Made by a program: the position numbers and the translations under genes
Shown: positions 1 through 49,498 of the stretch, one piece after another
How the letters are laid out: each line of letters starts with the position of its first letter
Numbering within the stretch: the stretch's first letter is position 1
Notes under the pieces: generated by a model
What the model saw: the letters and a program-made list of their open reading frames with translations, nothing else
Told to the model about the DNA's origin: nothing
The model's database searches: none
Source: Prochlorococcus marinus bv. HNLC2
Lineage (GTDB): Bacteria > Cyanobacteriota > Cyanobacteriia > PCC-6307 > Cyanobiaceae
Length of the DNA stretch: 49,498 nucleotides
Reading direction: 5' to 3'
Assembly: GCA_000218745.1 (NCBI GenBank)
Contig: GL947595.1
Coordinates: forward strand, 1,331,488 to 1,380,985

Positions 1-1
1 A

Positions 2-100
2 ATAACTATAAGAATTTGTATTGGATTGATTCCTATAATATTAATATTACTTGGTCTGAAAGTAATGCAAAAATGGGATAAAAAATTTATTTTGAACTAG
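2..100 (+). CDS. C-terminal fragment of a membrane protein (5' end outside window)
   Basis: An open frame enters from the left edge and ends at TAG 98-100, giving about 32 residues. The visible part is one hydrophobic segment (GLIPIILILLGLKVM) followed by a short basic tail, so it is probably the last transmembrane helix of an integral membrane protein. The stop lies 9 bases before the start of the MlaE-type permease, so the two may be co-transcribed. The tail resembles the end of sugar/MFS-type transporters, but this is too little to name a family. Confidence 0.5.
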   Translation: MTIRICIGLIPIILILLGLKVMQKWDKKFILN

Positions 101-109
101 AATAATGTC

Positions 110-865
110 ATGCTTTATACAAAACTATTAGAACGATTACTTAAAAGTCTGATCATTGGTGGACAGGCTATTAACTATATTTTTCAAGGGAAAATATCTA
201 AAAATGATCTTACAGAGCAATTAATGGAATCTGGTCCAGGGAGTTTTTTAATTGTTTTAATAACTGGTATCGCAGCTGGAACAGTTTTTAATATTCAAGT
301 AGCTTCACAATTGACAGGCATGGGAGTATCTAGCGAAATTGGAGGACTTTTAGCAGTTGGCATGGCAAGAGAGATGGCTCCTTTACTTACTGCAACCTTA
401 ATGACAGGTAAAGTTGCCACCGCATATGCCGCACAATTAGGAACAATGAAAGTAACCGAGCAAATTGATGCCATAACTATGTTAAAAACAGAGCCAGTTC
501 AATACTTAGTTGTTCCAAGATTATTGTCAATGATAATAATGTCTCCTATACAATGTCTCCTTTTTTTATTTGTAGCATTATGGAGTGGTCAAATTTGGAG
601 TACTATTTTTTATAACGTTCCTCCTACCATTTTTTGGTCATCTGTGCGCTCAGGCAATGTAAGTCTCACTAGTACTGATCTAACTTCAATGATAATCAAA
701 TCTATAGTATTTGGTCTGCAGATAGCTATAATTGCATGCGGTTGGGGTCTTACAACAAAAGGAGGTCCTAAAGAAGTCGGAACAAGTACTACTGGAGCTG
801 TTGTAATGACCCTTGTTACAGTATCTCTTATGGATGTACTATTGACCCAAATCTTATTTGGATAG
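110..865 (+). CDS. MlaE/DUF140-family ABC transporter permease
   Basis: This 251-residue integral membrane protein matches the MlaE/TGD1 permease family, which forms the membrane channel of phospholipid-trafficking ABC transporters (the Mla system of proteobacteria, the TGD system of chloroplasts). Residues around 50-100 hold the characteristic stretch with GMAREMAPLLTATLMTGK, followed by EQIDAIDAL-like EQIDAITML, both typical of the family. Several hydrophobic helices follow, ending in a final helix near residue 245. No ATPase or MCE partner is visible beside it, so those subunits must lie elsewhere. It precedes the DUF3119 gene, with overlap or a 4-base gap depending on that gene's start. 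The substrate is inferred from the family. Confidence 0.88.
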   Translation: MLYTKLLERLLKSLIIGGQAINYIFQGKISKNDLTEQLMESGPGSFLIVLITGIAAGTVFNIQVASQLTGMGVSSEIGGLLAVGMAREMAPLLTATLMTGKVATAYAAQLGTMKVTEQIDAITMLKTEPVQYLVVPRLLSMIIMSPIQCLLFLFVALWSGQIWSTIFYNVPPTIFWSSVRSGNVSLTSTDLTSMIIKSIVFGLQIAIIACGWGLTTKGGPKEVGTSTTGAVVMTLVTVSLMDVLLTQILFG

Positions 866-869
866 ATTT

Positions 870-1277
870 ATGAATAGCAAATCTGAATCAAAAGATTCCG
901 TAACAATTTCCCCATCTTTTCAGCTTCCAATTATTTTAATTGTATTAAGCTTTATGTTGCTTTTTCTTAATATTGGAATTTGGCCAACAATTGTTTCTGC
1001 ATCATTTAGTTTCTTCCTTTTATTACAGGCATTTACTTTAAGAATAAATATTACGAAGGAAGATTTTGTGGTTTTACAATTAGGAAAAGAAATAAGAAGA
1101 TTCCCTTTCAAAAATTGGATTGCTTGGAAGTTATTTTTACCTGATTTACCAGGTATTTTTTACTTCAGAGAAACGTCTAGCCCTCACCTTCTTCCAATAT
1201 TATTCAATCCAAAACAATTGAAAGAAGAACTTCTTAAGAAAGTCGATTCTTTAGAAATAAGAAAATCTAGTGTTTAG
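870..1277 (+). CDS. DUF3119-family membrane protein
   Basis: A protein of about 135 residues recognised as the cyanobacterial DUF3119 family, whose function is unknown. Two closely spaced hydrophobic segments (about residues 20-60) are followed by a soluble, basic C-terminal domain containing RRFPFKNW and the FNPKQLKEEL end typical of the family. A TTG at 858 would extend the protein by four residues and overlap the upstream permease; ATG 870, four bases after the permease stop, is the simpler start. The tight spacing suggests one transcript with the permease. Confidence 0.75.
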   Translation: MNSKSESKDSVTISPSFQLPIILIVLSFMLLFLNIGIWPTIVSASFSFFLLLQAFTLRINITKEDFVVLQLGKEIRRFPFKNWIAWKLFLPDLPGIFYFRETSSPHLLPILFNPKQLKEELLKKVDSLEIRKSSV

Positions 1278-1315
1278 TTTTATTCAAACCCAAATCATTA
1301 ATCAATAATAAAAAC

Positions 1316-2306
1316 ATGATCGATAAAACATCCGAAAATAAGCAATCAAATGAAACTGATGCTTCAATAAAAAAAGAGTGAGGCAAATGGTAATAAATCA
1401 AACTTAAGTAAAAAAGACAAACAAATAATTGCGAATAAGAAAACTAATCAAGAAGAGATTTTTAATGAGATTTTTAATGAACTTATTCTTAAGAAATCCA
1501 ATTTAATAAAAGAAATTAATCTTTTAGAAAAGCAGAAGAATAATTTAATAACTGATATTGAATCAAATTTTTCTGGAAAATCAGATAATATTGCAAAAAG
1601 AGTTAAAGGATTTCAAGACTATTTGACGGGTGCTTTACTTCATTTATCTCAAACTGTAGAAAAGTTGGAGTTAGTGTCGCAACCTATAATGGTTAAGCCA
1701 TCGCCACTTGATGAGACTCAAATTAAAGCCAAAAATGAAATAATTCATGTTCCTGCGTTATCTGATACATTCAAACCAGATGAAAAGATAATCAGAAAAT
1801 GTTTTTCTTTATTTTGCAAACAACCAGATTTTTATGCTGAACCTTGGAAGTTAAGACGCAGTCTAGATAAAGAAGATATAGAAATACTTGATGATTGGTT
1901 TTTCAATATGGGAGGAAGAGGAGCTCTTGAGAGTAGAGGTTCAAGACAAAAAAATGCTTTATTATCAGCAGGTTTAATATCCATTTTAGGGGAATTATAT
2001 GGAGATCAATTCCAGACTTTAATTCTAGCTTCTGAGCCAGAGAGGCTTGGCGAGTGGAGGAGAATTCTACAAGACTGTTTAGGTCTTAACAGAGATGACT
2101 TTGGTCCCAATAGTGGAATAGTGCTTTTTGAGAGACCTGAAGGGGTTATAGAGAAAGCTGATAGACTTGAAGCGGAGAATGAAGTACCATTAATTATTAT
2201 TGATGGATCAGAAACTAATATTGAGATACCAATCCTTCAATTTCCTCTCTGGCTAGCATTTGTAGGCTCAGATGAAGAAATTTATGATGATTTTGAAATG
2301 AACTAA
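1316..2306 (+). CDS. DUF3086-family protein, N-terminus frameshifted
   Basis: The intact part (from about 1623, 227 residues) matches the cyanobacterial DUF3086 family of unknown function. The reading frame is open further upstream, from 1371, encoding a Lys/Glu-rich region with coiled-coil character (about 1450-1560), but it contains no ATG, GTG or TTG before 1623. An ATG at 1316 opens another frame that reads 21 residues and stops at 1379-1381. Removing one A from the A7 run at 1369-1375 joins the two frames into a protein of about 329 residues. I therefore take 1316 as the true start with a one-base insertion. The gene's TAA stop (2304-2306) touches the plsY start ATG at 2306. Confidence 0.7.
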
Positions 2307-2912
2307 TGGACACTAAATTTAAAAATTTCAATCTTATTTCTTTGCTATTTACTAGGATCCTTTCCAACAGGTTTTTTATTTGGAAAGTATTTGAAAAATA
2401 TAGATTTAAGAAAAATGGGATCTGGCTCTACAGGGGCTACTAATGTTTTAAGAAATGTTGGTAAATGGCCCGCTCTATTTGTATTTATTATTGATGTTCT
2501 CAAAGGTTTTATTGCAGTCAAAATTTCTTATATTTTGATTTCAGAAAGTATTTATGAAGTATTAGCAGGCTCTTTAGCTGTTTCAGGACATATTTGGCCA
2601 ATTTGGCTTAAAGGCAAAGGCGGAAAAGCAGTTGCTACTGGTTTAGGAATATTTATTGCTCTATCATGGCAAGTTGGATTAGCTTCCTTTGGAATATTTT
2701 TATTAGTTTTAAGTTTCTCTAAATTTGTCTCCTTATCAAGCATTACAGCCTCTTTTCTTTTGCCTATTTTTATGTTTTTATATCTAGGAAAAATGGATCA
2801 TCCCTACTTTATATTTAGCGTCTTAGTAGCAGTTTTAATCATTGGTAAACACAAGACAAATATTGCAAGGATTATAAAAGGAATTGAACCAAAAATTAAA
2901 GTAAAAAGTTAA
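2306..2912 (+). CDS. plsY: glycerol-3-phosphate acyltransferase PlsY (start region frameshifted)
   Basis: PlsY is an integral membrane enzyme that transfers the acyl group of acyl-phosphate to the sn-1 position of glycerol-3-phosphate, the first step of phosphatidic acid synthesis. Family signatures are clear: [13 protein letters not shown] in helix 1, [13 protein letters not shown], and [12 protein letters not shown]. The frame holding all of these is open from 2307 but has no usual start codon until a TTG at 2391, which would remove the first helix. ATG 2306-2308 overlaps the preceding stop and enters the correct frame if one G of GG (2308-2309) is dropped. So either an indel lies in the start region or initiation is unusual. 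The end overlaps the convergent pyrF stop. Confidence 0.85.
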
Positions 2913-3628
2913 ATAATACTATTGCAAATTTCTGAAAATATTTTATTGGGATTATTGCTTTTAGTTATAGCTCTTCCTACAACAATTTTTGACGCTCCAT
3001 TAGAAATTGCATCCACTGGTGACATAACTCTACTTTGATCATTTTTATCGTCTATTAAAAATCTAATTCCTGGAGTAATTAACTTAAATTTATCATCATA
3101 TTTATCTCTTAAACTTTTAACTTCTAAAGGAGAGCATACACATCCATCTAAACCAGCATCATAAGTTAATTTAGATAGGCTTAAAACATTCTCTTCAATT
3201 GAAGATTCTCTGTTTAATTCATATTTAAAATCTTGTGGAGATATGCTTGTTAAAACTGTTATTGCAATAACCTCAGGAGGTTTATTATTTATTTCTCTTG
3301 CTCCTTTTATAGTTGCTTCTTTTGAGAGTTGTAATGCTTTCAAACCAGCAGAAGCATGAAGAGAAATAATATCAACTCCTAATTTTGATACATGATAAGA
3401 GGCTGAGCTCATAGTATTTGGAATATCATGGAATTTTAAATCTAAAAATATTTTTTTATCCATATCCTTAAATGTATTTATAATAGTTGGCCCCTCTTTA
3501 GTAAAAAGTTCTAAACCTACCTTAACCCAAGAAATATCAGGGCACCCTTTAAGAAAGGATATAGCCTCATTTCTATCCATACCATCAATAGCAACTATTA
3601 TTTTATCTGATGGATTATTTAGACTCAT
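2909..3628 (-). CDS. pyrF: orotidine 5'-phosphate decarboxylase
   Basis: This 239-residue protein catalyses the last step of de novo UMP synthesis, decarboxylating OMP to UMP in the cytosol. The catalytic signature [10 protein letters not shown] is present near residue 61-70, an early substrate-binding segment (VAIDGMD) lies at the N-terminus, and ITPGIR and VVGRAIT phosphate-binding segments lie near the C-terminus, as in the TIM-barrel family. Its ATG is 4 bases from the tyrS stop, so it is downstream of tyrS in one leftward unit. Its stop overlaps the plsY stop on the other strand. Confidence 0.95.
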
Positions 3629-3632
3629 CTAC

Positions 3633-4871
3633 TTAAGTCTCAAATCTCTTAGTAATTTTCTTTCCAATTTGCAAAATTTTGCCAACCAACTCATCTTTAG
3701 AATTAATGACAATATCTGGATCCAATATTTTTTCACTATCTAACTTAACTCCTCCTCCTTTTATTGATCTTCTTGATTCACTGCTTGAATTATAAAGCTT
3801 TAAGAAACTGAGCAAATAAAAAAACTTTAATGGAAATTTTGCATGATTTAAAGATATCACAGGTATTTCAGTAACCTCCTCTTTTTCCCCAAGAAATAAT
3901 TTCTCACAATTTGATTGTGCTTCTAAAGCTGCTTCTCTTCCATGGAATAAGGAAGTTACCTCTAAAGCCATAAATCTTTGCATATCTCTAGGATCTTTAT
4001 CCTTAATTGAGAATAAATTGCAATCTGTTAGCAATTCAATATAGGAGGGAACAACACTATCTTTCAATTTTTCTAATTTGGAATACATTGATAATGGCTC
4101 TTCATTAATCCCAACAGTATTCATTTCGGATTTACTCATCTTTTTTACTCCATCTAAACCAGTAAGGATTGGAAGTAACATTCCAAATTGAGTTTCTTTC
4201 TTAAAGAATCTTTGCAAATCTCTACCAATTCCAATATTAAACTTTTGGTCAGTTCCACCAAGTTCAATATCAGCTTTTACTTGAACTGAATCATAGCCTT
4301 GCAAAAGTGGATATAAAAATTCATGTAATGATATTGGGATTTGAGAATTATATCTATTACAAAAATCTTCTTTAGCAAGCATCTGACTAACGGTACTACA
4401 ACTCATAAGTTGAATAATTGAATTTAAGTCCAAATTTTTTAGCCACTCGCTATTATGTCTTATTTCAAGTCTCCCCTCAGTTTCAAAATCTAATAATGAA
4501 CGTGATGCTGGCTTCCCTAAGCCTAATTGTTTTAGATAAGTTTTAGCATTCAAATTAACCTGATCCTCTGTTAATTGAACTCTAGTTTTATTCTTACCAG
4601 TGGGATCGCCTATTTTTGCTGTAAAATCTCCAATTATTAAAACAGCTGTATGTCCATTGTCTTGAAAGTTTCTAAGCTTTCTAAACAAAATACTATGCCC
4701 TAAATGAATGTCTGATCCTGTAGGGTCAATTCCTAGTTTAACTCTTAACTTTTTACCAACACCGTCATATCTCTCCAACTTTTTAAATAAACTTTCATCT
4801 GAATTTTGTAAAGGAAATAATTCAGATACTCCTCTTAATAACCAAGAAGGTAGATTTTGATCTTGAAGCAT
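3633..4871 (-). CDS. tyrS: tyrosyl-tRNA synthetase
   Basis: A 412-residue class I aminoacyl-tRNA synthetase that charges tRNA-Tyr. The HIGH-type signature is HLGHS (residues 56-60), and KMSKS occurs in the middle of the protein (VKKMSKSEM). The C-terminal part, containing [17 protein letters not shown], is the S4-like RNA-binding domain of bacterial TyrRS. Length is normal and the frame intact. It lies between the DUF1825 gene and pyrF on the same strand. Confidence 0.96.
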
Positions 4872-4891
4872 ACGAAAATAAATTAAGGTTA

Positions 4892-5224
4892 TTAAGAACT
4901 TTGATCAAGTTCATTTTTCATTCTTAATAAAGTTTTATTCATTTGGTCAAACATTTGTTCAGGTGTTATACCAAATTGACCTAACTGAGTTTTCAACTGT
5001 TCGACTGTCATTTTTGCTTGAAAATCCTCAGACAACTCAAATCTTTTCATAAAAACCTTATATCTATCCATAAGGGTTTCCATTCTTTTTATAAACATCT
5101 TTTTACCCTCTCTATCAAATTTTCCATAGTCAGAACCTAATTTCATTAGTTCTTGATAATCGTTAAAAAGCTGTTTAGCTTCTTCTTGAACAATGTCTGA
5201 CTCAAAAAAACTCATTTTATTCAA
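4892..5224 (-). CDS. DUF1825-family protein
   Basis: This 110-residue soluble, mostly alpha-helical protein matches the conserved cyanobacterial DUF1825 family, whose function is not known. It is rich in charged residues and Met, with no signal peptide or membrane segment. It begins [16 protein letters not shown], so a second ATG three codons in (MSFFESDIV) is also possible. It is 20 bases upstream of tyrS on the same strand and may lead the DUF1825-tyrS-pyrF unit. Confidence 0.8.
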
Positions 5225-5307
5225 ATCAACTAAGAGGGCAAAATTATTTAAGACAAAATATCTTAAAAATACAAAATTAATAGTAATACAATTATAGTTT
5301 ATAAATA

Positions 5308-5970
5308 ATGTATTTAATAAGTGCTTACTTACAATTAATATTCAAAAAAAATCTCAACACATTGGAAGATCAAAACAAAAATAAAAATTCTTACAAAAAT
5401 AAGCAATTTGAACTATTTCGATGTGAAGAAATATTTGAATCAAACTATAACTTAGAAAATAATATAAATCACTCACAAAGTTCTTTTCTAAATTGGCGAG
5501 AAAAGATACATAAGCATCAACTCTTTATTCGCAATAATTTGAGTAACCTCTCTTTACAGAAATCACTATTTGCAAATGTTGAAGAAAAATTTAGAAATAT
5601 AAATCCTTTTTTACTTTCAAGTATTTCTATAAACTTCTGGAGAAGTAATAAAGTAATTCACAAGGGCCCTGCAATGTACTTTGTAGTTGATAACTTAAAT
5701 AACTCTGAAATTATTTTATATATAGGTGAAACAAATTCAGCTGATAATAGATGGAAAGGAGATCACGACTGCAAAATTTATATAAATAATTACAAAGAGT
5801 CATTATCAGAAAATAATTTTAAAAGTCATATTGATATACGTTTTTACTTAGATGTTCCTAAAGAGGCCAAATTTAGACGTAAATTAGAACAGCAACTGAT
5901 ATATTTATGGTTACCCCCATTTAATAAAGAAACTAGAAATAGATGGGCAACAACTTTTACAACTAAATAA
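5308..5970 (+). CDS. GIY-YIG-like cyanobacterial hypothetical protein
   Basis: A 220-residue protein of unknown role. The C-terminal half (about residues 118-215) has features of a GIY-YIG nuclease fold: GPAMYFVVDN, then ILYIGETNS with a following Arg-rich helix (DNRWKGDHD), and later RRKLEQQLIYLW with a Glu in the position expected for metal binding. The N-terminal 90 residues are polar and low in complexity. ATG 5308 is used, but the N-terminus is weakly constrained and translation could begin later. It is divergent from the DUF1825 gene and lies 24 bases before pepA. Nuclease activity is an inference from the fold. Confidence 0.65.
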   Translation: MYLISAYLQLIFKKNLNTLEDQNKNKNSYKNKQFELFRCEEIFESNYNLENNINHSQSSFLNWREKIHKHQLFIRNNLSNLSLQKSLFANVEEKFRNINPFLLSSISINFWRSNKVIHKGPAMYFVVDNLNNSEIILYIGETNSADNRWKGDHDCKIYINNYKESLSENNFKSHIDIRFYLDVPKEAKFRRKLEQQLIYLWLPPFNKETRNRWATTFTTK

Positions 5971-5994
5971 AAATTAAATTAAAACTTTAAAAAG

Positions 5995-7467
5995 ATGCAA
6001 TTTTCAATTTTCCAAAATCCATTAAATACTTGGCAAGGTAATTCATTAATTATTGGGATGTTTGAAGAAGATATTTTTCAACAATTAGAAAAATATAATT
6101 TAAACATAGATGTTAAATTATTAACATCCAAACTACTTAAAAAAGATTTCAAAGGCAAAAAAGGACAAATTTTAAACTTCGAATTTTTAGACTCCCATCT
6201 TAATTCTGTATTAATTTTTGGATTAGGTAAAAGAAATAAAATAGTTTATGAATCTTTATCAAAGTCAATCGCTGATTGTTCTAGAAGAATTTGTGATGTA
6301 GAGGAAAAGAGCGGGATTCTTCTTCCCTGGGATGAATTAGAAAACTTTTCATTGCACTCGGCAGCAGAAATAATTCGATTATCAATTTTTAGAGATAATA
6401 GATTTAATCATAAAAAAGATGAAAAAGTTTCTCTTAAAGAAGTTGAATTTCTTGGTATTACTGACTCAAAAGAAATTTCTTTTAAAGAGATACAAGATAT
6501 ATGTGCAGGGGTAGAATTTGCGAGAGAGCTTGTAGCTGCTCCCCCCAATATTCTTACCCCTCTTGAGATGTCAAGACAAGCTATTAATATTGCAAAAAAT
6601 TATGACTTAGAAGTCAAGATTTTAGATAAGAAAGAATGTGAAGATCTATCCATGGGTGCATATCTTGCTGTTGCAAAAGGGTCAGATCTAGAACCTAAGT
6701 TTATTCATTTAATTTATAAATCAAATGATGACATAAGGAAAAAGATTGCCCTAGTTGGAAAAGGATTAACTTTTGACTCTGGTGGATATAACTTAAAAGT
6801 AGGAGCTGGTTCTCAAATTGACATGATGAAATATGATATGGGGGGAAGCGCAGCTGTACTTGGCACAGCAAAAGCAATCGGAGCCATTAAACCCAAAGGA
6901 TTAGAAATTCATTTTATTATTGCTTCATGCGAAAACATGATTAATGGTTCTGCTTTTCATCCTGGTGATGTCATAACCGCTTCAAATGGAAAAACTATTG
7001 AAATTAATAATACAGATGCAGAAGGTAGATTGACACTCGCCGATGCTTTAACTTATGCGTCTAACTTAAATCCAGATACAATAATAGATCTTGCGACTTT
7101 AACAGGAGCATGTGTTATTGCTTTAGGAGGTGATCTAGCAGGTTTATGGAGTAATAATAATCAATTAGCAAATGATCTTTTAAAAGCAGCCTCTGAAGTT
7201 GGAGAAGGAATGTGGCATATGCCATTACAGAAATCTTATAAGGAAGGTTTGAAATCTCACATAGCTGATATGAAAAATACTGGGCCTAGAGGTGGAGGTT
7301 CAATAACTGCTGCTCTATTTCTTGAAGAATTCTTTAATGAGAATATTAACTGGGCACATATCGATATTGCAGGAACTTGTTGGGCAGATAAAAACAAGGG
7401 TTTAAATCCAAGTGGAGCGACAGGATACGGTGTTAGGACTCTAGTAAAGTGGATAAAAAATATTTAA
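5995..7467 (+). CDS. pepA: leucyl aminopeptidase (M17 family)
   Basis: A 490-residue cytosolic metallo-aminopeptidase that removes N-terminal residues from peptides. The M17 signature NTDAEGRL is present with downstream TLADALTYA, and the catalytic/metal-binding segment [14 protein letters not shown] lies about 90 residues before it. The second catalytic Arg lies in the NTDAEGRL motif. The N-terminal domain is more divergent, as is usual. Length and frame are normal. The stop lies inside a 20-base perfect palindrome shared with the convergent msrA side. Confidence 0.94.
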
Positions 7468-7475
7468 ATATTTTT
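7456..7475. terminator. AT-only palindrome between convergent pepA and msrA
   Basis: A perfect 20-base palindrome, five A, TATTTAAATA, five T, spans the pepA stop and lies just before the msrA stop on the other strand. Read on either strand it gives a hairpin with a U tract, so it could act as a weak bidirectional terminator. It contains no G or C, so stability is poor and the call is tentative. Confidence 0.3.
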
Positions 7476-7479
7476 AGAT

Positions 7480-8082
7480 TTATTCACTCCAAGCGATTGT
7501 TTTTTTAGCTCTTTCACCCCATAGTTGATCTAACCTTTTATCCCTTCCGCATGCATATCTATAAAATTTATACTTCAATTCATTATTCTTAGCAAAATCT
7601 TGATGATACTCTTCTGCAACCCAAAATTTATTTCGAGATTTTAATTCAACTTTAATCTTATCTACTGATACGCCAAGCTCTTTTGAAGCAGAGATTAAAG
7701 CATTTTTTGATTCATCTGCCTCATCAAGATCCTCATAAAAGATCACAGGTCTATAAGAGTCACCTCTATCGCAAAATTGCCCTTCGCCATCTAAAGGATC
7801 TATATTTCTAAAGTAAGCTCTTAGTATAGTCTCTAATTCAATAATATTAGAATCATAATTTACTAAAACTACTTCTTGATGACCCGCATGATTTTCATAA
7901 GTAGGATTCAAAATATTACCTCCTGAATAACCGCTCTTAACATTATCAATCCCTCTCAAAGACTCTAAATCATGTTCCATACACCAAAAACAACCACCAG
8001 CTAAAACAATTTCATTCGCGTTTAATCTTATAGGATTAAGGAATATTAAAAAAATGATAAAGATAGAGAATAGATTTTTCAT
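7480..8082 (-). CDS. msrA: peptide methionine sulfoxide reductase A, exported form
   Basis: A 200-residue MsrA, which reduces the S form of methionine sulfoxide in proteins. The active-site motif GCFWCME begins around residue 30, followed by GYSGG and the YRPVIFYED region expected in the family. The first 22 residues are a basic start, a hydrophobic core and a short polar end, which look like a signal peptide, so this copy probably acts in the periplasm or thylakoid lumen. The C-terminal region holds further Cys (YACGRD) that may resolve the disulfide. It lies 13 bases after lpxB on the same strand. Confidence 0.9.
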   Translation of the reverse strand: MKNLFSIFIIFLIFLNPIRLNANEIVLAGGCFWCMEHDLESLRGIDNVKSGYSGGNILNPTYENHAGHQEVVLVNYDSNIIELETILRAYFRNIDPLDGEGQFCDRGDSYRPVIFYEDLDEADESKNALISASKELGVSVDKIKVELKSRNKFWVAEEYHQDFAKNNELKYKFYRYACGRDKRLDQLWGERAKKTIAWSE

Positions 8083-8095
8083 TTGTAGAATTATA

Positions 8096-9274
8096 TTAAT
8101 TTAGAGAGTCTAATATTTCAGAAGCAGCTCTTTGAACTACTCCCTTATCTCCTAAAATTTTCTTCAAAGATTTATAACCATTTTTTATTTTGATCTTTTG
8201 ATTTGGTTTATCCATTATTTGTAAGGATTTTTTTAATATTCTATTAACTTCAAAATCTTTCTGAACGAATTCAGGTACTATTCGTTTTCTCATTAATAAA
8301 TTAACAGGTGATATAAATCTTACTTTGAATTTAAGAATATTCTTAGCGATGAAAGCTGTAACCCTACTTACTTTGTAACCAACTACTTGAGGTACTCCAT
8401 ATAATGCAAGTTCCATATTAACTGTTCCCGACTTACATAGAGCTAATGTTGATAACGAGTAAATAAAAGGTTTATTGGCTTCAATATCTTTTGAGCTTAC
8501 AATTCTACCTTTAACATTATATCTTTGAAGAGCTTTTGCAAATTTCTCCTCAAAGGTATCCCTGCATGATGGAATAAAGACTACTAGATTGGGATATTTT
8601 TCTTGCAATTTATTAGCAACTTTCATGAAAGTCGGCAAAATATATTTAATTTCTTGGGGGCGGGAAGCTGGCATCATTAAGAGTATATTTTCATTATTTT
8701 TTAGTCTTAAGTGCTTTCGAGATAACCTTTTACTAGGAAGTTTATCTGTTGAATCAACCATAGGATGACCTATCCATGAAACATTCCCTCCTCTCTTTCG
8801 ATAGAAATCTGCCTCCTCTCTAAATATTGCAAAGATTTTATTAGAAAAACTTATTAAATCAGTTGTTGAATTATTACCTACTCTCCACGCCCACTCTTGA
8901 GGAGCAATGTAGTAATAAATTGGAATCTTAATATTTTTCCTTCTTATTTTTCTACCTATATTAATATTTGGACCCATATAATCTATCAAAATTAAGCAAT
9001 TAGGGGAATTTGAAATAAGTAACTTATAAAATCTTTTTTGAATTTTTAGAGTAGGAACTATTAATGGTAGAGCTTCCCAAATGCCTATTGCACTTATAGA
9101 GGTTGTATCATGCATTATATTTACTCCTGCTTCTCGCATCCTTTCTCCTCCAAGTCCAAATATTTCTATTGGAATAGAGCGTTTTTCACTCTCCTCTATT
9201 AAAGCTCGAGCTAAAAGGCTACCATGTAAATCTCCAGAGACCTCCCCTGTACTTATAAAAATTTTCTTTATCAT
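8096..9274 (-). CDS. lpxB: lipid-A-disaccharide synthase
   Basis: A 392-residue GT19 glycosyltransferase that joins lipid X to UDP-2,3-diacylglucosamine to form the lipid A disaccharide on the inner membrane face. The N-terminus [13 protein letters not shown] is the family signature, followed by [21 protein letters not shown] and [25 protein letters not shown]. Start ATG overlaps the lpxA stop by 4 bases, indicating translational coupling. It is the last gene of the bamA-lpxC-fabZ-lpxA-lpxB run. Prochlorococcus makes a simplified lipid A, which fits these early pathway genes being kept. Confidence 0.95.
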
Positions 9275-10113
9275 ATATTTGTTGAGGGCATTGGGCCACG
9301 TCTATTTTTTGATATTGATTGTTCGACAAAATCACATAATTTTTTGCAAGAGAAATCCAATTGCTCCTCTTTTGCCAAATTTAATGCTTTTAAAATAACG
9401 TAGTCTGACTTGAAAAGTAAATTCCATATTTTTAATAATAATTTTAAATCAAAATTTTCATCCTCCATTAAACCACTCCTTTTTATTCCAACTCTATTGA
9501 GACCTCTTAAACGACCAGGATGTCCTTCTGCTAAGCAAAAAGGAGGAACATCTCTATCAACTCGAGTCATGCCTCCGACCATAGCTAAATATCCAATATG
9601 AACGAATTGATGAATTCCTAAACAACCTCCAATTATTGCTTGATTATCAATTTTTACATGGCCTGCCACCTGTACACTATTAGATAAGATAACTTTATTA
9701 CCTAATTCGCAATTATGACCAATATGCGTATAGGCCATTAATAAATTCTGATTTCCAATAACTGTTTTTTCTCCCTTATTAGTAGCCCTATTAACAGTTA
9801 CACATTCCCTAAAGGTATTATTATCTCCGATAATTACTTCTGTATTAGCACCTTTATATTTTAGATCCTGTGGCTCTAAACCTAAAAAAACATTTGGAAA
9901 AATTTTATTATTTTTTCCAATACTTGTCTTGCCTTGTATTACGGAATTTGGGCCAATATAAGTACCTGAATCAATAATGACATCTGGACCAATGATTGCT
10001 CCTTTTTCAATAACAACACCTTTATTTATTTGCGCATTTGGATGAACAGATGCAGTTGTATCAACTATGATCTCATCAACTTTAGAAGAATAATTACTAA
10101 AAATATTTTCCAT
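9271..10113 (-). CDS. lpxA: UDP-N-acetylglucosamine acyltransferase
   Basis: A 280-residue left-handed beta-helix acyltransferase that adds the 3-hydroxyacyl chain to UDP-GlcNAc, the first step of lipid A synthesis. Hexapeptide repeats ([LIV]-G-x4 type) fill residues 20-190, for example [20 protein letters not shown] and [10 protein letters not shown]. The central segment [11 protein letters not shown] carries the catalytic His of the family. The C-terminal alpha-helical tail starts after RVGIKRSG. It follows fabZ by 2 bases and overlaps lpxB by 4, so the trio is tightly coupled. Confidence 0.95.
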
Positions 10114-10115
10114 TT

Positions 10116-10574
10116 TTAATCAACTAAAGAAAACATTAATTCTCCTGAGCAAACAAGTTTCCCTTCAACATGAGCCTCACCTTTAACCTTCCCAAATCTT
10201 TTTCGTTTAATACTTAATAATTGGCAGGTTATTATTAGTTGATCTCCAGGAACCACTGGTCTCCTAAATTTAACATTATCAATTCCTGCAAAAACAAATA
10301 GTCCTGAAGGCAGATCAGGCATTTGCGTAACTATCAATCCTCCAACTTGAGCCATAGATTCAACTATTAAAACCCCTGGCATTAGCGGTCTTTCAGGAAA
10401 GTGCCCTTGAAACTGAGGTTCATTTATGGTGATATTTTTAATTGCAACAGCTTTTTCTCCTGGGATATGTTCAATAACCCTATCTACTAATGCAAAAGGG
10501 TATCTGTGCGGAAGTAAGCCTAGAATCTCTTCTATGGCAAGCTGCTCATTATCAATAGATTTTTTATTTTCCAA
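10116..10574 (-). CDS. fabZ: 3-hydroxyacyl-[acyl-carrier-protein] dehydratase FabZ
   Basis: A 152-residue hot-dog-fold enzyme that dehydrates 3-hydroxyacyl-ACP during fatty acid elongation. The active-site motif [20 protein letters not shown] holds the catalytic His and, further on, Glu. [12 protein letters not shown] at the N-terminus is the family's other conserved block. It shares the 3-hydroxyacyl-ACP pool with LpxA and LpxC neighbours, which explains the clustering. It starts 11 bases after lpxC ends on the same strand. Confidence 0.95.
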
Positions 10575-10585
10575 AATAGTTTAAA

Positions 10586-11422
10586 TTAATTTTTAAGAGA
10601 TGAAGCCAATAATGCATTTAAGGAATGAGATCCTTTATAAACAATTATTTGTGCCTTAGGTAACCCTACCAAAGCCAAGTCCCCAATAAGATCTAAAATC
10701 TTATGTCTTATTGGTTCATTTGCAAATCTTAACGGAGGATTAACCCAATTATCACCATCACAAACAAGAGCATTCTCTAAACTCCCCCCTTTTATTAAAC
10801 CCAGTTCCCCTAGTTCTTGGAATTGATCTTTGAAACCGAATGTCCTTGCAGGAGCTATTAGATCGACATAACACTTTGGATTCAAATCAATTACAAATGT
10901 TTGCTTACCAATAGCTTTATAGCTGAAATCAATAGTTGATATAATAGTCAATTTATTTGAAGGTGTAATCGCAATTACAGATTTATCCTTATTAAAAATT
11001 TTTGGCTCACTTATTTCTCTCATAAAATTTGACGGTTTAGGAACCCTTTTTATACCTACTTCCTCAAAAGCTCTAACCCATTCAATTGCTGAACCATCAA
11101 GTAGAGGAATTTCTTTCCCCTCAACCTGAATATGAATATAACTCAATCCACATCCAGCTAATGATGATAATAAATGTTCTATTGTATAAAGATTTCTTTT
11201 ACCTAATTTAACAGCAGTACACAACATTGTGCTTCCAATCAAACTCTGATCAAGTTTGTGAATCTGATCTGGCTTGTCGGCAAAAGAGACATAATAACCC
11301 TCTTCTTCAAATGAAGATATTTTTACTTTTGTTTTCTCACCACTATGCAAACCTACTCCATCTCTGGTTATTGAACCAGAGATTGTAAAACAGGAATCAT
11401 AACTAGAGGGCCAAGAAAACAC
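10586..11422 (-). CDS. lpxC: UDP-3-O-acyl-N-acetylglucosamine deacetylase
   Basis: A 278-residue zinc deacetylase that carries out the committed step of lipid A synthesis. Zinc-binding segments are visible: TIEHLLSSLAGC holds the first His, and HKILDLIGDLALVG holds the second His and the Asp. GVGLHSGEK near the N-terminus is also conserved. The start is GTG 11420-11422, directly abutting the bamA stop at 11423-11425, so translation is probably coupled to bamA. Confidence 0.94.
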   Translation of the reverse strand: MFSWPSSYDSCFTISGSITRDGVGLHSGEKTKVKISSFEEEGYYVSFADKPDQIHKLDQSLIGSTMLCTAVKLGKRNLYTIEHLLSSLAGCGLSYIHIQVEGKEIPLLDGSAIEWVRAFEEVGIKRVPKPSNFMREISEPKIFNKDKSVIAITPSNKLTIISTIDFSYKAIGKQTFVIDLNPKCYVDLIAPARTFGFKDQFQELGELGLIKGGSLENALVCDGDNWVNPPLRFANEPIRHKILDLIGDLALVGLPKAQIIVYKGSHSLNALLASSLKN

Positions 11423-13558
11423 TTAAAATTTCCATCCAACGCCTATGGTATAACGCATATTGCCACTTAGATCTTGAGTCGCCACATCAAATCTTAGTGG
11501 GCCGATGGGTGTTTTAATTCCTAATCCACCTCCAAGTGAGTAACCTGATCCCTCTTTACTTAAAAGTTTTCCAGGCTTTCCAGGAACGTCATCTTGAGAA
11601 CCCAAATCACTTCCTACATCAGCAAAGAATGAACCAGATAACATTCTCCAAATAGGGAATCTATATTCAGCAGTTGCTTCTGTAAAACTTCTACTCACTG
11701 CTAATCCACAAGATGACCAGCCTCGTACAGATGAAGCTCCTCCCATACAAAATGCTTCATATGGAGGCAATTCACCAATTATTGTGCCAAATTTAAATTG
11801 AAATCCTACAGTTTGGGGACAACTATTAGCATCAGAATTTTTATCTCTACATCCTTTTGTTAGGTTAATTAACTTTGTAGGAACAAACCATGCATATGAA
11901 GCATTTATCCTATTAAAAGTTGGAGAATTGTTACCTAAAGGTATAAATTGTTCACTACCAAATCTAAGAACATTTCCTGATGTTGGATTATTATTATTAT
12001 TTAATTTATTTCTTGAAGCATTTGCTGCCACACTAATTAATGTATTTTCATCAGGGCAAGCTCCATCCTCTAACTCATAACCAATACATATAATTTCATT
12101 TACATTCGCAGTAGTTACATTTTTAGTTGCATAAGGTTTTTTATTCCCATCAGAATCTATTAACTTTACTTCTCTAAAATTCATACCAGCAGAAACTTTC
12201 CATGGAGTTTGTTTAAATGGATCTCCCCCGTTTAATGGCCTAAAGAAAGTAAATCCTCCTCCAAATGTTTCTAAGACTACTGATGAAAATTTATCTGCGG
12301 AGGTGCTATTAAGATCATCTACAGCATAAAGCTTCCCATTTCCATCACTAGAAAATTCTCTGGGATAATTTCTACTTAAAAATATATTTGTCCTAAATGC
12401 TGTTCTATGCTTATCACCCTTTATCCAAGGATCAAAAATTGAAAAATTATAAGTTGTTAGATACTCTCCAAAATTAACATCAAGAGAGGAAGACCAAGCT
12501 CGTCCAAATGTATTTGACTCCTTAAACCCTAATTGTGCAAAAATACCTGCTGCATTACTAAAACCAAGTCCACCATTTAGGGAACCAGTCCTTTGCTCAC
12601 TTATATCTAATGTAATTATTACTTTTTCAGAACTTATAGGATCAGGGCTTAAAGATACTTTTACATCATTAAAAAGAGATGTTGAATATAACCTCTTAAT
12701 ATCACTTTCTAAAGTAACCCTATTAAAAACTTCTCCAGGTATGGTTTTCATCTCTCTTTTAATAACCCATTCCTTCGTTTTTCCTCTTTTTCTTAATTCT
12801 TCATTTGCGTCAATAAATCTTATCTTAATTTGTGAAACCAACCCCTCTTCTATTTGTAGTTGAACTTCCCCATTATCAAGAATTCTTTCTGGGCCATTAA
12901 TTCTTGCTAATGAGTAACCCCTCTCTTTGTACCACTCTTTTATAACATTTAATCTCTTCGTAAAAATATTTAGATTTAATGTCGTTCCATAATATTCACT
13001 GAATGTTTTATCTACAAATTCTTGAGGAATAATTACATTTTCTTGGTCAATTATTACTTTTTTTAATATTGGATTAGGAGTAATAGTTACTATAAGCTTA
13101 ACCCCAAGATTTCCATCTTCAGCTTTAAATTTAACTCCTGAAAATAACCCACTTGCGTAAATATTATTGATGTCCTGTTTTAAAATTTGATTATTTACTA
13201 CACTTCCAGGTTTAATGCTCATCGAGTCGTATGCAACCAATTCTAAATTTCTTCCCTCAGGATGATCTTCCCATCCCTCAATGATGATTTCTGAAATAAG
13301 AACATTGGAGTTATTATTATTATCTGCTAAGAAGATTGGTTTATCATAAGAGTAAATATAAGAAGGTTCTAAATAATTATTAGATATATTTGATAACTCA
13401 TTACTGCTAGATTGAATTTTGATTCTATTACTATTAATAGTTTGTTTCCCATTATTAATATCTATTTCTACTGAATTACTATGACTAGAAGTTATAAACA
13501 AAGATAAAAAGCCTATGTTAGTAAATAACTTTCTTACATTTATACGTCTATTGTCCAT
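11423..13558 (-). CDS. bamA: BamA/Omp85-family outer membrane assembly factor
   Basis: A protein of about 711 residues belonging to the Omp85/BamA family, which inserts beta-barrel proteins into the outer membrane. After a signal-peptide-like N-terminus come several POTRA-like repeats (to about residue 340), then a C-terminal 16-strand-type barrel with the conserved FMGGASSVRGWSSCGL-like segment (CMGGASSVRGW), the lid-lock motif of the family. It ends in an aromatic residue (VGWKF), as barrel proteins do. A TTG at 13603 would add 15 residues and overlap purC, but the internal ATG giving MDNRRINVRKLF starts a better signal peptide. It leads the lpx genes. Confidence 0.9.
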   Translation of the reverse strand: MDNRRINVRKLFTNIGFLSLFITSSHSNSVEIDINNGKQTINSNRIKIQSSSNELSNISNNYLEPSYIYSYDKPIFLADNNNNSNVLISEIIIEGWEDHPEGRNLELVAYDSMSIKPGSVVNNQILKQDINNIYASGLFSGVKFKAEDGNLGVKLIVTITPNPILKKVIIDQENVIIPQEFVDKTFSEYYGTTLNLNIFTKRLNVIKEWYKERGYSLARINGPERILDNGEVQLQIEEGLVSQIKIRFIDANEELRKRGKTKEWVIKREMKTIPGEVFNRVTLESDIKRLYSTSLFNDVKVSLSPDPISSEKVIITLDISEQRTGSLNGGLGFSNAAGIFAQLGFKESNTFGRAWSSSLDVNFGEYLTTYNFSIFDPWIKGDKHRTAFRTNIFLSRNYPREFSSDGNGKLYAVDDLNSTSADKFSSVVLETFGGGFTFFRPLNGGDPFKQTPWKVSAGMNFREVKLIDSDGNKKPYATKNVTTANVNEIICIGYELEDGACPDENTLISVAANASRNKLNNNNNPTSGNVLRFGSEQFIPLGNNSPTFNRINASYAWFVPTKLINLTKGCRDKNSDANSCPQTVGFQFKFGTIIGELPPYEAFCMGGASSVRGWSSCGLAVSRSFTEATAEYRFPIWRMLSGSFFADVGSDLGSQDDVPGKPGKLLSKEGSGYSLGGGLGIKTPIGPLRFDVATQDLSGNMRYTIGVGWKF

Positions 13559-13589
13559 AATTAATAAATAATTTGAATTTAGTAGTTTT

Positions 13590-14327
13590 TTAAGTGAAAC
13601 CAATAAAATTATTTATTCTATTATCAATTTCACTGTATGCTTCAATTAAATCACCTAAGTCATTTCTGAAACGATCTTTATCTAAGCTTTCTATCTTACC
13701 ATTTTTTGTATTACGATCCCATAGTCTACAATTATCTGGGCTAAATTCATCGGCTAAAATAATTTGTCCTGAGGAATCTTTGCCAAATTCCAACTTAAAA
13801 TCAACTAACGTAAGATTTAATTCCAAGAAAAAATCTTTCAAAATGTTATTGATTTTATATGTTATTTCTTTTATTTTTTGAAGTCCTTCAGCTTCAATTA
13901 GATCTAACAAGAATATTCGATCTGAAGTTAAAAGAGGATCATTCAAATTATCATTTTTATAATAAAAGTCTATTAATGGTTGTTTTAAATTAGTCCCAGG
14001 TTCAATATCCGTTTGTCTACATAATGAACCATAAGCTATGTTTCGAAGTACAACCTCAATCGGAATAATCTCAACCTTTTTTGCAAGTATAGAATTCTCA
14101 TTAATTTTTTTTATGTAATGAGTGGGGATTTTATTTTTTATAAGTAAATCAAAAATATTTGACGATATACTGCAATTTAATATTCCTTTTCCTTTAAATG
14201 TTTGCTTTTTTTTAGCATTAAATGCCGTCGCATCATCTTTAAATACAATAGAAACTAATTCAGGATTTTCATTAGCAAATATAATCTTTGCTTTACCTTC
14301 ATAAATAAGTTCGCATTTTTTGTCCAT
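13590..14327 (-). CDS. purC: phosphoribosylaminoimidazole-succinocarboxamide synthase
   Basis: A 245-residue SAICAR synthetase, which joins CAIR and aspartate in purine synthesis. It starts ELIYEGKAKIIF, the family's ATP-binding N-terminal signature, followed by KDDATAFNAKKK, then VVLRNIAYGSLCR, and LADEFSPDNCRLWD near the C-terminus. Length is normal. It is divergent from purD across 121 bases, so the two purine genes may share control. The bamA start lies just past its stop on the same strand. Confidence 0.95.
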   Translation of the reverse strand: MDKKCELIYEGKAKIIFANENPELVSIVFKDDATAFNAKKKQTFKGKGILNCSISSNIFDLLIKNKIPTHYIKKINENSILAKKVEIIPIEVVLRNIAYGSLCRQTDIEPGTNLKQPLIDFYYKNDNLNDPLLTSDRIFLLDLIEAEGLQKIKEITYKINNILKDFFLELNLTLVDFKLEFGKDSSGQIILADEFSPDNCRLWDRNTKNGKIESLDKDRFRNDLGDLIEAYSEIDNRINNFIGFT

Positions 14328-14448
14328 AAGAAAGCTATTTTCAATAATTAAAAAAACAATATAATTAGTTATAAAGTGGATTTCAGAATAAACGGCCTTA
14401 GTTACTCTAACTGATATCTACCAAAATAAATAGACATCTAACAATTTT

Positions 14449-15780
14449 ATGACCATAAATTCTAGAAAAGCGATTAATTTTGAAAAATTAGAAAACATCG
14501 CCATCATAGGCAATGGAGGTAGAGAAAATGCACTAGCTTGGGCTATACAAAAAAGTGACTATGTTAAAAATATATTCATTATTCCTGGGAATGGTGGCTC
14601 AAGCAACTTTAAAAAATGTAAGGGATTAGACCTTGATTATAGTGATACTTCAAAACTAATCGATAAGCTTATTGAATTAAATATTAATTTTATAATCATA
14701 GGACCAGAGATCCCTCTAGCAAATGGGTTAGCCGATGTATTGAGAAAAAAAGATTTTTGCGTTTTCGGTCCTGGCTCTGATGGAGCAAAATTGGAGTCTA
14801 GTAAATCATGGGCAAAAAATTTTATGAAAGATGGCAATATTCCCACTGCTGATTTTTGGAAGGTTTCATCCATTGAAGATGCCACACCAATAATTAACTC
14901 TAATAATTCATTAGTTGTGAAAGCGGATGGTTTAGCTTCAGGGAAAGGTGTTTTTATTCCTGAAAATAGAAATGAGACATTAGAAATAACAGAACTTATT
15001 TTAAATGGGAAATTTGGTAACGCAGGAAATATTGTTGTACTGGAGGAGAGATTAAAAGGACCTGAGGTATCAGTTTTTGCATTATGTGATGGAAAAAACT
15101 ATGTGGTATTACCTACAGCTCAAGATCATAAAAGACTTGAAGAGGGAGATAAAGGTCTAAATACAGGAGGCATGGGGGCTTATTCTCCTACACCATTAAT
15201 TTCCCAAAATGATTTAAAAGAAATATGTGAAAAAATTATAGATCCAACTATTAAAGGGCTAATCAAAAAAAAGATTGACTATAGAGGCGTTTTATATTTT
15301 GGACTTATGATCACAGAATCAGGCGCAAAAGTTATAGAATATAATTGCAGATTTGGCGATCCAGAATGTCAGACCATAATGCCTTTAATGGATAAAAATT
15401 TTGTCAACTTATTATATGAGTGCGCTATTGGCAATCTTCATAAGAATGAGCAAATTATTGTCAATAACATGGTAAGCGGATGCGTAATAGCTTCCTCAAA
15501 TGGTTATCCCCAAGATTATGAAGTTGGTTATAAAATTCAATTAGAAAATAGTAAAGATAAAAATTTACAAGTTTTTCACTCTGGCACAATAATAAATGAA
15601 TCAAAAGAATTAGTAACTAATGGAGGGAGAGTTTTAAGTATTGTTTGCCAAAACAAGGATTTTGATACTGCTTTTGAGAAAGCATATGAATATCTTGATA
15701 AAGTTAAATTTAAAGGTATTTCTTATAGGAAAGATATTGGTCATCAAGTTAGAGAAAGCTATAAAGGAGTGCGAAATTAA
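14449..15780 (+). CDS. purD: phosphoribosylamine--glycine ligase
   Basis: A 443-residue ATP-grasp enzyme that forms GAR from phosphoribosylamine and glycine. The N-terminal AIIGNGGRENALAWAI is the family's phosphate-binding loop, VVKADGLASGKGV is the ATP-grasp nucleotide site, and YNCRFGDPECQ is the characteristic metal-binding segment. The start has about 15 residues before the conserved core, typical of marine strains. Its TAA overlaps the A of the nblS ATG by one base, so the two are probably co-transcribed. Confidence 0.95.
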   Translation: MTINSRKAINFEKLENIAIIGNGGRENALAWAIQKSDYVKNIFIIPGNGGSSNFKKCKGLDLDYSDTSKLIDKLIELNINFIIIGPEIPLANGLADVLRKKDFCVFGPGSDGAKLESSKSWAKNFMKDGNIPTADFWKVSSIEDATPIINSNNSLVVKADGLASGKGVFIPENRNETLEITELILNGKFGNAGNIVVLEERLKGPEVSVFALCDGKNYVVLPTAQDHKRLEEGDKGLNTGGMGAYSPTPLISQNDLKEICEKIIDPTIKGLIKKKIDYRGVLYFGLMITESGAKVIEYNCRFGDPECQTIMPLMDKNFVNLLYECAIGNLHKNEQIIVNNMVSGCVIASSNGYPQDYEVGYKIQLENSKDKNLQVFHSGTIINESKELVTNGGRVLSIVCQNKDFDTAFEKAYEYLDKVKFKGISYRKDIGHQVRESYKGVRN

Positions 15781-17849
15781 TGGATAATCAAAGTAATATT
15801 AATAAAACAAAATATTTCGCTTCTGAAAACATTGAAAATAGTCTTGATAATAAATATTGGTGGGAAAGATTAATAAAGTGGTGGAGTGGATTCAGTTTAA
15901 GAACAAAATTATTAGCAATTGCTACCTTAGTTGTAAGTTTACTTATGACAGGAATTACTTTTTTTGCTTTAAATAGTATTCAAAGAGATGCCGGAATGAA
16001 CGACACAAGATATGCAAGAGATTTAGGTTTACTATTATCAGGCAATGTAACTGAATTAGTCGTTAATAATCAGAAGAATGAAATCTCAAATGTTGCTGAA
16101 AAATTTTGGAGATCTAGTAGAAACTTAAGATATATATTTTTTACTGATGAAGAAGATATTGTTCAACTTGGCATACCCATCAGCGCTACATCCAACAATG
16201 GCAATAGTCAATTTCAAATTACTCGAAAACTAAAGCTACCATCTGAATTAAAAAAAAGACCCCAATTCCCAGTTGTCAAACAACATACAACTCCTCAAGG
16301 TCAAGTAACAGATGTTTTTGTACCTATTCTTTGGAAGGGTAAGTATTTAGGAACATTAGCTTTAGGTGTAACTCCAAATAAAAAAGCATTGGCAAGTGCA
16401 GCTCTTACTCGAGAAGTAACAGTCGCAGTTTTTATTTCAATATGGGTATTAGTAATCTTAGGCGCAGTATTTAATGCACTCACTATTACAAGACCTGTGA
16501 GAGAACTTGTAAGAGGTGTTAGAGAGATTTCACAAGGTAATTTCAAATCAAGAATTTCTTTCCCTATGACCGGAGAATTGGGGGAATTATTAACCAGCTT
16601 CAACAAAATGGCTTCTCAACTTGAAAATTATGATGAAGCTAATTTTGAAGAATTAAAAGCCTCTCAAATAAAACAAGAATCTCTTATTGCAACTATGGCC
16701 GACGGAGCTATACTTTTAGATGCAAAAGGGAAAATTGTTCTTGCTAATCCCACCGCTAAAAGACTCTTTAGATGGGAAGGTAGATTTTTAGAGGGCAAAG
16801 ATTTACTAAATGAGATTCCAGAAATATTATCCAATGACTTACATGCATCAATTGAATCAATCTTAGATAAAGATAAAGAAAGTGATGATATTAGATGTAG
16901 CGTTGGAGAACCTCCTAGAACTTTAAGAATAGTTCTCCAGTCAGTATTAGATACAAATAAGATTGAATTAAAAGGGATTGCTGTTACTGTTCAAGATTTA
17001 ACAAGAGAAGTAGAACTTAATGCTGCTCAAAATAGATTTATTAGCAATGTCTCTCATGAATTAAGAACACCCTTATTTAATATCAAAAGTTATGTTGAGA
17101 CACTTTATGATCTCAAGGATCAACTTTCTAATGAAGAGCAATTAGATTTTCTAAACATAGCCAACTCTGAAACTGATCGATTAACTCGACTAGTCAATGA
17201 TGTATTAGATCTATCAAGATTAGAATCTGGAAAACTTATTCAGCTTGAACCCATGGATATCAAACCTGCGATTGAGCAAACCTTACGAAATTATAAATTA
17301 AATGCAACTGAAAAAAATGTTTCTCTTGCAAAAGATATTGAAGATAATATCCCATCAATTTTAGGCAATTGGGATCTTTTATTACAAGTTTTCGATAATT
17401 TACTTGGAAACGGCTTAAAATTTAGTCCTAAAAATAGTACATTAATGATAAGAGCATATACTTGGCCAGATACTTGCCCAGCCTTACCTCCAAATGAAGT
17501 TAAAAATGCTCCGCAATGTGAATTAGTATCACCTTTACCAAAAGTAAGGGTTGAAATTGCAGATACTGGTTGCGGCATTTCACAAGCAGATCAAGAAAAA
17601 ATATTCGATCGTTTTTTTAGAGTTGAAAATGCAGTCCATACTGAGCAAGGGACAGGTTTAGGATTATCAATTGTTAGGGGAATTGTTGAAAAACATGGGG
17701 GAGAAATCAGAATGGCCAGTGAATTAGATATAGGAACAACATTTTGGTTTGATTTACCTCTCGAGCAATCTGATAAAGATGAAATTCTAATAAATACTAT
17801 TAATACAGAAAAAAATATAACAAGTGATCAAATCGAAGAATTAATTTAG
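15780..17849 (+). CDS. nblS: NblS/Hik33-type sensor histidine kinase
   Basis: A 689-residue membrane histidine kinase. In cyanobacteria the NblS/Hik33 (DspA, Ycf26) kinase responds to high light, nutrient and redox stress and controls photosynthesis and hli genes. Layout: cytoplasmic N-terminus, first transmembrane helix near residues 43-65, a periplasmic sensor region, second helix near 212-235, HAMP, PAS (from about 295), HisKA with FISNVSHELRTPL (phospho-acceptor His426), then HATPase with DNLLGNGLKFS, ADTGCGIS and GTGLGLSIVRG. The assignment to nblS rests on architecture and its place beside purD and kaiC. Two hli genes, possible members of its regulon, lie near 47 kb. Confidence 0.88.
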   Translation: MDNQSNINKTKYFASENIENSLDNKYWWERLIKWWSGFSLRTKLLAIATLVVSLLMTGITFFALNSIQRDAGMNDTRYARDLGLLLSGNVTELVVNNQKNEISNVAEKFWRSSRNLRYIFFTDEEDIVQLGIPISATSNNGNSQFQITRKLKLPSELKKRPQFPVVKQHTTPQGQVTDVFVPILWKGKYLGTLALGVTPNKKALASAALTREVTVAVFISIWVLVILGAVFNALTITRPVRELVRGVREISQGNFKSRISFPMTGELGELLTSFNKMASQLENYDEANFEELKASQIKQESLIATMADGAILLDAKGKIVLANPTAKRLFRWEGRFLEGKDLLNEIPEILSNDLHASIESILDKDKESDDIRCSVGEPPRTLRIVLQSVLDTNKIELKGIAVTVQDLTREVELNAAQNRFISNVSHELRTPLFNIKSYVETLYDLKDQLSNEEQLDFLNIANSETDRLTRLVNDVLDLSRLESGKLIQLEPMDIKPAIEQTLRNYKLNATEKNVSLAKDIEDNIPSILGNWDLLLQVFDNLLGNGLKFSPKNSTLMIRAYTWPDTCPALPPNEVKNAPQCELVSPLPKVRVEIADTGCGISQADQEKIFDRFFRVENAVHTEQGTGLGLSIVRGIVEKHGGEIRMASELDIGTTFWFDLPLEQSDKDEILINTINTEKNITSDQIEELI

Positions 17850-19375
17850 CCTTTATCAATACCTTTAAAAACATTTGGAAGATTTTCATCTGGAGATATC
17901 CTATGAGGAGCGCCACTGAATATCTGTTCAAAGTTAGAAAACGAGTCTTTTATTTCAGGCCCTTTACTTGTGATAATAAATTCTCTTATACGTTTATCAT
18001 GCCAAGAACCTCTCATTTTAAAGACATTTATTGCTCTCGCCATTTCACCTTTGATTTCTACATATTGAAGTAGAAGTATGGTGTCAGTAATTGTCGATAT
18101 ATGAGAATCTGTTATCGAGTGACTTCCCATAAATTCTTCTGCTGTATTTGTAAAAAAACCAGCTATCTCTTCTTGTTTTGCATATCCTGTAACACCAATA
18201 ACAAATTGTCTAAAGGCATTCAAGCTGACTCCTCTTGCTAATGCAGACAAAGAATCAATAGCCATTCTGGTTGGTTTAAATTGAGTTATCTGAGTTTTAA
18301 TAATTTGCAAATGATCCTCTAATCCAGTCGATTCAGGATATGCACAAATTATTTTTAAAAGTCCATCACTTTCCATTTTCTCAAAATCTATACCCCAACT
18401 TGTTGCATTTCTCAGGAGTTGAGCTCGAGATTCTTCATATGCAAAAAGAATTGCTCTTTCTTTATTCTGATATGCATCTTCAATGAATTTTGATACCAAC
18501 ATTGTTTTACCAGTTCCAGTTGCACCAGTTGCAAGAATAATTGAGTCTTGAAAATATCCTCCACCACACATCTCATCAAGATCTTTTACTCCTGAACTAA
18601 TTCGAACATTTGAAGATCTTTGAGTTAGCCTCATAGCTCCTAGAGGAAAGACACTGATGCCATTCTCTCCCATAGTGAAAGGGAATTCTCCTTTCATATG
18701 AACGGTACCCCTTAATTTTAAAACTTCTAGTGTCCTCCTCCTTTTCTCTGATTCAAGAACGTTTCTAAGTAACACAACATTATCAGACACAAATTCCTCA
18801 ACACCATAACGAGCTATTGGACCATAATCATCAACTCTTTCTGTTGTCATTACTGTAGTGACTCCAATTTCTTTTAATCTTGCGATTAACCTAAAAATTT
18901 CTCTTCTTACAACATAAATAGCATCATATTGTTGAAAAACGGCTGTAATAGAGTCAATTGCAACTCGTTTTGCTTTATATTTTCTTATTGCATAACTTAT
19001 TCTCTCAATTAATCCTGAGAGATCAAAATTACCCGCAACATCTTGACCATCAGGATCAGGAGAAGCATCAAGAATAAAAAGCTTATTTTGATCAATTAAT
19101 TCCTGCAAATCCCAACCAAAACTTGCTGCATTTCTAATAATATCTAATGGTGATTCTTCAAAGGTTACGAAGATACCAGGTTCATCAAAGTTGTTTATTC
19201 CGTGATGCAGATACTGCAAAGAAAATACTGTCTTACCTGTCCCAGATGTTCCACTGACTAATGTACTCCTAGAAGTTGGTAATCCTCCTCGACAAACGTC
19301 ATCAAAGCCCTCAATCCCAGTAGGTAGCTTTTGGACTTCCATTTTATTAGATTTATTTTGCGCTTTACCTTTCAT
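17846..19375 (-). CDS. kaiC: circadian clock ATPase/kinase KaiC
   Basis: A 509-residue double-domain RecA-type ATPase, the core oscillator protein. CI carries Walker A GTSGTGKT (residues 42-49) and the catalytic Glu pair in TFEES; CII carries GATGTGKT near residue 280 and YEES. The CII phosphorylation site is intact, with adjacent Ser and Thr in SHISTITDT. Kinase and autophosphatase residues therefore look functional, although KaiA is missing from the locus. It lies 59 bases downstream of kaiB on the same strand, forming kaiBC, and its stop overlaps the nblS stop by 4 bases. Confidence 0.97.
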   Translation of the reverse strand: MKGKAQNKSNKMEVQKLPTGIEGFDDVCRGGLPTSRSTLVSGTSGTGKTVFSLQYLHHGINNFDEPGIFVTFEESPLDIIRNAASFGWDLQELIDQNKLFILDASPDPDGQDVAGNFDLSGLIERISYAIRKYKAKRVAIDSITAVFQQYDAIYVVRREIFRLIARLKEIGVTTVMTTERVDDYGPIARYGVEEFVSDNVVLLRNVLESEKRRRTLEVLKLRGTVHMKGEFPFTMGENGISVFPLGAMRLTQRSSNVRISSGVKDLDEMCGGGYFQDSIILATGATGTGKTMLVSKFIEDAYQNKERAILFAYEESRAQLLRNATSWGIDFEKMESDGLLKIICAYPESTGLEDHLQIIKTQITQFKPTRMAIDSLSALARGVSLNAFRQFVIGVTGYAKQEEIAGFFTNTAEEFMGSHSITDSHISTITDTILLLQYVEIKGEMARAINVFKMRGSWHDKRIREFIITSKGPEIKDSFSNFEQIFSGAPHRISPDENLPNVFKGIDKG

Positions 19376-19434
19376 TTTTCTTATATGCTAAGTAATTATT
19401 AATTATTAAACTAATTATAGTGCTAAAAAATTTT

Positions 19435-19761
19435 TTAATTTTTTTCTTTCTTAAAATTCATTTCAGCATCATTCAATTCATCAAATAATAGATCTAAGCC
19501 TATCAAAACTTTCTCTCTATCTGATAAATCACCAATTATTTTTCTTACAGGTGGAGGAAGTATTTTAGCTAAGGTGGGAGTTGCTAGTATTTTGTCTTCT
19601 TCTGCTAGCTGGGGATTTTTTAAAACATCAATTACTTTTAGTGCATAAACCCCCTTAAACTCTTTTTCTAATATTTCATTGAGAGTATTTAATGCGCGCA
19701 TAGAATTAGGAGTATTTCCTGCAACATATAGTTTTAAAATATATGTTTTCCTGGCAATCAT
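19435..19761 (-). CDS. kaiB: circadian clock protein KaiB
   Basis: A 108-residue thioredoxin-like, fold-switching clock protein that binds phosphorylated KaiC and in full clocks sequesters KaiA. The N-terminal [16 protein letters not shown] and the central [13 protein letters not shown] and [21 protein letters not shown] blocks are typical. A GTG at 19770 would add three residues; ATG 19759-19761 gives the usual MIARKTYIL start. It is the first gene of kaiBC and is divergent from rplU with only 145 bases between, with no kaiA remnant visible in that gap. Confidence 0.96.
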
Positions 19762-19853
19762 TTTTGACACTTACAAACTATCTAAAATTATTCTAGATAT
19801 AACTTGACTTATTACGCTACTTAATATGAAAATAGATATAGTTTATGATTACG

Positions 19854-19900
19854 AATTAGGCATAATTATAGCCAAATAGCTTTAAGCCTATTCGTGTCCC
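19854..19900 (+). promoter_or_regulatory. rplU leader region with a TAGGC/GCCTA inverted repeat
   Basis: The 5' region of rplU holds an imperfect inverted repeat (TTAGGC near 19856, GCCTAT near 19887) that could form a leader hairpin just before the rplU start. Ribosomal protein operons are often controlled through such leaders, but whether L21 does so here is unknown. A TTGACT at 19804-19809 is a possible -35 element, without a convincing -10 at normal spacing. Tentative. Confidence 0.25.
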
Positions 19901-19906
19901 TCTAAT

Positions 19907-20332
19907 ATGACTACTACAAAAAATTCAACATCAAAAAAAGATCCTGAAGATAATTTATTCGCAATTGCTGAAGCTTCGGGTAAACAATTTCTTTTTAAAG
20001 TCAATAGATATTATGACTTAGATAGAATAAAAGCCAAGGAAAAGGAAAAATTAACTTTAGAAAATATATTGCTCATAAGCGATAAAGATTCAATTTCTGT
20101 TGGTAAGCCATACGTTAAAAATGCAAAAATTGAACTTGAGGTCATTTCACACAAAAGAGATAAAAAAATAATTGTTTATAAAATGAGGCCTAAAAAGAAA
20201 ACCAGAAGAAAGATGGGACATCGTCAAGAATTGACAAGAGTTATGGTAAAATCTATTACTATAGATAAAACTTCTACAAAGGCTACTTCAAAAAAAGAGG
20301 CCCCAAAGAAGCCAACAAAATCTGAAAAATAA
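19907..20332 (+). CDS. rplU: 50S ribosomal protein L21
   Basis: A 141-residue L21 with the family core FAIAEASGKQFLFKVN and KMRPKKKTRRKMGHRQ, where the basic loop binds 23S rRNA. It has an extra Ser/Lys-rich N-terminal stretch and a low-complexity Lys/Thr tail (from about residue 122), common in marine cyanobacteria. It is followed 24 bases later by rpmA, the usual L21-L27 pair. Confidence 0.96.
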   Translation: MTTTKNSTSKKDPEDNLFAIAEASGKQFLFKVNRYYDLDRIKAKEKEKLTLENILLISDKDSISVGKPYVKNAKIELEVISHKRDKKIIVYKMRPKKKTRRKMGHRQELTRVMVKSITIDKTSTKATSKKEAPKKPTKSEK

Positions 20333-20356
20333 ATTTTCAATTACAAACTTTTAATA

Positions 20357-20617
20357 ATGGCACACAAAAAAGGAACAGGTTCTACTAGAAACGGAAGAGA
20401 TTCCAATTCAAAACGTTTAGGTGTTAAAACATTTGGAGGAGAAAAAGTATCTGCAGGATCAATTCTTATTCGTCAGAGGGGTACTTCCTTTCTACCTGGA
20501 CTAAATGTAGGAAAAGGTAAGGACGATACTTTATTTGCTCTCAAAGATGGGACAGTAAATTTTGAAAGTATTAAAAGGAATTTAAAAAACAGAAAGAGAA
20601 TAAATGTTGTAATCTAA
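20357..20617 (+). CDS. rpmA: 50S ribosomal protein L27
   Basis: An 86-residue L27. The N-terminus [16 protein letters not shown] is diagnostic; the mature N-terminal tail reaches into the peptidyl transferase centre. [18 protein letters not shown] is the second conserved block. It follows rplU closely. Its stop overlaps the stop of the leftward methyltransferase gene by 4 bases. Confidence 0.97.
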
Positions 20618-21354
20618 ATTCTCTTTTTATAAGCTCTTGTTGTAATTAACATTGGATGAAAAATTTCAATAAACTTATTTTGTAAAACCGTAAAAAATTC
20701 GTTAATTATTTCTTTATCATCTATATGGAAGGGATACTCATTATTTTCTCCTTTATAAAAATACCAGTTAAGCAAAGCGCTTGCATCTTGAGACATCACA
20801 CTATGAAAGATATCTATCTGCGATGATGGATCAGGTAGATGTTCCAAAACATCCAAGCATGTAATAGAGTCGAATTTTTTAATTTTAGTCTCATCAATAG
20901 ATTTAAAAAATGTTATTTTTTCTCCCACACCTAACTGATTAGCTCTGAATTCTACAAAATCTCTATTCGTTTTATTTATATCAACAAAAAATACATGCTC
21001 AACATTGTTAGACATTGCATTTGCAAGTGCATGAGTTCCAATACCACCTCCAAAATCAAGAACTAGATTCTTTGAGAATCTCTGTTGAAGTTCTAATGTC
21101 TTCGAAATATAATCTTTACTAGTTAGATGCCAAGCCGCTAAATCAGCTAAATGTTTATCCCCAACAATTTCCTCATAGAAATCTGAACAGTCTACAGAAT
21201 TATCTCCTGGATGAAGATTAGCTAATTCCATTTTTGCATTTTCAAGAAATATATCTAGTTTTGAAGGTTCTATTGGAAGGAACTCAATTAAATGTTCCTT
21301 TAAATTAAATCCATCTAAAAGAAAGTTTTTTAATATGGAATCATTATTTTTCAA
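20614..21354 (-). CDS. SAM-dependent methyltransferase (class I), unknown substrate
   Basis: A 246-residue protein with a Rossmann methyltransferase core in its C-terminal two-thirds. Motif I is [14 protein letters not shown] (about residue 97), motif [12 protein letters not shown], and motif [16 protein letters not shown]. The N-terminal 80 residues hold a helical segment with Asp and Glu clusters that is not part of the core. No family-specific motif shows the substrate. It lies between rpmA (convergent) and truB (divergent), which gives no functional hint. Confidence 0.75.
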
Positions 21355-21429
21355 TTTATTATTTAAATTAAGTACTTAAAAATAATAAAATAAAGAATAA
21401 ATTTTTTTCATAAAAATCTTAAAATCTAA

Positions 21430-22346
21430 ATGAATAAAATAAATGGCTTTTTGATTATTAATAAAGACCAAGGATGTACCTCACATGACTGTGTAAACAC
21501 TATTAGAAAAGTTCTTAATATACGGAAGGTTGGTCATACTGGCACTTTAGATCCTCAAGTAACTGGAATATTACCAATAGCAATAGGTAATGCAACACGT
21601 TTTATACAATACCTACCTCAAGAAAAATGCTATTTAGGTGAAATAAAGCTTGGAATAAGCACTAGTACTGATGATATATATGGAGAAATAATTAATAGAA
21701 GGAATTGGCCACAAATTAGTACTAAGCAATTAGACAATACATTAAATCTCTATAGGGGCGATCTCAAACAAGTACCACCAAAAGTATCTAGTGTTCATGT
21801 CAATGGAGAAAGAGCATACAAAAAATTTCTCAAAAATGAAGAATTCGAATTATCTCCAAAAGATATAACCATCAGTGAGCTCATACTAAAAAAATGGGAT
21901 AAAGATAATGGTATTTTAAAATTAAAAATTAAATGTTCATCGGGCACATACATTAGATCGCTTGCTAGAGATCTTGGATTAACTTTAAATACTGTAGGTT
22001 GCTTATATGATCTTAAAAGAACAAGTGCTTGTGGATTTAATGAGGAGAACTCAAATTTAGTTAATTTAAAAGATATTCCATCCAATATTGATTCATTTAT
22101 TATGCCAACAATCTCTGCACTTCAACATCTCCCTAGTTATTGCTTAAAAAATAAGGAAGAAATTATATGGTGGGAAACTGGAAGAAAAATAATTTTAAAT
22201 AGTGAAAAATCATTATTTTTAAGAATTTAAAAGATTTATCGCCAATAAAGGTTATTGATCCCAAAAATAATTTAATGGGAATAGGAATAATAAATAACAA
22301 AGAGGCTATTTATTTGCAGCCAAAATTAGTCTTAAATGCCAGATAG
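21430..22346 (+). CDS. truB: tRNA pseudouridine(55) synthase TruB, C-terminus frameshifted
   Basis: TruB converts U55 of the tRNA T loop to pseudouridine. The N-terminus [21 protein letters not shown] and the catalytic motif [15 protein letters not shown] (catalytic Asp) are intact, as is YKFLKNEE-type YKKFLKN and [15 protein letters not shown]. The reading frame stops at 22228-22230 after LFLRI, but another frame continues directly to TAG 22344-22346 with about 45 residues that read as the normal C-terminal domain (for example [13 protein letters not shown]). One missing A in the A5 run at 22205-22209 would join them. The catalytic domain is complete either way. Confidence 0.9.
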
Positions 22347-22348
22347 AG

Positions 22349-23545
22349 TTATTTATAACGCTGAATAAATGGTTTTATATTTACTCCCTTATAAAAATAC
22401 TTCAAAATTTGATTTGCTTTATATCCTTTATCAGCCATATATCTCGCACCCCATTGACTCATTCCTACACCATGACCAGCACCCATACCAGAAATTATTA
22501 AAAAAGGATGAAATTGAATATTGCTTTGATTATTTAAATCTTTCTTATCATAAAAATCTTCCGAAATTGTTGGTCTAAACAAAGTACTTTTAAGTCCAAG
22601 TTTTGATCTAAATTCTTTACCCGTGATTACTTTGTCACCAAAGGTACCTGTGATTTTTAAGTTTTTTATTCTTCCTGTTTCAGTTATGTTTAATACTTCA
22701 ATTTGTTGAATTCCTCCAATGATTGGAAATATTTCCTTTAATTCTGATTTTGAAACTTCTTTATTCCATCTAATCTTAGGATTTTTTTGATCAAAATCTT
22801 TAACAGTTACTAAATAAGGATATGGATCACTCCAAACTGCCTCGCTATTTTCAGTCATTCCTCCTGAACTACTATGAAATAATGCATTAATTAGTTTATT
22901 TTTATAAGTGATTACTAACGATCTTGTTTCTCTAACAGCTCTTCTTGTTTTAAAAGTGCTAGATTCCAAACCATTATAAACCTGATTAGTTTGGGTTGAA
23001 TCGATATCATATAATCCATTATTCGTTTTTTTTAATGCATATGTTCTAGATGCAATAGCTTGAGCTTTTAAAGCTTCTATATGCCATTTATGAGGCATTT
23101 CAGAACCAACTACACTATTCAAGTATTTTTCTACTCCTAAAACATTTATTACCAATATTTTATTATTGCGAAAAACAATGTTGATTTTCCCTGAGTATCT
23201 TTTTGAATTAATCCATATACCGCGTCTGTCTGATGATCTTATAATTAAACTTTTATTATTACTAATTTCATAGTATTTATCTTTATTACTATCCAATGAA
23301 AGAATAATCTTATTATTAAGTCTTTTTAATGTTAGACCTTTTATTTTTGTTTTTGGAAGAATTGGTTCACTTATATTTAATGGTATGGAACTATCTGCCC
23401 TAACTCTTAATTTTTCATCTTTAGCTATAAGAACTTTGATGATTGGTTCGGAGAAAGGTAATAAACTCTTACTACTAAAAAAAGGATAAATTAAAAAAAA
23501 TATGATAAATATTTTTAATGCTTTTTTTTTGATTTTATATTCCAC
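22349..23545 (-). CDS. SpoIID/LytB-domain exported protein
   Basis: A 398-residue protein with a Lys-rich N-terminus and one hydrophobic segment (residues 9-30), so exported or membrane-anchored. The C-terminal half is a SpoIID domain: SEMPHKWHIEALKAQAIASRTYAL, then SSSGGMTENSEAVW, and GAGHGVGMSQWGARYMADKG. SpoIID proteins in Firmicutes are lytic transglycosylases acting on denuded peptidoglycan; cyanobacterial homologues are thought to act in cell wall metabolism, but this is inferred. The N-terminal 110 residues are a beta-rich region of unknown role. It lies just past the true truB end, convergent. Confidence 0.85.
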   Translation of the reverse strand: MEYKIKKKALKIFIIFFLIYPFFSSKSLLPFSEPIIKVLIAKDEKLRVRADSSIPLNISEPILPKTKIKGLTLKRLNNKIILSLDSNKDKYYEISNNKSLIIRSSDRRGIWINSKRYSGKINIVFRNNKILVINVLGVEKYLNSVVGSEMPHKWHIEALKAQAIASRTYALKKTNNGLYDIDSTQTNQVYNGLESSTFKTRRAVRETRSLVITYKNKLINALFHSSSGGMTENSEAVWSDPYPYLVTVKDFDQKNPKIRWNKEVSKSELKEIFPIIGGIQQIEVLNITETGRIKNLKITGTFGDKVITGKEFRSKLGLKSTLFRPTISEDFYDKKDLNNQSNIQFHPFLIISGMGAGHGVGMSQWGARYMADKGYKANQILKYFYKGVNIKPFIQRYK

Positions 23546-23634
23546 TTTGTTTTAGAAACAAATTTTCGATTTGCCTTAGTTTGTTTATAAGTTTAGATTT
23601 AATTTAGACATAAAATCAAAAAATATTTTAGAAA

Positions 23635-24573
23635 GTGAATATAACATTTTTAGGAACAAGCTCAGGGATACCCACTCTCACAAGAAATGTATCTTCTTTA
23701 GCCCTTAAATTATCTCAAAAAGCAGAGGTGTGGTTATTTGATTGTGGAGAGGGGACACAACACCAATTAATGAAAAGTAATATTAAATCATCTCAAATTA
23801 AAAAAATTTTTATTACCCATATGCATGGAGATCACATCTATGGATTACCTGGTTTACTAGCAACATTGGGGTTATCTGGGAATAGCAAAGGTATTGAAAT
23901 ATATGGCCCATCAAATTTAAAAAATTTTACTTTATCTGCATTAAAAAATAGCTACTGTAAATTATCTTTTCCTTTATACTTCTTTGAAGTTGAAGATCAT
24001 GCTTTAAAAAATAAAGTGCTTTTTGAGGATAATTTTATAGAGGTAACTTGTGCATCTTTAAAACATAGATTACCCGCATATGGATATAGAGTTTCAGAAA
24101 AAGATAAGCCAGGTAGATTTAATATTGAAAAAGCGAAAGAATTCAACATCCCTCCAGGTCCCATTTACTCTAAATTACAATCTGGACAAGTAGTACAACT
24201 AGAAGATGGAAGAATATTTAATGGAAAAGATTTTTGCGGCAAACCCAGGAAAGGAGAAAGTTTTGTTTATTGTACCGATACAATATTTAGTGATTCAGCA
24301 GTTAACTTATCAAAAGATGTTGATTTACTTGTTCATGAGTCCACTTTTTCAGCTAAAGATGAAGAAATGGCATATGAGAAGTTACATTCGACAACAATAA
24401 TGGCTGCGAAAACGGCTTTATTGTCAAATGCAAAAAAATTAGTTTTAACACACTTAAGTCCCAGATACACACCAAAAAGTTCAATAACACCAATAGATTT
24501 GCTAAAAGAAGCACAGAAAATATTTCCAAATACATTTCTTGCAAAAGATTTTTTAACAACAAATATTAAATGA
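23635..24573 (+). CDS. rnz: ribonuclease Z
   Basis: A 312-residue metallo-beta-lactamase-fold endonuclease that matures tRNA 3' ends. The start [13 protein letters not shown] is the family N-terminus, [17 protein letters not shown] carries the metal-binding HxHxDH motif, and further ligands are seen at [20 protein letters not shown] and LTHLSPRY. Start is GTG 23635. Length is normal for the short bacterial form. A 6-bp GAACTG/CAGTTC hairpin with a 3-base loop follows just after the stop (24572-24586) but lacks an adjacent T run. Confidence 0.95.
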
Positions 24574-24662
24574 ACTGCAACAGTTCGTTAGAAGAATTTT
24601 TTTATATGGCCAACCCATGAAATAATAGTCATATAAATTTCTAAAATTTCATTTAGATCGAA

Positions 24663-25211
24663 ATGGTTTCTAATTTTTCTTTCCTTAAAAAGTCTTTTAC
24701 TAGACTTCTTATCTTTCTTCCATTGATATTTGGTTTACTTATAAATCCAATATCTACAAATGCCCTTTATCCTAGTGACCCTTCATCAGTAGATGTATTA
24801 AAAGAGGATTATCGAGGAAAAGATCTACAAAATACTGAATACGTTAAATATGATTTATCTAGCCAAGATCTAGGTGGAACAAATTTGCAAGGAGCATACA
24901 TGAGTGTAACAACTGCAAAGAACTCAAGCTTTAAGGGGGCAAATATGAAGGATTTAATTGCCTATGCCACCCGATTTGATAATGCTGATCTTTCTGATGC
25001 TGATTTAACAAATGGCGAACTCATGAAAAGTGTTTTTGACGGAGCTGTAATTGAAGGAACTGACTTTACAAACGCTAACTTAGACTTGTCTCAAAGAAAA
25101 GCACTTTGCTCAAGAGCTTCAGGCACTAACTCAAAAACTGGCGTTGATACGTTTGAAAGTCTTGAGTGCTCAGGATTAAAAGGTTACACCCCTCCAAAGC
25201 CTAAAGCTTAA
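24663..25211 (+). CDS. exported pentapeptide-repeat protein (thylakoid lumen type)
   Basis: A 182-residue protein with an N-terminal signal peptide (basic start, hydrophobic core around residues 12-32, then TNALYP as a likely cleavage region). The centre holds pentapeptide repeats of the A(D/N)LxX type, for example LGGTNLQGAYM, FKGANMKDL and NADLSDADLTNGEL, which form a right-handed quadrilateral beta-helix. Two Cys near the C-terminus (CSRASGTN and ECSG) could form a disulfide. This layout matches lumenal pentapeptide proteins of cyanobacteria and chloroplasts, whose role is not settled. It is followed by a good terminator. Confidence 0.82.
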   Translation: MVSNFSFLKKSFTRLLIFLPLIFGLLINPISTNALYPSDPSSVDVLKEDYRGKDLQNTEYVKYDLSSQDLGGTNLQGAYMSVTTAKNSSFKGANMKDLIAYATRFDNADLSDADLTNGELMKSVFDGAVIEGTDFTNANLDLSQRKALCSRASGTNSKTGVDTFESLECSGLKGYTPPKPKA

Positions 25212-25216
25212 TTTAA

Positions 25217-25576
25217 CTACTTAGGAAAGACATTACCAGGTTCTCTAGAACCTGGTTTTTTGCTGTACCACCATTCCTGCAGTTCAGATGAAAATTTTTC
25301 TGCGAATAAAGTAATTACTGTTTGAACTGGTTTTGATCCTGGTTCTAGAAGTTCTACTGAATATGAAGGACATTTTTTAGAAGCTATATCTGCAACAAAT
25401 CTCGAACCTATACGGATCCAATAAGGTTCTTTACTTCGCCATGCGATCCTACAACATGGCCAAGGTAATTCTTCCCTATCATACAATCTGCAACATGGTC
25501 CTATTATTTTATAACTATACTGACCTCCCAAACTAGACCTAATCGCACCATATTCAAAGAATTCGAAACTATCCAT
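25217..25576 (-). CDS. conserved hypothetical protein
   Basis: A 119-residue soluble protein with no family I can name. It has five Cys, including the two pairs CCRLYDREELPWPCC (about residues 28-42), which could bind metal or form disulfides, and many aromatic residues (WYSKKP near the end). The start ATG gives MDSFEFFEYGAIRSS. Its 3' end overlaps the terminator of the convergent pentapeptide gene, so its last residues are encoded by a palindrome. Confidence 0.65.
   Translation of the reverse strand: MDSFEFFEYGAIRSSLGGQYSYKIIGPCCRLYDREELPWPCCRIAWRSKEPYWIRIGSRFVADIASKKCPSYSVELLEPGSKPVQTVITLFAEKFSSELQEWWYSKKPGSREPGNVFPK
25235..25262 (+). terminator. Rho-independent terminator after the pentapeptide gene
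   Basis: ACCAGGTTC (25235-25243), loop TCTA, GAACCTGGT (25248-25256), then six T. This is a perfect 9-bp stem with a T run, 24 bases after the pentapeptide stop. It lies inside the last codons of the convergent gene on the minus strand, where the palindrome encodes part of its PGSREPG end. Confidence 0.85.
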
Positions 25577-25661
25577 TCCTTTTTAGTTTTATATATGATT
25601 AGACAATGACAGAAAAAAACTAAATTACAAGCAAATATAATAAATTTTTTATAAATTTAAA

Positions 25662-25964
25662 TTAATAAAGGTCTTCTTCTGCATTTGTATTAATCACCAA
25701 ATCAGAAGATGGATATGCTACGCAAGTAAGAATAAAACCAGACTCAAGTTGATCATTATCAAGGAAACTTTGATCTGGTTGATTAACTTTACCGGAAGAA
25801 ATCCTTCCTGCACATGTTGAGCATGCTCCAGCTCTACACGAATAGGGGAGATCTATACCTTGCTCTTCTGCTGCATCAAGAATATATTGATCTTCAGAGA
25901 CTTCAATAGTTGTATCAATACATTCACTTTGATTGATAAATGTAACTTTAAATGAGGGAACCAT
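25662..25964 (-). CDS. plant-type [2Fe-2S] ferredoxin
   Basis: A 100-residue ferredoxin of the photosynthetic type, which carries electrons from photosystem I to FNR and other acceptors. The cluster ligands are CRAGACSTC (three Cys) and a fourth Cys in ILTCVAYP, about 30 residues later. [20 protein letters not shown] is the usual N-terminal beta region, and the C-terminus is acidic, fitting partner binding. Start ATG gives MVPSFKVTF; a later start is not available. It stands alone between the hypothetical gene and prmA. Other petF paralogues probably exist elsewhere, so no symbol is given. Confidence 0.93.
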
Positions 25965-26086
25965 GTTAAATCAAAGATAAATTAATTTAAATTTAAGATT
26001 TTAAAAAGGATCATTATATTTACTCATTAAAATAGTAGGTAATTAAATTGATGCGAATAAAAAAAGTATGTTAATTCAAGTTGATT

Positions 26087-26986
26087 TTATTGTGCATGCT
26101 TGAATACAAATCCATCTTTTTTAGATACTACTTGATCTATCTTGAAATTATATAAATTTAATAATTTGATAATATCTTCCTTTTGCGATGATATTATTCC
26201 ACTTAAAATTATTTTTCCATTTTGATTAATTACTTGAGGTATATCTGGGATTATATCCTTGATAACTCCTGCTATTACATTGCAGAAAATATAATCAAAA
26301 CTATTTAAAGAGAAGTTATTTATAGTTTCACAAAATGTGCCAAGATATATTTGAAAACCATTTTGATTAGCAAAATTAATGTTAATATTCTCCTTCGTAG
26401 ATTTAATTGATAAATAATCTTTATCAATTGACGATATTTTGTCTGCTCCAAGTTTCCTTGCAGCAATAGACAATATGCCACTACCACAACCTATATCTAA
26501 TACTGTTTTAGAAAACATTGATTCCTCTTCCATGATTTCTAAACAAAGCGCTGTGGAAGGATGATCCCCTGAACCAAAAGCAAGTCCAGGATCTATCTTA
26601 ATTATATTTTTATCTTTTGATTCCTCAGGCAATTTAATCCAACTAGGCAAAATATAAAAGTTTTTTCCTACAGGATGGGGATTCCAATATTTTTTCCAAT
26701 TATTTAACCAATCATTATCATTAACTGATTCATAACGAAAACAACTAAAATCATGATTATTTGATCTAAAAAGTCTTAAAAAGGTTTCTTCAAGATTTTT
26801 AATTCTAACTTTATCCCAATTTGATTTCGGCAACCAAATAAATAACTCTCCTAAATTATTATTTTTATTTAAATAATTGAATGAGTAACTTGTAATACCA
26901 AGCTCTGATAAATTCCAGATTAAGATTTCTTCAAAATTGGTATGAACATCGCAACTTATTAGCCACCAACCTTTTTTATTCATCAA
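26087..26986 (-). CDS. prmA: ribosomal protein L11 methyltransferase
   Basis: A 299-residue SAM-dependent methyltransferase that trimethylates L11. The hallmark block DPGLAFGSGDHPSTALCLE is present, followed by motif I VLDIGCGSGILSIAA and IFCNVIAGVI in the later part of the fold. The N-terminal 90 residues are the divergent substrate-recognition domain. It begins MMNKKGWW, so either Met could start. It follows serA by 15 bases on the same strand. Confidence 0.92.
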   Translation of the reverse strand: MMNKKGWWLISCDVHTNFEEILIWNLSELGITSYSFNYLNKNNNLGELFIWLPKSNWDKVRIKNLEETFLRLFRSNNHDFSCFRYESVNDNDWLNNWKKYWNPHPVGKNFYILPSWIKLPEESKDKNIIKIDPGLAFGSGDHPSTALCLEIMEEESMFSKTVLDIGCGSGILSIAARKLGADKISSIDKDYLSIKSTKENININFANQNGFQIYLGTFCETINNFSLNSFDYIFCNVIAGVIKDIIPDIPQVINQNGKIILSGIISSQKEDIIKLLNLYNFKIDQVVSKKDGFVFKHAQ

Positions 26987-27001
26987 ATAAAAATTGAGAA
27001 A

Positions 27002-28588
27002 TTATAAAGTAACAGGATTTGCACTATTTATCCCCTCAACCTCAAGAATAGATTGAAGCAGATTAGAAGGGACTGGATCATCTATGCTTAAAACCATTAC
27101 TGCCTCTCCTCTTACAATTTTCCTACCAACCTGCATAGATGCAATATTAACATTAAAATTTCCTAATAATGATCCTAGTTTTCCAATTATTCCAGGCATA
27201 TCTCTGTGTCTAGTAAGCAACATATATCTACTTGGTGATACATTAACAGGGTACTGATCGATACTTATTATTCTTAGCTCTCCATCAGCAAAAATGCTCC
27301 CAGCCACACTATTTTCACCTTTGTCACCATAAGTTGTTAATTGCAAAAGTCCACTCGCAAATTCAGGTCTTGATTCATCTTTATTTTCAATAACACTTAT
27401 ACCCCTTGATTCAGCCTCTAAAGAGGCATTTACATAATTAATCCTATCCCCAAGTGCCTTAGATAATAAACCTTTAAGACTTGCAATAATTAATGGTTTT
27501 GAAGGATGTTGAACAAACTCACCTTGTAATTTAAGCTCTAACTTATCAATCTGGCCTCCAGAAAGTTGACTTATCAAAAGACCTAAAGTTTCTGCTAACT
27601 GCAAATGAGGTTTTAGGCTATCCATGATATCAGGACTTAATCCTGGAATATTTACAGCAGTCCTAGCTGATAAACCTAATAAAACATCTCTAATTTGCTC
27701 GGCAACATCTACTGCTACATTTTCTTGAGCTTCAACTGTAGATGCCCCCAAGTGAGGAGTAAGTATAAGATTTTTTTTAACTTTCAATAATGGTGAATTT
27801 GAGTTTAGTGGCTCTTCAGCAAAAACATCTATAGCCGCTCCACCAATTACAGAATTATTTAAAGCTTCTGCCAAAGCATCCTCATCAATTATTCCTCCCC
27901 TAGCGCAATTAATTAATTTTGCACTTTTTTTCATTGATTTTAAAATTTCAATATTGACAAGATTTTCTGTTTCCTCTGTTCTTGGTAAATGTAATGTCAC
28001 ATAATCAGATTCTTTAAATAGATGATCTAATTCAGATAACTTCACATTTAATTGCTGGGCTCTTTCTTGCGATACAAATGGATCATAACCAATAACCTCC
28101 ATACCCATTGCATTTGCAACTTTAGCGACATGTGTTCCGATTTTACCTAATCCAACAACACCCAATTTCTTTTTAAATAATTCATTTCCAACAAACTTTT
28201 TCCTTTCCCACTTACCATCGAAAGTACTTACATTAGCAAGGGGAATATTTCTTGATAATGCTAACATCATTGCGATAGTATGCTCTGCTGCAGCTATCGT
28301 ATTACCTCCAGGAGAATTAACGACTAAAACTCCTTTTTGGGTAGCAGCAGTCACATCTACATTATCTACGCCTACACCAGCTCTACCAATTATTCTGAGT
28401 CTTTTAGAAGCATTAATGATATCACCGGTTACTTGGGTACCAGAACGAATCATTAATGCATCATATTCTGGAATTATGTTTGCTAAATCAGATTCAGAGA
28501 TCCCTATTTTTTGATCAACTTGCGCTACTTGAGATAGGATATCAATTCCAGATTGATCAATTGGATCGGTAATTAGAACTTTGGGCAT
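27002..28588 (-). CDS. serA: D-3-phosphoglycerate dehydrogenase
   Basis: A 528-residue enzyme of the long (type 1) class that oxidises 3-phosphoglycerate in serine synthesis. The NAD-binding loop is GVVGLGKIGTHVAK, the catalytic Arg lies in NCARGGIIDE and the His in LTPHLGASTVEAQ. After the catalytic domain comes an allosteric substrate-binding-type domain (about residues 310-450) and a C-terminal ACT domain (HRDMPGIIGKLGSLLG), the serine sensor in related enzymes. Frame and length are normal. It is upstream of prmA and divergent from the next gene. Confidence 0.96.
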   Translation of the reverse strand: MPKVLITDPIDQSGIDILSQVAQVDQKIGISESDLANIIPEYDALMIRSGTQVTGDIINASKRLRIIGRAGVGVDNVDVTAATQKGVLVVNSPGGNTIAAAEHTIAMMLALSRNIPLANVSTFDGKWERKKFVGNELFKKKLGVVGLGKIGTHVAKVANAMGMEVIGYDPFVSQERAQQLNVKLSELDHLFKESDYVTLHLPRTEETENLVNIEILKSMKKSAKLINCARGGIIDEDALAEALNNSVIGGAAIDVFAEEPLNSNSPLLKVKKNLILTPHLGASTVEAQENVAVDVAEQIRDVLLGLSARTAVNIPGLSPDIMDSLKPHLQLAETLGLLISQLSGGQIDKLELKLQGEFVQHPSKPLIIASLKGLLSKALGDRINYVNASLEAESRGISVIENKDESRPEFASGLLQLTTYGDKGENSVAGSIFADGELRIISIDQYPVNVSPSRYMLLTRHRDMPGIIGKLGSLLGNFNVNIASMQVGRKIVRGEAVMVLSIDDPVPSNLLQSILEVEGINSANPVTL

Positions 28589-28672
28589 TTAAGAATTGTT
28601 CTTTAATTATCTACTTTACTTATCTATAGTAAATAGAGCTTGTTTTATTAAATTGAATCAAGAAATCAACAT

Positions 28673-29248
28673 TTGAGAGGTGCAAAATTGACAAAGTGTA
28701 TTTTGGTATTTGATGACTTTGAGAAATGTCTTAATCTCATAAACACATTTCAAGAAAAATCAATTTTCCTTTCAGAATCAACAATTATAATTCCTGAAGA
28801 TAAGCGATTATCAACAGATCAGCAAACAACTATTAATAAGTTTAATTTTATTAAAATAGAAGCCTTGGAGAATATAAGAGTTCTAAACCCAAAACTTGAT
28901 AGGCAATTAAGGCAACAAAATATGAAAAAATGGTTAATGCCTTTTGGATTCATAGCAGGCTTAACATTCTCCAATATGACTAATTTGTCAACTTTTTCTT
29001 TCCTTGGATTAGACAGTTTCGGAGAATCATTGGTTGGAGGGGCCTTAGGAACAGCATCAGGATATTTGGGGAGTATTGTCTCCTCTGCAAGTATTAATTT
29101 AAATCGTAAGAAAGAGATTCGACCTATACTTAATTTTAATAAAAATGGAAAATGGTTAATGTTACTTGAAAGTCAAATTGGGTACGAACTACCCTGGAAC
29201 CTGATAAAAGAATCTAAATCAATAGACATTATATTTTTAGAAAACTAA
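28673..29248 (+). CDS. conserved cyanobacterial hypothetical membrane-associated protein
   Basis: A 191-residue protein I cannot assign. A soluble N-terminal part (to about residue 80) is followed by a hydrophobic, Gly-rich central region (about 84-140; for example GALGTASGYLGSIVSSAS) that could form two membrane passes or a glycine-zipper-like hairpin, then a polar end. Start at TTG 28673 is uncertain; TTG 28688 gives MTKCILVFDD, a more natural start. It is 3 bases before the S4-domain gene, suggesting one transcript. Confidence 0.6.
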   Translation: MRGAKLTKCILVFDDFEKCLNLINTFQEKSIFLSESTIIIPEDKRLSTDQQTTINKFNFIKIEALENIRVLNPKLDRQLRQQNMKKWLMPFGFIAGLTFSNMTNLSTFSFLGLDSFGESLVGGALGTASGYLGSIVSSASINLNRKKEIRPILNFNKNGKWLMLLESQIGYELPWNLIKESKSIDIIFLEN

Positions 29249-29251
29249 AAG

Positions 29252-30037
29252 ATGAATTTTAATGATCTGCTAATAAATTGTTCATATAAGAATGAGATGG
29301 AAGATTTATTAAAAATCACAAATCTAGCATATAAAAATTGGCAAGTATATTGGAGTAATTTTTTACCTTACTTTATTTATGAAGAACTTATTGAGGAGTT
29401 GAGTAAATTAAATGATTTATCATTTTTTGTTTATGGAGGTTATGAGAACTTCTCAAGGGCAAAAATAGCTTGCTATAGAAATACAATATTGAATGAAGTG
29501 GATGATCTAATTAGTGCATTTCCAGGGAAGGGTATAGAAATAACTGGAAATTTTATGTTCGATAATGCCACTCAAAATGATTTTAGAAATTTCTTAACAA
29601 GATATGGAATAAAAGAAAATAGTATTGGAGATATTTGGACTATAGGAGAAAGAGGGGCTCAAGGTATTATTTCTGAATTCAAAAATGAAAATATTCAAGA
29701 AAAATTATTTCTCAGAGATGTAGAAGTTAATTTAAGAATAATTGATTTAAAAGATCTAAAAACTCCTATTCAAAGGATTGAAAGAACAATAAACACAGTT
29801 GAGTCATCTACTAGATTAGATGCCATTGCGTCTGCAGGATTTAGATTATCTCGAAATAAGATTGTAGATCGGATTAAAAATGGCTTACTTAGTATTAATG
29901 GTAAAAAAGTTACTAAACCAATAATTAATGTAAAACAAGGTGACAAAATAAATCTTGAAAATAAAGGCTTTATAGAGATTTTGGATATTTCAGAAACTAA
30001 AAGAGGGAAATTTAAAATTAAATTAATTAAGAAATGA
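29252..30037 (+). CDS. S4-domain RNA-binding protein (PSII S4 domain / YlmH type)
   Basis: A 261-residue protein with a C-terminal S4 RNA-binding domain (about residues 185-245: SSTRLDAIASAGFRLSRNK, then LSINGKKV and VKQGDKINL). The N-terminal domain resembles YlmH, and the cyanobacterial form is annotated as a photosystem II S4-domain protein, though the link to PSII is by name more than by experiment. The start MNFNDLLINCSYKN is 3 bases after the preceding stop. Likely role is binding structured RNA, possibly at the ribosome. Confidence 0.82.
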   Translation: MNFNDLLINCSYKNEMEDLLKITNLAYKNWQVYWSNFLPYFIYEELIEELSKLNDLSFFVYGGYENFSRAKIACYRNTILNEVDDLISAFPGKGIEITGNFMFDNATQNDFRNFLTRYGIKENSIGDIWTIGERGAQGIISEFKNENIQEKLFLRDVEVNLRIIDLKDLKTPIQRIERTINTVESSTRLDAIASAGFRLSRNKIVDRIKNGLLSINGKKVTKPIINVKQGDKINLENKGFIEILDISETKRGKFKIKLIKK

Positions 30038-30090
30038 ATTCTTTCGCAATTGATTACTTATAATAGGTATCTGTTGAAGAAAAAACTTTA

Positions 30091-30163
30091 GGGCGATTAG
30101 CTCAGTGGTTAGAGCACTACCTTGACATGGTAGGGGTCACTGGTTCGAATCCAGTATTGCCCA
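30091..30163 (+). tRNA. tRNA-Val (GAC)
   Basis: A complete 73-base cloverleaf without encoded CCA. The acceptor stem is GGGCGAT/ATTGCCC with one G-T pair and discriminator A. The D arm is GCTC..GAGC, the anticodon stem is CTACC/GGTAG with loop TTGACAT giving anticodon GAC at 30124-30126, and the T arm is ACTGG TTCGAAT CCAGT. It sits between the S4-domain gene and the membrane methyltransferase-like gene. Confidence 0.96.
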
Positions 30164-30231
30164 TTAATACAAAAACCTTTCCTCCACAAAAAGATTTTTA
30201 TTTTTTTAGATTATTTAAAAGTATTATCCTG

Positions 30232-30849
30232 ATGAAATTAAATCAGATCATAAATCTACATAAAGGATTAACTCCCTTTGTTGTTATTGGTTTAATGAGT
30301 TATTATGAAAATTTTTCTTTACCAGCATGGGTTTATTTATCTCTACATGGTACTTACGGCATTTTATGGTTACTAAAAGAAAAGATTTTTCCTGATCCAT
30401 ATTTTAAGGAAGAAATAAATATCATAACTGCAATAACAGGGTTTATTTTCTTAGGAAGTTATTGGGTAGCGCCATTTATTTTAATTTCTGCCGATAAGGT
30501 GGTTCCTAATGCGATAATTGCTTCAAGTATTTCATTAAATATCATAGGCGTCTTTTTACACTTTGCTAGTGATTCTCAAAAATATTTCACTCTAAAAGTT
30601 AATAAGCAATTGATTGATGACGGCTTTTTCAAAAATATAAGAAATACAAATTACCTCGGTGAAATATTGATTTACTTATCTTTTGCGATGCTCTCTATGA
30701 GCTATATTCCCTTTATTATTTTAGTTTTATTTTTCTTTATAGTTTTCTTACCAAGAATGCTAAAAAAAGATAGATCACTTTCCAAATATAATAATTTTGA
30801 AAAATATAAAAATAATAGTGGTTTAATATTTCCAAAGCTTAATGAATGA
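30232..30849 (+). CDS. isoprenylcysteine methyltransferase-like / DUF1295-type membrane protein
   Basis: A 205-residue membrane protein with about five hydrophobic helices. The C-terminal part (VNKQLIDDGFFKNIRNTNYLGEILIYLSF) matches the pattern of isoprenylcysteine carboxyl methyltransferase and steroid 5-alpha-reductase-like families, where R-N-P/x-N-Y-x-G-E binds cofactor. The frame is open further upstream through the tRNA, but ATG 30232 (MKLNQIINLHKGL) is the sensible start. It overlaps the next gene by 8 bases. The substrate is unknown. Confidence 0.72.
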   Translation: MKLNQIINLHKGLTPFVVIGLMSYYENFSLPAWVYLSLHGTYGILWLLKEKIFPDPYFKEEINIITAITGFIFLGSYWVAPFILISADKVVPNAIIASSISLNIIGVFLHFASDSQKYFTLKVNKQLIDDGFFKNIRNTNYLGEILIYLSFAMLSMSYIPFIILVLFFFIVFLPRMLKKDRSLSKYNNFEKYKNNSGLIFPKLNE

Positions 30850-31387
30850 AGTCAATTTACCAGAGTGGAGATTAGCTATTAAATCTTCTAATCATAAAGA
30901 GGGTAAATCAGTTTCAAAAAGATGGATTCAAATTGCAACAACTTCAAAAGATAATTTTCCAAGACTAAGAACAGTAGTTTTCAGGGGGTGGTCAGAAGCT
31001 CATTCAATGTTGATATACACTGATCGAAGAAGTGAAAAATTTAATGATATAAATATCAACAACAATGTAGAACTATTATGGTTATTTCCAAAAAGTAAAT
31101 GTCAATATAGATTAAAAGGTGAAGCCTACGAAATCAAAGAAAATAAAAAATTTTGGGATACTTTATCTGAGAACTCTAAAGCAACTTGGTTTTGGCCAAA
31201 TCCAGGAGGGAAGTTATCTACACGGAGTGCTTATGACACACCAAAAAAATTGGAACTACCTAGGACTTTTGCTGTTATAGAAGTAAAAATGAATTATGTT
31301 GAACTTCTAAAATTAGAAAGGCCAATTCACAAAAGATGTTGTTGGAGTAAGCAAAAAGGGTGGAATCGTATTGAAATGAATCCTTAA
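30842..31387 (+). CDS. PPOX-class FMN-dependent flavoprotein (Alr4036 type)
   Basis: A 181-residue protein of the pyridoxamine 5'-phosphate oxidase-like split-barrel family. WIQIATTSKDNFPRLRTVVFRGW is the FMN-binding strand pattern, TDRRSEKFNDI and ELLWLFPKSKCQYRLKGEA continue the barrel, and the end KRCCWSKQKGWNRIEMNP resembles PdxH's C-terminal RLHDR-type tail without the exact residues. It could be a PdxH paralogue or a general flavin reductase. It overlaps the upstream membrane gene by 8 bases, so they are likely co-expressed. Confidence 0.8.
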   Translation: MNEVNLPEWRLAIKSSNHKEGKSVSKRWIQIATTSKDNFPRLRTVVFRGWSEAHSMLIYTDRRSEKFNDININNNVELLWLFPKSKCQYRLKGEAYEIKENKKFWDTLSENSKATWFWPNPGGKLSTRSAYDTPKKLELPRTFAVIEVKMNYVELLKLERPIHKRCCWSKQKGWNRIEMNP

Positions 31388-31462
31388 ATATTTCTAAATT
31401 GTATCTAATTAGTTGAAAAATTATATTATTTCGGTCAATTTAAGTATAGAGATAATATTTAT

Positions 31463-31609
31463 ATGAATTTCTCAACCATTCATGAAAATCCTGTTTTATT
31501 TCTTACTTGGGTTACAGCTATTGGAATGCTGATAAGTTTAATTGAAGCAACTTTAAAAATAAAATTAGAAAGTTACTATAATTTTAAGAAGAAGAGAGAG
31601 GATGATTAG
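31463..31609 (+). CDS. small single-pass membrane protein (48 aa)
   Basis: ATG 31463 opens 48 codons ending at TAG 31607-31609. The product has a short polar N-terminus, one hydrophobic helix (FLTWVTAIGMLISLIEA), and a strongly basic tail with KKKRED, suggesting the C-terminus stays in the cytoplasm. The composition is typical of real short Prochlorococcus genes. Function unknown. Confidence 0.55.
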   Translation: MNFSTIHENPVLFLTWVTAIGMLISLIEATLKIKLESYYNFKKKREDD

Positions 31610-31628
31610 AAGTCTTTACCCTAAAAAA

Positions 31629-32228
31629 TTAGCTTGATGTTTCGGATAATAAATTAGATTGTAAAAATCTAAAGAATCCTTCCTTTTTAACTTCCTTTAA
31701 TTCTTCTACCTTAAGGTTTCCTGATTTCTTATTAATAGTTAAGGTTGCAACTTCTATTTCTTCTGATTCAGATTTAAGTATTCTTATAATTACTTCATCT
31801 AAGGAGAAAATACCTGGTCCAGTAAATGTAATACATCCTGCAGCAGCAAAATATAAAAGTAGAAGCTCAAGGATATATATGTTAAAGCCACCTGAAGTCA
31901 CTACGCCATGATATATAGCAACAGAAATTGTTCCAACAATAGCTAACGCTCCAAATCTGGTAGCAAGTCCAATAATTAATAGCCAGCTACCCCCAATCTC
32001 AGAAAATGCCGCTACGTAAGATAGAAATATTGGGAAAGGCAAATGAAGTGGTCTGACGAAAGCATCAGCAAAATTTTCGATATTTGCAGTTTTTTCAAAT
32101 CCATGATGGATTAAAACTGTCCCTGTAATAACTCTAAGAAGCAATAGAGCAGTATCTTTGCTAAATGATTTTGTAAGAATTGTTGAAAGCACTATTAAAT
32201 TTACTCTTAAGTAAAAATAACTACCCAT
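31629..32228 (-). CDS. DoxX-family membrane protein
   Basis: A 199-residue protein of the DoxX/DoxD-like family, with four hydrophobic helices. LLLLRVITGTVLIHHGFEK is the family's first-helix signature with its conserved His-Gly, and LSYVAAFSEIGGSWLLIIGLATRFGAL is the second. The tail after residue 155 is polar and Lys/Glu-rich. DoxX-like proteins take part in redox processes in some bacteria; the role here is unknown. It is convergent with the small membrane gene. Confidence 0.82.
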   Translation of the reverse strand: MGSYFYLRVNLIVLSTILTKSFSKDTALLLLRVITGTVLIHHGFEKTANIENFADAFVRPLHLPFPIFLSYVAAFSEIGGSWLLIIGLATRFGALAIVGTISVAIYHGVVTSGGFNIYILELLLLYFAAAGCITFTGPGIFSLDEVIIRILKSESEEIEVATLTINKKSGNLKVEELKEVKKEGFFRFLQSNLLSETSS

Positions 32229-32363
32229 AAATTGCTTCGTGGATAAAAACTAAAAAGTCATTATAGAATAAGTATTTATACTTACTTAAAATGTGAGATA
32301 TTGTCCTTTATGTGCTTCTTGGCAACCCAAATTGTAATTTTTAATTTTAAGGATTTTCATTAA

Positions 32364-33513
32364 TCACCAAAGTCTTTTCTTCTGAAATAAAAAATTATTT
32401 ATTGATGGAATATCTTTTTTAAACCTAAAGAATCCCTTACTTGCAAATTGCCAAGAAAATAAATCCTCATCGCGAACCAAATTTTTAATTGTTTTATCAT
32501 TAGAAACCTTAAAACGATTTATGAAATCATTATTATCTCCAACACAGGGGTAAATAAGATCTATTTTTTTAATATCCTTTAACTTGGAATTAATTGATAA
32601 GGAATCAACAACCTCAACATTTTTGAAGTTAGTACTAAATTCATTTATTAACTTTTTTTTAAATTCAATAACTTTATTGGATATTTTTAATTGCCTATCC
32701 TCATCATTAAGAAAAATAATATATGCTTTTTTATACTGATTAATTATTAATTTTAAACTTTTTTGATTAAGGTCATTTTCGAATAACAACAAATATTCTG
32801 ATGACTTTTTAAAATTGCATTTGAAAATTTCTTTATTGTTAACTATTTCGAAGTCATCTTTTAAATGTATATCTTTATTAGAAATATGCTCAACAACAAA
32901 TCTATTATCTGAAAATTTTTTTAAATTTTCAGGAGAAAATAAATACTTTTTACCTTTTGTTTGTAAACCTGCAACCCATCTCCAGCTGAGTAAATTTGAA
33001 GCTGCATCACCATCATTTAGATATTCAAAAAAAAGTTTAGCGCCCAATTCCCATGGCAAACCCTAAGTTGAATATCCAAGTACTCGCAAACCACATCCTA
33101 GTATGATTATGAAGATAATTATTTTCTTTTAATTCTTCGACCCAAAAATTAAAGTAAGAAAGATTTGTCTTTCCATTTATAGCCTTTTCATAAAGCAAAT
33201 CATCAAATTTATCAATATTTTTTGAAATAAAATTATCCCATACACATGGTTTATTTTCTAACCATCCTTTCCAATAAATCCGCCAATAAACTTCTTCAAT
33301 AAATTTATTTACATTATCGCTATTATATTTATTCTTTATATCCTTTATTAGATCATACTCTAATAAAATTCTATGAGAAATATAAGGAGAAAGTTTTGAT
33401 ACAGAACTATTTTTATTTGGTCCAAAATCATAATTCCTAAGATAACTATATTTAGAAATTTTTGAATCTAGAAATTTATCCCAATTGTTTTCTGCTTCTT
33501 TTAATAATGACAT
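32364..33513 (-). pseudogene. photolyase/cryptochrome-like FAD-binding protein, one-base frameshift, alpha/beta domain at C-terminus
   Basis: Two overlapping reading frames (33513-33037 and 33059-32364) form one protein of about 380 residues if one T is removed from the TTT of the minus strand at 33058-33060, giving NLGLPWELGA across the joint. The first part has photolyase FAD-domain features: LSPYISHRILLE, FIEEVYWRIYWKGW, HNHTRMWFASTW, then ASNLLSWRWVAGLQTKGKKY. No antenna domain precedes it; instead a C-terminal region (EYLLLFENDL, AYIIFLNDED, NVEVVDSL, DLIYPCVGD) looks like an alpha/beta fold. Whether it repairs DNA or senses light cannot be told. The frameshift may be a sequencing error. 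Confidence 0.75.
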
Positions 33514-33712
33514 TTTTTATAGCTATCTTAGAAAATTTTTTATTAAATCATGGAATTTACAATTTACAATTGAAAGTCACTTTATTATTCAATAGGATAT
33601 TTATATTTAAAAATTTATATTTTGCTTGAACCAAATTTTTTGAGATTATTATTTATTTATTAATAATAAATAAATTTATCAACAAGAAAATCAAAATTTT
33701 TAGAGGCAAAAA

Positions 33713-34461
33713 ATGGGGAGCATGATAAATGAAAATTTTAGAAAATTTCAGCAAGATTATAGATATAGAGATGCTATCAAAAAAGATAGAACATTTTTAA
33801 AACTTGAGCGAAATTTAATAAGAATAAATCCAGAAAGAAATTACTTTTCACCAACAAATAATTTAAATTTGCCTGAATTATCTAAGGGAGACTATAAATC
33901 TTTTTTAAGTGGTTTATTAAAAAAACCAGATTATGTATTGAGCCAAAAATTAAAGGTAGCAGTATTGCGATTCAATATATAGAAGGAAAATTATTTAAAG
34001 CAATATCCAAAAAAGGAATAGATGTAACCGTAAAAATAAAAGAATTAAGAAATATCCCTAAAAATATCCCAATAAAACAAGATTTTCAAGTTAGAGGAGA
34101 ACTTTATGTACCTAATCAAACTTCCGAATTATCTAGGATAATTGTGAATAAATATCTTTTAGGAGAAAAGGTTATTGACAATAAAATTTTATTCTGTTGT
34201 TTCCAAATTATAAATGGAAAAATTAATCAATATGAAACCCTTAATTTTCTAAAGAAATGTGGTTTTAGTTCTCCTAATTATTACACTACAAATTTTATAA
34301 GCCAAGTCGAGTTTTATAGAAAAGAATGGTTGAAGGACCGTATATTTTCTAATTATCCAAACGATGGCATTGTAATTAAAATAAATAGCAGGAAATTACA
34401 ACTAATAAGGGAAAAAAGTTTTTCAAGTTTTAAAGATTGGCAATATGCTATCCAAAACTAA
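33713..34461 (+). pseudogene. adenylation-domain-only relative of NAD-dependent DNA ligase, one-base frameshift
   Basis: The frame from ATG 33713 (or 33722) runs 89 codons to 33982, but near 33937 another frame takes over and stays open to 34461; one missing base (GTA|ATT) joins them into about 249 residues. The joined product has LigA-like motifs: YVIEPKIKG (motif I with the nucleotide-binding Lys), VRGELYVP (motif III) and YPNDGIVIKIN (motif IV). In motif I the usual KxDG reads KIKG, and the end (DWQYAIQN) lacks the motif V Lys. There is no OB fold, zinc finger, HhH or BRCT region. It may be a non-ligating nucleotidyl-binding relative. It is divergent from the photolyase-like gene. Confidence 0.7.
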
Positions 34462-34600
34462 CAACATAATCTAAGAGAATAAAAAAGTATCAGGTCAGAT
34501 TTTTCGCGAAGTTATTTTTATTTCCTTATTATTCTTTATTAAACAGTCTTATAAAATATTTTATTTGCCTCAAAAACTTTACATCTAATTTACTAAAATC

Positions 34601-35506
34601 ATGAAACATAACTGGTCAACCAAAGATATTCCAAATCTAAATAACAAGTATGCATTAGTTACCGGAGCTAACAGCGGGTTAGGTTATTTCACAGCTAAAG
34701 CTTTAGTTGAAAAAGGATGTCACGTAATATTGGCTTGCCGAAGTGAAGAAAAGTGTTTTAAAACCAGAGACAAATTAAACAAACTAATTCCAGATGCAAA
34801 GTTAAGTTGTTGCATCTTAGATCTCTCAGATTTTCAAAATGTTTCTAATAGAGCTAATGAATTATTAGAAAAATATGAGCACCTAGACTTTTTAATTAAT
34901 AATGCAGGGTTAATGCATCCACCCAAAACATTAAACGCACAAGGATACGAAATACAATTTGCAGTTAATCACTTATCACATATGCTCTTAACCATAAAAT
35001 TACTTCCAATAATAGAAAACAAAGATTATGCGAGAGTAGTAACTGTCACATCGGGTGCACAATTCTTTGGAAAAACCAAATGGGATAATCTAAAAGCTGA
35101 AAATTATTATAATAAGTGGGAATCATACGCAAACAGTAAATTAGCAAATGTAATGTTTGCTTTAGAACTTAATACTAGGTTAAATCCAAATAAAACATTT
35201 TCCTTAGCCGCACACCCTGGAGTAGCAAAAACAAATTTATTTAATGCTCAAAAACCAAATCCAAGTCCACTAGAAAAATTTTCTTTAGAACTCTTTAGCC
35301 CAATTTTTCAATCTGCTGAAATGGGTGCTTTACCTCAACTTTATGCAGCAACTTCAGAAAATGCTAAAAGTGGAGAACACTATGGCCCAAAATATAACTT
35401 CAGAGGATATCCAAAACTATCTCCCCCATCACCTTTTGCTAAGGACAAATTTCAGAGAGAGAGGCTTTGGGATAAAAGTTATAATATTTTAGAACAATTT
35501 ATTTAG
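34601..35506 (+). CDS. short-chain dehydrogenase, protochlorophyllide-reductase-like
   Basis: A 301-residue NAD(P)-dependent SDR. TGANSGLGYFTAK is the cofactor loop (residues 20-30), LINNAG follows near residue 104, and the catalytic pair is in SYANSKLANVMF (Tyr and Lys). This group in Prochlorococcus is annotated as light-dependent protochlorophyllide oxidoreductase-like or retinol dehydrogenase-like. The Cys residues placed for POR catalysis are not obvious, so I do not call it POR itself. It ends 8 bases into the opposite-strand small gene. Confidence 0.82.
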   Translation: MKHNWSTKDIPNLNNKYALVTGANSGLGYFTAKALVEKGCHVILACRSEEKCFKTRDKLNKLIPDAKLSCCILDLSDFQNVSNRANELLEKYEHLDFLINNAGLMHPPKTLNAQGYEIQFAVNHLSHMLLTIKLLPIIENKDYARVVTVTSGAQFFGKTKWDNLKAENYYNKWESYANSKLANVMFALELNTRLNPNKTFSLAAHPGVAKTNLFNAQKPNPSPLEKFSLELFSPIFQSAEMGALPQLYAATSENAKSGEHYGPKYNFRGYPKLSPPSPFAKDKFQRERLWDKSYNILEQFI

Positions 35507-35768
35507 TATTTCTTAACTTTATCAATTTTGAAAAATAAATAAATATATGTAATTCGCTTTCTGAAAGTTTAATAAACTCTTGTAAAGCATCATGATTTTG
35601 AATATCAAATTTTTTCGCTATTTCTAATAAATCTTCTTGATTATCATTTACAAATCGCTCTGCAATTTGAGAAGGTTTTAACCCGTTATCTATTAGATCT
35701 CCAGGAGAATATTCCTCCCATTTTTTATAAAACCATTTAAACCATTCATCGTTCATATTATCTTGCAT
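35499..35768 (-). CDS. conserved hypothetical protein, paralogue of the gene at 47886
   Basis: An 89-residue acidic, helical protein. The segment IAERFVNDNQEDLL..KLSESELHIF aligns with VAEKFVDLNRIEFL..KLTESESHVF in the 47886-48203 gene, so the two are paralogues of one small family. The N-terminal part (WFKWFYKKWEEYSPGD) is aromatic-rich, and the paralogue has FEWLNWLSIKWNSYE there. The start MQDNMNDEW could also be the second Met. Function unknown. Confidence 0.65.
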   Translation of the reverse strand: MQDNMNDEWFKWFYKKWEEYSPGDLIDNGLKPSQIAERFVNDNQEDLLEIAKKFDIQNHDALQEFIKLSESELHIFIYFSKLIKLRNTK

Positions 35769-35931
35769 GTATTTATTAAATATTTAGTCATTGCGTTTAT
35801 TTTATATAAAAATAAAATAATAAATAATAGTTGACTTAAATTATCTTTTTGAAATATCAGTACAAATAAAGTCAATCTATAATTGAATTTGTATTTGATT
35901 TTCTTAAAATATTGATTAGGATTTTAATTTA

Positions 35932-37353
35932 ATGAGTTTTTTTAAAAAACATAATAAAAAAAATTATTTAATTATTGGTTTAGGAAGATCTGGATTCTGG
36001 GCTGCAAAATTACTTCAAAATTTAGGTAATAAAGTTTTAGTTATTGATGAAAGTAATAATAGGGAGCTATCAAATTCTCAAAAGCTATTAGAAAAAGATG
36101 GTGTCAAAGTGATTTTAGATAAGCCTTTTTTATATGATGAAATATCTCCTTATTTACCAAATCTTAATTATGTTATTTTAAGTCCAACCATAAGCTTGGC
36201 TAATGATACTGTCAAAAAATTAAGAAAGCAAAAGATAATATTATTAGGCGAAATAGATATTGGATGGCAATATCTGAAAAATATTAATTGGGTTGGCATA
36301 ACTGGTACTAATGGGAAAACGACAGTAACAGATTTATTAAGTCATATCCTTTCGGAGAATCATCTTATAGCTCCTGCAGCTGGAAATATAGGCATACCAA
36401 TATGCAAATATGCATATGATTTATACAAAGATAAAAAGAATATTGATTGGCTAATAACAGAGTTAAGTAGTTATCAAATAGAAATTACTGATGAATTGAA
36501 GCCAAAAATTGGAATATGGACTACTTTTACAAGTGATCATTTAGAGAGGCATAAAAATCTTGAAAATTATTTCAATATCAAGAATAAGCTTCTGAAAAAT
36601 TCTCAAATCAGAATTTATAATTATGATGATAAAAATCTGAGGAATTCCTCTCAAAAACTTTCAAAAGGTATATGGGTAACTTCTAGTTCTGATTCTTTAA
36701 CTAGAAAAAATTGTGATTATTGGATAGATAAAGAGGGATACGTAAATGAAAAAGGAAAGAAATTATTTGATACTAAATTTTTTAATTTAAAAGGCGAGCA
36801 TAATCTTCAGAATCTATTACTTGCTTCAGCTGCAGCTAGAAAAATAGGCCTAACTGGAGATAATATTTCAAATGCATTATTGAATTATAGAAATTTACCT
36901 CATAGATTAGAAACTATTTTTAAGAATAGAAAATTTGAAATAATCAATGATAGTAAAGCAACAAATTTCGATTCCTCTATCGTAGGGATTAACTCTATAA
37001 AAACATCTAAAATAATTATTTCAGGTGGTAGAAAAAAAGAAGGAGATTATAAAACATGGGCTAAAACAATCTTTCAAAAATGTAACTCTATTTTCCTATT
37101 TGGAGAAAGCGCTTATGAGCTTGAGAGTCTTCTGAATAAGGAAGATTTTAAAATACGAATTTATTGCTTTAAAAACTTATCAGATCTTATAGATAAAGTA
37201 TTAATTCATGCAAAAAGAGAAAAAGTTAACACAATTTTATTCTCTCCTGCATGCTCTAGTTTTGATCAATTTAAGAATTATGAAGAGAGGGGAAATTATT
37301 TTAAATTTCTAGTTAATGAAGCTATTACTAAAAACGAAACTTTACTGGATTAA
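35932..37353 (+). CDS. murD: UDP-N-acetylmuramoyl-L-alanine--D-glutamate ligase
   Basis: A 473-residue cytosolic Mur ligase that adds D-glutamate to UDP-MurNAc-L-Ala. The N-terminal Rossmann-type domain (LIIGLGRSGFWAAKLL) binds the UDP-sugar, the central ATPase site is VGITGTNGKTTVTDLL, and the later conserved blocks HNLQNLLLASAAA, LPHRLE and NDSKATNFDSS are all present. Length is normal. It starts after a 160-base AT-rich gap and is followed by a GC-richer hairpin region. Confidence 0.95.
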   Translation: MSFFKKHNKKNYLIIGLGRSGFWAAKLLQNLGNKVLVIDESNNRELSNSQKLLEKDGVKVILDKPFLYDEISPYLPNLNYVILSPTISLANDTVKKLRKQKIILLGEIDIGWQYLKNINWVGITGTNGKTTVTDLLSHILSENHLIAPAAGNIGIPICKYAYDLYKDKKNIDWLITELSSYQIEITDELKPKIGIWTTFTSDHLERHKNLENYFNIKNKLLKNSQIRIYNYDDKNLRNSSQKLSKGIWVTSSSDSLTRKNCDYWIDKEGYVNEKGKKLFDTKFFNLKGEHNLQNLLLASAAARKIGLTGDNISNALLNYRNLPHRLETIFKNRKFEIINDSKATNFDSSIVGINSIKTSKIIISGGRKKEGDYKTWAKTIFQKCNSIFLFGESAYELESLLNKEDFKIRIYCFKNLSDLIDKVLIHAKREKVNTILFSPACSSFDQFKNYEERGNYFKFLVNEAITKNETLLD

Positions 37354-37368
37354 GATATTTTAATTTAT

Positions 37369-37443
37369 ATGGACGGTCATTACAACCTAAACCGAACTGG
37401 CGGTTTAGTACCAAGAACAGTTAATTTATCTTTAGAGATTTAA
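37369..37443 (+). CDS. possible 24-residue microprotein containing an 8-bp hairpin
   Basis: ATG 37369 opens 24 codons ending at TAA 37441-37443, just after murD. The peptide (starting MDGHYNLNRTGG) has no membrane segment. The same DNA contains a perfect 8-bp stem, CTAAACCG (37387-37394), loop AACTGG, CGGTTTAG (37401-37408), with no T run, so it is not a normal terminator. It may be a real microprotein, or an RNA element in the leader of the gene at 37449. Coding status is uncertain. Confidence 0.35.
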   Translation: MDGHYNLNRTGGLVPRTVNLSLEI

Positions 37444-37448
37444 ACTAT

Positions 37449-37763
37449 ATGAGAGATTCAAACAACTTACCTAAAGCGATAAGTCATAAAAAACTTTCAT
37501 CTTTACTAATTAATGCCCATAAGGACAAGTTTTCTTCTATAGGCGAAGATAATTTACTTGAAATTGAACAGCAAGAATTTACAGAACTATTAGAGAATTG
37601 GGAAGAAAATACAAAGAATATATTAAATAAAGTTTCCTCTAAAAATAAAAATATATTAGAAAACAAATCTAGTAATTCAATCATGGCACTTGGGGCAATG
37701 GAAGTGCATTTAAATATGGCTTTGCAAGCATTAAAAGTTTTTATTAACGATAATAAAGAATAG
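37449..37763 (+). CDS. conserved hypothetical protein (104 aa)
   Basis: A 104-residue soluble, helical protein starting MRDSNNLPKAISHKK. It is rich in Lys, Glu, Asn and Ser with a more hydrophobic end (MALGAMEVHLNMALQALKVF), which could pack as an amphipathic helix. I do not recognise a family. The opposite-strand frame over the same bases is a shadow. It may be co-transcribed with murD across the hairpin at 37387-37408. Confidence 0.55.
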   Translation: MRDSNNLPKAISHKKLSSLLINAHKDKFSSIGEDNLLEIEQQEFTELLENWEENTKNILNKVSSKNKNILENKSSNSIMALGAMEVHLNMALQALKVFINDNKE

Positions 37764-37995
37764 ATAAACAATTTTTGATAAGTTTAAATTAATGATAAAT
37801 AATTTTATCAACAATGAAATTTAATCAAAAAATATTATTTTCAAGGTCAATATAACTTCTTTAATGATCACAGTTATTCAAAAATTAAGATTTTTGAATC
37901 TATGTATATAAGAAGTATTTAAGTTAAAAGTTAATTATTCAAAATGATAGCTTTAAGCTTTTAAATATATATAAATAATACTTAAAAAAAAGAAA

Positions 37996-38124
37996 CTACT
38001 TATCTATCTTGTCTTGAGTTTTATTTGCTTTATCAATTATTTTTTTTGCTTCTTCTCTTGTTAAACATTTTTCAGCTTTTACTTGAAGATTATTTAATTT
38101 TCTAAATTGTTTTGTATTTTTCAT
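37996..38124 (-). CDS. small basic protein (42 aa)
   Basis: ATG at 38122-38124 on the minus strand opens 42 codons ending at TAG 37996-37998. The product is highly charged and helical, beginning MKNTKQFRKLNN, with one Cys and the segment CLTREEAKKIIDKANK, a pattern seen in short EF-hand-free regulatory peptides but not diagnostic. No membrane helix. It stands in an otherwise gene-poor stretch. Confidence 0.5.
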   Translation of the reverse strand: MKNTKQFRKLNNLQVKAEKCLTREEAKKIIDKANKTQDKIDK

Positions 38125-38211
38125 TAAATTTTTACTAAATATAACACAATTTTTATTATTTAGTTTGATTACATTTCTAATACAATTAACTAAAAATTAA
38201 AAGTTTTTAAT

Positions 38212-38745
38212 TCAGATATATTTAATAAATTTTGAATTATCACAACAATACAGGGGGTGAATAGGATTATTATGTTTTGTCTTTCTAATAATTAATGGTT
38301 CATAAAAATCTAAAAATCGTTTTTGCTTTAATTTTTTATATTTTTCTAATATTTTTAACACTTGTTCATTTCTAGAAAATAATTTTCCTTTATTGCCCCA
38401 ACCTAACCACAAATCACAATTTATATTTTCTGACCAATATCTAAAACTTGAATTTATAAATTGGTTATTTAAAAAACCTATAGGATTATTATGAGTTTTT
38501 AAATTCTCTGGATTTTTTGATATTAAGGCAAAAAGATTAATTATCTTAAGTTTTCCATATTCATTAAATGATGATATTTTAATTATTTTCTTAGTAGTAT
38601 TATCTGTAAATTTATTATCTGAAAGAGAAGGATTCAATCCAATAAATACTAATTCTTTTTGATAATTTGAAATTTTAAATTCTAATATCCATCTATATAG
38701 CCTGCATTCGCTCAGAAGACATTTTCTACTAGTAATTTGAATCAA
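38212..38745 (-). CDS. DUF1643-family protein
   Basis: A protein of about 177 residues matching DUF1643. Typical parts are CRLYRWILEF near the N-terminus, LVFIGLNPSLSDNKFTDNTTKK, KIINLFALISKNPENL, and LWLGWGNKG, then the end PLYCCDNSKF. The frame is open to 38802, but TTG 38743-38745 overlaps the DUF2214 stop by 4 bases (TTGA) and gives a natural coupled start. DUF1643 proteins are often small single-domain proteins of unknown activity, with a fold distantly like uracil-DNA glycosylase suggested in some annotations; I treat that as unproven. Confidence 0.78.
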   Translation of the reverse strand: MIQITSRKCLLSECRLYRWILEFKISNYQKELVFIGLNPSLSDNKFTDNTTKKIIKISSFNEYGKLKIINLFALISKNPENLKTHNNPIGFLNNQFINSSFRYWSENINCDLWLGWGNKGKLFSRNEQVLKILEKYKKLKQKRFLDFYEPLIIRKTKHNNPIHPLYCCDNSKFIKYI

Positions 38746-39227
38746 GTTAAACCAATTCCACGTGCCATCAAAGTAGCAAGAAAGGGTATCATTGCAAAAC
38801 AAGCAAGTTCGGTACTTATTATGAATTTAAATCTTTTAACAATATTATCAGAAATAATAGGTAACTCATTTTTACTCAAAGGGATTGCCCAAAGTATATA
38901 TGTAGTAGTGGGGTAAAGAGAAAGTAAACCAACTATTACGTAAACTGAGACTTTAAACCAAAAAATTGGATTATTCAAATAAAATTCTCCACCTTGCCCA
39001 AAATATTTAACTCTTAATATTCCTGTGATTAATATCGCTAAACCAGCTATTCCGTAAATTACATCTGCAATAATCATATTTATTACTTCTTTCTTATTTA
39101 AATCTACCTTAAGAAAGATTCTTTCATAAAGTAGTGCACCAAAACAAAGAATGATTCCTAGGTAATGAATATATGCAACAAATGCACTTTTTAATGAATC
39201 ACTACCCGAAGAGAGATCAACCAACAT
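38742..39227 (-). CDS. DUF2214-family membrane protein
   Basis: A 161-residue integral membrane protein matching the DUF2214 family. Four hydrophobic helices are visible: around residues 13-33 (AFVAYIHYLGIILCFGALL with a conserved His), 46-66, 84-110 and 135-155 (CFAMIPFLATLMARGIG). The early His and the ARG near the end are typical of the family and related CopD-like proteins. Function unknown. The stop overlaps the DUF1643 start, suggesting coupling. Confidence 0.8.
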   Translation of the reverse strand: MLVDLSSGSDSLKSAFVAYIHYLGIILCFGALLYERIFLKVDLNKKEVINMIIADVIYGIAGLAILITGILRVKYFGQGGEFYLNNPIFWFKVSVYVIVGLLSLYPTTTYILWAIPLSKNELPIISDNIVKRFKFIISTELACFAMIPFLATLMARGIGLT

Positions 39228-39315
39228 TAAACTGTAGAATTTTATACAATATTAACTATCTTTTAGTTTATTTGTCTTTTTGTTGGTTACGTTTTTGTTT
39301 CTAACAAATTTAAAA

Positions 39316-40041
39316 CTATTTTTCACACACTTCAGTTTTGCTCCAAACCTCCACTACATCAGGAAAATGTTTTTCCATACAATTATCACAAACCCCATGA
39401 CTAAATCTAATATTACTTACTTTTGCCAAATACTTTTCTATGTGTTGCCAATCTCCATCCTTATTTCTCACCTCTCTGCAATAAGAGCATACAGATAATA
39501 TCCCATCTTGATGATGTAAATGAGAAAGAGCATCTAATAAATTTAAACTTCTCTTTCTTAGTTCTAAAAAAGATACTATTTGCTTCGCTAACAATTCCAT
39601 TACTGAAGATTGATCAGAAGATAAACTACCAGGCTTTCTATCAATTACACAAAGAGTTCCCACTTTATTACCTTCGCTATTTTTTAATGGAAATCCAGCA
39701 TAAAAGCGAATCTTGGGATCCCCTTTAACTAGTGGATTATTTACAAATCTCTCATCAAGAAAAGCATCATTAACAATTAAAGGATGATTTTCTTTAATTG
39801 CATGGGTACAAAAAGACCAATCTCTTCTTGTCTCATTTTTATGAAATCCAACTTTTGATTTAAACCATTGTCTATCTTTATCTACAAGTGTCATTAAGGA
39901 AATTGGAACTTTACAAGTATGGCAGGCTATTTGGGTAATATCATCGTAACAAGATTCTGGCTTAGTCCCTAAAATTCTATATTCAGCCAAAGCCTTTAAC
40001 CTTCTATCTTCTTCTTCTTGGTCTGAAATTAGATTATTCAT
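39316..40041 (-). CDS. GAF-domain protein with a C-terminal Cys-rich motif
   Basis: A 241-residue soluble protein. Residues 25-165 form a GAF domain of the type seen in cyanobacterial sensor proteins (ISLMTLVDKDRQWFKSKVG, RRDWSFCTHAI, AGFPLKNSEGNKVGTLCVID). A C-terminal module, CSYCREVRNKDGDWQHIEKY then SHGVCDNCMEKHFP, resembles the CxxC plus HGxCxxC tail found on some response regulators and phosphatases, and could bind metal. No kinase, cyclase or DNA-binding domain is attached, so it may sense a ligand and act by protein contact. Confidence 0.78.
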   Translation of the reverse strand: MNNLISDQEEEDRRLKALAEYRILGTKPESCYDDITQIACHTCKVPISLMTLVDKDRQWFKSKVGFHKNETRRDWSFCTHAIKENHPLIVNDAFLDERFVNNPLVKGDPKIRFYAGFPLKNSEGNKVGTLCVIDRKPGSLSSDQSSVMELLAKQIVSFLELRKRSLNLLDALSHLHHQDGILSVCSYCREVRNKDGDWQHIEKYLAKVSNIRFSHGVCDNCMEKHFPDVVEVWSKTEVCEK

Positions 40042-40138
40042 ATTTATATCTAATAACTACAAACTCTAAACTTAGAGTTGTATTTAAAAACAATTTTTTC
40101 TAAATCCTTAATAAAAAAAAATGAAACTTAGTGAATTG

Positions 40139-41372
40139 TTACCTTAATGAATTTGCAATTGCCACGCCTGCCAACCATCCACTTGTCCAACAATGTTGAA
40201 AATTAAATCCTCCTGTTATTCCATCAACATCAAGTATTTCTCCAGAAAGATACAAACCTTTACAAATAAAACTTTCCATCGTTTTAAAACTAACTTGACT
40301 CAAGTCAACTCCACCAGAAGTAACAAACTCATCTCCAAAAGGGCCTTTATTAGTTATTTGATATTCATCATTCATTAAAAATTTAATCATTATTTCCTTT
40401 TCTTTAGAGATAATCTCAGCCCATTTCTTATCTTTATCTATATTCATTTTATTTAATAAAAAGATCCATAATCTTTTTGTTAGATATGGTAAGGGCCTTG
40501 TATTGTAAAGATTAGATTTACCATTAAATTGTCGTAATTGATTTAGTTTTTCACTTAAATCTGAATAACTTAATTTAGACCATTGAATTATTAGTTTGAA
40601 TTTATATTTAGCTCCATAAAGTTCTCTTGCAGCAATAGAAGATAATTTTAAAACTCCTGGACCACTAAATCCCCAATGGGTTATAAGTAAATCTCCTTTA
40701 CAAGAAAAAGAGTTTCTCATTTATCAAAATTTTTAAATCTAGATCTCTAACTGATACACCACTACATTCTTTTAGAAAATTTTCTTTACAAGTAAACGAA
40801 AATAGTGAGGGTACAGGTTTTATAATTTTATGACCTAATGAGCCTGCTAATTTATATCCACTTGGATTTCCCCCTGTTGATATAAGTATTTTTTTTGAAA
40901 ATAAATATTCATCATCAGAAATAAAAACTTGGAATAAATCAGAGGAGGTTTTAATTATTTTTCGTACAAATTTCTTTTTATAAATTTGTATATCTATTTC
41001 CTTAGCAGATCTTTCAAGGCAACCAACTATATCCATAGATGAATCAGAAACAGGGAAAACTCTATTATCATCTTCAATTTTTAATTTTACTCCCCTCTGT
41101 TCAAACCAATCAAATATGTCGCCTGTAGCAAATCTGCTAAAAGATTCTAAGAGTTTAATTCCACCTCTTGGATAATTTCCAATAAATTCTGCTGGAATCC
41201 AAGAAGCATTAGTAACATTACATCTACCGCCTCCACTTATCCTTACTTTTTCTAAGATCCTTGAAGTACCCTCAAGAATAGTAACTCTTCTTACTCCTCT
41301 CTCCTTTGCAGTTATTGCAGTCATAAAACCTGCAGCACCTCCTCCAATAACAATTAAATCAAACTCCAACAA
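40139..41372 (-). pseudogene. HI0933-family flavoprotein (NAD(P)/FAD-dependent oxidoreductase), one-base frameshift
   Basis: Two overlapping frames (41372-40698 and 40720-40139) make one protein of about 405 residues when one base is added to the A5 run at 40705-40709 (T on the coding strand). The N-terminus DLIVIGGGAAGFMTAITAKERG binds FAD, and RISGGGRCNVTN, then ISTGGNPSGY, THWGFSGPGVLKLS and GEILDVDGITGGFNFQHCWTSG are family marks of the HI0933/YhiN group. These are conserved bacterial flavoproteins of uncertain role. The shift is in a homopolymer, so it may be a sequencing error rather than decay. Confidence 0.85.
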
Positions 41373-41515
41373 TTATTCAAAATATGCTTACTATTTTTAA
41401 CCTTAGCAATAATATATTTTTAAAAAAAATAAACTTTAAACCTATTTTTAATAAAGTTAAAATCAAAATTAACATTTTATTCTCATAATTTAATTTTTTA
41501 GTTTAACTTGTTGTA

Positions 41516-41743
41516 ATGGAAAGATTATTTTCTTACGTTAAATATTCTGAAGCTAGTTTTCAAATGACTAGCCAATATACTGCACTTTTACTAATAACAA
41601 GTGGTATATGGATTCTTCTTTGGTTTGGTTATAGAAATAATAAATTAAACGATGAAAAAAAAATGAAAGAGAAACAGGAACGGATCAAAGCAAAAACTGA
41701 GAGAAGAAAAAAATTAGATAGTCTTTATCCAAATAAAAAATAA
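41516..41743 (+). CDS. small single-pass membrane protein with basic tail (75 aa)
   Basis: A 75-residue protein with one clear transmembrane helix (about residues 23-39, YTALLLITSGIWILLWFGY) followed by a very basic, Lys/Glu-rich cytoplasmic tail (KMKEKQERIKAKTERRKK) likely to be a single long helix. This N-out/C-in layout fits a small membrane-anchored protein. I do not recognise a family. It is divergent from the HI0933-type gene. Confidence 0.6.
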   Translation: MERLFSYVKYSEASFQMTSQYTALLLITSGIWILLWFGYRNNKLNDEKKMKEKQERIKAKTERRKKLDSLYPNKK

Positions 41744-41805
41744 ATAGAACATCTTTAATAATATATTTTTAATTATTTATATTTTTAGGAATTATATTTA
41801 TTTTT

Positions 41806-41901
41806 ATGAAATCAAAATTATTTAAAGAATTTCTAAAAGATATTCTTTTTATTAAGAAGCCTTATAAAAATTCTATATTTGTAATTATTATTTATTTATA
41901 A
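41806..41901 (+). CDS. possible microprotein (31 aa)
   Basis: ATG 41806 opens 31 codons ending TAA at 41899-41901. It is basic at the N-terminus (MKSKLFKEFLKDILF) and ends in a short hydrophobic stretch (IFVIIIYL), too short for a full membrane span. Coding status is doubtful; it is listed because similar short membrane peptides lie nearby. Confidence 0.25.
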   Translation: MKSKLFKEFLKDILFIKKPYKNSIFVIIIYL

Positions 41902-42022
41902 GTTTTCCAATTTATTAGATTAAAATACTAAGAAGATCTAATACTTATTTTGCTGATTAATGTCTTATCTAATGAAAAGCATTTAATATAAAGGTAGTAT
42001 CAATTTTTAAATTATTAATTAA

Positions 42023-42121
42023 ATGCAAATAAAGAATTTAAAATCTTATTTACAATATCTTCCTGGCTGTCTAATACTTTTATATGTATTATTTTTAGTT
42101 ATATCTCAAGTATTAAATTAA
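42023..42121 (+). CDS. possible single-pass membrane microprotein (32 aa)
   Basis: ATG 42023 opens 32 codons ending TAA at 42119-42121. A short basic start (MQIKNLKSY) is followed by one good transmembrane helix (LPGCLILLYVLFLVISQ). It ends 21 bases before the TTG start of the EamA-type gene, so it could be a leader peptide or a separate membrane peptide. Confidence 0.4.
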   Translation: MQIKNLKSYLQYLPGCLILLYVLFLVISQVLN

Positions 42122-42142
42122 TTTTGATTTGATTGAGCTATT

Positions 42143-43018
42143 TTGATAGGAATTTTATCAGCTATAGGTGCTTCTTTATCCTGGACTTATGCATGTTTTA
42201 TCTGGAGAAGTCAAACAAATCATAATAGACCTTTAGATATTAATTTAATAAAAAACTTATTTGCTTTTATATTTTTTTCTCCAATACTTTTTACTCTTAA
42301 AGATTTTATTCAATATAAATTCCTTATTTTATTATTATTAAGTGGAGTTATAGGAATAGGAATTGGGGATTCATTTTATCTGAAATCTTTAAAACTTATA
42401 GGCACTAGAAAAACTCTATCTATTGAAGCTTTATCTCCAATATTAGCGGCATTCAGTGGAGGAATTTTTATTAATGAAAATTTATCCATTAAATCTTGGA
42501 TAGGCATAATAATTGTATCAATTTCATTTATTTCAATTTTAAAAAACAAAAATAATTTGTTAGATGAAAATTCCAATTTTTCAAATAATTATTTTAGCTT
42601 TAGAAATTATATTTTTTCATTTTTATCGATATTTTGTGCAGTAGTTGGAGCTCTTATATCAAGATATGTTTTTTTAGAAACAAATTTAAACCCTCTTCAA
42701 ACAACAGAATTAAGATTACTAGGATCACTTATATTTTTAATAATAATTTCAAGATTCAAAATTAACTTTTTTATAAAGAACCTAAATTCAAATGAAAAAA
42801 TTAAATTTATCATATCAATTTTACTGGGTACAAATATTGGGATTTATCTACAACAATTAGTTTTTCAAAATTTGCCTTTAGGTATAGGATGGACAATTTT
42901 GAGCACTTCTCCAATTTTTTCTCTTTTTTTAGCCAAAAGAGAAGAAGGTGAATTATCAAAAGAAACAATAACTTTTACTATTTTTTTATTTTTTGGAATA
43001 AGTTTAATAATTTTATAA
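42143..43018 (+). CDS. EamA/DMT-family transporter
   Basis: A 291-residue protein with about ten transmembrane helices in two repeated EamA halves, the drug/metabolite transporter superfamily. The first half starts GILSAIGASLSWTYACFIWR and ends near IGIIIVSISFISILK; the second starts IFSFLSIFCAVVGALISRY and ends LGTNIGIYLQQL..IFLFFGISLIIL. TTG 42143 is used as start; no ATG is available close by. The substrate is unknown; members move amino acids, nucleotide sugars or other metabolites. Confidence 0.82.
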   Translation: MIGILSAIGASLSWTYACFIWRSQTNHNRPLDINLIKNLFAFIFFSPILFTLKDFIQYKFLILLLLSGVIGIGIGDSFYLKSLKLIGTRKTLSIEALSPILAAFSGGIFINENLSIKSWIGIIIVSISFISILKNKNNLLDENSNFSNNYFSFRNYIFSFLSIFCAVVGALISRYVFLETNLNPLQTTELRLLGSLIFLIIISRFKINFFIKNLNSNEKIKFIISILLGTNIGIYLQQLVFQNLPLGIGWTILSTSPIFSLFLAKREEGELSKETITFTIFLFFGISLIIL

Positions 43019-43091
43019 GAAGTTGATGTAATAAATACTCATGTTAATCAAAAAATATTAATTTAATTTACTTGTAGATATAGTTAATTAA

Positions 43092-43202
43092 ATGAAGATT
43101 CTAAAGAAAAAATATTTAAGTATATTTGAAGTTTATGTATTGTTTTTTTCTTGTATGCTCACAGGTTATTTAAGTTATCTTTTTATAATAAATAATATTT
43201 AA
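43092..43202 (+). CDS. possible single-pass membrane microprotein (36 aa)
   Basis: ATG 43092 opens 36 codons ending TAA at 43200-43202. Layout: basic start MKILKKKYLS, then one transmembrane helix (VYVLFFSCMLTGYLSYLF) and a short polar end. It matches the pattern of the 32-residue peptide at 42023. It lies 73 bases after the EamA-type gene. Function unknown. Confidence 0.4.
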   Translation: MKILKKKYLSIFEVYVLFFSCMLTGYLSYLFIINNI

Positions 43203-43204
43203 TA

Positions 43205-43336
43205 TTAAATTTTCTGAGATACTTTTATCAACTTACCTCCATCCTCGTCATCATCATCATTAGAGGAGAAAAATATAAAATAAATGCTAATAGCTGCAAT
43301 ACATAATGAAAACGAAATTGTAGATATTTCTTCCAT
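43205..43336 (-). CDS. single-pass microprotein with acidic Asp/Gly tail (43 aa)
   Basis: ATG at 43334-43336 (minus strand) opens 43 codons ending TAA 43205-43207. A short N-terminus leads into one hydrophobic helix (ISFSLCIAAISIYFIFF) followed by SSNDDDDEDGGKL. The tail fits the D-x-D-x-D-G pattern of calcium-loop starts. It resembles the 44112 protein in layout: membrane helix, then Asp-rich tail ending in DGG. Function unknown. Confidence 0.5.
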   Translation of the reverse strand: MEEISTISFSLCIAAISIYFIFFSSNDDDDEDGGKLIKVSQKI

Positions 43337-43448
43337 AAAAATAAAATTTTTATTATTCTAGTGAATAAATAAAATAAAGTTGCATATAACTAGTAAATAC
43401 AAATAATTCCCTAAAAAAAATAATACTTGGTAGTTATTAGCTAATTTA

Positions 43449-43461
43449 GTTTACTGTAAAC
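43449..43461. promoter_or_regulatory. 13-base perfect palindrome, possible operator
   Basis: GTTTAC-T-GTAAAC lies in the 206-base gap between the acidic-tail microprotein and the 43543 gene, about 80 bases before the ATG of the latter. A palindrome of this size suits a dimeric repressor, but it matches no site I know for NtcA, LexA or Fur, and short AT-rich palindromes arise by chance here. Confidence 0.2.
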
Positions 43462-43542
43462 AATAAGAAAACATCACAAAATAAAGTAATCAATATAAAA
43501 TTATAAAAGGTATTACTTTTTAGGTGAGATAGGTTAATTACT

Positions 43543-43713
43543 ATGGCATTTTCAGATGATGAATATTTTGAAGTTATTCAAAAAAATAAAGAGGTTAAAT
43601 TTGCATTTGAATCAATAAAAGATATATGCAATAAATTACATAATGAAACAGGATGTCCAGAAGAAGACATTGATAATTTTTTACAATTTATTGCAGGCAA
43701 ATGGCTTAATTAA
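43543..43713 (+). CDS. Nif11-like small acidic protein (56 aa)
   Basis: ATG 43543 opens 56 codons ending TAA 43711-43713. It is acidic and helical, starting MAFSDDEYFEVIQKNKEVK, with the middle FAFESIKDICNKLHNETGC and a hydrophobic end LQFIAGKWLN. The spacing of helices and the Phe/Glu-rich N-terminal region resemble the Nif11-like leader fold in length and style, but no double-Gly cleavage site is seen, so that likeness is weak. It is convergent with the 43714 gene, stop against stop. Confidence 0.5.
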   Translation: MAFSDDEYFEVIQKNKEVKFAFESIKDICNKLHNETGCPEEDIDNFLQFIAGKWLN

Positions 43714-43884
43714 TTATTCTTTCTCCATTTTTTCAGCATCCCACTCTTTTTTTGGACCTGTATTAATACTTGAATCACGTTTGGCTGCATTTACAAAAAA
43801 AACAAATCCAACTAAGCCACCTATTCCAAAAATTGCCGCTAAAGGTTCAAAGGAAAATGAAAATGTAGATAATAATGAGAACAT
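43714..43884 (-). CDS. single-pass membrane protein (56 aa)
   Basis: ATG at 43882-43884 gives 56 residues; a TTG at 43935 could extend it by 17. One glycine-rich transmembrane helix (FEPLAAIFGIGGLVGFVFFV) is followed by a polar tail (AAKRDSSINTGPKKEWDAEKMEKE). The opposite-strand frame 43643-43906 overlaps it but has a poor start and composition, so I take this strand as coding. Function unknown. Confidence 0.5.
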   Translation of the reverse strand: MFSLLSTFSFSFEPLAAIFGIGGLVGFVFFVNAAKRDSSINTGPKKEWDAEKMEKE

Positions 43885-44111
43885 AAGATTAATAAAACCA
43901 GAATAAATAATAGATTTTGAATCTAAATTAAACAATCAATGTTAAGTAACATAATTTACATTTACATATATTAAAATGTCAGGCGAGAAATTTCATATTA
44001 CTTCTATAAAATCATATAAAAACTGACTTTTAGAGTAATACAAAGCATTTAAACTATTGTATTTCCTGATTTAGACCCACAAAAACAAAAAAAAATTCTT
44101 AAGGTAGCCTT

Positions 44112-44291
44112 ATGGAAAATTTATCTTTGCCAACTACGTCAATCTCGCCTTTAGTAGCATTATTTTGGTGCTTATACCCTATCGGTATACTTGTTTTGAT
44201 TGAATTAGTACTTGGCGGTGGCTTCGACGATGATAACGATGATCAAGACGGAGGAATGCTAATTCCAGCCTACGCGGGCGCGAAGAGATAA
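44112..44291 (+). CDS. single-pass membrane protein with acidic Asp/Gly tail (59 aa)
   Basis: ATG 44112 opens 59 codons ending TAA 44289-44291. A hydrophobic helix (VALFWCLYPIGILVLIELVL) is followed by GGGFDDDNDDQDGGML and a short tail. N-x-D-x-D-G within this tail fits a calcium-loop start. I believe this is a conserved small cyanobacterial protein of Prochlorococcus/Synechococcus, but its function is not known to me. It lies just upstream of the three RNA-like elements. GC content of the last codons (GCGGGCGCG) is unusual here. Confidence 0.65.
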   Translation: MENLSLPTTSISPLVALFWCLYPIGILVLIELVLGGGFDDDNDDQDGGMLIPAYAGAKR

Positions 44292-44416
44292 ACAACAAAG
44301 AAGTGTCAATATAATTTTTTTTATTCTTGTAAAGAAATTAATTAGTTTTTATTATCATAAAATTAACTTATACCTCATAGATTATAAACTGTATTCATAT
44401 TTTGTATAAGTTTTTC

Positions 44417-44445
44417 TTGAATTATTTTTTTAAAAATCATATAAA
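44417..44445 (+). promoter_or_regulatory. sigma70-type promoter of RNA element 1
   Basis: TTGAAT (44417-44422), a 17-base spacer and TATAAA (44440-44445) form a good -35/-10 pair. The predicted transcript start lies near G44453, the first base of the GTAGA stem. Spacing and position match those of the promoter before element 2. Confidence 0.55.
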
Positions 44446-44452
44446 TATAGTT

Positions 44453-44554
44453 GTAGACCCTGGGAAATCTACAATTCGCAAATTTTTGCGATTATTAATG
44501 AGAATATCCCATTAACCTCCTTTACTTGGCATAGATAAAGGAGGTTATTTTATT
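44453..44554 (+). ncRNA. structured RNA element 1 of 3 with terminator
   Basis: About 100 bases. A 5' hairpin has stem GTAGA (44453-44457)/TCTAC (44468-44472) and loop CCCTGGGAAA. A second hairpin, TCGCAAA/TTTGCGA (44476-44491), follows. TGGGA of the first loop (44461-44465) can pair with TCCCA (44507-44511), a pseudoknot. A terminator with 11-bp stem AACCTCCTTTA (44514-44524)/TAAAGGAGGTT (44536-44546) and a TATTTTATT tail ends it. No start codon with a useful frame lies inside. In size and layout it recalls the small Yfr RNAs of Prochlorococcus, but I cannot say it belongs to one. Confidence 0.6.
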
Positions 44555-44618
44555 GAACTCACATAATCAGTTAAATTAATTTTCTATAAAATAAAAACCT
44601 TTAAGTGTATAAATTTAT

Positions 44619-44647
44619 ATTGTCATAAAACCAAATATCTATATAAA
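44619..44647 (+). promoter_or_regulatory. sigma70-type promoter of RNA element 2
   Basis: TTGTCA (44619-44624), a 17-base spacer and TATAAA (44642-44647). The GTAGAT stem begins at 44657, so the start is near there. The arrangement repeats that of element 1. Confidence 0.55.
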
Positions 44648-44656
44648 TATAAAAGT

Positions 44657-44766
44657 GTAGATATTTGGGAAATCTACTCGCCGTCAGCTTTGATAACTAC
44701 GGTTTTCCGAGAACCTCCCTAACCCTCATTACCTGTCTATAGAGAGGAAATGAGGGTTTCAAAATT
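44657..44766 (+). ncRNA. structured RNA element 2 of 3
   Basis: About 105 bases. The 5' hairpin is GTAGAT (44657-44662)/ATCTAC (44672-44677) with loop ATTTGGGAA. A second stem, CCGT/ACGG (44681-44684 and 44699-44702), follows. GGGA (44667-44670) can pair with TCCC (44716-44719). A 10-bp stem AACCCTCATT/AATGAGGGTT (44721-44730, 44749-44758) ends the element, but the following TTTC is a weak T tract. It shares the 10-mer CTTTGATAAC with element 3. Confidence 0.55.
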
Positions 44767-44877
44767 GCAAAAAGTTAATTAAATAATCTAATAAAAATAA
44801 TATTTAACTTAAAAAATATCTACAAAATTGTATCTTTTTTACTTTTCTAAAAAAATTATTATGTTTATAAATTAATT

Positions 44878-44982
44878 GTAGATCTTGGGCAGATTTGCAA
44901 CCGATTTATCCGGTCTTTGATAACCAGCCCAGTAATAATCCTGACTGCTTTTTGTTATTTTTGCAGTCGGGATTATTTTATT
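44878..44982 (+). ncRNA. structured RNA element 3 of 3 with strong terminator
   Basis: About 105 bases. The 5' hairpin is GTAGAT (44878-44883)/ATTTGC (44893-44898), paired through two G-T wobbles, with loop CTTGGGCAG. A second stem is ACCG/CGGT (44900-44903, 44911-44914). TGGGC of the loop (44886-44890) pairs with GCCCA (44927-44931). The terminator has a 15-bp stem from 44934 to 44977 (AATAATCCTGACTGC with GCAGTCGGGATTATT) and a TTTTATT tail. A -10 TATAAA (44866-44871) precedes it; its -35 is poor. Confidence 0.6.
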
Positions 44983-45067
44983 ACCAATTATTAAAAATAT
45001 TCTCTATTAATCAAATTCTTTAAAAAAATCAAATTGATAATATTAGGATGTAAAAAATGTAATCATT

Positions 45068-45481
45068 ATGACTAATAAAATTACAAAATCTTCAGAAATA
45101 GAAAATATCTATAAAACCCTTGAATCAGGTTTACAAGAAAATAAATCTATTAAACAATATGCCTTACCCAATGCAAGACAATGGTTAGGAGCCAGATTTT
45201 TTGCTCTTTGGGTTATACCTATTTATATAATCAAAAAATTAAATAATCTCTCTAATTCATCAATTTTTGTAAGACCATACACCCCTTCAAATACAGGGCC
45301 TTCATACAAACAGCCTGAGACTTTATTTACTTCTTTAAAATTAGTTTTCCAAGGCAAAGATAAATTAAGATTTTTTGATCATAGATTTATTGGTATTTGG
45401 GTTTTACCATTTGCTGCTACTGGGATATTTATGGAGATTCTATTTGTAGCTCCATTTAACAATACACCTCCATTTGGTTAA
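45068..45481 (+). CDS. hypothetical membrane protein (137 aa)
   Basis: A 137-residue protein with two hydrophobic helices: about residues 40-57 (GARFFALWVIPIYIIKKL) and 110-131 (GIWVLPFAATGIFMEILFVAP). Between them is a polar, Pro-rich loop with RPYTPSNTGPSYKQPET. The N-terminal 35 residues are soluble. The repeated ALWVIP and GIWVLP suggest an internal duplication. I do not recognise a family. It follows the third RNA element by about 85 bases. Confidence 0.55.
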   Translation: MTNKITKSSEIENIYKTLESGLQENKSIKQYALPNARQWLGARFFALWVIPIYIIKKLNNLSNSSIFVRPYTPSNTGPSYKQPETLFTSLKLVFQGKDKLRFFDHRFIGIWVLPFAATGIFMEILFVAPFNNTPPFG

Positions 45482-45892
45482 ACAAATCGTAAGAGAATTA
45501 TGTTATCAATATTAATTCATGATCTTAAATTTCTAGTCAAATAAGTTTTTAGGCAAATTACTTATATTTTTTAAATAAATTTTAAAATCATATTTAACGA
45601 ATATACTTAGATAAAACTAATTAATATTCTCATAACATCTTTATTCTCGTGTGAACATTAAACAGATGACAGCTTCTTAAATAAAAACCATTGTCAGCTT
45701 TCATATTAATCATATTATTGATTATTAAAAGTTTGTTAATCTTAAATAAGAAGAATAATTTCTAAATAATCTTTTAAAGGCTAACATGTTGCATTTAAAT
45801 TGAACACTATATATCTTCGCGATTGCACTAAATATATATGTACTATCTTTATTTTGGAGAGATATACCCAATCAAAAAAATAACTAAAATCT
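45482..45892. other. 411-base AT-rich gap with no supported gene
   Basis: I find no open frame longer than about 14 codons with a plausible start, no tRNA and no clear terminator here. The segments GACAGCTT (near 45669) and GTCAGCTT (near 45693) are similar short sequences whose meaning is unclear. The minus-strand frame covering 45781-46011 has unsuitable composition and overlaps the better 45893 gene. Confidence 0.5.
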
Positions 45893-46057
45893 TTAGCCAT
45901 ACCATAATTTTCTTTGTTTTTTATATGGCTTATGACTATAAGCATGAACACCAATATTAGGTGGGAGAAAATTTTTCGTCGGATGAACGAATGCATCACC
46001 CATTGCTTCAAACAAATTAGTTAACCATTGTCTTAGAGAACTCATAATAAACTCCAT
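45893..46057 (-). CDS. small conserved protein (54 aa)
   Basis: ATG at 46055-46057 on the minus strand opens 54 codons ending TAA 45893-45895; ATG 46045 is an alternative. The product starts MEFIMSSLRQWLTNLFEAMG and continues FVHPTKNFLPPNIGVHAYSH with a basic tail (KPYKKQRKLWYG). The motif LPP.IGV.AYS.KPYKK appears, from memory, in many short Prochlorococcus proteins, so I take this as real. Function unknown. Confidence 0.55.
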   Translation of the reverse strand: MEFIMSSLRQWLTNLFEAMGDAFVHPTKNFLPPNIGVHAYSHKPYKKQRKLWYG

Positions 46058-46176
46058 AATAAATTAATTTTGATTAAATTTATTAAAAAAGTAAATCAGT
46101 GAAAATTCTCATTTTTTTATTGCTTTAATTAACAAAAATAGTTACTAATAAAGTAATATCATCGCTTTTTTTATTA

Positions 46177-46335
46177 ATGTCAATTGAATCATTAAACAAA
46201 TCCAATGAAAAATTATCTGATAGCATAAACAACGATAATGAAAACCTAATTTGCAAAGATGGCTTTTGTTCTTTACCAAATATTGAGAACTCTAAACAAT
46301 TAAACAATAATAGTAATATTTTCGATCCAATCTAG
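46177..46335 (+). CDS. small protein with a C-K-D-G-F-C motif (52 aa)
   Basis: ATG 46177 opens 52 codons ending TAG 46333-46335. It is Asn/Ser-rich and soluble, with two Cys in LICKDGFCSLPN (about residues 27-38), a CxxxxC pair that could bind metal or form a disulfide. The motif is seen, from memory, in other short Prochlorococcus proteins. It lies 15 bases before the DUF805 gene. Confidence 0.5.
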   Translation: MSIESLNKSNEKLSDSINNDNENLICKDGFCSLPNIENSKQLNNNSNIFDPI

Positions 46336-46350
46336 TCTTTCAAAAATTAT

Positions 46351-46686
46351 ATGTTTAATGAAATAGTAGTTGCATATAAAAACTTTTGGATTCAAGCTGG
46401 AAATTTTAAAGGATTAACTACCAGATCGGATTGGTGGTGGGTTCAATTAATTAATTTCATAATTTCAGTAGTCACACTTCCATTTTTTTACAAAACTTTT
46501 GGCTTTAATGTATACGGCCTAATCTGTTTAGTACCTCAGATTGCCATTGATATTAGAAGAATAAAAGATTTTGGTAAGGATTGGAAGTGGATATTTATAA
46601 ATTTAGTACCAATAATAGGGTGGTTAATATGGTGGCTTTGGATGGGTTTTGGCAAATCAGGAAGAGGCAAAAATAACTTTATTTGA
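46351..46686 (+). CDS. DUF805-family membrane protein
   Basis: A 111-residue membrane protein of the DUF805 family. The N-terminal YKNFWIQAGNFKGLTTRSDWWW is the family signature (Y-x-x-F..R-x-x-F/W-W), followed by two hydrophobic helices, IDIRRIKDFGKDWKW (the conserved R-R-x-H/K-D-x-G block) and a last helix IIGWLIWWLWMGFGKSG. Often linked to stress or phage response in bacteria, with no settled function. Confidence 0.82.
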   Translation: MFNEIVVAYKNFWIQAGNFKGLTTRSDWWWVQLINFIISVVTLPFFYKTFGFNVYGLICLVPQIAIDIRRIKDFGKDWKWIFINLVPIIGWLIWWLWMGFGKSGRGKNNFI

Positions 46687-46896
46687 AATTAAAATTTCAC
46701 AACTAAATCTGACACCACAATATTATTATGTTAGAAAAAGAGAACAAATCTGAAAAGAAAAATACAGTTATGTAGTAATTTTAAGTCTTATTAAGTACAA
46801 TTATGTATTTATTCTGTATATATGTTTAAAGATTAGGCGCATTTCTTTACATCTTTTAACAAACCTGTTACAATTGTTAACAACTACTTAAGAAAA

Positions 46897-47031
46897 ATGT
46901 CCAAACCTAAATTCATCGAAAAAGAAAAGTTAGTCGCTGAGCAGTTAAACGGAAGGTTTGCAATGCTTGGTTTCATTGCTGCAGTTGGTGCATACTTAAC
47001 CACTGGTCAGATTATACCTGGATTTGTCTAA
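46897..47031 (+). CDS. hli: high-light-inducible protein (Hli, 44 aa)
   Basis: ATG 46897 opens 44 codons ending TAA 47029-47031. The chlorophyll-binding signature AEQLNGRFAMLGF (ExxNGRxAM) is present in a single transmembrane helix that ends GAYLTTGQIIPGF. Such one-helix proteins sit in the thylakoid membrane, bind pigment and protect photosystems under excess light. It lies close to a second hli gene at 47160. NblS-type kinases control hli genes in cyanobacteria. Confidence 0.92.
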   Translation: MSKPKFIEKEKLVAEQLNGRFAMLGFIAAVGAYLTTGQIIPGFV

Positions 47032-47159
47032 CGATAATCTTATCATTATTCAATTTCAGGAATAATGAAGACATATATTTTTCTGCAAAACAAGTAATAA
47101 AGTCCATAGCAAAAGAATAATGATATTTTTTACTTTGTTCTTCCTGCTATTTAAGTCAA

Positions 47160-47403
47160 ATGAGCCCCTTAACTCTCTTTATAATCTTTATAATTGCCGT
47201 TACTTTCTTAACTGCACGATACACACTTAACAGGCTTAAAGAACCTGTTAAATCGAATAATAAGGACCTTTTACAACAAGAAAAACTCTATTGATTATTG
47301 GAAAAATGCTGAAACTACAAATGGAAGGCTTGCCATGATGGGTCTTTTAGCTCTTGTGGTCAATTACGGCTTTTTTGGTTGGATTATTCCAGGATTTTTC
47401 TAG
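47160..47403 (+). pseudogene. hli: high-light-inducible protein with N-terminal membrane extension, one-base frameshift
   Basis: ATG 47160 opens 43-44 codons (one hydrophobic helix, FIIFIIAVTFLTARY, and a polar linker) ending at TGA 47292-47294 region. Another frame continues with DYWKNAETTNGRLAMMGLL, which holds the Hli signature ExxNGRLAM, and ends WIIPGFF at TAG 47401-47403. Removing one T from the TTTT at 47269-47272 joins them into a protein of about 80 residues. The Hli part has no start codon of its own, so the joined form is the likely gene. The shift is in a homopolymer. Confidence 0.75.
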
Positions 47404-47885
47404 TTAATATTCTCTAGAACTCCCTTGTAAAGGTTATATGTAACTAATTTTTTATTAATATTTGAAATAACAATACAAAACTTGCTATAACTTTTTACTT
47501 ATTAATGAGATCTCTTTAGTCAATTTTTTAACAACATCTTTTTTTTAATTTTTTTTGACATATACAATCACATAAATAACAAATATGTGATTTAGGATAA
47601 AATATTAAATTAAACTTCCAACCAAAGAAAGAATACTCCAAATAAAAAAATGGTTATCTATCTAGAATTGGTATTCTAATAATTTTAAATAAAGTATCCC
47701 AAATATAACTTCACTATTGCTATTTAAATTGTGAATTATGATTTTGATTGTTTTGTATATTCAGTGAGAAAAAAAAGAGAGATTTAATTTATTAATAAAT
47801 TGAATCAAAATGGTAGATGTATTGCAGCTACAAAAAACAAATAAAAAATTAAAAATTTATTTTATTAAAATCTCTTTAAAGTAAT
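47404..47885. other. 482-base AT-rich gap with a TTGACA and a 9-bp inverted repeat
   Basis: No convincing gene is seen. It holds a consensus -35 hexamer, TTGACA (47555-47560), directly followed by AATCACATA (47566-47574), 9 bases, TATGTGATT (47584-47592), a perfect 9-bp inverted repeat. A short frame at 47810-47884 (24 codons) is not convincing. The site could be an operator over a promoter for an unseen small RNA. Confidence 0.4.
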
Positions 47886-48203
47886 TTAATATTCTCTTTT
47901 ATTAAAATCTACATACTTTACTTTATTTAAGTAATCAATCTGATCTCGAATCATCTTAAATACATGCGATTCCGATTCAGTTAATTTTTGCATTTGATCT
48001 AATACATCTAAATCATCTTTATCTAAAGATTCAAACAGGTGTAAAAACTCTATTCTATTAAGATCCACAAATTTTTCTGCGACTTCTTTTGGATTACTTC
48101 CATCTTCAAAATCAAGAAAAGCCTCATAGCTATTCCATTTGATGCTTAACCAATTCAACCATTCAAAAATACTTTTTGATTTATCATTCACGATTCCGTT
48201 CAT
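47886..48203 (-). CDS. conserved hypothetical protein, paralogue of the gene at 35499
   Basis: A 105-residue acidic helical protein. VAEKFVDLNRIEFL and KLTESESHVFKMI match the paralogue at 35499-35768 (IAERFVNDNQEDLL, KLSESELHIFIYF). The N-terminal WLNWLSIKWNSYEAF corresponds to the WFKWFYKKWEEYS stretch there. The start MNGIVNDKSKS is uncertain by a few residues. The family is unknown to me. Confidence 0.65.
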   Translation of the reverse strand: MNGIVNDKSKSIFEWLNWLSIKWNSYEAFLDFEDGSNPKEVAEKFVDLNRIEFLHLFESLDKDDLDVLDQMQKLTESESHVFKMIRDQIDYLNKVKYVDFNKREY

Positions 48204-48323
48204 ATTACAAAAAATTTTCTAGTTATATTCATACTCATTAAAAATACTTGATTTGACACCTGTAAAATTACTCAAAAATAATTATATTCTGCATATAATT
48301 AAGTATTTTAATTTTTTAAGAGT

Positions 48324-48422
48324 ATGAAAAGAAAGATTCATTCCTTATATTATTCATTAATTAAAATTTTCATTTATGGTTTTGGACCATTCTTTATGTT
48401 TATTTTCTATATCACTGATTGA
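48324..48422 (+). CDS. possible single-pass membrane microprotein (32 aa)
   Basis: ATG 48324 opens 32 codons ending TGA 48420-48422, with a basic start (MKRKIHSLYYS) and one hydrophobic helix (IFIYGFGPFFMFIFYI). It overlaps the 48357-48515 minus-strand frame, so one of the two may be a shadow. The composition resembles the 42023 and 43092 peptides. Confidence 0.3.
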   Translation: MKRKIHSLYYSLIKIFIYGFGPFFMFIFYITD

Positions 48423-48515
48423 TTTCCTCTGGTAATTTAACTTTTGTAAATTCTCCTTAAATTCTTTTTTCGATACTGCGTTATTTACAGAAAAAAACTT
48501 TTCCTTAGAGTTCAT
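48357..48515 (-). CDS. small helical protein (52 aa)
   Basis: ATG at 48513-48515 opens 52 codons ending TAA 48357-48359. It is soluble and highly charged, starting MNSKEKFFSVNNAVSKKEFK with the later IENKHKEWSKTINEN, and is likely a single helix or coiled coil. It has the look of real short Prochlorococcus genes, but overlaps the plus-strand 48324 frame. Function unknown. Confidence 0.45.
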   Translation of the reverse strand: MNSKEKFFSVNNAVSKKEFKENLQKLNYQRKSISDIENKHKEWSKTINENFN

Positions 48516-48612
48516 CAAATATAATTAGAATGTAATATTTTTATATATGAAAAATTTGCTTAGTCGCTAATATTTAAGTATTTATTTAGATTTGTTTTGA
48601 AGACTAATTTTA

Positions 48613-49498
48613 TTAGGTTGATCTTTTAAGTAGATATATTCCACCAAAAAGGGAAATAATAACTGGTAACCATGCTGATAAAAATGGGGAGAAAATACCT
48701 TTTACCCCAAAAGCACTTGAAACAAAAGACAAAACATAATATACAAGTATCAGAATTACGCTTAAACCAAAACCTTGACTTCTAGAAGACCTTAAATTTG
48801 ACTTAGATCCTAAACTACTTCCAATTAAAGCAAAAACAACACATGCGAATGGGAAAGTGAATTTCTCTTGAATCCTTACGGACATTTTTCTCGCCTCTCT
48901 AATATTGCCTGATTGCAGATACAAATTTTTCGCTTCAATTGCTTGTTTTACCGTCATTTCATTTGCATCCTTAGGTATTTTTGATACTTTCAGAGGACCA
49001 TCACCTAAAGGATAAGTATATTTATCAAAACCAATTGAAGTAGTGTTACCATTATCATCTAAGGTAATCAATCTACCATCAGTAAATATCCAAGCAGATA
49101 TTGATTTTTCAAAAATTCCTTTTTTTGCAGATAGTATTTGTTTGTAACCTTTTTTAGAAAAATCCATCACAGTGACATTCTGCATGACATTATTCTCGAC
49201 TACTCTTGAGAAAAAAATCTGCGTTAGATAAGTATTTCTTTTAGTTGATAAATTTGTATTTGGATCAGTCAAAGCAGTATAGCCAGGGAAGAAGATATCA
49301 TGTCCTCTCTCTATTACAACAGATGTATCTAAACCATTTCTCATTAATGCTTCAGCAGATTTATTGGTTTTTGGCACCAAACTGTTATTAAAATAAAAAG
49401 TTAAACCAGTCATAAATATTGATAAGGCTAATGCAGGAGCTAATATCCTATATTTATTTATCCCTAAACTTTTTAAAGCTAGTAATTCTGAATTAGAA
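48613..49498 (-). CDS. LptF/LptG-family permease, 5' end outside window
   Basis: The frame stays open past the in-frame Met at 49413 to the window edge, so at least 295 residues are visible and the start lies beyond. The visible part has ELLALKSLGINKYRILAPA, a short helix, a beta-jellyroll-like middle (VMDFSKKGYKQILSAKKG, SAWIFTDGRLI), and a C-terminal membrane region with FTFPFACVVFALIGSSLG. This is the YjgP/YjgQ pattern. These permeases, with the ATPase LptB, move LPS from the inner to outer membrane, in line with the lpx and bamA genes near the other end. Confidence 0.85.
   Translation of the reverse strand, partial: SNSELLALKSLGINKYRILAPALALSIFMTGLTFYFNNSLVPKTNKSAEALMRNGLDTSVVIERGHDIFFPGYTALTDPNTNLSTKRNTYLTQIFFSRVVENNVMQNVTVMDFSKKGYKQILSAKKGIFEKSISAWIFTDGRLITLDDNGNTTSIGFDKYTYPLGDGPLKVSKIPKDANEMTVKQAIEAKNLYLQSGNIREARKMSVRIQEKFTFPFACVVFALIGSSLGSKSNLRSSRSQGFGLSVILILVYYVLSFVSSAFGVKGIFSPFLSAWLPVIISLFGGIYLLKRST

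Follow-up and report, generated by a model that had tools for sequence, protein, structure and literature searches.

The window analyzed in this study, a stretch of 49,498 nucleotides from Prochlorococcus marinus bv. HNLC2, carries three structured elements on its + strand, which start at 44453, 44657, and 44878 and are each about 103–110 nt long. In terms of organization, every element shows a -10 box, a 5' hairpin (P1), a second hairpin (P2), a pairing between the P1 loop and a downstream strand, and a terminator hairpin. The GTAGA hairpins with GGG loops that an earlier sequence-only reading had reported at these positions can be read directly, the P1 loops of elements 1, 2, and 3 being CCCTGGGAAA, ATTTGGGAA, and CTTGGGCAG, respectively. 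The second hairpins and terminator-like hairpins that it had proposed are present in all three elements according to both sequence and folding.

Element 1, a putative sRNA gene, spans 44453..44547 (+) from P1 to the end of the terminator stem, and its full RNA is predicted to be about 103 nt. P1 is located at 44453..44472 (+), where 44453-44457 pairs with 44468-44472, and the 5' strand of the pseudoknot, TGGGA at 44461..44465 (+), has its partner TCCCA at 44507-44511. The P2 hairpin at 44476..44491 (+) was listed by a generic scan and also found by folding, and folding places the terminator hairpin at 44513..44547 (+). Upstream, a putative -10 box, TATAAA, is read at 44440..44445 (+), and the promoter-upstream motif TGTATAAGTTTTTCTTG at 44403..44419 (+) has no other exact match in its own genome.

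The putative sRNA gene of element 2 extends over 44657..44758 (+) from P1 to the terminator stem end. It comprises P1 at 44657..44677 (+; 44657-44662 with 44672-44677), the pseudoknot strand GGGA at 44667..44670 (+; partner TCCC at 44716-44719), P2 with a conserved AGCTTTGATAA loop at 44680..44703 (+; alignment and folding), and the terminator hairpin at 44721..44758 (+; folding). The putative -10 box TATAAA is read at 44642..44647 (+), and the upstream motif at 44606..44622 (+) shows 2 mismatches to TGTATAAGTTTTTCTTG. Element 3, likewise a putative sRNA gene from P1 to the terminator stem end, covers 44878..44977 (+), with P1 at 44878..44898 (+; alignment and folding), the pseudoknot strand TGGGC at 44886..44890 (+; partner GCCCA at 44927-44931), P2 at 44900..44914 (+; ACCG/CGGT, ACGG/CCGT in other clades), and the terminator hairpin at 44934..44977 (+; folding). 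Its putative -10 box TATAAA is read at 44866..44871 (+) and its upstream motif is TGTATCTTTTTTACTTT at 44829..44845 (+). The sequence CTTTGATAAC, claimed to be common to elements 2 and 3, is present in both. However, we do not consider it a fixed shared box, because its place differs, being within the P2 loop of copy 2 and 3' of P2 in copy 3, and because most relatives of element 3 carry another sequence, ATGAACC replacing it in 69 of 80 (loci of the best 80 of 104 relatives of the ORF described next, in named genomes; this locus set is used throughout).

Downstream of element 3, an ORF of 137 aa with two predicted membrane helices lies at 45068..45481 (+) and is the genomic partner of the RNAs. 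An ORF of 59 aa at 44112-44291 (+), 5' of element 1, has hydrophobic stretches and an acidic GGGFDDDNDDQDGG tail, and a similar ORF is also located 5' of the RNAs at locus L372. Further downstream of the RNA locus are a DUF805 protein at 46351-46686 (+) and a 44-aa Hli-like protein at 46897-47031 (+), the latter with a weak Chloroa_b-bind match below the cut-off.

Conservation of the pseudoknot

The three loop pairings TGGGA/TCCCA, GGGA/TCCC, and TGGGC/GCCCA are all present on direct reading, and copies 1 and 3 do differ by an A-T to C-G change that keeps the pairing. The covariation that had been suggested on this basis extends to homologous loci, in which loop and partner do not vary independently; compensatory changes (GGG/CCC, GAG/CTC, and GGC/GCC forms) keep them paired, and all copies (78 of 78 for element 2, 81 of 81 for element 3) form the three core pseudoknot pairs. 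Among the 78 copies of element 2, the loop and partner are AGGGC/TCCCT in 59, AGAGA/TCTCT in 7, TGGGA/TCCCA in 4, and AGGGC/GCCCT in 1, along with others, and 61 have a C-T or T-T mismatch at the outermost position. In element 3, TTGGC/GCCAA is found in 69 of the 81 copies, TCGGC with GTCGA in 3 or with GCCGA in 1, and TGGGC with GCCC- or GCCT-type strands in 6, and there are two further single forms. Moreover, the GC pair of the element 3 P2 stem is swapped to CG in 6 of 36 sequences. We infer that the fold of the RNA, and not the letters that form the pairs, is under selection.

On the tree of the neighbouring ORF, the double changes placed in element 2 are GC-AT, AT-GC, AT-TA, and AT-CG, two of them at the middle pair, and those in element 3 are GC-TA and TA-CG. 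The independent compensatory events are few (about six), and a branch-coincidence test was significant for one pair (p = 0.003 for the element 2 middle pair, 0.18 for the element 3 second pair, and no same-branch changes at the remaining pseudoknot pairs). In the MAFFT alignments, the true register gives 93.9% paired cells in element 2 versus 37.7–55.9% when slid by 1–3 columns, and 97.0% in element 3 versus 27.4–53.7%. The loop of the HNLC-type rows is one column out of register in these alignments, so these pairing counts are lowered, and the counts of forms given above come from a separate parsing. Of 36 registers scanned, the true one had the top rank in each element; in element 2 the runners-up came close. 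The count of doubly changed cells was matched in 0 of 500 shuffles for either element, that of paired cells in 6/500 for element 2 and 0/500 for element 3, and the covariation score in 14/500 and 0/500, respectively. Two other measures gave no support: the pairs changed on both sides were reached in 428/500 (element 2) and 238/500 (element 3) shuffles, and the further pair types in 500/500 and 63/500.

Folding of the whole elements was more stable than that of shuffles (z = -4.2, -2.9, and -5.4 for elements 1, 2, and 3), and the P1 hairpins alone were weakly significant (z = -0.7, -2.1, and -2.9). Nested folding favours a form without the pseudoknot, in which the UCU of an opened P1 is paired to an AGA located 5' of the 3' strand. 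In element 2, the conservation of this UCU/AGA pairing (97.1% of cells) is on a par with that of P1 (92.4%), and therefore we consider P1 less certain than the loop pairing. As read from the alignment, the UCU/AGA pairing fails in most relatives of element 3. The helix between the loop and the downstream strand is present in both forms.

Predicted promoters and terminators

The -10 boxes reported by the sequence-only reading hold (TATAAA at 44440, 44642, and 44866), whereas the -35 boxes were not confirmed: no classical -35 box was found, and a generic sigma-70 scan listed no + strand promoter at the three elements. This generic scan gave 9 promoters versus a shuffle mean of 12.7, that is, fewer than in shuffles. 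The distance from the -10 box to P1 is 9 nt for copy 2 and 6–7 nt for copies 1 and 3. About 50 nt ahead of every copy lies a TGTA-led motif (TGTATAAGTTTTTCTTG and variants), at about -51 to -33 in the window. At the loci examined (best 80 of 104), the motif, at about -57 to -42, together with a -10-like box was found in all 162 of 162 copies, namely 5/5 of element 1, 77/77 of element 2, and 80/80 of element 3. The HNLC-type copies carry it as TGTATAA-GTTTTTCTTG, and other copies carry variants. Activators commonly sit near -42. Considering that an upstream motif centred near -42 is common to all copies, the copies are probably induced together.

We searched six genomes for the HNLC form of the motif with up to 2 mismatches, using the reversed pattern as a control. 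The exact matches (2 in G204, 2 in G081, and 1 in G000) were, by position, all at element 1 or 2 promoters, and the element promoters of G203, G109, and G022 were unmatched because their form of the motif differs. A wider regulon of this motif was not supported, the matches versus the reversed control being 24/10 in G000, 29/24 in G204, 20/17 in G081, 16/19 in G203, 19/23 in G109, and 22/15 in G022.

The terminator stems have a median of 11.5–18 pairs. When the terminator pairs were banned in folding (6, 47, and 62 distinct sequences for elements 1, 2, and 3), the median cost was 15.2, 15.8, and 19.8 kcal/mol, with minima of 14.5, 14.3, and 6.9 kcal/mol, respectively. The U-runs that follow are modest (median 3.5–4 U in 8 bases). 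Notwithstanding these U-runs, constitutive termination is to be expected because banning the terminator pairs is so costly. The three long terminator hairpins are absent from the generic scan, whose limits on loop and U-run exclude them. No conserved promoter is seen in the spacer between element 3 and the 137-aa ORF, so transcription might continue from element 3 into the ORF.

Distribution and family membership

BLAST of each element against 200 genomes of the Prochlorococcus genus (E up to 0.01) matched 24, 85, and 24 genomes for elements 1, 2, and 3, with many weak, short, chance-like matches. We therefore describe the distribution with two covariance models, R1 for element 2 (35 sequences) and R2 for element 3 (36 sequences). 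R1 matched 128 of 266 genomes of one Prochlorococcus genus (E up to 0.1), and R2 matched 145 of 265 genomes of the Prochlorococcus genus g1. Among the R2 matches listed, the E values jump from 1.5e-10 straight to 2e-3. The weak model matches elsewhere were chance-like at the 14 places examined, several apparently in coding sequence. In a family-wide search of 201 genomes from 59 genera, R2 matched 7 genomes, all of genus g1, and there was no match in the 58 other genera, genome G275 being among those with none; the filters of these large searches are stricter, and weak matches are lost by them. Within the window, R1 recognizes element 1 (E 1.7e-6) and R2 recognizes element 2 (E 0.0019), and accordingly the three elements are best read as one family.

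Among the loci examined (best 80 of 104), element 3 adjoins the 137-aa ORF in 80 of 80, element 2 lies within 1 kb in 77, and element 1 occurs in 5, namely in HNLC1 and four MAGs of uncultured Prochlorococcus. Elements 2 and 3 in tandem are found in about half of the genus g1 genomes sampled. The locus L129 is damaged, having lost the 5' half of element 2 and the terminator of element 3 while keeping the 137-aa ORF. At two of the 80 loci (best 80 of 104), L138 and L139, two genes lie between elements 2 and 3, a CRP/FNR-family regulator gene at 2712-3299 (+) and a 96-aa ORF, and both RNAs, element 2 included, are intact. The regulator matches Pfam HTH_Crp_2 above the cut-off, with no NCBIfam model above the cut-off, and it could be the activator acting at the shared -42 motif. 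We count the intact RNAs on either side of these genes as independence of the elements. In G050, a second full set lies about 360 kb from the first (L253:3420-5528), with a 122-aa ORF, long psbF (see below), a 61-aa ORF, both RNAs, and the 137-aa ORF. Phage origin was considered and rejected: viral contigs gave no RNA match, and viral contigs and phage records gave no ORF match. At the DNA level, one Synechococcus phage matches 35 bases of the region (E 2e-3), and these lie in the upstream 59-aa ORF.

Sequence conservation across the locus was compared in 71 of the 80 loci (best 80 of 104), leaving out HNLC-type and unparsed rows. The mean pairwise identity of the RNAs was 0.939 for element 2 and 0.938 for element 3, that of their promoters 0.838 and 0.857, and that of the spacers 0.584 and 0.438, the last being the spacer ahead of the ORF. 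The first 180 bases of the 137-aa ORF gave 0.831, and its third codon positions 0.672.

Partner ORF and long PsbF

The RNA (R1) and the 137-aa ORF occur together: 125 of 265 genomes have both, 2 the RNA only, 4 the ORF only, and 134 neither. The R1-positive genome G211 was left out of this count (later sets comprise 265 of the 266 genomes), and its contig carries both RNAs, the 137-aa ORF, and a long form of PsbF. In the two RNA-only genomes the RNAs lie at contig ends, the G169 contig ending 52 bases past element 3 and element 3 of G013 starting at base 11 of its contig. Among the ORF-only genomes, G032 and G184 are cut by contig ends, and G172 and G076 have remnants of 39 residues with a stop and of 28 residues, respectively. 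The broken remnant of G172 lies near 3490-3605 (-) of L248, which has no RNA match. The RNAs and the ORF stay together in differing surroundings, as at L371 and L372, and their co-occurrence may come from linkage alone. The 137-aa ORF matches no Pfam or NCBIfam model, and its structural model shows two long helices at low confidence (pLDDT 56).

The RNA is associated with long PsbF in a similar manner: among the 265 genomes, 121 have both, 6 the RNA only (including G206, G054, and G224), 3 long PsbF only, and 135 neither. The Fisher p-values for these co-occurrences ignore relatedness. The distance from long psbF to the RNAs is about 776 kb in G000 and about 652 kb in G204, and because the two are unlinked in these genomes, linkage cannot explain the whole association; shared ancestry may. 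Long PsbF has 98 aa (for example, L194:7506-7802 (-) and L302:4312-4608 (-)) and shows FTVRTAAVNALGIP or FTVRTLAVNALGIP in place of FTIRWLAVHALAIP, the sequence of ordinary PsbF in MED4, so that a histidine is replaced by an asparagine. We take this histidine to be the residue that normally binds heme. A 61-aa paralog of the N-terminus of long PsbF adjoins long psbF in the HL loci examined.

Comparison with known RNAs

The sequence-only reading had proposed a possible relation to Yfr-type RNAs. Our results argue against it, as there was no Rfam family, no reciprocal model match, and no Yfr1 motif. Using Rfam covariance models, no family reached threshold at the locus and nothing plausible was found up to E 10. 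As a control, Yfr8, 10, 11, 13, 17, 19, 20, and 21, Cyano-1, and 6S matched at their published coordinates in MED4. With filters off, R1 and R2 matched the 14 Yfr loci of MED4 at chance level (best E 0.56 and 0.26, respectively). The sequence ACTCCTCACAC, which we take to be the Yfr1 motif, was not found anywhere in the window (0 matches) when up to 1 mismatch was allowed. The MED4 Yfr and 6S coordinates were taken from the accessible parts of PMC1242208 and PMC2518516. On the one hand, the new RNAs resemble Yfr sRNAs in being short intergenic RNAs of the same genus with their own (here predicted) promoters, some of them multi-copy; Yfr11 and Yfr16 are likewise a similar pair according to the accessible part of PMC2518516. 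On the other hand, they show no sequence or structure match to Yfr sRNAs, and MED4 (G015), from which those were described, has no R1 match, no R2 match, no 137-aa ORF, and no long PsbF.

Yfr103, an sRNA that picocyanobacteria carry in several copies, has a conserved motif at -29 to -58 and is 290–328 nt long in the Synechococcus CC9605 paralogs, as given in the accessible part of PMC5069720, which names Prochlorococcus homologs in SS120, NATL1A/2A, MIT9303, and MIT9313 and no others. The present elements are similar to it, as far as that part of the source describes it, in being predicted multi-copy picocyanobacterial RNAs with a conserved upstream motif. Nevertheless, identity with Yfr103, which has about 300 nt and occurs in LL Prochlorococcus and Synechococcus, was rejected, with 103–116 nt here and R2 matches in genus g1 only, of the 59 genera (201 genomes).

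In H-type pseudoknot riboswitches such as those for fluoride, SAM-II, and preQ1, a hairpin loop pairs with a downstream strand and a terminator follows, and some of them pair past a second hairpin. The elements differ from these riboswitches in having no Rfam match at E up to 10, terminators that cannot be switched in folding, and a -10 box and motif for every copy. Type III toxin-antitoxin RNAs (ToxI) are repeated pseudoknot RNAs next to one small gene. The present elements are like ToxI in that repeated pseudoknot RNAs adjoin one small gene, the 137-aa ORF, but they are apparently separate transcription units, and the poor model of the ORF shows no known toxin fold.

Within our limited literature search, no description of this RNA family was found. 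As far as examined, sRNA surveys of Prochlorococcus come mainly from MED4 and NATL2A. The work of Voigt 2014 is reportedly a transcriptome of MED4 and MIT9313. Considering that MED4 is without the locus, the published ncRNAs of MED4 cannot include this family, and a well-conserved sRNA family could have gone unnoticed. According to the accessible part of PMC7368042, a survey of 2020 reassigned reads to NATL2A and MED4, and that of PMC2518516 states that 10 of the 12 Prochlorococcus strains sequenced by 2008 are without Hfq.

Discussion

Our computational analyses of the three elements revealed conserved pairing, covariation, a defined distribution, and a -10 box, an upstream motif, and a terminator hairpin for each copy. 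These elements apparently represent a real and new sRNA family. The proposal that they are three separate sRNA genes rather than one leader is supported, as each copy has its own -10 box, motif, and terminator, and we consider that they are probably stand-alone sRNAs; this fits better than a leader because folding offers no way to displace the terminators. We infer their transcription, their activation, their action in trans, and their partner from these features. In the model that we favour, three tandem non-coding RNA genes of one family, 103–116 nt each, would be transcribed separately, and each RNA would begin at P1 and end at a strong intrinsic terminator. The P1 loop would pair with the strand just 3' of the conserved (U)GA-AACC stretch, forming an H-type pseudoknot with P2 inserted. 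The shared motif near -42 would lead to joint induction of the copies, probably by an activator, and the RNAs would be structured trans-acting regulators, recognized by their fold and most likely by a protein. These RNAs would most likely be concerned with the 137-aa membrane protein encoded next to them and with the thylakoid proteins that accompany it (long PsbF). Co-induced, fold-recognized, stand-alone sRNAs are favoured because the fold is kept while the letters change, the motif is shared, and the terminators look fixed. As a whole, the explanation of three tandem, co-induced, structured trans-acting sRNAs of one new family, linked to the 137-aa and long PsbF proteins, seems to us fairly probable, whereas the coupling of the RNAs to the 137-aa protein, taken alone, is tentative, possible rather than probable.

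The chief rival is attenuation of the ORF by element 3, because no promoter is seen between them (44% identity in this spacer). In such tandem attenuators or orphan riboswitches, the pseudoknots would sense a ligand and control read-through of the terminators into the 137-aa ORF. The order of pseudoknot, terminator, and gene, the constant partnership with the ORF, and a topology that appears similar to that of known H-type riboswitches would fit. Against it stand a separate -10 box and motif for every copy and terminators that folding cannot displace. An AATGAG/CTCATT antiterminator can be read in most copies of element 2 but not in those of HNLC type, and element 2 is still intact at the loci in which a regulator gene comes between it and the ORF; we judge this explanation unlikely. 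We regard it as improbable to a similar degree that the RNAs are ordinary antisense sRNAs acting in trans, in which the single-stranded AGCUUUGAUAA loop of element 2 or the J strand pairs with distant mRNAs and the 137-aa ORF is a mere neighbour. The element 2 loop is among the best conserved single strands, and its complement TTATCAAAGCT is located at +63 of one ORF, presumably prephenate dehydratase-like, in 3 genomes examined and at apparently matching positions in 3 further genomes. One of these positions, though, is in G172, which is without the RNA, so that coding conservation may explain the match. In addition, the +63 match is not among the examined matches of two HNLC-type genomes (one G000 match aside), and the loop is absent from element 1 and most element 3 copies. 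These matches did not establish a conserved target of the element 2 loop.

A pair of the type III toxin-antitoxin kind, with the 137-aa protein bound and inhibited by the pseudoknot RNAs, would account for repeated pseudoknot RNAs, a terminator, and then a small gene that are kept or lost together. Nevertheless, it appears very unlikely, considering that the ORF is without a Pfam or NCBIfam match and is predicted to form two long helices rather than a ToxN-like endonuclease, although at low model confidence (pLDDT 56), that the RNAs are single 100-nt units and not short repeats within one transcript, and that they are better conserved than the protein gene. Still less credible, and close to negligible, is that the RNAs are short coding RNAs, as could be suggested by an AUG ahead of the pseudoknot strand, with which a peptide frame begins in most copies of element 3. 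Although ATGAACC in 69 of 80 element 3 copies is followed by an open frame of 24–46 codons in 65 of those 69 (best 80 of 104 loci), the variable columns of this frame number 17, 16, and 15 at codon positions 1, 2, and 3, without a third-position excess, and the start codon is missing from 11 of the 80 copies. The corresponding frame of element 2 reads MRTSL in 69 of 77 copies and has 5 codons in 71 of 77 (best 80 of 104 loci).

Returning to the stand-alone, fold-recognized sRNAs, the tandem pseudoknot copies, with varying letters, a constant fold, and a patchy gene set, provide a testable case of RNA regulation. A further idea, speculative and rather doubtful at present, is that an RNA-protein unit made up of the pseudoknot RNAs and the 137-aa membrane protein controls an optional thylakoid module. 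If this is true, the RNAs of such a unit would perhaps be sensors of a ligand or protein, or sponges, and the thylakoid module would include a PsbF variant without the usual heme histidine and would be gained or lost as a whole in high-light Prochlorococcus.
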